A stretch of DNA of 44,718 bases, from contig JAUSMU010000055.1 of assembly GCA_030645995.1 (NCBI GenBank), positions 1 through 44,718 on the forward strand, written 5' to 3'. Made by a program: the position numbers and the translations under genes. The notes under the pieces were generated by a model. That model was not told the DNA's origin. It ran no database searches and saw nothing but the letters and a program-made list of their open reading frames with translations. Source of the stretch: Gammaproteobacteria bacterium. GTDB lineage: Bacteria > Pseudomonadota > Gammaproteobacteria > Pseudomonadales > Pseudohongiellaceae. Shown here one piece after another: positions 1 to 44,718 of the stretch. The first letter of the stretch is position 1. Each line of letters begins with the position of its first letter.

Positions 1-1406
1 ACCAGCAGCACCAGTAGAATGCCATGCGAGATGACGTCTCTGATGCCTGCCACTGGCAGCGGGTCGTCGTAGTCGAGCGGGGTGATCATGCGATAGACGA
101 TGCGCAGGTAGTAGAACAGGCCGATGCCGCTGCCGATGACCATGGCGGCGAGCGGGCCCCATTGGGCGGTCTCCACGCCGACGGAGAAAATGTAGAACTT
201 GCCGATGAACCCTACGGTGAGTGGTATGCCCGCGAGCGAGAGCAGCATCGCGGTGAAGATGACTGCCAGCCACGGGTCGCGCCAGAACAGGCCTTGGTAG
301 TGGCCGATGTGGTCGCGCTCGTGGGCGCTGTCGGAGACGACCATCATGACGCCGAACGCGCCGAGGGACATGATCACGTAGGCGGTGAGATAGAAGCTGA
401 CCGCTTCGCCGCCGAGTGAGCCGTCTCCGGTAATGGCGGAGTCAATCGTCATGAGTGCGATCAGCAGGTAGCCCATGTGTGCGATGGATGAATAGGACAA
501 CAGGCGCTTCAGGTTGGCCTGCAGCAGTGCGAGCAGATTGCCACCGAGGATGGAGAGCACGCCGATGACTGTGAGCACGTTGATGATCGCGGGGCTGTCG
601 AGTACACCCGACACGCTCAAGAAGCGCATCATCAACGCCGCCATGGCGACCTTGCCGACGGTGGCGAGAAACGCAGTCGCGGGCAATGGGGCACCTTCGT
701 AGACATCCGGCGTCCACAGGTGGAATGGCACAAGCGAAAGCTTGAACGCGAAGCCAGTAATGATGAGCAACGAGGCGACGACGAAGTACTCTGACCCGGG
801 GCCGTCGGCAATGCCCTGGGTGATGCCAACGCTGATATCGCTGAAATGCAGCGTGCCGGTTTGGGCATAGAGCAGCGCTACGCCGAACAGCACGAAGCCG
901 GAAGAGACAGCAGAGAGCACGAGGTATTTGATGCTCGCCTCCATCGGGTATTGCGCGGTGGCCTCGCGGTGCAGCGGGTAGGCAATCATGCCGTAGAGGC
1001 AAACGCTCAACGTTTCCATCCCGAGGAAGGCTGTGATGAAGTGGGTGCTGCTGACCATCACCAGCGCGCCGAGTGTGGCGATGGCGATGAGCAGATAGAA
1101 TTCGTCCTGATGATCTTCGAGATTGCACAGGTAGGGATAACTGAACAGTGTGACTGCAAGTGCGGCGAGCAATATCAGCGCGGTGCAGAAGATGTTGAAA
1201 TTGTCCACCTGCAGCAGCGGCGTCACTTCCTGCAGTGGGTAGCGGACGACTATCAGCAGGCTCAGCAGTGCCAGCAACAGGCCGCTCGCGGTGAGGATGC
1301 AGCTCACAGCGTGACTGCGTTTCACGGCCACCATCAGCATGGTGATGACAGGGGTCGCGGTGACGATGATCAGCGGCAACAGCAGCATCATTTGATCAAA
1401 GGTCAT
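1..1406 (-). CDS. nuoN: NADH-quinone oxidoreductase subunit N (partial, runs off left edge)
   Basis: Not in the ORF track because it is open at the edge. The reverse strand from 1406 reads MTFDQMMLLLPLIIVTATPVITMLMVAVKRSHAV..., ending ...GLFYYLRIVYRMITPLDYDDPLPVAGIRDVISHGILLVLLV; directly after nuoM with an ATGA overlap. Confidence 0.93.
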   Translation of the reverse strand, partial: MTFDQMMLLLPLIIVTATPVITMLMVAVKRSHAVSCILTASGLLLALLSLLIVVRYPLQEVTPLLQVDNFNIFCTALILLAALAVTLFSYPYLCNLEDHQDEFYLLIAIATLGALVMVSSTHFITAFLGMETLSVCLYGMIAYPLHREATAQYPMEASIKYLVLSAVSSGFVLFGVALLYAQTGTLHFSDISVGITQGIADGPGSEYFVVASLLIITGFAFKLSLVPFHLWTPDVYEGAPLPATAFLATVGKVAMAALMMRFLSVSGVLDSPAIINVLTVIGVLSILGGNLLALLQANLKRLLSYSSIAHMGYLLIALMTIDSAITGDGSLGGEAVSFYLTAYVIMSLGAFGVMMVVSDSAHERDHIGHYQGLFWRDPWLAVIFTAMLLSLAGIPLTVGFIGKFYIFSVGVETAQWGPLAAMVIGSGIGLFYYLRIVYRMITPLDYDDPLPVAGIRDVISHGILLVLL

Positions 1407-2926
1407 GGCAGCACCTCCCCGAACGACTCAAGCAAGAAGGTCATCGTTGGTTCCGCCATCGCAAGGAACGTCTGGGGATACATGCCCATCCACACCAGGC
1501 CGATTGCCATGGCGCCATAGCACAGGAGTTCGACACGTGAGAGGTCGGCGGGTTCTTGAAGATCGCGAGCAGGCTCGCTCCCACCGTGAGGAGTATGGTA
1601 AGGGCCGTGGAAGACGCGCTGGATCACCCAGAGGGAATAGACTGACGCGAAGATCAACCCCAGCGCCGCGAAAATGGTGGCGACTTGATTGACCTGGAAC
1701 GCGCCGAGCAGCGAGAGGAATTCGCCGATGAAGTTGCCGAGGCCGGGCATGCCCAGCGACGCAATCGAGAAGAACAGCGCCATCGCCGACATCAGCGGCA
1801 ACTTCGCCCACAGTCCGCCCATGCGGCCCATGTCACGCGTGTGAAAGCGATGCTGCAACCCGCCGGCCAGCATGAACAGCGCGGAGGACGTGAGACCGTG
1901 CGCCAGCATCGTCATCAGCGCGCCCTGCAGGCCATAGATGTTCCAGGCGTAGACACCGAGCAGCACAAAGCCCATATGGCTGACGCTGGTGTAGGCGATC
2001 AGGCGCTTGATGTCGGTCTGCGCGAACGCGAGCTTGGCGCAGTAGAGAATGCCGATCACGGCGATGGTCATGGCCACCGGCGCGAAGTCTGCTGCGGCCT
2101 CGGGGAACAGCGGCACTGCGAATCTTATGAGCCCATAGGCACCGGTCTTGAGCAGCACACCGGCCAGCAGCACGCTGCCCGCAGTGGGTGCCTGACTGTG
2201 GGCATCGGGCAGCCAGGAGTGCAGCGGGAACGCGGGCAGCTTGGTGGCAAAACCGATGAAGAAGCCGAGCATCACCAGCATCTGGAAGCGACCTTCGAGC
2301 ACCACGTTCTGCAGCTCGAAATAATCGAAGCTGAAGCGGCCGAACTGCACGAAGTGGAAGTACGCGAGACAGAGGATGGCCACGAGCAGAATCAATCCCG
2401 ACACCTGCGTGAATATGAAGAACTTCATCGCGGCGTACGCACGATTCTCGTGGCCCCAGATGGCAATGATGAGATACATCGGAATCAGCATCACTTCCCA
2501 GAAGAAGAAGAACAGGAACAGATCGAGCGCGGTGAACACGCCGACCACACCGGCCAGCGTCCACAGCAGGTTGAAGTAGAAGAAACCGGGGCGCTCGGTG
2601 ATCTCGTGCCACGCGGCCCCTGTCGCAATCAGGCCAAGGAAGACGGTGAGCGCCAGCATCAGCAATGAGAGACCATCGACCCCCACCTGCATGAAGATGT
2701 CGAAACGCGCAATCCACGACCACTTTTCGAGAATGAGCCACTGGCCTCCAGGTGAAAGCGGATCGGGAGAATTATCCAGACACAGCATCACCACAAGGAT
2801 CAGACTGAACACCATCGCGATCAGCGCTGTCACGCGCGGCAGGCGCGAATCCAGCGCCTCGCTCGCCCACGCCAGTGCGCCGCCAACAAACAGGATGAGA
2901 ATGAGCCAGATGACAATCATGCCCAC
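1403..2926 (-). CDS. nuoM: NADH-quinone oxidoreductase subunit M
   Basis: 507-aa membrane protein with typical NuoM motifs (LPDAHSQAPTAGSVLLAGVLLKTGAYG); operon position. Confidence 0.97.
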   Translation of the reverse strand: MGMIVIWLILILFVGGALAWASEALDSRLPRVTALIAMVFSLILVVMLCLDNSPDPLSPGGQWLILEKWSWIARFDIFMQVGVDGLSLLMLALTVFLGLIATGAAWHEITERPGFFYFNLLWTLAGVVGVFTALDLFLFFFFWEVMLIPMYLIIAIWGHENRAYAAMKFFIFTQVSGLILLVAILCLAYFHFVQFGRFSFDYFELQNVVLEGRFQMLVMLGFFIGFATKLPAFPLHSWLPDAHSQAPTAGSVLLAGVLLKTGAYGLIRFAVPLFPEAAADFAPVAMTIAVIGILYCAKLAFAQTDIKRLIAYTSVSHMGFVLLGVYAWNIYGLQGALMTMLAHGLTSSALFMLAGGLQHRFHTRDMGRMGGLWAKLPLMSAMALFFSIASLGMPGLGNFIGEFLSLLGAFQVNQVATIFAALGLIFASVYSLWVIQRVFHGPYHTPHGGSEPARDLQEPADLSRVELLCYGAMAIGLVWMGMYPQTFLAMAEPTMTFLLESFGEVLP

Positions 2927-4818
2927 ACTCCTATGCCGATCACGAGCACGAGCCCGCCGACGAGACTGATGGCATACCAGCGCAGGTAGCCCGTCTGCGT
3001 GAGCACGAGGGCGCGATTGCTGATGCGCGCGAGCTCTGCCAGTGCCGTGTAGAACTGATCGATCACGTCGCGACGATTGAACTGGGCGAGCGCGAGGAAG
3101 GGTTTGACGAAGACAAAGTTATAGAGTGCGTCCATGCCCCATCCGCTGAACCAGAAGCGGTTCAAGAATCTGCCGAGGGGAGAATTGAGAATCTGCGTAC
3201 GCAGATGTTGCCCGGCCTTCTCATATGGACGACTGCCGTAAAGCAGATAGCTGATCATCACACCGAAGATCGGCACCAGAATCATGACGGTGTGAATGAG
3301 CTGGCTCGGGTGTGTTTCTTCATGTGCCTCCGCGTGAGCAAACACAGCATCCACAGGGACGTGGATGAGCCCGCCAAACAATGACAGGACGCCGAGAATC
3401 AGTAATGGCAACGCCATGGCAATGCCGGTCTCCTCGTGGACCGCGCCGGGGACATGGTGCGCGTCGTGACTGGCGTGTTCCTGATGGTTATCCCTGCCGA
3501 AGAACACCACGAACACCAGCCGGAAACTGTACAGCGCCGTCATGAAGGCACCGAGCACGCCGCCGAGCCACAACAACATGCCGTACTGCGGATGGGCGAG
3601 CGCAGCGAGTAGTATCTCGTCCTTGCTGTAGAAGCCCGAGGTGAACGGCAACGCCGTGAGCGCCGCACTTCCGATCACGAACGACCAGAACGCCACCGGC
3701 AGCTTCCTGCGCATGTCGCCCATACGGAAGATGTCATGTTCGTGATGCAGACTGAGAATCACGGTGCCCGCTGCGAGGAACAGCAGCGCTTTGAAGAATG
3801 CATGAGTCATCAGGTGGAAGATCGCCGCCGACCACGCGCCGACACCCAGAGCGAGGAACATGTAGCCGATCTGGCTGATGGTGGAGTAGGCGAGAATGCG
3901 CTTGATGTCACGCTGGGTGAGCGCGGTGAATCCTGCCATCAGTAATGTCGCCAGACCCACGAACGCCACCAGCAACTGCACCGACGGCGCCAACTCGAAC
4001 AGGATGTGAGTGCGCGCAATCAGATAGACACCAGCAGTCACCATCGTAGCGGCGTGGATCAGTGCGCTGATCGGTGTCGGGCCCGCCATGGCATCGGGCA
4101 ACCACGTCTGCAGCGGCAGTTGTGCGGATTTGCCGACGGCGCCACCAAGCAGTAGCGCTGCAGCCGCCACTGCCATGCCCTGACCTTCCGACCACTGCTG
4201 CGGCGCCAGCGTCAGAATCTCCTGAATATTGAGCGTGCCAAGTTGCTGAAACAGCAGGAACAGACCGATCGCCATCGAGGTATCGCCCACACGGGTCACA
4301 ACAAACGCTTTGCGCGCGGCATAACCATTGGCGGGGTTGTCATACCAGAAGCCGATCAGCAGATAGCTGCACAGCCCCACGCCTTCCCAGCCGAGATAGA
4401 GCAGCACCAGATTGTCGGCGAGCACCAGCACCAGCATGGAGGCAACGAACAGATTCATGTAGGCGAAGAAACGCGCGAAACCCGGATCATCCGCCATGAA
4501 GCCGGTGGAGTAGAGATGAATCAGAAAACCAACACCGCTGATGATGAGCAGCATCACCACGGTCAGCCCGTCGAGGTAGAATGAGAAGCCGGGCGTGAAG
4601 GTGCCGACACTCATCCACGTCCATAGCAGTTGTGTGTGGGACTCAAGACCGCTGCCGAGAAACTCGATGCTGACCAGAGCCGCCAGCAGGAAGGAAAGCC
4701 CAATGCTGCCGACGCCGATCAGCCCCGCGATGCGGCGTGGCAACGAGCCGCGCGTGAGCACCAGCGCGAGGAAACCCGCGAGGGGAAATGCTGGCAACAG
4801 TCCAATCCATTCCAACAT
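2917..4818 (-). CDS. nuoL: NADH-quinone oxidoreductase subunit L
   Basis: About 634 aa; LPLQTWLPDAMAGPTPISALIHAATMVTAGVYL; ATG at 4818 preferred over GTG at 4821. Confidence 0.97.
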   Translation of the reverse strand: MLEWIGLLPAFPLAGFLALVLTRGSLPRRIAGLIGVGSIGLSFLLAALVSIEFLGSGLESHTQLLWTWMSVGTFTPGFSFYLDGLTVVMLLIISGVGFLIHLYSTGFMADDPGFARFFAYMNLFVASMLVLVLADNLVLLYLGWEGVGLCSYLLIGFWYDNPANGYAARKAFVVTRVGDTSMAIGLFLLFQQLGTLNIQEILTLAPQQWSEGQGMAVAAAALLLGGAVGKSAQLPLQTWLPDAMAGPTPISALIHAATMVTAGVYLIARTHILFELAPSVQLLVAFVGLATLLMAGFTALTQRDIKRILAYSTISQIGYMFLALGVGAWSAAIFHLMTHAFFKALLFLAAGTVILSLHHEHDIFRMGDMRRKLPVAFWSFVIGSAALTALPFTSGFYSKDEILLAALAHPQYGMLLWLGGVLGAFMTALYSFRLVFVVFFGRDNHQEHASHDAHHVPGAVHEETGIAMALPLLILGVLSLFGGLIHVPVDAVFAHAEAHEETHPSQLIHTVMILVPIFGVMISYLLYGSRPYEKAGQHLRTQILNSPLGRFLNRFWFSGWGMDALYNFVFVKPFLALAQFNRRDVIDQFYTALAELARISNRALVLTQTGYLRWYAISLVGGLVLVIGIGVWA

Positions 4819-4825
4819 CACGTCA

Positions 4826-4854
4826 CCCTGTGGGAGCGGGCCCCGCCCGCGAAA
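4826..4854 (+). repeat. REP-like palindromic element, copy A (CCCTGTGGGAGCGGGCCCCGCCCGCGAAA)
   Basis: 6-bp GC stem GCGGGC/GCCCGC with CCC loop, flanked by CCCTGTGGGA and GAAA, shared with a copy at 27626; located in the nuoK-nuoL gap. Confidence 0.7.
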
Positions 4855-4875
4855 ATAACCGCTCTCATCGCTTCA

Positions 4876-5184
4876 TCATCCCTTCATTTCACTTAGAACA
4901 CTGATATCCACGGTATGGAATCGCCTGTACATTTGAATGATGAGTCCCAGCCCCACCGCCACCTCGGCAGCGGCGAGCGTAAGAATCATCAGGAACATGA
5001 TCTGTCCGTCGGCATGACCCCAGCGTGCAGAGCCCACCACAAACGCGAGACCACACGCATTGAGCATGATCTCCAGCGACATCAGCACGAACACGATGTT
5101 GCGGCGCGTCAGCACGCCGATTAGCCCGCAGACGAAAAGAATCGCCGCGAGGATCAAGCCGTGTTCATAAGGAATCGATGGCAT
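4876..5184 (-). CDS. nuoK: NADH-quinone oxidoreductase subunit K
   Basis: 102 aa, NuoK-type small membrane subunit; operon position. Confidence 0.96.
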
Positions 5185-5207
5185 TTAGGTTTACCTTTAA
5201 ATCATTC

Positions 5208-5690
5208 CTATCTCTTCGCCAGGTGGTAGGCGGCGATCAAACCCGCCAGCAGCAGCATCGAGGCGAGTTCCACCGCGAGCAGCCACGGACCGAATAACAA
5301 CACGCTGAGCTCATGCACACCCACTTCCACCGGCACCACGTCCACCCGCTGCGTGACGAGCACACTCACCAGTTGCACCAACAGCACCAGAATCAACAGC
5401 CCCGGACCGACCCACAACTGCGGACGCAGCCACGCCTTCTCTTCATTTTCCGTCGCCTGCCCCAGGTTGAGCATCATCATCGCGAACAGGAACAACACCA
5501 TGATCGCGCCCGCGTACACAATCGCTTCAAGCATCGCGGCAAAGGGCGCGCCGAGCACGAAGAAGATCACCGCCACGGCGAGCAGGGAAATAATCAAATA
5601 CACCAGTGCATGCACGACGTTTGTACTGATGGTCACCGAGATCGTGGAGATGAGCGCGACGGCACCCGCAAGATAGAAAAGCATCGTCAT
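5208..5690 (-). CDS. nuoJ: NADH-quinone oxidoreductase subunit J
   Basis: 160 aa; [42 protein letters not shown]. Confidence 0.96.
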
Positions 5691-6226
5691 GGCAGCAGGC
5701 TCCTCACGTCGACAGGCGGCGCTTCGTTGCGCGCCTCACCCTTGTCCTTGCCGCCGATCTTCTTCCCGGCAACCCGATAGAAGTTGTAGTCGTGGTATTT
5801 GCCGGTACCGTTGATCAGAAGGTCTTCTTTCTCCCACACCATGTCCTGGCGTACGTATTCGGCCATCTCAAAATCCGGGGTCAGTTGAATCGCGTTGGTG
5901 GGGCAGGCCTCCTCGCAAAAACCGCACATGATGCAGCGCGAGAAGTTGATGCGGAAGAATTCGGGATACCAGCGCCCTTCGTCGTCTTCGGCTTTCTGCA
6001 GCGCGATGCAATCCACCGGGCAGGCCACCGCGCAGAGGTTGCAGGCCACGCAACGCTCCTCGCCATCCGGATCACGGCTGAGAATGATGCGGCCACGCCA
6101 GCGCGCGGCCATCTGCGGCTGCACGTCGGGGTACTCCACGGTGTCGGTCTTGTCGAACGCATGCACGAACACACGCCACAACGTGACGACCTGACTGATG
6201 AGCGTGTCCTTGATGAGTCTCAACAT
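5687..6226 (-). CDS. nuoI: NADH-quinone oxidoreductase subunit I
   Basis: Two 4Fe-4S motifs [12 protein letters not shown] and [12 protein letters not shown]. Confidence 0.97.
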
Positions 6227-7192
6227 TTACATGCCTCCTTCCTGCCAGAGCACAAACGCGCCCGTGATCATCAGGTTGAGCAACGACAGCGGCAGCAGGA
6301 ACAGCCAGCCATAGGTCATGAGCTGGTCATAGCGCGGCCGCGGAATTGCGGCGCGCAGCAGAATAAAGAACGCGATGAAGAACGAGGTCTTCAGCACAAA
6401 CCAGACAATCGGTGGCAGGAAGGCCGGGCCCAGCCAGCCGCCGAAGAACAGCACCACCAGCAGCGACGAGATCAGCAGCACGCCCAGATATTCGCCCACG
6501 AAGAACATGCCGAACTTCATGCCCGAATACTCGGTGTGATAACCAGCGACAATCTCCTGCTCGGCCTCGGGAATATCGAAGGGTAGACGGTGACTTTCGG
6601 CGATGCCCGCGATCATGAAGATCAGGAAGCCGATGAATTGCGGAATGATGAACCAGCCATCGGTTTGCGCGATGACGATGTCGCGCAGATTGAAGGAACC
6701 GGTCAGCGCCACGACGCCCAGCAAGGAGATGCCCATGAACACTTCGTAGCTCACCATCTGCGCCGCAGCACGCAAACTGCCGAGCAGCGCATACTTGTTG
6801 TTCGAGGCCAATCCACCGAGCATCACGCTGTAGGCCCCCAGCGATGCCATCGCCAGCACGAACAGCACGCCGACATCCGAGTCGATCACGCCCACGCCGG
6901 GTGCAAACGGAATCACCGTGAAGCTCATCAGGATCACGAACATGATGATGGGCGGTGCGAGAACGAAACTGAACTTGTCCGCGAATGGCGGCACCCAGTC
7001 TTCCTTGGCGAAGATCTTGATCATGTCCGCCACCACCTGCAGCAGACCAAATGGGCCGACACGATTCGGGCCGAGGCGTTCCTGCCACAGACCAAGCAGG
7101 CGGCGTTCCACCCAGATCAGCATCGCGGCGACAATGATGACCGTGAAGAGAATGGCGCCGATGCTCAGAGGTGAACCGACTTCCCAGACCAT
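6227..7192 (-). CDS. nuoH: NADH-quinone oxidoreductase subunit H
   Basis: 321 aa; [54 protein letters not shown]. Confidence 0.97.
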
Positions 7193-7197
7193 GATGT

Positions 7198-10011
7198 TCA
7201 GCTCCTCCCTGGCTCAGAGTTGTTAATAAGGGAATCATTGATGATGAGATCACTGAACATCTGGCGGCTGCGAGCCAGCACGTTGTCGTCTTCGTGTACG
7301 GGAGCGACGCTGACGCTGCCAGCGAAAAGGTGACGATTGATCTCGGCACCACAGTAGATGCCGACCGCGCCCGCCGCGATACGCTGACGAATCAGCACCG
7401 GCAACTCCACGACATGATCTCCGTTGCTGACGCGGGCCAGGCCGTGCTGATGCAGCCCGAGCGCAGTCGCCTCGCTTTTACCGATGCACAGGTAGGGGCC
7501 GACGGAGCGTGCGGTAATGGCGGGCGACTTGGCACTCAACTCGTCGCTGCCGAAGATGTGATCGATGAAGTAGACGACGAATGTGCCTTTTTTGCCGGCC
7601 TTGGCAGGATTGACTGCCATTGCACTCTGGGGCGGCAGTGTGCGCTGCAGCAGATGCACGCCCTTGCAGCCTTGCTTCAGCTCACCATTGATCTCGTCTT
7701 GAAACTTGCTGATGGCCTGATTGGAATTCCACCCGGGTGCCCACGCCGCAGAAAGCAGACTGGAATCCTTTTGCAGCGACAATCCTTCCATCGAAAACGC
7801 CATCGGTGATTGCCGATCTGTCGGCTGTTTCGACTCATGCACATTGCTGTTCGCGTGCATGGCCGTGCGGCCGCTGTAGCGATGTAGCTGGCGCGGCGAC
7901 TTCATCAGCGCCTGCATGCCGGTGCGCGGTGGCAGCAGCTTCTCCGCTCCCGCAAACGCCGCGAGTGTCTGCGCGCTGTGAAAGAGAATTGTCTCACTGG
8001 TGGTGAGCAGGGGCGAGAGCGGATCGTGGGGTGTCAGCCACTCGTAGCCAGGGCGCAGCGCCGCATCGGCCGGGAACACCTGATGACTGGATTGCGCGCG
8101 CCCTTCGTAGTTCACGAAAGTAGAGTTCTGCTCCGCGAAGCTCGTGACGGGCAGCAGCAACTGCGCACGCGCATTGAAACTGTTGTGTAGCTGATCGATC
8201 ACCACCCATACCGCACTACCGGAATCAGTACCTGCAATTGCCGCATCAAGCGCGGCGGGTGTAGTGCGCAGTGAGAGATCATTCTCCAGCACGATGGCGG
8301 CGTCAGCGTTGCCACGGGCAAGGCGTTGCAACGCCTCGTCGAGAGTGCCCCCGCCCTCCTCCATCAACAACGCCAGCCCCATGGTGTTGACCTCGGGCAT
8401 GGCAAAACACAGATTGATCGCAGCGGATTGCACACTGTGTTTGCGCAATGCCCTGGCGACATTGGCAGCCGCATGGATCAACGCCTCACTCCCGGCACTG
8501 ATGCCCGAGACAATCGTGGGCTTTGTGGCGCTGATGAGGGCAGCGGCAATACGCCTTGCCTGCTCTGCGGAATCTTCGTCGGTCGCGGCAGTTCCCACGG
8601 AGGCATCAATGGTGTTGGCAATGGCAGACAGCAATGCCACTTGCTGAGCGATGGTGCTGAGGCAGGTCTCCGTCGCGACATCGTCCAATCGGGTACCCTG
8701 TGGACTCAGAATGAACAGCGGGCTCAATTCGTTTTGCGCCAGCTCACGCACCGCTGCATCCTGCCACAGCGGAATGCGCGCATCGGTGGCCAGTTGCGAC
8801 GCACGATTGCGCACAGCCTGGCGCAAAGCCAACGCAAAACGTGGCGACGTATTGGTGATGTCCTCATTCACGACCAGCACGCAGTCGGCCTGCTCCAGTG
8901 TGCGGATGTCCGGGCAATGCAGCCCCTGTTCGCGGTTGATGGCAATGACAGCCTGCATGCAGCGTTGCTGCTCTGCGGAGAAACCCGCGTAGAAATTCTT
9001 CACGCCAACGCGGGCACGCAATGCCAGATTGCTTTCCAGTGACGCCCGTGGCGAACCGATGCCCACCACATCGCCTGCCGTCAGCGCATCGAACTGGCGC
9101 TGAGCCTCTTGTTGCGTGAGCGGCTTGCGTACACCCTTCTCGTCGGCATGCGAGGACACAAGACTCGCTTCAGTGATGCGATTGTCGCTGCTGTTGAAAC
9201 CGTAACCAAAGCGTCCACGGTCGCAGAGGAAGTAACCGTTCAGATCATGATGGTAACGATTGACGATGCGGCGCAGCGTGCCGTAGCGCTCACCCGGTGT
9301 AGTGTTGCACCCGGCTCCGCAACCGGTGCAGATCGAAGGCGCCGTTTGCAGATCCCACTTGCGCGTGTAGTGTTCACTGAAGGTCTTGTCGGTGAACACG
9401 CCAGTCGGGCACACCTCTACCAGATTGCCGCTGAACTCGCTCTCGAGTGTCCCTTCTTCCTGGCGCCCGAAGTAGACGTGATGATGCGCGCCGAGTGCTG
9501 CCAGATCCTTGCCGCCCGCGTAATCGTCGTAGTAGCGCACGCAACGGTAACAGGCGATGCAGCGGTTCATCTCATGATTGATGAAGGGACCAAGATTCTG
9601 GTTGCGATGCGTGACCTTCTTGAAGTCGTAGCGGCGATAGTTGTGACCGGACATCTGTGTCATGTCCTGCAGGTGGCACTCGCCCCCTTCTTCGCACACC
9701 GGACAGTCGTGAGGATGACTGATCATCAGACTCTCGATGACACTGCTGCGCATCTTCACGGCCTGCGCATCGGCAATGGAAATGATCGCGCCGTCACTGG
9801 CAGGCGTCATGCACGACATCACCACCGTGCCGATCTTGTCGTCCGCGTTGCGATATTGTTTCACCGCGCACTGACGACAGGCGCCGACCGAACCCATGCA
9901 CGGATGCCAGCAGAAATAGGGCAGGTCAAGCCCATGCGACAGACACTCCTGCAGCAGATTGTTCTGCGGGTTGACCTCATAGACGATGCCATCAACGGTT
10001 ATCTTTGCCAT
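7198..10011 (-). CDS. nuoG: NADH-quinone oxidoreductase subunit G
   Basis: 937 aa; N-terminal 2Fe-2S and 4Fe-4S cysteine motifs ([35 protein letters not shown]). Confidence 0.97.
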
Positions 10012-11279
10012 GGGCAGCCTCCGCCGTGAATGTGATCGTGGAAATCGTCGCGGAAGTGGCGCAGCGCGCTGCCCAGCGGGGCCATCGCGCCGGGTGCCAG
10101 CGCGCAGAACGTGCGACCCGGCCCCAGGTATTCCAGATGATCCGTCAGCACCTGCATGTCGGATTCCAACCCACCGCCCTTCTCGAAGCGCTGGAATATC
10201 TCATCGATCCACGGCAGCCCATCGCGGCACGGCGTACACCAACCGCAGGACTCGTGACTGAAAAATTTCATCAGGTTGCCCACCATGCCCACGGGGCAGG
10301 TTCGATCATCGAGCACGATCATCGTGCCGGTGGCCAGGCGACTGCCCGCCTTGCCGATCACGTCGTAATCCAGCGTGAGATCGAGGTGCTGTGGCAAGAG
10401 GAAGTCGGTGGAGCCACCACCGGGCAGGAAGGCGCGCAACGCATATCCATCACACATGCCACCCGCTTTATGTTCAAGCAGTTCGCGAATCGGCGTGCCC
10501 AGCGGCAACTCCCAGCAACCCGGATTCTTCACGCGGCCACTGACACCACACAGCTTCGTTCCCGCGTCGGCGCCGAGCCCAAGACCTTTGAACCACTCGA
10601 TGCCGTAGTTAACGATGCCCGGCAGATTGCACAGCGTCTCGACGTTGTTGACGATGGTCGGCTTGCCCCAAAGTCCGCTGACCTGGGGGAAGGGCGGCTT
10701 GGCGCGGGGATTCGCGCGCTTGCCTTCCAGCGCGTTGAGCAGCGCAGTTTCCTCGCCGCAGATGTAACGCCCGGCGCTGGTGTGCAGGATGATCTCCAGA
10801 TCAAATCCGGAGCCCTGAATATTCTTGCCGAGCAGCCCTTTGTTGTGCGCCTCGGCAATCGCGTTCTGCAGCAGTTTTTCCGCCCGCAGATATTCGCCGC
10901 GCAAAAAGATGTAGGCCGTGTTCGCTTGAATCGTGTATGCGGCGATCATCATGCCTTCGAGCAAGAGATGGGGATCACCTTCCATCAGCAATCGATCCTT
11001 GAACGTGCCTGGTTCCATTTCGTCAGCGTTGACGACGAGGTACTTGGTCTTGGGCGCGTTGTCGCCCATGGGCACGAAGCTCCATTTCAGACCCGTGGGA
11101 AACCCTGCCCCTCCTCTTCCCTTCAATCCGGAATTCTTGACCAGGTCGAGCACGTCGCCCGGCGCCATCGTCTTCAACATTTTTTCCACGCTGCCATAGC
11201 CACCGGCCGCGCGGTACTGTCCGATGTCGAACGGTGCCCGGCTCATGTCGATGTTCCTGGTCAGGGGACGATCAGTCAT
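9999..11279 (-). CDS. nuoF: NADH-quinone oxidoreductase subunit F
   Basis: GLKGRGGAGFPTGLKW; ESCGWCTPCRDG. Confidence 0.97.
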   Translation of the reverse strand: MTDRPLTRNIDMSRAPFDIGQYRAAGGYGSVEKMLKTMAPGDVLDLVKNSGLKGRGGAGFPTGLKWSFVPMGDNAPKTKYLVVNADEMEPGTFKDRLLMEGDPHLLLEGMMIAAYTIQANTAYIFLRGEYLRAEKLLQNAIAEAHNKGLLGKNIQGSGFDLEIILHTSAGRYICGEETALLNALEGKRANPRAKPPFPQVSGLWGKPTIVNNVETLCNLPGIVNYGIEWFKGLGLGADAGTKLCGVSGRVKNPGCWELPLGTPIRELLEHKAGGMCDGYALRAFLPGGGSTDFLLPQHLDLTLDYDVIGKAGSRLATGTMIVLDDRTCPVGMVGNLMKFFSHESCGWCTPCRDGLPWIDEIFQRFEKGGGLESDMQVLTDHLEYLGPGRTFCALAPGAMAPLGSALRHFRDDFHDHIHGGGCPWQR

Positions 11280-11818
11280 TTGCTTTCACTTGCCTCTTTG
11301 TTCAACGCTCTTTGCGCAAACAGTTGGTCGATTTTTTCCGCAGTCAAATTGCGATGCTGTTCTCCATCCATCAGCATCACCGGCGCACGATCACAATCAC
11401 CGAGACAGGGCACAGGCAGCAAGGTGTATTCGCCATCGGCAGTCGTCTGTCCGTAGTCGATACCCAGGCGATTGCTGATGTGCTCCTTGATTCGATCGCA
11501 GCCCATGATCCAGCAGCTCACGCTGTCGCAGAACAAGATCACGTTCCTTCCCACCGGTCTGCGAAAGATCAGATTGAAGAACGTCGCGACACCATCGAGT
11601 TCATGTGCAGACATGCCGAGATAGTCCGCCACACCCATCAGACTTTCATCCGACACCCAGCCCTGGTGCTTCTGCACAATCTTCAACGCCTCCAACCCCA
11701 CCGCGCGCTTGTCCGGGTACAGCGTCATCTCGTGATCGATCTCGTGCTTCTCTTCGGCAGTGAGAGCACGCGCTATCGGTCGTGATGTGCTGCTGGCAAT
11801 TATGTTCATAGGCATCAC
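11276..11818 (-). CDS. nuoE: NADH-quinone oxidoreductase subunit E
   Basis: Thioredoxin-like 2Fe-2S subunit, 180 aa; operon position. Confidence 0.96.
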
Positions 11819-13593
11819 CTGTCCACATCCGCCATCACGAAGTCGATGCTGGCGATGATCGCAATCAGATCTGCCACCATGAAGCCTCGGCTGATTTGCG
11901 GAATCATCTGCAGGTGCGCGAATGACGGCGTTCTGATGCGCGTGCGATACGAGCCTGTGCTGCCATCGCTCACCAGGTAGTAACTGCTGAGCCCCTTGGT
12001 TGCTTCAATTGTCATTGTCACTTCATTGGGTGGAATCACCGGGCCCCAGCTCACACTCAGGAAATGGTTGATCAGTGTCTCGATATCGAGCTTGCTCTTT
12101 TCCTTCAGAGGCGGCGTGGTCAGAGGGTGAGCTGATTTGTACGGGCCGGACGGCATGTTGTCCACGCACTGACGAATGATGCGCAAGCTCTGACGAATCT
12201 CTTCCACGCGCACGGCGCAGCGGTCATAACAATCGCCGTTCACTGCGATGGGCACCTCGAATTCGAAATTTTCATAGCCGCTGTAAGGACGCTGCTTGCG
12301 GAAGTCATACTCCATGCCGCAGGCACGCAGGCCCGAGCCTGTGATGCCCCAGTCCATGGCTTCCTTTACGCCATAGGCACCGACGCCCTGAGTACGGCGC
12401 TTCAGAATTCCGTTGTTCATCACCATGCTGTCGTAGTCGCGCAGCCGCGCGGGCATGAAGTCGAGCAGTTCACGAATGGCTTTGTCCCAGCCGTTAGGCA
12501 GATCCTGCGCCACACCGCCGATGCGGAACCAGCCCGGATGCATGCGAGCGCCGCAGATGGATTCGATGATGTTGAAGACGCGCTCGCGGTCCACGAACAT
12601 GTAGAACACCGGCGAGAGCTGCCCAACGTCTTGCGCAAAAGTGCCATAGAACAGCAGATGGCTGGCGATGCGGAACATCTCGCAAAGCATCACGCGAATC
12701 ACCTTCACGCGCTCGGGCACCACGATGCCGGCCATCTTCTCCACCGCCATCACGTAGGGCAGGTTGTTCATCACACCGCCGAGATAATCGATGCGGTCGG
12801 TGTAGGGAATGAAGGTATGCCAGGTCTGGCGCTCGGCCATTTTTTCGGCGCCGCGATGGTGGTAGCCGATGTCGGGCACGGCATCGACGAGAATCTCGCC
12901 GTCCAGCTGCAGCGCAATGCGGAACACGCCGTGAACGCTCGGATGGTTGGGGCCGAGGTTGAGAAACATGAACTCGGAATTCTTGGAGTCGCGGCGCATG
13001 CCCCACTCTTCCGGATTGAAACGCAGGGCCTCTTGCTCGACGATCTGGCGCTCAGCAGAGAGCGAATACGGTTCCATCTCCGTGGCCCGTGCCGGATGAT
13101 CCTTGCGCAGCGGATGACCCTTCCAGGTCGGCGGCAGCATGATGCGCGTGAGATTGGGATGACCGGCAAAGGTGATGCCGAACATGTCCCAGCACTCGCG
13201 TTCATACCAGTTGGCATTGGGCCACAGATTGCTGATGGTCGGCATCACGAGGTCTGCATCCAGCAGGGCCACCTTGAGGCGAATGTCGCAATTGTGTGTG
13301 AAAGACATCAGGTGATAGGTGACAGTGAAGTCGCTCTCGGGCTGGCCCTGACGATTGACGCGCACACGCTCGTCGATGGCAGTAATGTCGAAGAGCATCT
13401 GAAAGCGGATCGAGGCACTCTGGCGCAGGTACTGCATCACGATAATGAGTCCGTCGCGCTTGAGCCACAGCACCGGAATGCCGTCGCAGTAGCTCTGCAC
13501 GGCAATGACCTCATTCTCGAAACGCAGACACAGCTCCTCCACCAGCGTGGCGGTCACTGAGTCTGCATACGATGTGGTATCGATGACTTCCAT
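11815..13593 (-). CDS. nuoC: NADH-quinone oxidoreductase subunit C/D fusion
   Basis: 592 aa; NuoC part ([22 protein letters not shown]) fused to NuoD part ([22 protein letters not shown]). Confidence 0.97.
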
Positions 13594-13648
13594 ATGTCTT
13601 CTTGTTGTTATGGTTGCTTATAATTTTGGTTACTTATTTTTCGATTGC

Positions 13649-14290
13649 TTACAGCTCGTCCGGGCTCCTCAGCTCCGTCGCGGCGATTCTTTCGGCACGG
13701 CGCAGGTCGCGTTGCACCGGGTCGGGCTCCTTCTTGTAGACCTTCTGATCGTTGATCACCCAGCTCAGTGGACGCTGTTCGCGGCCGATGGATTCCTGCA
13801 ACAGGATCAGCCCCTGCAACAATGCTTCGGGGCGCGGAGGACAACCGGAAACATACACATCCACGGGTAAAAATTTATCCACACCCTGCACGACGGAGTA
13901 GATGTCATACATGCCGCCCGAGTTCGCACACGACCCCATGGAGATGACCCAGCGCGGCTCCAGCAATTGTTCGTAGAGCAGCTCCACCACCGGGGCCATT
14001 TTGCGGAACACGGTACCGGCAATCACGATCAGATCGGCCTGCCTCGGTGTGCCACGAATCACCTCCGAGCCAAAACGTGCCAGGTCGTGCCTGCTGGTGA
14101 AAGCGGTCGCCATTTCCACATAGCAGCACGACAGCCCGAAGTTGAAGGGCCACAGCGAATTCTTTCTGCCCCAGGACACCATGTCTTCGAGACGCCCCAT
14201 CATCACGTTGCGGCGAATGTATTCGTCGAAGGAACTCGTACCTCGACCCGGCGAGGCGGCCTCGTCTGCCCTTTCCAACTGCCAGCTCAT
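13649..14290 (-). CDS. nuoB: NADH-quinone oxidoreductase subunit B
   Basis: [44 protein letters not shown]. Confidence 0.97.
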
Positions 14291-14757
14291 GAGCGCTCTC
14301 CTGGAACAAAAGTATCAGGGGCAGGAATGTTGGTAACCCCACCGGAGCCGCGCACTGTGCGCAATTGGCGGCGCTGTGTTTGAGTGCGCCAGTCGAGCGC
14401 ACCGACGCGCCACAGATACACCAGTGCGGCGGTCAGAATCAGAATGAAAATGGATATTTCGATGAACCCGGCCCAGCCGTTTTCGCGCACGGCGACAGCC
14501 CAGGCGAAGAGGAATACAACTTCCAGATCGAAAATGATGAAGAGAATGGCAGTGATATAAAAATGTACGGAGATGCGGAAATTTGCGCTGCCGACAGAAA
14601 CGATGCCGGACTCATATGGATAATCTTTCGCGGAGCCGGATTTGCGCTGACCCAAAAGAAAGGAGATCGTCAGCATGGTAATGACAACAAGCATTACCAG
14701 ACCAAAATAGATCATGAATGGACGCAAGGCGTCCAGTAGCTGGTTTGCGCTATCCAA
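14287..14757 (-). CDS. nuoA: NADH-quinone oxidoreductase subunit A
   Basis: [41 protein letters not shown]. Confidence 0.96.
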
Positions 14758-14964
14758 TCCCGAACCCCTTCCGGGAGTGATGGACAGGCTGTCTTCGACG
14801 TCAGTAAATGAACAGCTTTACACGAAGGCAAGCCATTCTAATACAAGTGTAATTCTCAACTACACACCTACTGCAGAATTGTTTCAACACTCCATATTTT
14901 ACAGTTGAAAAATTAGTTTCAGAAACAACACCTTGATACGCACCATGTAAGGACAGCATTCTTC

Positions 14965-15132
14965 ATGACTGAACTAACACGATGCAAGAAAAAGTACAGA
15001 CTACTCAAACCAAAGGCATTCGACTGCAGAAAATTAGAACAGAGGGAAAGGAAATTGCCAGATCGCGCACTTGCAGAAAACAGACCACGGCTCATTCATT
15101 CTTGTTCTTATTGTGACAGACTGCCGGCCTAG
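14965..15132 (+). CDS. Possible 55-aa small ORF in the nuoA upstream region
   Basis: ATG...TAG: MTELTRCKKKYRLLKPKAFDCRKLEQRERKLPDRALAENRPRLIHSCSYCDRLPA; AAGGA 11 nt upstream; no homology recognised; below the ORF-track cutoff. Confidence 0.2.
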   Translation: MTELTRCKKKYRLLKPKAFDCRKLEQRERKLPDRALAENRPRLIHSCSYCDRLPA

Positions 15133-15200
15133 AGAGTGCTTTTGAATCTACACGCATCATAATTTGATGGCAAGCTCTTTTTCCGGCCCGATCACCACTG

Positions 15201-15689
15201 TCAGCGCAGGGCACCGTCGTGCTGCACCTTCCAGTTCTGGTAGTACTCCAGACTCACCATTTCGTTGAGATCCTTGTACTCTTCGGCGCGCTGCTGCAAG
15301 TTGGCCCGCATCACGTCTCCCACTGACAGAATACCAACGTACTCGCCGTGTTCTTCGATCAGCAGGTGGCGAATGCGCCGACCCAGGAACTTGTCATAAA
15401 GCTGAAATGCCTGATCGTTCACATTGGCAGAAATCAGCGCCTTGGTCATGCTCTGACCGATCAGCTCAGTCTTGGGGTTGAAGGCATCGTCAACTACCCG
15501 ATACGTCAGATCACGTTCCGTCCAAATGCCAACGATGCGGCCTTCGTCGACAACCACTATGGAACCCACGCGATTCTGGGTCATGATTTTCACAGCTTGG
15601 TAGACGGTCGCCTCGGAGCTGACCGTTACCAATTGACCGCCTTTTTCTTGCAGAATGTCTCTGGCAGTTCTTTTCATCTTTGACTCCAA
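15201..15689 (-). CDS. CBS domain-containing protein
   Basis: 162 aa, two CBS-like repeats (VYQAVKIMTQNRVGSIVVVDEGRIVGIWTERDL; IRHLLIEEHGEYVGILSVGDVMR). Confidence 0.9.
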   Translation of the reverse strand: MESKMKRTARDILQEKGGQLVTVSSEATVYQAVKIMTQNRVGSIVVVDEGRIVGIWTERDLTYRVVDDAFNPKTELIGQSMTKALISANVNDQAFQLYDKFLGRRIRHLLIEEHGEYVGILSVGDVMRANLQQRAEEYKDLNEMVSLEYYQNWKVQHDGALR

Positions 15690-15762
15690 GCACGCTGTTC
15701 AAATGCAGCGCTTGAAACCAAGGTACGCTTCTTGACTTTGAGTGGCAACCCCACGCGGTTTT

Positions 15763-18693
15763 CTATTGGTAGGTGTCCATCGCCGGACACGCACAGTACA
15801 GGTTGCGGTCGCCGTACACGTTATCGATGCGGTTCACGGACGGCCAGAACTTGCTGTCTTTCAGTCCCGGTACCGGCCATGCGGCTTCCTGCTTGCTGTA
15901 GCCGCGCTGCCAGTTGCCGTCCATGATGTCGGCCAGCGTGTGCGGCGCATGCTTGAGCGGATTGTCCAGCGCGTCCAGCTCGCCGGATTCCACGCGGGCA
16001 ATCTCCTTGCGAATGCTGATCATCGCCGCGATGAAGCGGTCCAGCTCCATCTTCGATTCGCTCTCCGTCGGCTCGATCATCAGCGTGCCCGCCACCGGGA
16101 ATGACATCGTTGGCGCGTGGAAACCGTAGTCCATCAGGCGCTTCGCCACGTCTTCCTCACTGATGCCGGACGCTGCCTTGAGTGGGCGCAGGTCGATGAT
16201 GCACTCGTGGGCCACCGTGCCGTTTCTGCCGGAATAGAGCACCGGGAAATGTGGCGACAGTTTGCGGGCGATGTAATTGGCATTGAGGATCGCCACTTGT
16301 GTCGCCTTCAGCAGACCTGCGGCGCCCATCAGGCTGATGTAGGTCCAGGAGATCGGCAGAATGCTGGCACTGCCCCAGGGCGCGGCGGATACGGCGCTGT
16401 TGCCGACGTTCGGACCTTCGAGTGTCACCATCGCGTGGTTGGCGAGGAACGGGGCCAGGTGCTTCTTCACGCCGATGGGGCCCATGCCGGGTCCGCCGCC
16501 GCCGTGCGGAATGCAGAAGGTCTTGTGCAGGTTGACGTGGGAGACGTCCGCGCCGATGTCGCCGGGGCGGGCTACTGCCACCTGCGCGTTGAGGTTGGCG
16601 CCGTCCATGTACACCTGACCGCCGCAGTCGTGGACGATCTGGCAGATTTCCTTCACGCCTTCCTCGTACACGCCATGTGTCGACGGGTAGGTGATCATCA
16701 GCGCGGCCAGTGTGTCTTTGTATTGTTCTCCCTTCGCACGCAGGTCGGCAATGTCGACGTTGCCGTGGTCGTCACAGGCGACGACCACCACCTTCATGCC
16801 GATCATCTGCGCGCTGGCAGGGTTGGTGCCGTGCGCGGAACTCGGAATCAGGCACACGTTGCGCTGCGCCTGGCCCTTGCTGGTCAGGTAATTGCGGATC
16901 GCCAGCAGGCCGGCGTATTCGCCCTGTGCGCCGGAGTTCGGCTGCATGCTCACGGCGTCGAAGCCGGTGATCTCGGCGAGCATCTCTTCGAGTTCTCGGA
17001 TCATCTGGCGGTAGCCAAGCGTCTGCTCGACTGGCACGAAGGGGTGCGGCTTGCTGAATTCGGGCCAGGTGATCGGGATCATCTCGGCCGTCGCGTTCAG
17101 CTTCATGGTGCAGGAGCCGAGCGGGATCATCGCGTGGGTGAGGGAGATGTCCTTGTTCTCCAACCGCTTCAGGTAGCGCAGCATCTCGGTCTCGCTATGG
17201 TAGCGGTTGAACCACGGGTGGGTCAGGAAGCTGCTGGTGCGCTGCAGGCTGGCGGGGATGCCGTTGACGGCGGCGGTGCCAGTGCAGATCTGTTGATCGA
17301 TGGCGGCCACGGTCAATCCACTGGCCTGTTCGCCGAGGATGACCTGCCACAGGCTCGCGACTTCTGCGGCGCTGGTGCACTCGTCCAGGCTGATGCCGAG
17401 GCTGCCCGGCAGGTCGATGCGCAGGTTGATGCCCGCAGCAGCGGCGCGGCTCAGAATCGCGGCGCGCTGTGCGGCAGTCACGTTAATGGTAATCGTGTCG
17501 AAGAACTGGGCGTTGACGGTGTTGATGCCGTTGCTCTGCAGGCCGTTCACCAGAATCGCCGTCAGGCGGTGAATACGCTGGGCGATGGTGCGCAGGCCTT
17601 CCGGGCCGTGGTACATGGCATACATGGACACGATGTTGGCAAGCAGCACCTGCGAGGTGCAGATGTTGCTGTTGGCCTTCTCGCGGCGGATGTGTTGTTC
17701 GCGGGTCTGCAAGGACATACGGAACGCCTGCTTGCCACGGGCGTCGATGGAGACGCCGATGATGCGGCCCGGCACGGCGCGTTTGTATTCATCGCGCGTG
17801 GCGAAGTAGGCCGCGTGCGGACCACCGTAGCCCATCGGCACGCCGAAGCGCTGGGTGCTGCCGAGCACCACGTCGGCACCGAATTCTCCCGGCGCTTTCA
17901 GTACCACCAGGCTCATCAGGTCGGCGGCGATCACCGCGATGCCCTTCTTGGCGTGCAGCGCCGCAATCGTGGCTTCCAGATCGCGCACGCTGCCGTTGCT
18001 GGCGGGGTATTGGAAAATGGCGCCGAACACATCGTGCTGTGGGAGGTCGGCGATGTCGCCGATGATCAGGCTGAAGCCGAAACAGGCGGCGCGAGTCTTG
18101 AGCACGTCGATGGTTTGTGGAAAACATTCCTGATCGACGAAGAAGCGGTCGCTGCCGCTGTTCTGACTGATGCGTTTCGCCATGGCCATGGCTTCTGCGG
18201 CGGCGGTAGCCTCATCCAGCAGCGAGGCGTTGGCGAGATCCATCGCTGTCAGGTCCAGGATCACCTGCTGGAATGCCAGCAGGGTCTCAAGGCGGCCTTG
18301 CGAGACTTCCGGCTGGTAGGGCGTGTAGGCGGTGTACCAGCCCGGATTCTCCAGCACGTTGCGGGTGATGACGTTGGGCGTCAAGGTGTCGTAGTAGCCG
18401 AGGCCGATGAAGGAGCGGGCGGGCTTGTCGGCGCTGACCATGGCCTTGAGGCGGCTCAGCACCTGCTGTTCGGTCGCGGGTTTGCCGAGGGCCAGCAGGC
18501 GCTTGAGGGCGATGGACTCGGGCACCGTCATCTCGATCAACTGCTCCAGCGATGTCAGCCGCAGCTCTTCCAGCATGGCGCGAATGTCAGACTCGTCCGG
18601 GCCAACGTGTCGGCCAATGAATTCGTCGCCGTTTTGCAGACACTCCAGTGTCCTGATTGATAGGTTCTGAGCATTCGCAGCGCTGCCAGTCAT
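15763..18693 (-). CDS. gcvP: Glycine dehydrogenase (decarboxylating), P protein
   Basis: 976 aa; [26 protein letters not shown]-like PLP site. Confidence 0.97.
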
Positions 18694-18719
18694 GGATAGC
18701 CTCGGATAAATAGTAAAAG

Positions 18720-18749
18720 ACAGGGCCCGGCCAATGCGCGGAGCCCTGT
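18720..18749 (-). terminator. Intercistronic hairpin between gcvH and gcvP, attenuator-like
   Basis: Perfect 7-bp ACAGGGC/GCCCTGT arms, 16-nt loop, followed on the minus strand by TCTTTTACTATTT. Confidence 0.4.
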
Positions 18750-18799
18750 GGTGTTGCGGTTCAAAAGTGATATTCGGTCGCGCTTGTTACGAGTCGCGG

Positions 18800-19183
18800 T
18801 TACTCGCAGATCTCTGCGTAGCCGTTCGCGTCGAGCAGCTCGTCCAGTTCGGACTTGTCGCTCGGCACAATTCTGCAGAACCAGCCGTCGCCATACGGAG
18901 AGGAGTTCACAATTTCGGGAGAGTCGAGCAGCGCGTCGTTGATGGCGACGATCTTGCCGGAGATGGGGGCGTAGATGTCCGAGGCGGCCTTGACCGACTC
19001 GACGACGCTGATCTCCTGCTTGGCACTGACGTCGGCGCCGAGCTTGGGCAGCTCGATGAACACGATGTCGCCGAGCAGCTCCTGAGCGTGGTCGGTAATG
19101 CCGACGGTGACGCTGCCATCTGATTCAACCCGAACCCACTCGTGGGTTGCCGCGTACTTCAATCCTTCGGGAAAGCTGCTCAC
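18800..19183 (-). CDS. gcvH: Glycine cleavage system H protein
   Basis: 127 aa; lipoyl-lysine region [16 protein letters not shown]. Confidence 0.97.
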
Positions 19184-19242
19184 TGATCAATCCTCTTTCT
19201 AAATTGACGAACTGCAAATGGAAAAGCTGTAAATGGACAAAT

Positions 19243-20343
19243 TTATTCAAAAACCTTGGCGCCGAAACGCACGAAATTCGGTTTCACGATACGGACAGGG
19301 ATGAGCTTGCCTCGGATATCGACATGGCAATCGGTGCTGCCAACCGGGATTCTAGCCAAGGCAATGGAATGCTTCAATGTGGGCGAGAAGGTACCACTGG
19401 TAATAACGCCTTCGCGCTCCTGACCATTCACGGTACACACCACCCGCAGCCCTTCGCGCAGCACGCCGCGCTCTTCCATGACCAGCCCGATCAGGCAGGG
19501 CAGCTCGCCAGCTTCCTGCTGGGCACGGTGTTTTTCCACGGCGGCACGGCCGATGAACTGGCGTGAAGCGGGCTCCCAGGCGATGGTCTGGATCATGTTG
19601 GCAGCGATTGGGGAGATGCTCTCGTTCATGTCGTGACCGTACAGATTCATGCCGGCTTCAAGACGCAGCGTGTCGCGGGCACCGAGGCCGATGGGGCGCA
19701 CGCCGATGGTCAGCAGTTTGTCCCACAGGGCGGGAGCGTCCTCACTCGGGATGATGAGTTCGAGGCCGCGTTCGCCGGTGTAGCCGGTGCGGGCGATGAA
19801 CCAGGTGCCGGATTCCAGCGCCTTGAAGTTGCCAAGCGCCTGCACGCTGGCGGCCACATCCGGCGCCAGCAGTGAGCAGACCTTGTCGATGGATTCCGGG
19901 CCGTGAACGGCGAGGATCGCCAGTTCCGGGCGATAGGTGATGCTGACCTGAAAGCCTTTGGCATGTTGCTGCATCCAGGCGAGATCTTTGTCGCGCGTGC
20001 CGCAATTGACCACCAGCCGATAGCCTTCCTGCCGACGATAGACGATCAGGTCATCGACCACGCCGCCGTCGGCATTGAGCATGGCGCTGTAGAGCGCTTT
20101 GCCGGTTTCCTTGAGTCTGTCGACGTCGTTGGCCAGCAGATATTGCAGCCAGGCCTTGGCATCCGCGCCGTTCACGTCCACGACCGTCATGTGGGAGACG
20201 TCGAACATGCCTGCGTGCTGGCGCACCGCATGATGTTCTTCGATCAAGGATTGGTACTGGATGGGCATGTCCCAGCCGCCGAAGTCGACGATTCTGGCAT
20301 TCGCATCGAGATGCTTCTGGTAAAGAGGAGTTCTATGACCCAC
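19243..20343 (-). CDS. gcvT: Glycine cleavage system aminomethyltransferase T
   Basis: 366 aa; MFDVSHM..., [15 protein letters not shown]. Confidence 0.97.
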
Positions 20344-20551
20344 AGGCTAGTTCCCGGGCTGATGGTTCTAGGTTGATTTCACGCTGAAAGCCTCGCCCAA
20401 GACAGCCAGGACTGGATGCGCTGAGAGTTCCGGAGGGAAAAATGAGGCGGCCATTCTACTTGTTCGGCCGTTTTTTTAACAGAACAGAATTGTTGGGTGC
20501 GGTGGTAGGATGGCATGCAACTCTGCGCCTTCCTGCCTGACGAGGTTTTCC

Positions 20552-21151
20552 ATGAAAAGACTGACACGCGCCCTGCTCACCGGGCTTACTCTTCTACTGC
20601 CGGTGGTGCTGTCACTGCAGGTGGCACTTTGGATGGTCACCACGCTGGAGGGATGGCTGAAGTCCCTGTGGGAGATTGCACTGCCTGAACAGTGGTATGT
20701 CCCCGGGCTGGGGGCGCTCGCACTCCTGTTGCTAGCCACCGGGATTGGCCTGAGCACGCGCATGTGGTTGCTGGGACTGCTCTGGAAAATGCCCGGACGG
20801 CTGCTCGAAAAAGTGCCCGTGATCAGCTACATCTACAACACCATCAAGGATTTCGCCGACATGATGGGCGGCAAGAATTTTTCCGAACAGTCCGTGGTAT
20901 GGGTGACGCTCCCGCAAGCGCAGGCGCGACTGCTGGGCATCGTCACCAAGCGTGGGGCCGACAAGGATTCGCGGCTGGCACAGATGATTGGCGACGATGA
21001 GCTGGCGGTGTATCTGCCCATGAGCTATCAGGCCGGGGGTTACATGATTATCGTCAAGGAGGCGCAGGTGGCGCGCGTCGACATGGAGCCGGGCGACGCG
21101 CTGCGCCTGATCATGAGTGCGGGGCTTGGGCAGCGCGGGACGAAGAGCTGA
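20552..21151 (+). CDS. DUF502 family membrane protein
   Basis: Start MKRLTRALLTGLTLLLPVVLSLQVALW; KVPVISYIYNTIKDFADMM typical of DUF502. Confidence 0.85.
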   Translation: MKRLTRALLTGLTLLLPVVLSLQVALWMVTTLEGWLKSLWEIALPEQWYVPGLGALALLLLATGIGLSTRMWLLGLLWKMPGRLLEKVPVISYIYNTIKDFADMMGGKNFSEQSVVWVTLPQAQARLLGIVTKRGADKDSRLAQMIGDDELAVYLPMSYQAGGYMIIVKEAQVARVDMEPGDALRLIMSAGLGQRGTKS

Positions 21152-21172
21152 CGAAGCGTTTTTCAGGCTCTG

Positions 21173-21832
21173 TTACTGCAGGCCTTCCAGAAAACGGTCC
21201 GGCCGGGGGAAGTAATTGCGTTCGGCGTCCAGTGAGAAGACCACCGAGCTGGAGCGGCCGATGATCTGGTCGCGGGGAATGAAGCTATAGATGCGGCTGT
21301 CGGCGCTGTTGTCACGGTTGTCGCCGAGCACGAAGAACTGGTCATCCGGCACCGTCTCCGGGCCGAAGCTGCGGGAGATGCGGTTGGTGAGGCCGTCCGA
21401 GAGCATCGCCTCGTGGGAGTAGTCGAACAGGCTCTCGCGAATGATCAGGGACTCGTCGTCACTGGCGACGATCTGATAATCGGCGGGCTGGTCGTTGATC
21501 ACCAGCGTGTTGTTGCGCATGTAGATGGTGTCGCCTGGCAGGCCGACGATGCGCTTGACCAGCCGCTTGCCAGCCGCCTCGGAATCGATGATGACGATGT
21601 CGCCACGGTCAGGATCGCTGACGGAGGCCAGGAAGATATCGGTGAAGGGGATGCGCACGTCATAGGCAAGCTTGTTGACCCAGACCTTGTCGCCATCCAG
21701 CAGCGTTGGCTGCATGGAGCGGCCGGAGATAGAGTTGAGGTCGGCAATCGCGCTCTTGAAGAAAACGATGGTCAGCAACAACAGCAGGAACTTTCGATTT
21801 TCTTGCCAGAACACGCCTAGATACTTCTTCAT
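21173..21832 (-). CDS. lepB: Signal peptidase I
   Basis: SGRSMQPTLLDGD, KRIVGLPGD, FVLGDNRDNSADSR; probable start MKKYLGVFW at 21832. Confidence 0.94.
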   Translation of the reverse strand: MKKYLGVFWQENRKFLLLLLTIVFFKSAIADLNSISGRSMQPTLLDGDKVWVNKLAYDVRIPFTDIFLASVSDPDRGDIVIIDSEAAGKRLVKRIVGLPGDTIYMRNNTLVINDQPADYQIVASDDESLIIRESLFDYSHEAMLSDGLTNRISRSFGPETVPDDQFFVLGDNRDNSADSRIYSFIPRDQIIGRSSSVVFSLDAERNYFPRPDRFLEGLQ

Positions 21833-21980
21833 GTGAGGTTGGTTTCCGCTTTCCCGATGATTGGAGGTCACGAGCACGACAATAGGCGATTGCCTTTGTG
21901 CGTGTCAATCTGCGGCCCTGGTGGCTGGTGAGTTGGCGGCAATTCTTATACGCTTGCCGAACCTTTACTCGCCCTCCCTG

Positions 21981-22013
21981 AGTGAACTTTCCAGTGAACT
22001 TTCCAGTGAACTT
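21981..22013 (+). repeat. 12-bp tandem repeat (AGTGAACTTTCC x 2.75) at the 5' end of lhr
   Basis: Two exact copies plus a third partial copy, each containing an in-frame GTG. Confidence 0.9.
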
Positions 22014-22017
22014 CAAC

Positions 22018-25000
22018 ATGCCACTGCGCCACTTTCATCCCGTTGCCCGCGACTGGTTTACCAGCCACCTCGGCGTGCCGACAGCCGCGCAGGAACAGGC
22101 ATGGCCAGCGATCAAGGCGGGGCGGCACACGCTGATTTCGGCGCCCACCGGCAGCGGCAAGACGCTCGCGGCGTTCTATGCCGTCATCGACAACCTGCTC
22201 TGGGAAGGCCAGCGCGGGCCTTTGCCCGCCGCGACACAGATTCTTTATATCTCGCCCCTCAAGGCGCTCAGCAACGACATTCATCGCAATCTGGAAGTGC
22301 CACTGCAGGGGCTTGCCGAGCAACTGGTGCAGGAAGGCTATGCGCCGGTGGATATCCGTGTCGCCGTGCGCACCGGCGACACCCCGCCCGCCGAACGCCA
22401 GCGCATGCTCAAGCACCCTCCGCACATTCTGGTGACGACGCCCGAATCGCTCTATCTGCTGCTGACCAGTGAGGGCGGCCGCGAGATGCTGCGCAGCGTG
22501 GGCACGCTGATCATCGACGAGATTCACGCCATGCTGGGCGACAAGCGCGGCTCACATCTCGCGCTCTCGGTGGAGCGTCTGCAGGCTCTGGTCGGCAGGC
22601 CCTTGCAGCGCATCGGGCTGTCGGCGACACAGCGGCCGCTGGCGCTGGTGGCGAATTATCTGACGGGGGCTCGCCACAGTGGTCCGGGAGACGCCGGTTC
22701 ACCAGAGACCGGCAACTCAGCAGCTTGCCCCGACGAGGCTTCTCCCGACTGTGTCATCGTCGATTCCGGCCATCGCCGCAAGCTGGACGTGACCCTGGAA
22801 GTCCCGTCGTCACCGCTCTCGGCGTTGATGAGCAATGAAGTCTGGGACGAACTGTACCAGCGGCTGGTGCAGCTGATCGAGAGCCATCAGACCACGCTGG
22901 TCTTCGTGAACACGCGCCGCCTGTCAGAGCGGCTGGCACTGGCGCTGACCGAACGCCTCGGCGAGGGGCTGGTCAGCTCGCACCACGGCAGCATGAGCAA
23001 GGAACATCGCCACACGGCGGAGCAGCGCCTCAAGGCCGGTCACCTCAAGGTGCTGGTGGCAACGGCGTCGATGGAGCTGGGCATCGATGTCGGCTCGGTG
23101 GATCTGGTGGTGCAGTTCTCCTCGCCCAAGAGCATCGCCAAATTCCTGCAGCGTGTCGGCCGCAGCGGACACTCGGTGCGCGGCACGCCCAAGGGCATCC
23201 TCTTTCCTCTGACCCGCGACGATCTGGCGGAATGCACTGCGCTGCTCAATAGCCTGCACGAGGGCGAGCTGGACCGCATCCTCATGCCGGAGAAGCCCGT
23301 CGACATTCTCGCGCAGCAGATCGTCGCCGAGGTCGCCGCCAGCCAGAGCGAGCCGGGCAGCAGCGGCGAAGGCGGCTGGAATATCGATGCGCTCTACGCG
23401 CTGTTCGTCCGCGCCTGGCCGTATCGCGACCTCAGCCGCCCCGAGTTCAACGAGATAGTGAAGATGCTGGCCGATGGCTACAGCACCCGGCTCGGGCGCA
23501 AAGGTGCCCATCTGCATCTGGACGTCATCAATAACCGCGTCTCGGCCCGGCGCAGCGCGCGGCTGACGGCGCTGACCAATTGCGGCGCCATCCCGGACAT
23601 GTTCGATTATCAGGTGGTGCTGGACCCGGATGACCTCGTAGTCGGCACCCTTAATGAGGACTTCGCGCTGGAGACCCTGCCCGGCGACATCTTCACCCTC
23701 GGCAGCCACAGCTGGCAGCTGCTGCGCGTTGATGGCCTGAAGGTACGGGTTCGCGATGCCCAGGGATCGCGGCCCACGATTCCGTTCTGGTTCGGCGAGG
23801 GGCCGGGGCGCACGGAAGAGCTGTCGACATCGGTGTGCGTGCTGCGCGAGACCATCGACGGCTTCCTGCTGGGCGAAGGCGCGCCCGCCGCCGTGCAGTG
23901 GCTGATCGAGACGCTGCAGCTGCCGCAACCCGCCGCGCAGCAACTGGTGGATTATCTGCAGGCCGGGCGCAACGCGCTGGAGGTGATGCCGACCCAGACT
24001 ACGCTGGTGATGGAGCGCTTCTTCGACGAGGTGGGCGACATGCATGTGGTCATCCACTCGCCCTTCGGCAGCCGTCTGAACCGCGCCTGGGGGCTGGCGC
24101 TGCGCAAGCGCTTCTGCCGCACCTTCAACTTCGAGCTGCAGGCTGCCGCCAACGAGGACAGCATCGTCATCTCGCTCGGCTCGGTGCACAGCTTTCTCCT
24201 GGAGGAAGTGTTCTCCTATCTGCAGAGCGCCAGCGTCGAGGACGTGCTGGTGCAGGCACTGCTGGATGCGCCCATGTTCGAGGTGCGCTGGCGCTGGAAT
24301 GCTACGCGGGCACTCGCCATCTCCCGCAACCGCAATGGCAAGCGCGTGCCGCCGCAGTTCCAGCGCATGGACGCCGAGGATCTGGTCGCTCATGTGTTCC
24401 CCGATCAGATTGCCTGTTTCGAGAACATTCAGGGCAAGCGCGAGGTGCCCGAACATCCGCTGGTGCAGCAGACCATTCACGACTGCCTGACCGAGGCGAT
24501 GGACATCGAAGGCCTGAAACGGCTGGTGGCGGCGATCGAGGCCGGGACGCTGACGCTGATCGCAAGAGACTTGCGCGAGCCTTCACCGTTTGCGCAGGAG
24601 ATCATCAACGCCCGGCCCTACGCCTTCCTCGACGATGCGCCGTTCGAGGAGCGCCGCACCAATGCCATCCGCAATCGCAGCTGGCTGGACCCGGCGGAAA
24701 CCCAGTCCTACAGCGCGCTGGACGAGGCGGCGATTGCGCAGGTGCGCGATGAGGCCTGGCCGCTGGTGCGGTCTCCCGACGAGATGCACGACGCCCTCTA
24801 TTCACTGGGTTTCGTGACCGAAGAGGAGGTTGTCCGGCACGGCTATCAGCATTATCTGCAGGCACTGGCGCAGCATGGCCGCGCCTGTCGGCTCTCGTCC
24901 GGCACGCATCAGCTGTGGGCCGCAGCCGAACGCTTGCCCTGCCTGAAGGCGCTGTTCCCTGAGGCGACATGTCAGCCGGAGCTGACGCTGCCCGCCTTGT

Positions 25001-26532
25001 TATTTTCAGAACAGTGGGAGGAAGACACCGCGCTGCGCGAGATTCTGCGGCGCCGTCTCGAAGGGCTTGGCCCGGTCACGGCGGCACGCCTGGCGAGCGA
25101 CATGGGGCTGCGGGTAAAGTCTGTCGAAGTCGCCCTGATTGGGCTGGAGACGGAGGGTTTTGTGTTCAGAGGGCAGTTCTCGGAGCCAGATCAGTGGTGC
25201 GAACGGCGCCTGCTGCAGCGCATCCACCGCTACACCATCGAATCCCATCGGCAGGGCATCCAGCCCGTGTCGCTGCAGAGCTACATGCGCTTCCTCTTCG
25301 ATCTGCACGAGATCAAGCCGCAGACTCTGCCCGCGCGGCCGGTGCTGGTGCCGTCCAACAGCGACGGACAGGGCCTGCTGCAGCGGACGCTGGCACGGAT
25401 GGATGGACTCAGTGCACCGGCGACGCTGTGGGAAGCGGACATCTATCCCACCCGCATCAGCGCCTATGATCCGTCGTGGCTGGATGTCATGTGCATCAGC
25501 GGGCGTCTGGTGTGGGGGCGTTATGCGCTACCGGCGGCGAAAGGCCCGCAGACCGGCGCGAGTGCTGCGACTGGCGCCGAGGCGAAAGCCCGCAAGGCCG
25601 GGCCAGTCAAGGGGACTCCCATCAGCATGTTGTTGCGCGGCAATCTCGATATCTGGGAGACGCTGGCCGCGAGCGAGCGGCAGGCCGAGGAGCGTGGGGA
25701 GCCTGCCTTGAGCCCTGCTTTGAGCCCGACCGCCGCGCGCATCGCCGCCGATCTGCGCCAGCATGGCGCCAGCTTTTTCGACCAGATCGCCCGGCGCAGC
25801 GGGTTACTGCGCAGCCAGCTCGAACAGGGGCTGGCGGAGCTGGTCAGCGTGGGTCTGCTGACCAGCGACAGCTTCACCGGCCTGCGCGCCCTGCTGACGC
25901 CGGATTCCCGCAAGCCGGGCGGGCATGGCAATGGGCGTCGGCGCGCCACCTTTGGCGTGGAGGATGCGGGCCGCTGGTCGCTGCTGGAGTCCCCCGTGGT
26001 CGGCACGGAACAAGCGCCCACGGCTGAACTGGACAGCGAGCAGCTGGAACGGCTCATCATGATTTATCTCGGCCGCTGGGGGGTGTTGTTCAAGCGAGTG
26101 CTGGAACGGGAGAGTTTCGCGCCGCCCTGGCGAGTGCTGCTCTATGCCTTGCGCCGAATGGAGCTGCAGGGCATTCTGCGTGGCGGGCGTTTCATTGCCG
26201 GAGTCAGCGGCGAGCAGTTCGCATTGCCGGAGACGGTGACGACGCTGCGCAAGTTCGGCCGCAGCCAGGAATTGAGCGAGCGCGCCACGGAGTATGTGAG
26301 CCTGGCCGCCGCCGATCCGCTCAACCTCCTGGGCATCGTGCTCCCGGAAACGCGTCTACCGAAGCTCAGTCGCAACCGGGTGTTGTATAAAGACGGTCTG
26401 CCACTGGCCGTGCTGGAGAGCAACAAGGTGAAGTTTTTGCGCGAGGTGAACCCCCAGGAGCAGTGGCAATTGCAACAGGTGCTGATGCACCGCGAATTCC
26501 CCGCGCGTCTGCGCGCCTATGTTGGTAAATGA
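22018..26532 (+). CDS. lhr: Lhr-family ATP-dependent DEAD/DEAH helicase, long form
   Basis: About 1500 aa; ISAPTGSGKTLAAF, DEIHAMLGDKRG, VATASMELGIDVGSVDLVVQFSSPKSIAKFLQRVGRSGH; ORF track start is GTG at 21982 inside the tandem repeat, ATG at 22018 is the alternative. Confidence 0.93.
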   Translation: MPLRHFHPVARDWFTSHLGVPTAAQEQAWPAIKAGRHTLISAPTGSGKTLAAFYAVIDNLLWEGQRGPLPAATQILYISPLKALSNDIHRNLEVPLQGLAEQLVQEGYAPVDIRVAVRTGDTPPAERQRMLKHPPHILVTTPESLYLLLTSEGGREMLRSVGTLIIDEIHAMLGDKRGSHLALSVERLQALVGRPLQRIGLSATQRPLALVANYLTGARHSGPGDAGSPETGNSAACPDEASPDCVIVDSGHRRKLDVTLEVPSSPLSALMSNEVWDELYQRLVQLIESHQTTLVFVNTRRLSERLALALTERLGEGLVSSHHGSMSKEHRHTAEQRLKAGHLKVLVATASMELGIDVGSVDLVVQFSSPKSIAKFLQRVGRSGHSVRGTPKGILFPLTRDDLAECTALLNSLHEGELDRILMPEKPVDILAQQIVAEVAASQSEPGSSGEGGWNIDALYALFVRAWPYRDLSRPEFNEIVKMLADGYSTRLGRKGAHLHLDVINNRVSARRSARLTALTNCGAIPDMFDYQVVLDPDDLVVGTLNEDFALETLPGDIFTLGSHSWQLLRVDGLKVRVRDAQGSRPTIPFWFGEGPGRTEELSTSVCVLRETIDGFLLGEGAPAAVQWLIETLQLPQPAAQQLVDYLQAGRNALEVMPTQTTLVMERFFDEVGDMHVVIHSPFGSRLNRAWGLALRKRFCRTFNFELQAAANEDSIVISLGSVHSFLLEEVFSYLQSASVEDVLVQALLDAPMFEVRWRWNATRALAISRNRNGKRVPPQFQRMDAEDLVAHVFPDQIACFENIQGKREVPEHPLVQQTIHDCLTEAMDIEGLKRLVAAIEAGTLTLIARDLREPSPFAQEIINARPYAFLDDAPFEERRTNAIRNRSWLDPAETQSYSALDEAAIAQVRDEAWPLVRSPDEMHDALYSLGFVTEEEVVRHGYQHYLQALAQHGRACRLSSGTHQLWAAAERLPCLKALFPEATCQPELTLPALLFSEQWEEDTALREILRRRLEGLGPVTAARLASDMGLRVKSVEVALIGLETEGFVFRGQFSEPDQWCERRLLQRIHRYTIESHRQGIQPVSLQSYMRFLFDLHEIKPQTLPARPVLVPSNSDGQGLLQRTLARMDGLSAPATLWEADIYPTRISAYDPSWLDVMCISGRLVWGRYALPAAKGPQTGASAATGAEAKARKAGPVKGTPISMLLRGNLDIWETLAASERQAEERGEPALSPALSPTAARIAADLRQHGASFFDQIARRSGLLRSQLEQGLAELVSVGLLTSDSFTGLRALLTPDSRKPGGHGNGRRRATFGVEDAGRWSLLESPVVGTEQAPTAELDSEQLERLIMIYLGRWGVLFKRVLERESFAPPWRVLLYALRRMELQGILRGGRFIAGVSGEQFALPETVTTLRKFGRSQELSERATEYVSLAAADPLNLLGIVLPETRLPKLSRNRVLYKDGLPLAVLESNKVKFLREVNPQEQWQLQQVLMHREFPARLRAYVGK

Positions 26533-26569
26533 CTCAGAAGTAAACAGAGAAACAAACAGGCAGACAAAC

Positions 26570-27268
26570 ATGACTTTACTCTTCGATATACAAATCCCCA
26601 GCGTGGCCATCGTGGGCCGCCCCGAACGCTTTCCGGTCAACCGCATCTATTGTGTGGGCCGCAACTACGCGGCGCATGCCAAGGAAATGGGCGGCACCGA
26701 GCGTGAGTCGCCGTTTTTCTTCAGCAAACCGGCCAATGCCGTCGTCGAGAATGGGGCGCAGCTGCGCTATCCCTCGCGCACGGCCGATCTGCATCATGAG
26801 GTGGAGCTGGTGGTAGCGCTGGCCGGGGGAGCACTGACGGCGAAAGGCGAGAATCTATCACTGGCGGAGGCTGGGGCGGCAGTCTATGGATATGCGGTCG
26901 GCCTCGACTTCACGCGCCGTGATCTGCAGGCCGAGGCGAAAGACAAAGGACGCCCCTGGGATGTTGCCAAGGGTTTCGACAACTCCGCACCGCTCTCGGC
27001 GCTCACTCCGGCAGAACAGGCTGGCGACATTGGTCAGGCGCAGATTTCATTGCAGGTGAATGGCAAGGAGCGCCAGCATGGGGCTATCAGCGATCTGATC
27101 TGGAATATTCCGGAATTGATTGCCGAGCTGTCGACTTTCTACCGGCTGCAGCCCGGCGATCTGATCTTCACCGGCACGCCCGCAGGTGTGGCAGCGGTGG
27201 TGGCCGGGGATGTGCTGGAAGGACAGATCGACAATCTGCAGCCACTGCGGATCAGTATCAAAAGCTGA
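26570..27268 (+). CDS. Fumarylacetoacetate hydrolase family protein
   Basis: IYCVGRNYAAHAKEMGG, FTGTPAGVAAVVAGD; start MTLLFDIQ. Confidence 0.92.
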   Translation: MTLLFDIQIPSVAIVGRPERFPVNRIYCVGRNYAAHAKEMGGTERESPFFFSKPANAVVENGAQLRYPSRTADLHHEVELVVALAGGALTAKGENLSLAEAGAAVYGYAVGLDFTRRDLQAEAKDKGRPWDVAKGFDNSAPLSALTPAEQAGDIGQAQISLQVNGKERQHGAISDLIWNIPELIAELSTFYRLQPGDLIFTGTPAGVAAVVAGDVLEGQIDNLQPLRISIKS

Positions 27269-27617
27269 AGAAGCTGCTGACCGAGAGATACAGCACGGCC
27301 GCGATCAGCAGGCTGAAGGCAATGAAGCGCACCGGATGGTGGCGGAATGAGGTCAGCATGGAGTCTGCCTGACCGAGCTTGATCAGCTCCTCATATTCTT
27401 CGCGCATGCGCTGGGTGCGCTCCTGCTGGTAAGTCTCCAGCAATGCCCTGGCCTCCTCGAAACGACTCTCGTCGTGCAACCACAGCGCGGGCATGGAGAT
27501 GCCCCAGTTGCCGGCACCGGTCTCGTAGAATTCGATGCCGTGCCCGGCGAGCAGTTCGCGCACCTCGTCAGCCTCGTCATCCGGAACGTGGCGCAGTCTG
27601 AATAATAGTTTGGACAT
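27258..27617 (-). CDS. DUF6164-like small membrane-anchored protein
   Basis: MSKLLFRLRHVPDDEADEVRELLAGHGIEFYETGAGNWGISMPALWL with a C-terminal TM helix; start ATG at 27617. Confidence 0.7.
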   Translation of the reverse strand: MSKLLFRLRHVPDDEADEVRELLAGHGIEFYETGAGNWGISMPALWLHDESRFEEARALLETYQQERTQRMREEYEELIKLGQADSMLTSFRHHPVRFIAFSLLIAAVLYLSVSSFFSF

Positions 27618-27625
27618 TATGATTC

Positions 27626-27653
27626 CCCTGTGGGAGCTTGCCCGCAAGCGAAA
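27626..27653 (+). repeat. REP-like palindromic element, copy B (CCCTGTGGGAGCTTGCCCGCAAGCGAAA)
   Basis: Same flanks as copy A, but the stem is GCTTGC/GCAAGC (both sides changed together). Confidence 0.7.
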
Positions 27654-27745
27654 GACTTCCCTGCGTACCTGCTCGTTCCCCCACCTCGGAGAGCATGCTA
27701 CCTTTATCCCAACGACCCTGTAAATCAGCCAGCAAGGACCTCGAC

Positions 27746-28657
27746 ATGCACCAAAGCTACCCCGCCCGCCCCCGCGTTTTCAGTGCCGCTTCGACGCTGG
27801 CCTCGCTGCTGTTGCTGGTGGCGACGCTGCTGCCGTTGACGCAGGCGAGCGCGCAAAGTTCCGTCTGGGTCGCTACATCAGGAGAAGAGAAAGTCTATCT
27901 GGGCGGCACTGTGCACCTGTTGCGCCCCACCGATTTCCCCCTGCCCGTTCCCTTCGAGACGGCCTATGCCGCGTCGGACAAGCTCTATTTCGAGACCGAT
28001 ATCGCCGGGCTGAGTGACTTTGCGGTGCAGGCGCGGATGATGCAGGAACTCACTTACAGCGATGATCGCACGCTGCAGACAGTGCTCAGCCCCGAGGCTT
28101 ACAACTCGTTGGCCGCCTATGCCGGGCAGGTGGGGTTGCCGCTGCAGATGCTGGAGAAGTTCAAGCCGGGGCTGCTGGTGAGCACGTTGCAGGTCATCGA
28201 ATTTCAGAAGCTGGGGTTCACACCGCAGGGTGTGGATGCGCACTTCAATGGCAGAGCGATGGGAGACGGCAAGCCGGTCGGCGAGCTGGAACCGATCGAC
28301 GCGCAGATCGGTTTCATCGCCAACATGGGCGAGGGCAATGAGAGTGAGTTCATCATGCTGTCGCTGGAAGACATGAAAGAGATTTCCGTCTCCATGGAGC
28401 AGATGGTGAGCGCCTGGCGCAGCGGGGACAACGCTCAGCTGGCCGAATTGTTTGTGGATGACATGAAGGAGCAGCACCCGCCGCTCTACAAGTCTCTGCT
28501 ACTGGACCGCAACAACAACTGGATGCCGATCATCGAGGGCATGTTCAAGGAAGAGGGCACCGAGTTCGTGCTGGTCGGTGCGGCGCACTTGGTGGGTGAA
28601 GATGGCCTGCTGAACCTGCTGGAGAAGAAGGGCTACGAGATCAGTCGCGTCGAGTGA
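27746..28657 (+). CDS. TraB/GumN family protein with signal peptide
   Basis: MHQSYPARPRVFSAASTLASLLLLVATLLPLTQASAQ; VYLGGTVHLLRPTDFPLP; FVLVGAAHLVGEDGLLNLLEKKGYEI. Confidence 0.9.
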   Translation: MHQSYPARPRVFSAASTLASLLLLVATLLPLTQASAQSSVWVATSGEEKVYLGGTVHLLRPTDFPLPVPFETAYAASDKLYFETDIAGLSDFAVQARMMQELTYSDDRTLQTVLSPEAYNSLAAYAGQVGLPLQMLEKFKPGLLVSTLQVIEFQKLGFTPQGVDAHFNGRAMGDGKPVGELEPIDAQIGFIANMGEGNESEFIMLSLEDMKEISVSMEQMVSAWRSGDNAQLAELFVDDMKEQHPPLYKSLLLDRNNNWMPIIEGMFKEEGTEFVLVGAAHLVGEDGLLNLLEKKGYEISRVE

Positions 28658-28675
28658 TGCACGCTGGCGTCAAAA

Positions 28676-29590
28676 TCAGTCAGTCTGCTGACACAGCAGT
28701 TCGAAGAAGGCTTTGCCGGCATTGCTCATCAGGCGCTGCCGATGATAGATGCAGTCGAGATTGCGGGTCAGCGCCACGGGTGTTCCCGATTCCGGCAACA
28801 ACACATTGAGGATGCTCAGTGAGTTGTCCTGCAACATGGACTGGGGCAACACGCTCCACGCATAGCCCGCAGAAATCAGAGCCTTGATGGTTTCCAGATA
28901 GTTGGTCGCCAGATTGATCTTGAGGCTCAACCCCGCCTTGTCAAACAGCTCTTCCACCAGCTTGGTCGTGTAGAAACGTCTCTCCGGCAGCAGTGCCTGA
29001 TAGGGGCTGATGTCTGCGAGGCTGACTGTCGCGAGTTTGCTCAACGGATGCTGGGGCGCGGCGACAAACCGCATCGTGTCCTGCCAGAGCGTGTGGCTGC
29101 ACAGCGCTTCATCCTGCTGATCGACCTCGGTAATGATACCCAGATCGCAATCTCCCTTGAGCACGGCGGCGTAGGCTTCAGCAGAATCCATGAAACGGAC
29201 ATCGAGCTCGACCTGCGGGTAACGTTCGGTGTATTCCCGCAGGATGCGCGGCAGCCTGTGCAGCCCGATGTGATGGCTGGTGATGAGCTTCAGCTGGCCT
29301 TTGACCTCTCCTGCAAGATCAGCAATGGCCTGCCGGGCGGACTGCATCTCTCTAAGTATGGCCTCGGCATGAGGCAGCAGGGTGCGCCCTGCCTCCGTGA
29401 GGGAGATATGGCGTCCAATACGGTCGAAGAGCTGGCTGTCCACCTGCTGTTCGAGCATATGGATGCGTTTGCTGATGGCTGGCTGGGTGATGTGCAGTCG
29501 ATCGGCCGCCAGCGAAAACGAGCGGCATTCCGCGACAGCGACAAAGGCCTTGAGGTTTTGAGTGTCCATGGCCGTGGAGTATACAGGCAA
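28676..29590 (-). CDS. LysR family transcriptional regulator
   Basis: N-terminal HTH LKAFVAVAECRSFSLAADRLHITQPAISKRIHMLEQQVDSQLFDR; probable start MDTQNLKAF. Confidence 0.93.
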   Translation of the reverse strand: MPVYSTAMDTQNLKAFVAVAECRSFSLAADRLHITQPAISKRIHMLEQQVDSQLFDRIGRHISLTEAGRTLLPHAEAILREMQSARQAIADLAGEVKGQLKLITSHHIGLHRLPRILREYTERYPQVELDVRFMDSAEAYAAVLKGDCDLGIITEVDQQDEALCSHTLWQDTMRFVAAPQHPLSKLATVSLADISPYQALLPERRFYTTKLVEELFDKAGLSLKINLATNYLETIKALISAGYAWSVLPQSMLQDNSLSILNVLLPESGTPVALTRNLDCIYHRQRLMSNAGKAFFELLCQQTD

Positions 29591-29667
29591 AAGCCAACCC
29601 TCATGGCACGCGCCATTGACGCTTGAGGGGGGTGGCTTTACACGGGGAAACTTTGGTAATCGGAGAG

Positions 29668-29844
29668 TTAAGCGTTGCTCTTGTGGCTCAGAACGATCTG
29701 ACGAGGGCCGGTGGTCGTGGTCTGTCCGCTGATTCCTGAAGGGATGTGCTTGACCTTGCCGCCGGATTTCAGGAAGGCGTCAATGTGTTCAGAGAGATTG
29801 ATCCGGTTGTCTACTGCCGGGTCTTTCTTGGGTTTCGTTGCCAT
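29668..29844 (-). CDS. Small basic protein with a HIDAFLKSGGKVKHI motif (possibly SutA-like)
   Basis: 58 aa from MATKPKKDPAVDNRINLSEHIDAFLKSGGKVKHIPSGISGQTTTTGPRQIVLSHKSNA. Confidence 0.5.
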   Translation of the reverse strand: MATKPKKDPAVDNRINLSEHIDAFLKSGGKVKHIPSGISGQTTTTGPRQIVLSHKSNA

Positions 29845-29970
29845 AACAATGCCTGTTCCGTTTCGATGTGAGGGTCGGGCATTGTACACGACTGAGCTCT
29901 ATATCGAAAATCTGAATGCCGTGAACGAGCCCGCAGTAACCTGCGAGCCCGGGATCGCGAGCTGCTTTGG

Positions 29971-30267
29971 TCAGTCGGCATTCCTGCGGCGCTTGCGGGT
30001 AAAGAGATCATCCGTCTGATCCGCTGGCAGGTCACCTACCAGTGTATCGATGGAAACGTTGTAGACCACTTTGACCTTGGCGAGCAGTTCGATTTCCAGA
30101 TGGCAACCATAATCCCTTGTGGTTTCAATATCTTCCAGCTGCTTGCGGGAAACGCCCAGCAGGCGGGAACCCTCGGACATGGAGTATCCGGCCAGCAATC
30201 GCAAGCGTCGAACCTGTCCCTTGATACGGATAGTAAGCGGAGAAAACTTAAGTTGTTGATCTGACAT
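29971..30267 (-). CDS. XRE/Cro-like helix-turn-helix regulator
   Basis: 98 aa; VRRLRLLAGYSMSEGSRLLGVSRKQLEDIETTRDYGCHLEIELLAKVKVVYNVSIDTLV. Confidence 0.8.
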   Translation of the reverse strand: MSDQQLKFSPLTIRIKGQVRRLRLLAGYSMSEGSRLLGVSRKQLEDIETTRDYGCHLEIELLAKVKVVYNVSIDTLVGDLPADQTDDLFTRKRRRNAD

Positions 30268-30351
30268 TTTAAATGGCTACTAAGTGATTACTGGAGAGAG
30301 ACAGGTACAAGTTGGACCTGCGAGTTTTGCCGGCGGTTTCGTCAACGGTTC

Positions 30352-30384
30352 GCATAATATCATTATGCCATCATTTGTGGTCAA
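30352..30384 (-). promoter_or_regulatory. Predicted promoter with overlapping palindromic operator upstream of the XRE gene
   Basis: Minus strand: TTGACC (30384-30379), 17 nt, GATATT (30361-30356); palindrome GCATAAT-ATC-ATTATGC at 30352-30368 covers the -10. Confidence 0.55.
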
Positions 30385-30434
30385 GCGGCCCGAGAGATTC
30401 ATTCCAAATTTTTTATAAATCACGCCCCTCGAAG

Positions 30435-31028
30435 TCACATCTCGAAGTCACGAGAGAGCGAACTTGCGACGTTTTCGGGCAACGGCTGAACGCGATACTG
30501 ATAATGGGGATGATCACAGCCCAGCTCCCACGGGGAACGTTGACGCGCGGCTTCTATCATCTCTGCTGTGAACTCGAAGCGCAAGAAGTGAACGGCTGAG
30601 GTCTTGTCCTCGGTGGAGCGCTGCAGATCCTCATCGGCAATTGCATAGACTCTCGCCAGTTCGTCGATCCTGATCCAGATCTTGTGCTCAATACCGACCA
30701 GCCTGCCGAGCTCGTGCCTGCGTTCAGTCTCATCCGGAAATTCGATCATGAAGGTGGCCTTCAGATTACTGCCATCCGGGATCAGAGGCCCGTAGGCGTC
30801 GATCTCTGCCTGAATGGCCGCACTGTCCCGCAAGCGTTCCGCGCGCATCATTTCCTGAACCTGATACCGCATGGTCATGAAATCTTCGAAGTGCAGGGTT
30901 GCATTGGGGCCAAGTCCCACACGGCGACTGCTTTTGTGCTCAATGATGGCCTGGCGTAACGCGGGCCTGATAGCCTCATAACTCTCCAGAGTTCCAATAT
31001 CCGCAACGGTCAACTTCTTCATGATCAA
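30435..31028 (-). CDS. DUF3501 family protein
   Basis: MIMKKLTVADIGTLESYEAIRPALRQAIIEHKSSRRVGLGPNATLHFEDFMTMRYQVQEMMRAERL. Confidence 0.85.
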   Translation of the reverse strand: MIMKKLTVADIGTLESYEAIRPALRQAIIEHKSSRRVGLGPNATLHFEDFMTMRYQVQEMMRAERLRDSAAIQAEIDAYGPLIPDGSNLKATFMIEFPDETERRHELGRLVGIEHKIWIRIDELARVYAIADEDLQRSTEDKTSAVHFLRFEFTAEMIEAARQRSPWELGCDHPHYQYRVQPLPENVASSLSRDFEM

Positions 31029-31049
31029 TTCCGCTTGTCAGTAGACGGC

Positions 31050-32393
31050 TCAAATGCCGTAGGCTTTGCACAACAGCTGCAGAGGGTGGGTGTGTCCCTG
31101 CGAGTTGTCCGCGTTGTTCAAATTGTGTTCGATATGACGCCCTGCCACCGGGCAATCACTGCCATAGTAATCGGCATTATGCTGTTTGACCTGCCGCACC
31201 ACCGGCTGCACGATCTTGTTGGCGAACTCCAGCGACTCCTTCTTCACGCCATAAGTGCCGTCGTGCCCCGAGCAACGCTCGATGCTCTTGACCGAAGTGC
31301 CAGGTATCAGTTCAAGTATTTGGCGGGTCTTCGGGCCGATGTTCTGCACGCGCTGATGGCAGGCGACATGGTAGCTGACAGTACCGAGCGAATTCTTGAA
31401 GTCAGTCTTGAAGCGCCCCTCCTTGTGCATCCGGTGAAAATATTCAAAGGGGTCACAGAAGGCTTTGCCGACGGCGACCACGCGCTCGTCATGGGGATAG
31501 AGCAGAGGCAATTCCTGTTTGAACATCAAAACGCATGAGGGCACAGCCGCGAGAATGTTCCAACCCTGCTGCACTTTTTCATACAGTTGCGGGATGTTTT
31601 TCTGCAACAGCTGATCGACTGACTTCAGATCTCCAAGCTCGAGCTTCGGCATTCCGCAGCAATGTTCGCGCGTCATCAGCTCGACGGTCACGCCATTGTG
31701 ACACAGGGCCTTGTAGAGACTGTCGCCGACCTCCGGCTCGTTGTAATTGCAATAGCAGGTGGTGAAGAGTACGACACGACCCTGCTCTTCTTCGGTTGTG
31801 TTGTTGATCTTCTTTTGCAGTGAGCTGTGCAGTGAATTGCGCAGGGTAGGCCGCACATACTCGGGCAGGCGTGCGTCCTTATGTATCGCCAGAGTCTTGT
31901 CGAGCAGCGCGCGCAACGTGCTGTTTCTGTTCGCGGCATTGACGGCCGTATTGATCACAGGTGCCGTGGCTACTTTTCCGATCAGATCGGTGCTGGTAAT
32001 GATGTTGTCGCGAAATCTGGTATTGCCGTTCTCGTAATTGACGATCTTGGCGCGCAGCATCAGGTGCGGAAAATCCACATTCCATTTATGAGGAGGAACA
32101 TAGGGGCACTTGGTCAGATAGCAGAGGTCGCACAGATAACATTGATCCACGACCTTCTGGTAGTCGGCAACGGCGATACCGTCGACCTCCATCGTGGGGC
32201 TCTCGTCCACCAGATCGAAGAGCACGGGAAAAGCATTGCACAGACTGACACAGCGTCTGCAGCCGTGGCAGATGTCATAGACGCGCTCCAGCTCCTTGTG
32301 CAGGTCTGCCGGGTCGTAGAATTTCGGGTCATGCTGATTGAGCGGATGGCGTGTAGGAGCTCCAAGACCTCCTTCGCGTTTTTCTTCGGCCAT
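31050..32393 (-). CDS. GlpC/heterodisulfide-reductase-related Fe-S oxidoreductase
   Basis: Two 4Fe-4S motifs (CHGCRRCVSLC, CYLCDLCYLTKCP), one CCG motif (HCCGMP) and a CCG-like ERCSGHDGTYGVK. Confidence 0.88.
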   Translation of the reverse strand: MAEEKREGGLGAPTRHPLNQHDPKFYDPADLHKELERVYDICHGCRRCVSLCNAFPVLFDLVDESPTMEVDGIAVADYQKVVDQCYLCDLCYLTKCPYVPPHKWNVDFPHLMLRAKIVNYENGNTRFRDNIITSTDLIGKVATAPVINTAVNAANRNSTLRALLDKTLAIHKDARLPEYVRPTLRNSLHSSLQKKINNTTEEEQGRVVLFTTCYCNYNEPEVGDSLYKALCHNGVTVELMTREHCCGMPKLELGDLKSVDQLLQKNIPQLYEKVQQGWNILAAVPSCVLMFKQELPLLYPHDERVVAVGKAFCDPFEYFHRMHKEGRFKTDFKNSLGTVSYHVACHQRVQNIGPKTRQILELIPGTSVKSIERCSGHDGTYGVKKESLEFANKIVQPVVRQVKQHNADYYGSDCPVAGRHIEHNLNNADNSQGHTHPLQLLCKAYGI

Positions 32394-32426
32394 GACAGAT
32401 CTCCGGGGTTTTCAGCAGGGGCGAGT

Positions 32427-32477
32427 CGGCTGCGATACCGGGGTTTGATCCAGTGATGTCACCAAGGATCGCAGCCG
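32427..32477. other. Intercistronic inverted repeat between rubrerythrin and Fe-S gene
   Basis: Perfect 10-bp arms CGGCTGCGAT/ATCGCAGCCG around a 31-nt loop containing GTGATGTCAC. Confidence 0.65.
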
Positions 32478-32485
32478 AAACACCA

Positions 32486-32905
32486 TCAGGCATCCAGCGC
32501 GTCCAGGGCTTTCTGGAAGCGGTTGGCGTGCGAGCGCTCGGCCTTGGCCAGGGTCTCCATCCAGTCGGCGATCTCGTCGAAGCCTTCATCCCTGGCATCC
32601 TTGGCCATGCCTGGGTACATGTCGGTGTATTCGTGAGTTTCGCCGGCTACTGCGGAGCGCAGGTTGTCGGCGGTGCCACCGATGGGCATGCCGGTGGCCG
32701 GGTCTCCTACCTCTTCCAGATATTCCAGATGCCCGTGGGCATGGCCGGTCTCACCTTCTGCAGTCGAACGAAACAGTGCAGAGACGTCGTTATAGCCCTC
32801 GACATCGGCCTTCTGAGCGAAATAGAGATAGCGACGGTTGGCCTGAGATTCTCCCGCGAATGCGGCTTTGAGGTTTTCTTCAGTCTTGGAACCTTTGAGG
32901 GACAT
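32486..32905 (-). CDS. Rubrerythrin family protein lacking the C-terminal rubredoxin domain
   Basis: 139 aa; [69 protein letters not shown]; no CxxC rubredoxin motif. Confidence 0.9.
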
Positions 32906-33118
32906 GGCTGTTCTCCTGATTGATTATGCTGAGCCTCTTCAACGGGAGGCTTGATCGCCCCGCATGGAGCTCCCCGGAACATAGTCCACCGCAGGCAATA
33001 ATTCTAATTAATTTTTCCTTGCCGCTTTGATAGTGAAATTTGATAACACGAAGCCTGTCTGTGTCATTGGCGTTCCCATCTTTGCTAGAATTGCCGAAAC
33101 TGACTGGAGTACGGATGT

Positions 33119-33703
33119 ATGACTGAAGCAGCAACCCCCAAAAAAAGAGCAAAACCCAAAGCAAAAGTAGAAGCAGAAGCTCAGGCCCCTGCCAGGCAGG
33201 TCATCGGTAAAGACTGCGTAGTTGCCTTTCACTACAGCCTCTGCGAGGTGAACGCGGCAGGTGAATTGTCCGGCTGGCTGGAACAATCCGCTGGCAAAGA
33301 ACCACTGCTGTATCTGCACGGCCACGCGAACGTGATCTCGGGCCTGGAAGAGGCAATGGTGGGCAAATCTGAAGGGGACAAACTGTCCATTACCTTGGAG
33401 CCGGAGCAAGCCTATGGTCCGCGCCGTCCCAACTCGGTTCAGCGTGTGCCCATCAAACACCTGCACCTCAGACAGGGACAGAAGCAGATCATGGCCGGTG
33501 AGATTGTCGCGATTCAGACTCATCACGGCATTCGCAACGCGCTGGTGGTCAAGGCGGGGCGCTTCAATGTCGACGTCGACACCAATCATCCGTATGCGGG
33601 CCGAACCCTGCACTATGAGATAGAGATTGTTGGTGTGCGTCCGGCGACCCCCGATGAAATCGAGCACCGACACGCGCATGGCCAGGGCGGCCATCACCAC
33701 TGA
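33119..33703 (+). CDS. SlyD-like FKBP-type peptidyl-prolyl isomerase
   Basis: HANVISGLEEAMVGKSEGDKLSITLEPEQAYGPR; NHPYAGRTLHYEIEIVGVRPAT; basic N-terminal and His-rich C-terminal tails. Confidence 0.88.
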   Translation: MTEAATPKKRAKPKAKVEAEAQAPARQVIGKDCVVAFHYSLCEVNAAGELSGWLEQSAGKEPLLYLHGHANVISGLEEAMVGKSEGDKLSITLEPEQAYGPRRPNSVQRVPIKHLHLRQGQKQIMAGEIVAIQTHHGIRNALVVKAGRFNVDVDTNHPYAGRTLHYEIEIVGVRPATPDEIEHRHAHGQGGHHH

Positions 33704-33711
33704 TCAGCCCC

Positions 33712-36042
33712 CTATGGCTGCGGCGTACTCACCTGCGAGATCAGCTTGCGGTTGGTCACGACTTCGTAGAAACACTCGTCGGAAGAGTGGTCTGGCACTG
33801 GGGCGTCATCCTGCCACAGCCCGACCTGGCCCTCGCGTATGACCAGGTCGTGCATTCTACCTTCGACGTCGGGGAATTTGCCGACATGCAGCACGACCGT
33901 GTCGCCATTGATCTTCACGGACACGCGTTTGAGGATGATTTCCTGCTGCAGTTTGGCAAACCCTGCGTTATCCAGAAGAATCCCGTTCACGTTGTAGCGG
34001 ATCGAGTTCTGGCCTTTCTCACCGCGACCATGCTCGCCGTCCGCCAACGCATATACCTCCACATTGAACAGCCCCGGCTGCACTAGCTTGCGCAGCTTCC
34101 AGGTGCAGGATGACAGCCGGTCGGCCTTGCCGATGGCCGAGGAGATCATGATGGGTTTATCTTCGTCATACAGGAACAGCGGTGGCGTCGCCGCGTAACA
34201 CAGGCCGATGCCAAGCTCCAGTTTGGGCAGGCCCATCTGCTCCGAGTGCCGGTTGTTGGCGTGCACGATATTGAGCATGTCCTTGGCGAGACCACAGGCC
34301 CGCGCCACGGCGAACCACTGCTGGGGCTTCTTCTCGTGTTCGAGGAAACTCAGGATGACCGCGTCGCCCTCGATAAAGACCTTGTTGGCTCCGTAGAGTG
34401 GCAACAGCTTGTTGATGGGGCTGAAGAAACGCAGGCTGAAATAGGAGGCCGGATTCAGCGCCTTGTTCTGCAATTCTTCCGTCACCGTGGTCGAACCGCG
34501 CACATCCGCCTTGATGATGGCGTGATGCACGATACGGTCTTCTTCATCCACCTGCTCATGCGGGGTCAGCAGGGAGTAAAGGGTTCCAGCCTCTTTGGAG
34601 AGCGTCAGCTCGCTGTCCAGTTTGAGAATCCTGACTCTGTTGAAGGCCCGGTGCGCCAGGCGGTAGTACTTCAAATGCAAGCGGAAGCGGGCGATGTCCT
34701 GCAGAATGCCGAGGATGCTCTCCATCTGTCCTGCGCCAGACTCGCGCTTGATCTCCTGACGGATGCCCTCGAACTGTTTGATCTGGGCCGACGTGAAGGT
34801 CTTGCCGTTGAGCGCGCGGCTCTGCAGCTTCTGCGTGTTGATCAGGCCGCCCAGATACTGACAGAGAATCCTGCCTTCGATCTGCTCGGCCAGCGCTGAC
34901 GACCAGATGCGCTGAACATGTGGCGACGCGATGAGCAGCGTCAATACGCGGCGCTTTTTCAACTGTTTGATGATGCTGAGCAGAATTCCGCGACGTTTCT
35001 GCAGGTCCTTCCTGCCCTCCCACCACGCGCCCCAGCCCGACTGCCGTCGCAGTTCCTGCAGGGCTGCAGTCTGCCGCTCGATGTTGAAGAGCAGATCGAG
35101 ATTGGCGGGGTTATCCAGCCAGGAAAATTCCTCTGTCAGGGTGGTCTTCATATCCGTGGCCATGCCCATGAACTTCTGGGTCTGAAACAACCCCCCCAGT
35201 TCGTCATAGAGTTCCGGCGTGCCGGTGCCGGGTGTCTCCAGCAGCCCGGCGCTGTGCAGGTGCGGCAGCTGCTCGCGAAGCAGCCTTTCCACGTCCGCGT
35301 TCAGCGCATTGAAGCCGGCATCCTCACTGTCGCCGCCCCAGAGCCGATAGCGATCAATCAGGAAGGCGCTGGCCCCCGGCTCGCTGGTAAACAGCATCGG
35401 GTTCAGGCGCAGGTCGAGCACGTTGTGGCCCTGCAGCGGCAGATACTGGGTGCGGACATCGCGCAGCTGGCGCGACTCCACACGCTCCAGCTGCGCAAAG
35501 ATCTGGCTGTTGACCGCCAGCAATATGGCGTCGTAGTTTTTCTGCAGCCAGAACAGGCGCTGATTGGTGGTGAGAGCGTTGCCGGATTGATTCTGTTGCC
35601 CGGCGGCACCATGCCCTTTGAGGCTGTCGATGCTCTCGTCCAGCAACCCCCTTGACGTGCTGAGAATAAATTTGAGCGTGGCAAACTCCAACAGGCCGAC
35701 GCTGTCCGGATTCAGATCGGTTTTCACCCGATGCAACAGCGCGGTCATCATGTCGAGATAACTGGTACGCAGCGCGTTGAACGGGGCGCTGAGATCGCTC
35801 GTCTGTGCAGTGGGGGCAGTCGCCTGGCTCAGCAGTGCGGTGGCGAGGCGGCGAACATCCGCCGAAAACTTCGGGCTGATGCGGACATCAATATGGTAAT
35901 TGTTGACGCCCTTGCGCAACCCGGCCAAATCGAGCCGCAAGGCGGGAGCGGGAGACAGGTCTGTTGACTCTAGCGTGCTTTCCATAGGCTTGATGGTTCC
36001 ATTCACAATGGTGTCAGGTCTGGCTGCGACCGATCTTTCCAA
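33712..36042 (-). CDS. Uncharacterised protein with divergent class III nucleotidyl cyclase-like domain
   Basis: 776 aa; IIKADVRGSTTVTEEL, FIEGDAVILSFLE, LELGIGLCYA, ISSAIGKADRL resemble cyclase-homology-domain landmarks; N-terminal ~490 aa unrecognised. Confidence 0.6.
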   Translation of the reverse strand: MERSVAARPDTIVNGTIKPMESTLESTDLSPAPALRLDLAGLRKGVNNYHIDVRISPKFSADVRRLATALLSQATAPTAQTSDLSAPFNALRTSYLDMMTALLHRVKTDLNPDSVGLLEFATLKFILSTSRGLLDESIDSLKGHGAAGQQNQSGNALTTNQRLFWLQKNYDAILLAVNSQIFAQLERVESRQLRDVRTQYLPLQGHNVLDLRLNPMLFTSEPGASAFLIDRYRLWGGDSEDAGFNALNADVERLLREQLPHLHSAGLLETPGTGTPELYDELGGLFQTQKFMGMATDMKTTLTEEFSWLDNPANLDLLFNIERQTAALQELRRQSGWGAWWEGRKDLQKRRGILLSIIKQLKKRRVLTLLIASPHVQRIWSSALAEQIEGRILCQYLGGLINTQKLQSRALNGKTFTSAQIKQFEGIRQEIKRESGAGQMESILGILQDIARFRLHLKYYRLAHRAFNRVRILKLDSELTLSKEAGTLYSLLTPHEQVDEEDRIVHHAIIKADVRGSTTVTEELQNKALNPASYFSLRFFSPINKLLPLYGANKVFIEGDAVILSFLEHEKKPQQWFAVARACGLAKDMLNIVHANNRHSEQMGLPKLELGIGLCYAATPPLFLYDEDKPIMISSAIGKADRLSSCTWKLRKLVQPGLFNVEVYALADGEHGRGEKGQNSIRYNVNGILLDNAGFAKLQQEIILKRVSVKINGDTVVLHVGKFPDVEGRMHDLVIREGQVGLWQDDAPVPDHSSDECFYEVVTNRKLISQVSTPQP

Positions 36043-36182
36043 ATTTAGCCTTCCGTGTCCAGTCGCTGTCGTACAGAGCCTGGCGTGTAGGCAACACTTC
36101 AGCCCTGTGATATCGTCACCAGCCAGTCCGCCGGAAGGTGAAAGTCATCAGTCATTAATAATTAGTCATAAGAGGTGTGTCA

Positions 36183-37406
36183 ATGAACCCCGAAGATTCC
36201 GAAAGCTCTCCCATCGCCAACCCCGCAATGCAACACGTCGCCGTTGCTAATCCAGGCAGAAGAAAACTGCTCAAGGGGGCCATCAATACCGGCCTCATCG
36301 CCGCAGGCGCGAGCGCCTTCCCGGGGTGGATGTTGCCGGCACTGGCGCAAGGTGAGATTGAAGTTCCCTTTACAGATGTTCCTGACACCTTTAATCCCCA
36401 GCCGGTACGCCCTGGTGCCACACATTTCCAGGATACCCGCAAGATTTCTTCGTTCTACTCCACCAATGACGACTTCTATCTGGTGCAGCATTATGGCCAG
36501 CCCGAGGTAGACAACGCCAGTTATCAACTGAGCGTGACCGGACTGGTAGACCGCCCGCTTAATTTTTCTCTGGAGCAACTACGCAGCCGCCCCATCATCG
36601 AAAAGGATGTCGGCTTCGAGTGTGGCGGCAACGGTGGTCGGCTCTTTCACGGTCTGGTCGGTAATGCCACATGGCGCGGTGTGAGCCTGCGTGACATCCT
36701 GCTGGAAGCTGGCATCCAGCCGGAAGGCAAGGAAGTAGTGTTCTTCGGATCCGATATCGGTGAAGAAGAGATCCGTGGCCGCAAGGTTCCCAAGGCTTTC
36801 GCACGCGCGCTGTCTGTCGAAGACGCGCTGAACGAAAACAACATGCTGGTCTTTGAAATGAATGGCGAGCCGCTGCCGCATTATCACGGCAAGCCAGTGC
36901 GTCTGCTGGTGCCGGGCTGGTATGGCGTCGCCAACGTGAAGTGGCTGACTCAGATTCACATTCAGGATACTCGTTATATGGGCCGCTTCATGGGCCGCGA
37001 CTACGTGACCCTGAAGCGCGAGATGGTGGGTGGTCAGGAGCGCTGGGTCGAGAATTCGGTCGCAAAAATGAATCTGAAATCGACCATTATCCGCGTGACC
37101 CGCAGTGGCGCAGATCACACCGTGATGGGTTTCATTTTCAACGACGGGACGCCGATCCGCAGTGTCGAGGTCAGCATTGACGGTGGGCCCTGGCAGGCTG
37201 CCACCATTAATCCGCAGTCTTCGCAATTTACCTGGAAGCTTTTCACCTTCAACTGGCAAGGGGCTCAGCCCGGCGAACACACGCTGGTGTCGCGTGTCAC
37301 GGATGCGAATGGCAAGACCCAGGCAAGGCAGGAAGATCTGCCCGAGCGCGTCAGCTTCTGGGAAGAGTTCGGTCAGTTCCCGCGCCGTGTCATGATCAGC
37401 GCCTGA
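36183..37406 (+). CDS. SoxC/SorA-like sulfite oxidase family molybdopterin oxidoreductase, Tat-like signal
   Basis: GRRKLLKGAINTGLIAAGASAFPGWMLPALAQ; FECGGNGGRLFHG; HGKPVRLLVPGWYGVANVKWLTQIHI. Confidence 0.88.
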   Translation: MNPEDSESSPIANPAMQHVAVANPGRRKLLKGAINTGLIAAGASAFPGWMLPALAQGEIEVPFTDVPDTFNPQPVRPGATHFQDTRKISSFYSTNDDFYLVQHYGQPEVDNASYQLSVTGLVDRPLNFSLEQLRSRPIIEKDVGFECGGNGGRLFHGLVGNATWRGVSLRDILLEAGIQPEGKEVVFFGSDIGEEEIRGRKVPKAFARALSVEDALNENNMLVFEMNGEPLPHYHGKPVRLLVPGWYGVANVKWLTQIHIQDTRYMGRFMGRDYVTLKREMVGGQERWVENSVAKMNLKSTIIRVTRSGADHTVMGFIFNDGTPIRSVEVSIDGGPWQAATINPQSSQFTWKLFTFNWQGAQPGEHTLVSRVTDANGKTQARQEDLPERVSFWEEFGQFPRRVMISA

Positions 37407-37471
37407 TAGACGTATAAAGAGAGTGTGTAGCCGTTTGCACGCAACACCAACGCAAGAGGAGTGGAACTGAA

Positions 37472-37990
37472 GTGGCGACTTATCTGGTGCTGACAATTAT
37501 CGGAGACGACAAACCCGGTCTGGTGGAGCTGCTGTCCGAGACCATCGCCCGCCACTCCGGCAACTGGCTGGAGAGCAACATGGCGCATCTGGCTGGCAAG
37601 TTTGCGGGAATTCTGCGTGTCAGCGTGTATGACCTGCATGCCGACGCGCTGGTGCAGGATCTGCAACGGCTCTCGTCGGTGCTGCGCCTTGTCGTGGAAA
37701 AGGTCAGCATGACAGAACCACCTGCTCTTCAGCGCACCTTGCGGCTGACGCTGGTGGGGAATGACAGGCCCGGGATCATCAAGGAGATTTCCCGGGCGCT
37801 GGCTGCGCAGCATGTCAACGTCGAGGAGCTGACGACGCAATGCAGCAGCGCTCCGATGTCGGGTGAGCCGCTCTTCAATGCTCAGGCGCTTCTCAAGGTG
37901 CCGACCGATCTGGATCTGCATGACCTGCAGCGACAGCTTGAGCGCCTGGCGGATGACCTGATCGTCGAGATCAACCTCGCCACGCTCTGA
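37472..37990 (+). CDS. GcvR-like tandem ACT domain protein (glycine cleavage regulator)
   Basis: GTG start; LVLTIIGDDKPGLVELLSETIARHSGNWLESNMAHLAGKFAGIL and LTLVGNDRPGIIKEISRALAAQHVNVEELTT. Confidence 0.85.
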   Translation: MATYLVLTIIGDDKPGLVELLSETIARHSGNWLESNMAHLAGKFAGILRVSVYDLHADALVQDLQRLSSVLRLVVEKVSMTEPPALQRTLRLTLVGNDRPGIIKEISRALAAQHVNVEELTTQCSSAPMSGEPLFNAQALLKVPTDLDLHDLQRQLERLADDLIVEINLATL

Positions 37991-38026
37991 TACGCCCCTG
38001 GGATGCGACGTTAAAGCATGCAGGCG

Positions 38027-38710
38027 TCAGAATTGCTGGCCGCGCAGGCTGATGACGTCCCAGCCGCGTTCGCGGGCGATCTTCAACAGCGTCTGATCTG
38101 GATCGACGGCGACAGCCTTAGCCGCCTTCTCCAGTAATGGCAGGTCGTTGAAGGAATCGCTGTAGAAGACGCTGTCCGCCATAGTCAGAGCGTTAGAGTT
38201 GGAACCGGCTCGCGCGCTTAACCACTGCTCCAGATTACGTACTTTCCCCGCCTGAAAATTGGCAACCCCCTGCACGCGTCCCGTGTAGCTGTCGTTCTCC
38301 ATTTCCAGGTCGGTGGCGATCAGGGCATCGACTCCGAGCCGCTGTGCAATCGGTTCGGTGATGAAACGATTGGTCGCCGTAATAATCAGACAAAAATCGC
38401 CTCTGTCGCGATGGGATTGCAGCAATTGCATGGCTGCCGGCAGAATCATCGGCTCGATGAATTCCGCCATGAAGTCGCGATGCAACGCCTCGCGGGTGGC
38501 TCTCGGCATGCCCTTCACCGGGCCGACAGCGAACTCGACGTAGTCCACCATGTTCAGGCCACCGTGCAGGTACTGGTAGTAAAACTGATCATTGCGAGCC
38601 CTGTGCTCCGTGGCGTTCACCAGCCCTTTGCCAATGAGGAAGTCTCCCCAGCTGTGATCACTGTCGCCGCCAAGCAGGGTGTTATCGAGGTCGAAAATAG
38701 CAAGAGTCAT
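38027..38710 (-). CDS. HAD-IB family (SerB-like) phosphatase
   Basis: FDLDNTLLGGDSDHSWGDFL, LIITATN, FYSDSFNDLPLL. Confidence 0.9.
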   Translation of the reverse strand: MTLAIFDLDNTLLGGDSDHSWGDFLIGKGLVNATEHRARNDQFYYQYLHGGLNMVDYVEFAVGPVKGMPRATREALHRDFMAEFIEPMILPAAMQLLQSHRDRGDFCLIITATNRFITEPIAQRLGVDALIATDLEMENDSYTGRVQGVANFQAGKVRNLEQWLSARAGSNSNALTMADSVFYSDSFNDLPLLEKAAKAVAVDPDQTLLKIARERGWDVISLRGQQF

Positions 38711-38746
38711 TTATTCAGGGTCCGGGTGCTGCCGTTTAAGGCGGGC

Positions 38747-38752
38747 ATTATA
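38747..38752 (-). promoter_or_regulatory. Consensus -10 hexamer TATAAT upstream of the HAD gene
   Basis: Minus strand GGGTATAATGCCCGCC, 37 nt upstream of the ATG; no good -35. Confidence 0.35.
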
Positions 38753-38849
38753 CCCGTTCCGCTGTGCTCCGCAGCCAGTCGTTGAACAAGCCTCCGCAGT
38801 TGTGAAACAATGCCGAGGTTGATTTTTTAGCTAAGGACGGGACACCAGG

Positions 38850-39335
38850 ATGATAGATTCTCAAGGTTTCAGACCTAATGTAGGCATCATCATCTGCAAT
38901 CCTCACGGTCAACTGTTGTGGGCGAAACGCATTGGTCAGGACGCCTGGCAGTTTCCGCAGGGCGGCATCCGGCACGGCGAACGTCTGCAACAGGCACTCT
39001 ATCGGGAATTGAAGGAAGAGGTAGGACTGGGACCAGCCGATGTGGAGATACTCTCTTCGACCAAGGGCTGGCTTTACTATGAACTGCCCAAGAATCTCAT
39101 TCGACAGAATTCCAATCCGATTTGCATTGGCCAGAAGCAGAAGTGGTATCTTCTGAAAATGCGCTGTGATGAACACAAGATCAATCTGCGGGCTAATAAC
39201 ATGCCGGAGTTCGATGATTGGCAATGGGTCAGTTTCTGGTATCCATTGAGCCAGGTAATTGATTTCAAACGTGAGGTCTATCGACAGGCGCTGAAGGAAC
39301 TGGTCACCCCCCTGAATCGGTTCATGCATCCCTGA
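38850..39335 (+). CDS. rppH: RNA pyrophosphohydrolase (Nudix)
   Basis: [60 protein letters not shown]. Confidence 0.96.
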
Positions 39336-39410
39336 GATCACACCTTTACCGGTACGCCATCCCCAGCCAATCTAGAGCAGCCACCGTAACAAGAGACACG
39401 GAATTGAATC

Positions 39411-41687
39411 ATGATGTTGGAAAGACTGCGTGAGATAGTACAAGAGGTCAACACTGCGCGGGATCTGCAGTCGGCCCTCGATATCATCGTGACGCGCGTG
39501 CGCGCCGCCATGAACACACAGGTCTGTTCCGTGTATCTGCTCGACCAGGAAATCAACAGCCACGTGTTGATGGCCTCCGAGGGTCTCAAGAAAGAAGCCG
39601 TCGGCCATGTCAGCCTGCAGGTCGGCGAAGGTCTGGTGGGGCTGGTCGCCAGCAATGCCGAGCCGGTCAATCTTGAGGATGCCAAGTCCCATCCCAATTA
39701 CCATTACCTCTCGGAAACGGGCGAGGAGCAGTTCAGCTCGTTTCTGGGCGTGCCGATCATCCACCACCGCAAGGTGCTGGGCGTGCTCGTCGTGCAGCAT
39801 CGGGAAATGCGCTGTTTCGACGAAGGCGAGGAAGCCTTTCTCGTCACCCTGTCTGCCCAGCTTGCCGGGGTAATTGCCGCTGCCGAGGCGACTGGCGCCA
39901 TTCTGGGAGTCAGCCCCTCCGGGCAACGCAAGTCCGATACCAGCTTCGCTGGCGTCCCCGGTGCGACAGGCGTTGCTATCGGGCATGCGGTGGTGGTATT
40001 CCCGCCCGCCGATATCGATCTGATACCCAACCGTGCCTGCACGGACATCGACAAGGAAATCGATTATTTCAACGCCGCTCTGAATTCGGTGCGCCACGAC
40101 ATGACGGCGCTGATCAGTACGCTGGAGTCGCGCCTGCGCCCCGAAGAGGGCGAGATTTTCGGCGTCTACCTGCGCATGCTCGACGATGATGCGCTGGGCA
40201 AGGAAGTCGTCGACAGAATTCGCGAGGGGCAGTGGGCACAGGGTGCGTTGGCCGATGTCACCAAGGATCATGTACGCGCCTTCGAGATGATGAAAGATCC
40301 CTATCTGCGCGAACGCGCCGCTGATATCAAGGATTTGTGCAGCCGCGTGTTGTTCTATCTGCAGGACAAGGACGTGGTGAAGACTGACTACGCCGACGAC
40401 ACTATCCTCGTCAGCGAAGAGTTGACAGCCGCCATGCTGGCCGATGTCCCCAAGGAGAAATTGCGGGGGCTGGTGTCGGTGAAGGGGTCGGGGAACTCCC
40501 ACGTCGCCATTCTCGCTCGCACCATGGGAATCCCTACGGCCATGGGCGTCGTGGATCTACCGTATCGGCAACTCGATGGTCGAGAGCTGATCATCGACGG
40601 CTACAATGGTCAGGTCTACAGCAGCCCTTCGGATCAGCTGCGCAATCGCTACCGTGAAGTGATCAAAGAGGAAGAGCACCTGGTCAAGGGGCTGGAAGGC
40701 TTGATCCATCTGCCCTGCGAGACCCCGGACAAGCATCGGGTGAATCTGTGGGTGAACACCGGCTTGATGTCGGATGTCATCCGCTCGCTGGATCACGGCG
40801 CGGAAGGGATCGGACTGTTCCGTACCGAGGTGCCATTCCTGCTGGCCGAGCGTTTCCCCAGTGAGCACGAGCAGACAGCCATCTACCGCGAGCAACTGCA
40901 GGCCTTTGCCCCCAAACTGGTGACCATGCGGACACTGGACATCGGGGGCGACAAGGCGCTGCCCTATTTCCCGATTGAAGAGGAAAACCCCTTCCTCGGG
41001 TGGCGCGGCATTCGCGTCACACTCGACCACCCGGAGATATTCATCGCCCAGGTGCGCGCCATGATTCGCGCGAGCGAAGGGCTGAATAACCTGCAGATCA
41101 TGCTGCCCATGATCTCCAACGTGCAGGAAGTCACCGGCTCGATTCAGATCATCAAACGCGCCTTCCGGGAGTTGCGTGAAGAGGGGCTGGAAGTGCGCAT
41201 GCCACCGATCGGCGTCATGATCGAGTTGCCAGCGGCCGTTTATCAGACCCGCGCACTCTGTCGTCTGGTGGATTTCATCTCTGTCGGCAGCAACGATCTT
41301 ACTCAGTACCTGCTCGCCGTGGATCGCAATAATCCGCGTGTCGCCAGCCTGTACTCCTCGTTTCACCCGGCGGTTTTGCAGGCGCTGCAGTTCATCGTGA
41401 CCGAAGCGCATGCGGAAAACCGAACCGTCAGCATCTGCGGGGAAATGGCGGGCGATCCGGCTGCGGCCGTCCTGCTCATTGCCATGGGGTTCGACATCCT
41501 GTCCATGAACGCGACGACGCTGCTGAAGGTCAAAGCGGTGATTCGCAGCATCCCGCTGACGACGGCCAAAGAGTTGCTGGCCGAGGTCATGCAACTGGAT
41601 GAGGCCCAAATGGTGCGCAGCTGTGTCGACATGGCACTGTACAACGCTGGCATCGACAGGCTGCTGCGTTCTTCGCGCAATAACTGA
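39411..41687 (+). CDS. ptsP: Phosphoenolpyruvate-protein phosphotransferase, EI-Ntr with GAF domain
   Basis: 758 aa; N-terminal GAF, active-site region SGNSHVAILARTMGIPTAMGV, GIGLFRTE. Confidence 0.95.
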   Translation: MMLERLREIVQEVNTARDLQSALDIIVTRVRAAMNTQVCSVYLLDQEINSHVLMASEGLKKEAVGHVSLQVGEGLVGLVASNAEPVNLEDAKSHPNYHYLSETGEEQFSSFLGVPIIHHRKVLGVLVVQHREMRCFDEGEEAFLVTLSAQLAGVIAAAEATGAILGVSPSGQRKSDTSFAGVPGATGVAIGHAVVVFPPADIDLIPNRACTDIDKEIDYFNAALNSVRHDMTALISTLESRLRPEEGEIFGVYLRMLDDDALGKEVVDRIREGQWAQGALADVTKDHVRAFEMMKDPYLRERAADIKDLCSRVLFYLQDKDVVKTDYADDTILVSEELTAAMLADVPKEKLRGLVSVKGSGNSHVAILARTMGIPTAMGVVDLPYRQLDGRELIIDGYNGQVYSSPSDQLRNRYREVIKEEEHLVKGLEGLIHLPCETPDKHRVNLWVNTGLMSDVIRSLDHGAEGIGLFRTEVPFLLAERFPSEHEQTAIYREQLQAFAPKLVTMRTLDIGGDKALPYFPIEEENPFLGWRGIRVTLDHPEIFIAQVRAMIRASEGLNNLQIMLPMISNVQEVTGSIQIIKRAFRELREEGLEVRMPPIGVMIELPAAVYQTRALCRLVDFISVGSNDLTQYLLAVDRNNPRVASLYSSFHPAVLQALQFIVTEAHAENRTVSICGEMAGDPAAAVLLIAMGFDILSMNATTLLKVKAVIRSIPLTTAKELLAEVMQLDEAQMVRSCVDMALYNAGIDRLLRSSRNN

Positions 41688-41882
41688 GACGGAGGCCAAA
41701 CGACCGCCTCGCAGGTCGATTGCCAAATATATTTCAGTACTATGGCAAAATTCCTACAGATTTGCCCACGAATATAAGGATAATGCCTACCCAGGATAGC
41801 TCTTGGATGAGAGTGCCATAGGGACATAACGAGAACTGACGAATCTACGGATGGAATCGTCAGCCTCAATCTAATAGACTGG

Positions 41883-41899
41883 CCGGAATTGAATTCCGG
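41883..41899. promoter_or_regulatory. Palindrome CCGGAATTGAATTCCGG, candidate operator
   Basis: Perfect 8-bp arms around one central base in the 340-bp ptsP-RHH gap. Confidence 0.4.
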
Positions 41900-42033
41900 T
41901 TACGTTTCCCGATTTCAACAAACAGTTTAAAAAACCTTGTAGACAACCATCGAAACAAACCGTTTTGAGGTCACGCTTGGAGCCCTCCATTTGCGGAAGA
42001 GCGTCCAACGATGACCGCGAACGTAGGTCAATC

Positions 42034-42351
42034 ATGCCCAGTAGCCAACAAGCCAATCAGAATGCCCCGGCCACGAACGACAAACAGGAATACAAGTTCG
42101 TGCTGCGTCTGCCGCATGGCTACCACGAACAGCTCGTAGCGATCTCCCGCAGAAATCGCCGCAGCATGAACTCCGAGATTACGTTGTTGCTGGAGCAGTT
42201 CGTCGCCAGAGACGGCGCGCCGATTGCCGCCGACCGCATCGGCCTGGCGCCGGTGGATGGTGATTTGAATGACGTAGCACTGCGCCTGATCCAAAAATTC
42301 CAGCAGTTGTCTTCTGAGAAGAAGAAGGCACTTCTCGATCTGCTCGAATGA
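42034..42351 (+). CDS. Arc-family ribbon-helix-helix DNA-binding protein
   Basis: MPSSQQANQNAPATNDKQEYKFVLRLPHGYHEQLVAISRRNRRSMNSEITLLLEQFV... Confidence 0.85.
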   Translation: MPSSQQANQNAPATNDKQEYKFVLRLPHGYHEQLVAISRRNRRSMNSEITLLLEQFVARDGAPIAADRIGLAPVDGDLNDVALRLIQKFQQLSSEKKKALLDLLE

Positions 42352-42370
42352 GTTTCCGGAATAATCGTCC

Positions 42371-43153
42371 ATGCTGACCTACCCCCAGTTCGATCCCGTC
42401 GCCTTCTCGCTCGGCCCACTTTCCGTGCACTGGTACGGCATCATGTACATCATCGCCTTCGGAGGTGCCTGGTTTCTTGCGAGACTGCGCGCGCGCCGCA
42501 GCCCCGGCCTGTGGACTGACGAACAGATCGCCGACCTGGTGTTTTACGGTGCCCTCGGCGCCGTAGTCGGTGGGCGTCTCGGGTCCGCATTGTTCTACAA
42601 TTTCGACAAAGTCCTGGCCGACCCGCTGTGGGTATTACGCGTATGGGAAGGCGGCATGTCCTTTCATGGTGGTTTCCTCGGCGTCATGGGTGCGCTGTAC
42701 TGGTACGCAGGCAAGCTCAACAAGCGTTACTTCGAAGTGCTCGATTTCATCGCGCCTCTCGCACCCTTCGGACTCGGTGCTGGACGACTTGGCAACTTCA
42801 TCGGCGGAGAACTGTGGGGACGCCCGACGGAGGTGCCCTGGGGCATGGTGTTCCCGCACGTCGACAATCTGCCTCGTCACGCCTCGCAGCTCTATCAGTT
42901 CGCTCTGGAAGGCGTCGTGTTGTTCAGCATCATGTGGTGGTTCTCCTCGCGCCCGCGCCCGCTGTACGCTGTTTCCGGGTTGTTCGGAATAGGCTATGGC
43001 GCTCAGCGTTTCTTCGTGGAGTTCTTTCGCCAGCCGGATGAAGGGCTGGGATTCGTGGCGCTGGACTGGCTGACCATGGGGCAGTTGTTGTCGTTACCGA
43101 TGATCGCGGCGGGTATTTTCCTGATGGTGAAGGCCTATCGCACGGTTGAGTGA
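42371..43153 (+). CDS. lgt: Prolipoprotein diacylglyceryl transferase
   Basis: HWYGIMYIIAF, GGMSFHGGFLG, GAGRLGNFIGGELWGRPT. Confidence 0.96.
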   Translation: MLTYPQFDPVAFSLGPLSVHWYGIMYIIAFGGAWFLARLRARRSPGLWTDEQIADLVFYGALGAVVGGRLGSALFYNFDKVLADPLWVLRVWEGGMSFHGGFLGVMGALYWYAGKLNKRYFEVLDFIAPLAPFGLGAGRLGNFIGGELWGRPTEVPWGMVFPHVDNLPRHASQLYQFALEGVVLFSIMWWFSSRPRPLYAVSGLFGIGYGAQRFFVEFFRQPDEGLGFVALDWLTMGQLLSLPMIAAGIFLMVKAYRTVE

Positions 43154-43174
43154 TGTTAGAGAGATGACACAGAC

Positions 43175-43969
43175 ATGAAACAATACCTCGATTTGATGCA
43201 ACGCATTCTCGATGAGGGTGCCACCAAGACGGATCGCACCGGCACCGGCACGCTCTCTGTCTTTGGCCATCAGATGCGTTTCGATCTCGCGCAGGGATTT
43301 CCGGTGTTGACCACCAAGAAGCTGCACATGCGTTCCATCATCCACGAACTGCTGTGGTTCCTCACTGGCGATACCAACATCCGCTATCTGAAGGAAAACG
43401 GTGTCTCCATCTGGGATGAGTGGGCGGACGAGCATGGCGACCTGGGGCCGGTGTACGGCTTTCAGTGGCGCTCCTGGCCCGGCCCCGATGGCCAGTCTGT
43501 GGATCAGATCAGCAAGCTCATCGAGCAGATTCGGCGCAACCCGGATTCACGGCGCCTGATGGTGGTTGCCTACAACCCGGCCTATGTCGATCAGATGGCG
43601 CTGCCGCCCTGCCATTCCCTGTTCCAGTTCTACGTGGCCAATGGCAAATTGTCCTGCCAGTTGTATCAGCGCTCTGCCGACACTTTTCTCGGGGTGCCAT
43701 TCAACATTGCGTCCTACGCCTTGCTCACGCACATGGTGGCGCAGCAATGCGACCTTGATGTCGGGGATTTCATCTGGACCGGTGGCGACACGCATCTTTA
43801 CAGCAATCATCTGGAGCAGACGCGCCTGCAGCTCACCCGTCAGCCATTGCCGCTGCCGCGTCTGCATATCAAGCGGCGCCCGGCCGATATCTTCAGCTAT
43901 GTTTATGATGACTTCGAGATCGTCGGCTACGAATCCCATCCCCATATCAAGGCGCCAGTGGCCATCTAA
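43175..43969 (+). CDS. thyA: Thymidylate synthase
   Basis: [43 protein letters not shown]. Confidence 0.97.
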
Positions 43970-43996
43970 CCCGCTGCTGTTGCAAGGGCTCCACTT

Positions 43997-44503
43997 ATGA
44001 AACTCGCTTTGATCTGGGCCATGTCGCGCAATCGGGTCATCGGCCGCAACAACGCGCTGCCCTGGCATCTGTCGGAAGACCTGCGCTACTTCAAACGCGT
44101 CACCATGGGCAAGCCCATCATCATGGGCAGAAAGACCTGGGAATCGATTGGCCGTCCGCTGCCCGGGCGTACCAATATCGTCATCACGCGTGATCAGAAT
44201 TTTCAGGCGGTGGGCGTGCGTGTGGTGCACTCACTCGACGACGCGCTGCGCCTTGCCGAACACATCGGTGTCATCGAGGGTGCTGAAGAGGCGGTCGTGA
44301 TCGGCGGGGCCGAGATCTACGCTCTGGCGCTGCCCAAGGCCGAACGTCTTTACCTCACACAAGTACATGCAGAAGTAGAAGGTGATGCCTGGTTCCCTGA
44401 GTTCGATTTGTCGCAATGGCATGAACTCGCCCGCGAGGACTTCAACGCCGAAGGCCCGAACCCATACCCCTACAGCTTTATCGTGCTGGAGAGAGAGCAG
44501 TGA
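43997..44503 (+). CDS. folA: Dihydrofolate reductase
   Basis: MKLALIWAMSRNRVIGRNNALPWHLSEDLRYFKRVTMGKPIIMGRKTWESIGRPLPGR. Confidence 0.97.
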   Translation: MKLALIWAMSRNRVIGRNNALPWHLSEDLRYFKRVTMGKPIIMGRKTWESIGRPLPGRTNIVITRDQNFQAVGVRVVHSLDDALRLAEHIGVIEGAEEAVVIGGAEIYALALPKAERLYLTQVHAEVEGDAWFPEFDLSQWHELAREDFNAEGPNPYPYSFIVLEREQ

Positions 44504-44532
44504 GCAGGAAATTTCGTCTGGCACTGAAAGTA

Positions 44533-44650
44533 GATCTGAGTTGCGGGGAGTTCCACTGCCGGACCGTCTGCCGCCAGGGATGGCGGCAGCCGAGCCTACA
44601 TGGAAGTACTTGCGGCGTGTCCGGCAGTGGAACTCCCCGCAACTCAGATC
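44533..44650. repeat. 118-bp nested inverted-repeat element (31-bp perfect arms, inner 9-bp hairpin)
   Basis: GATCTGAGTTGCGGGGAGTTCCACTGCCGGA at 44533-44563 is the exact reverse complement of 44620-44650; inner CTGCCGCCA-GGGA-TGGCGGCAG at 44568-44589. Confidence 0.9.
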
Positions 44651-44718
44651 GACATTCGAAGCTCAAATCAATTTCGAAAAATCAGTTCAACGGTATAAAC
44701 GCCAACGCATTGTTCTGG

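Follow-up and report, generated by a model that had tools for sequence, protein, structure and literature searches.

A dispersed, probably mobile hairpin element of Gammaproteobacteria with a conserved crown of two predicted CsrA-type loops

The inverted repeat that follows folA near the end of the window (the whole 44,718-nucleotide stretch analysed) is one copy of an element that is repeated tens of times in its own genome, folds into a long stem capped by a branched crown, and covaries in its stem while keeping the A and GGA of two loops nearly constant. Selection acts on one strand in single-stranded form, as either RNA or ssDNA, and the element has inserted at two sites that are empty in relatives. 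We give roughly even weight to the reading that it is a structured RNA, dispersed and probably mobile, with a crown that offers two CsrA/RsmA-type sites to a CsrA dimer.

The 5′ neighbour is folA (dihydrofolate reductase; reading frame 43997-44503, + strand, stop TGA at 44501-44503), whose protein is common to 14/14 congeners. On the other side is the 3′ end of a convergent gene (44682-44718, − strand), with its stop codon at 44682-44684; the full reading frame of 340 aa, ending ...NALAFIPLN, lies on a second contig, C264. The element thus lies between convergent genes, with the contig end 68 bp beyond it. The window contig (C5) and C264 overlap by 141 bp (window 44578-44718), and the end of C264 falls within the hairpin core of this same copy. 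Further copies are at or near the ends of contigs C390, C238, C373, C177, C199 and C50, as if the palindromes were breaking the assembly. The + strand flanks also have counterparts elsewhere: the 5′ flank GGCACTGAAAGTA (44520-44532) holds GGCAC, which recurs just outside the arms of other copies (24/134 5′ flanks versus 5/156 background stretches), and the 3′ flank GACATTCGAAGCTC (44651-44664) resembles other 3′ flanks, where CGAAG/CGGAG and AGCAC are enriched.

The original prediction of a perfect 31-bp nested inverted repeat was exact: 44533-44563 and 44620-44650 are reverse complements at 31/31 bases. One further C-G pair inside the arms (44564/44619) gives a 32 bp stem, with a 5′ arm at 44533-44564 and a 3′ arm at 44619-44650 (both + strand). 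At its top is a three-way junction bearing two hairpins, the anatomy general to the element. In hairpin 1 (44568-44589, + strand; supported by the fold, stem covariation and loop conservation), CTGCCGCC (44568-44575) pairs with GGCGGCAG (44582-44589) around the loop AGGGAT (44576-44581). This had been described as a perfect 9-bp hairpin; the stem is present, with the ninth pair being an A-T that closes GGGA inside the loop. Hairpin 2, which had not been named as such (44594-44616, + strand; supported by stem swaps and loop conservation), has the form GCC-TAC / GTA-(CTTGC)-GGC, with TAC (44597-44599) paired to GTA (44606-44608) around the loop ATGGAA (44600-44605). The predicted fold of the + strand at 44520-44660 has an energy of −98.8 kcal/mol, compared with a mean of −49.8 (sd 3.7) for shuffled sequences (z = −13.1), and none of 200 shuffles was as stable.

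A BLAST search of the genome gave matches at 14 loci, one being the window locus again on C264. A core of ~60 nt was kept among these copies, while the outer arms were mostly unrelated in sequence yet complementary within each copy. With a covariance model (R1) built from 13 copies, the count was 46-48 for this genome and 19-49 for every one of 13 congeners. Other genera within the same family and order carried it patchily, and across the class the element was found in 69/369 sampled Gammaproteobacteria, about a fifth, with named carriers including Marinobacter, Oleiphilaceae, Pseudohongiella, Rheinheimera and Marinospirillum. The richest genomes were G034 (73-78 copies) and G020 (63); G002 had 25 and G025 had 21. 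Outside the Gammaproteobacteria there was almost nothing: one weak match, in a 67%-complete genome. The suggestion of a dispersed element of many gammaproteobacteria is therefore borne out by these counts, and a single-copy sequence is excluded by the tens of copies in the genome itself.

The element is apparently undescribed so far, as had also been suspected. The window and seven loci with other copies gave no match in Rfam 15 at gathering score, and permissive thresholds returned only weak opposite-strand matches far below gathering scores. A search of a plasmid collection gave no match. Full-text searches with the core strings found nothing relevant within the papers that were searchable, and no description was found in the literature on CsrA with repeats or on gammaproteobacterial repeats. 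The minus-strand ORF that runs through the element matched no Pfam or NCBIfam family.

The stem sequence differs in almost every copy (mean arm identity among own-genome copies is 38%), while complementarity is kept within each, and its length is roughly maintained: most arms in the own-genus set have 25-30 bp, four other families have median arm lengths of 26-31, and elsewhere the length is more variable. Compensatory changes were recorded in all three sets of copies. In the own-genome set they affected 16/29 pairs (covariation score 0.48 versus 0.12 shuffled). In the four other families and in further genomes across the class they affected 27/29 pairs (0.82 versus 0.20) and 26/29 pairs (0.89 versus 0.18), respectively, in alignments that were fitted to the model and so favour its fold. 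As a control on these fitted alignments, sliding the partners by one column reduced pairing from 94-97% to 35-46%. The crown behaves similarly. The TAC/GTA stem of hairpin 2 swaps with CCC/GGG and others between copies, and an extra C in GAGCC(C) is accompanied by an extra G in (G)GGCG in a pattern with which 16/16 aligned copies agree (six with the insertions, ten without); since the two insertions co-occur, the GCC/GGC helix is supported. The check that went with the original prediction, for copy-specific arms that covary around a constant inner core, came out positive. Among near-identical copies the changes were mostly one-sided (16 one-sided, 4 two-sided) and among more distant copies mostly two-sided, as expected for mutation followed by compensation. 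An outer stem beyond the flank motifs was clear in a few copies and weak overall (−20.7 kcal/mol with own flanks versus a mean of −17.8 with mismatched flanks).

The arm mismatches identify the strand on which selection acts. With G.T and A.C scored alike, there were 177 G.T versus 34 A.C in one set and 124 versus 40 in the other; G.A/A.G, A.A and G.G mismatches also exceeded their complements. Because mutation in dsDNA would equalise complementary mismatches, selection acts on the + strand in single-stranded form, and the bias is equal in both members of divergent pairs. That this strand is RNA rather than ssDNA is our inference. Together with the lack of conserved repeats in the arms, the G.T/A.C asymmetry also bears on the proposal that the repeat is either a small MITE or a structured RNA: a structured single strand is favoured and an ordinary MITE disfavoured.

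Both crown loops are ANGGAX hexaloops set directly on a stem, with N and X variable. In a set of 160 copies for which GGA was a search condition, the A at −2 was present in 141/160 copies in hairpin 1 and 158/160 in hairpin 2. Many copies were found by a model that includes the loops, and part of the loop conservation is thus built in. However, when 169 copies were chosen by the flanking core and arm complementarity, with no loop condition, GGA was present in both loop regions of 165, compared with 94 for the next most shared trinucleotide. Between families the stems under the loops are rewritten and the loop kept, as in TTGAAAAG-AGGGAC-CTTTTCAA; among 133 scored copies from other families, ANGGA occurred in hairpin 2 in 131 and in hairpin 1 in 107, with a further 13 reading AGGA without the N. 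In nearly all copies, 23-25 nt separate the starts of the two GGA motifs. Copies vary in how open hairpin 2 is predicted to be.

The high-affinity site of CsrA/RsmE is an ANGGAX hexaloop on a stem, in which the protein reads the A and GGA and leaves N and X free (PMC4005645). The CsrA SELEX consensus is RUACARGGAUGU with the AC paired to GU, and a CsrA dimer can bridge sites 10-63 nt apart, best at >18 (PMC7652899). The element has both the loop motif and the bridging distance of a CsrA-binding RNA, and from this match of sequence and spacing we predict that CsrA binds the crown. The genome with the folA copy has csrA, as do 57/58 relatives; being near universal, the gene is uninformative as co-occurrence evidence. 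Nine CsrA homologs were counted in one genome, G052, which has 57 copies of the element.

Comparison of orthologous sites shows that the element inserted. At the folA site, G001 and G003 lack the element, and their convergent stops are only ~30 bp apart. Different species have different repeats at this site: G007 has a Pseudomonas-type REP (TGTAGGAGCG...) and G009 (L252) a dispersed-looking inverted repeat (TTTGGGGTCAGAGTAAAAATAC...GTATTTTTACTCTGACCCCAAA). A second site lies upstream of a uup-like gene (N-terminus MLLYRLSNLTLAYG, identity by inspection), where G000, G013, G009, G010 and G011 have a divergent pair of copies within ~400-500 bp from a TATACT box to the ATG. This site is empty (67-102 bp) in G001, G003, G004, G006, G007 and G012; G008 has a REP-like repeat there and G002 a degenerate copy. 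The empty orthologous sites at folA and uup imply that the element was inserted at both. Target-site duplications had been suggested as a check, and no clear one was found: the uup comparison, made by eye, revealed no obvious duplication between occupied and empty sites, with element boundaries that are not sharply placed. Copying of the arms from the target site was looked for at uup and not seen.

The two copies at uup have different histories. Across G000, G013 and G009 the arms of the left copy are identical, and the ~250 bp that include this copy are nearly identical too (L264, L284-L296), whereas the wider region is ~88% identical between G000 and G009. In the right copy, 13-17/26 arm pairs are changed on both sides and 0-3 on one side (G000, G009, G010); from these sequences it looks as though this copy was replaced whole, by reinsertion or conversion, rather than by point change. 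Divergent pairing is general: all 33 locus-level close pairs in the own-genus survey (some being the same genomic pair counted twice) and 18/18 in the gene-context survey were divergent. The exceptions are mixed clusters in G136 and G404 and a tandem array in G597 of six same-orientation copies every ~227 bp. The units of this array (G597:C1:93900-96300, L334) each also hold a REP-like hairpin, CGCGGCTGAAGCCGCTCCTACAA, and differ by arm wobble changes.

Copies lie between genes, in many cases 5-35 bp away from a stop codon, and their orientation relative to host genes is unbiased, with 26 sense and 31 antisense copies in tandem contexts. The 3′ side faces 39 start codons and 37 stop codons, with genes called by a simple longest-ORF script that gives approximate start positions. 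A 3′-UTR element of the faced gene was dropped as an explanation, given the equal share of start codons and a selected strand that is antisense to that gene. Signals for independent expression were also lacking. There was no −10 peak upstream of copies, and across 144 copies there were no T5+ runs within the first 15 nt past the arm and five in the next 15, so that nothing signals a stand-alone sRNA gene with promoter and terminator; the folA copy likewise has no T-run after the arm. The original prediction was right that the repeat is no ordinary terminator.

The main rival to a CsrA-binding RNA is a mobile hairpin in which the + strand is the substrate of IS200/IS605- or REP-like transposition as ssDNA, with the loops and junction recognised by a putative transposase acting in trans and the divergent pairs perhaps forming the unit of transposition. 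Strand-specific selection suits ssDNA as well, as do insertion at folA and uup, the divergence of all close pairs in the two surveys and an orientation that is random relative to genes. Nonetheless, we consider this rather unlikely. The partner transposase that had been proposed as a check was not found: the Y1 (RAYT) family is absent from G020, G034, G025 and G002, all copy-rich, and was rejected as mobility partner for this reason, and ORFs between long-spaced neighbouring copies, which by inspection resemble an AAA-type ATPase, its companion and a protein like uracil-DNA glycosylase, do not look like transposases. A mobile ssDNA hairpin also leaves the match of the loops to the CsrA pattern without a reason.

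A structural repeat of ERIC/REP type, working in DNA or mRNA as a marker of gene boundaries or a shield for mRNA ends against exonucleases, without a specific RNA-binding partner, is improbable. It would account for the great stability of the hairpin, the intergenic positions close to stop codons and the REP-like repeats that hold the same sites in relatives. However, it leaves the conserved crown and loops unexplained; copies precede start codons as often as they face stop codons, and the strand that faces the transcript of the stop codon is not the one under selection. Chance, an assembly artefact or an ordinary intrinsic terminator would suit the position between convergent genes and the contig end just after the element, and can be dismissed, being refuted by the copy number and covariation of a conserved crown in many genomes and, for the terminator, by the missing T-run.

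Taking the element as a structured RNA that binds CsrA, the + strand would fold within any transcript, as permitted by its free stem sequence. The stem would insulate the crown and the kept junction would space the two loops, so that one CsrA dimer could bridge both GGA loops. Given that signals for its own promoter or terminator were not seen, the element would presumably be expressed via read-through or antisense transcription. A transcribed copy would capture CsrA: in cis, the carrying transcript could come under CsrA control, and in sum, tens of copies could form a distributed CsrA sink. We propose this fuller version, in which a widespread mobile RNA with a dual CsrA-docking crown draws transcripts into the Csr network and acts as a distributed sponge, more tentatively than the two-site crown itself; transcription, CsrA binding, a regulatory effect and the mode of mobility are all putative steps. 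The main weakness is the unbiased orientation, which one would not expect of copies acting in host mRNAs and which a selfish ssDNA hairpin explains at least as well as an RNA element does.

Palindromes scattered through genomes are commonly regarded as DNA repeats without a product. In this element, both a fold and a pattern of protein recognition have been conserved on one strand, and Rfam lacks the element. If CsrA binds, mobile elements would be a source of both CsrA targets and decoys, with a bearing on the growth of global post-transcriptional regulons. The CsrA-type loops, the divergent pairing, the empty sites and the independence from Y1/RAYT transposases are additions to the original prediction.

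Several known systems share some of these features. Like MITEs, the element is short, non-coding, dispersed and inserted; unlike them, its inverted repeats are not conserved in sequence between copies, so that the arms are not the terminal recognition sites of a transposase, and no parent transposon was found. Like ERIC and other stem-loop repeats (PMC2267715), it is intergenic and predicted to form a single long stem-loop, whereas its arms share no sequence between copies and its top is a branched crown; it was not found among the stem-loop families in the available portion of that source. With REP/BIME it shares the form of a dispersed intergenic palindrome of gammaproteobacteria, often in inverted pairs (PMC2817692), but it is much longer, has a free stem sequence and needs no Y1 transposase, and the conserved GT(A/G)G head is missing, with GTAG in some copies and absent in most. 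In having ANGGAX hexaloops on short stems at a bridging distance, it is like CsrB/CsrC, RsmX/Y/Z and the hcnA and glgC leaders. It differs from the CsrB/RsmZ sRNA genes in its tens of dispersed copies without their own promoter or terminator, and from CsrA/RsmA-binding RNAs in having two putative sites only, on a long stem of free sequence. On the features compared, REP/RAYT and MITE membership fails, and motif and spacing place the element among the CsrA-binding RNAs, as a putative binder.
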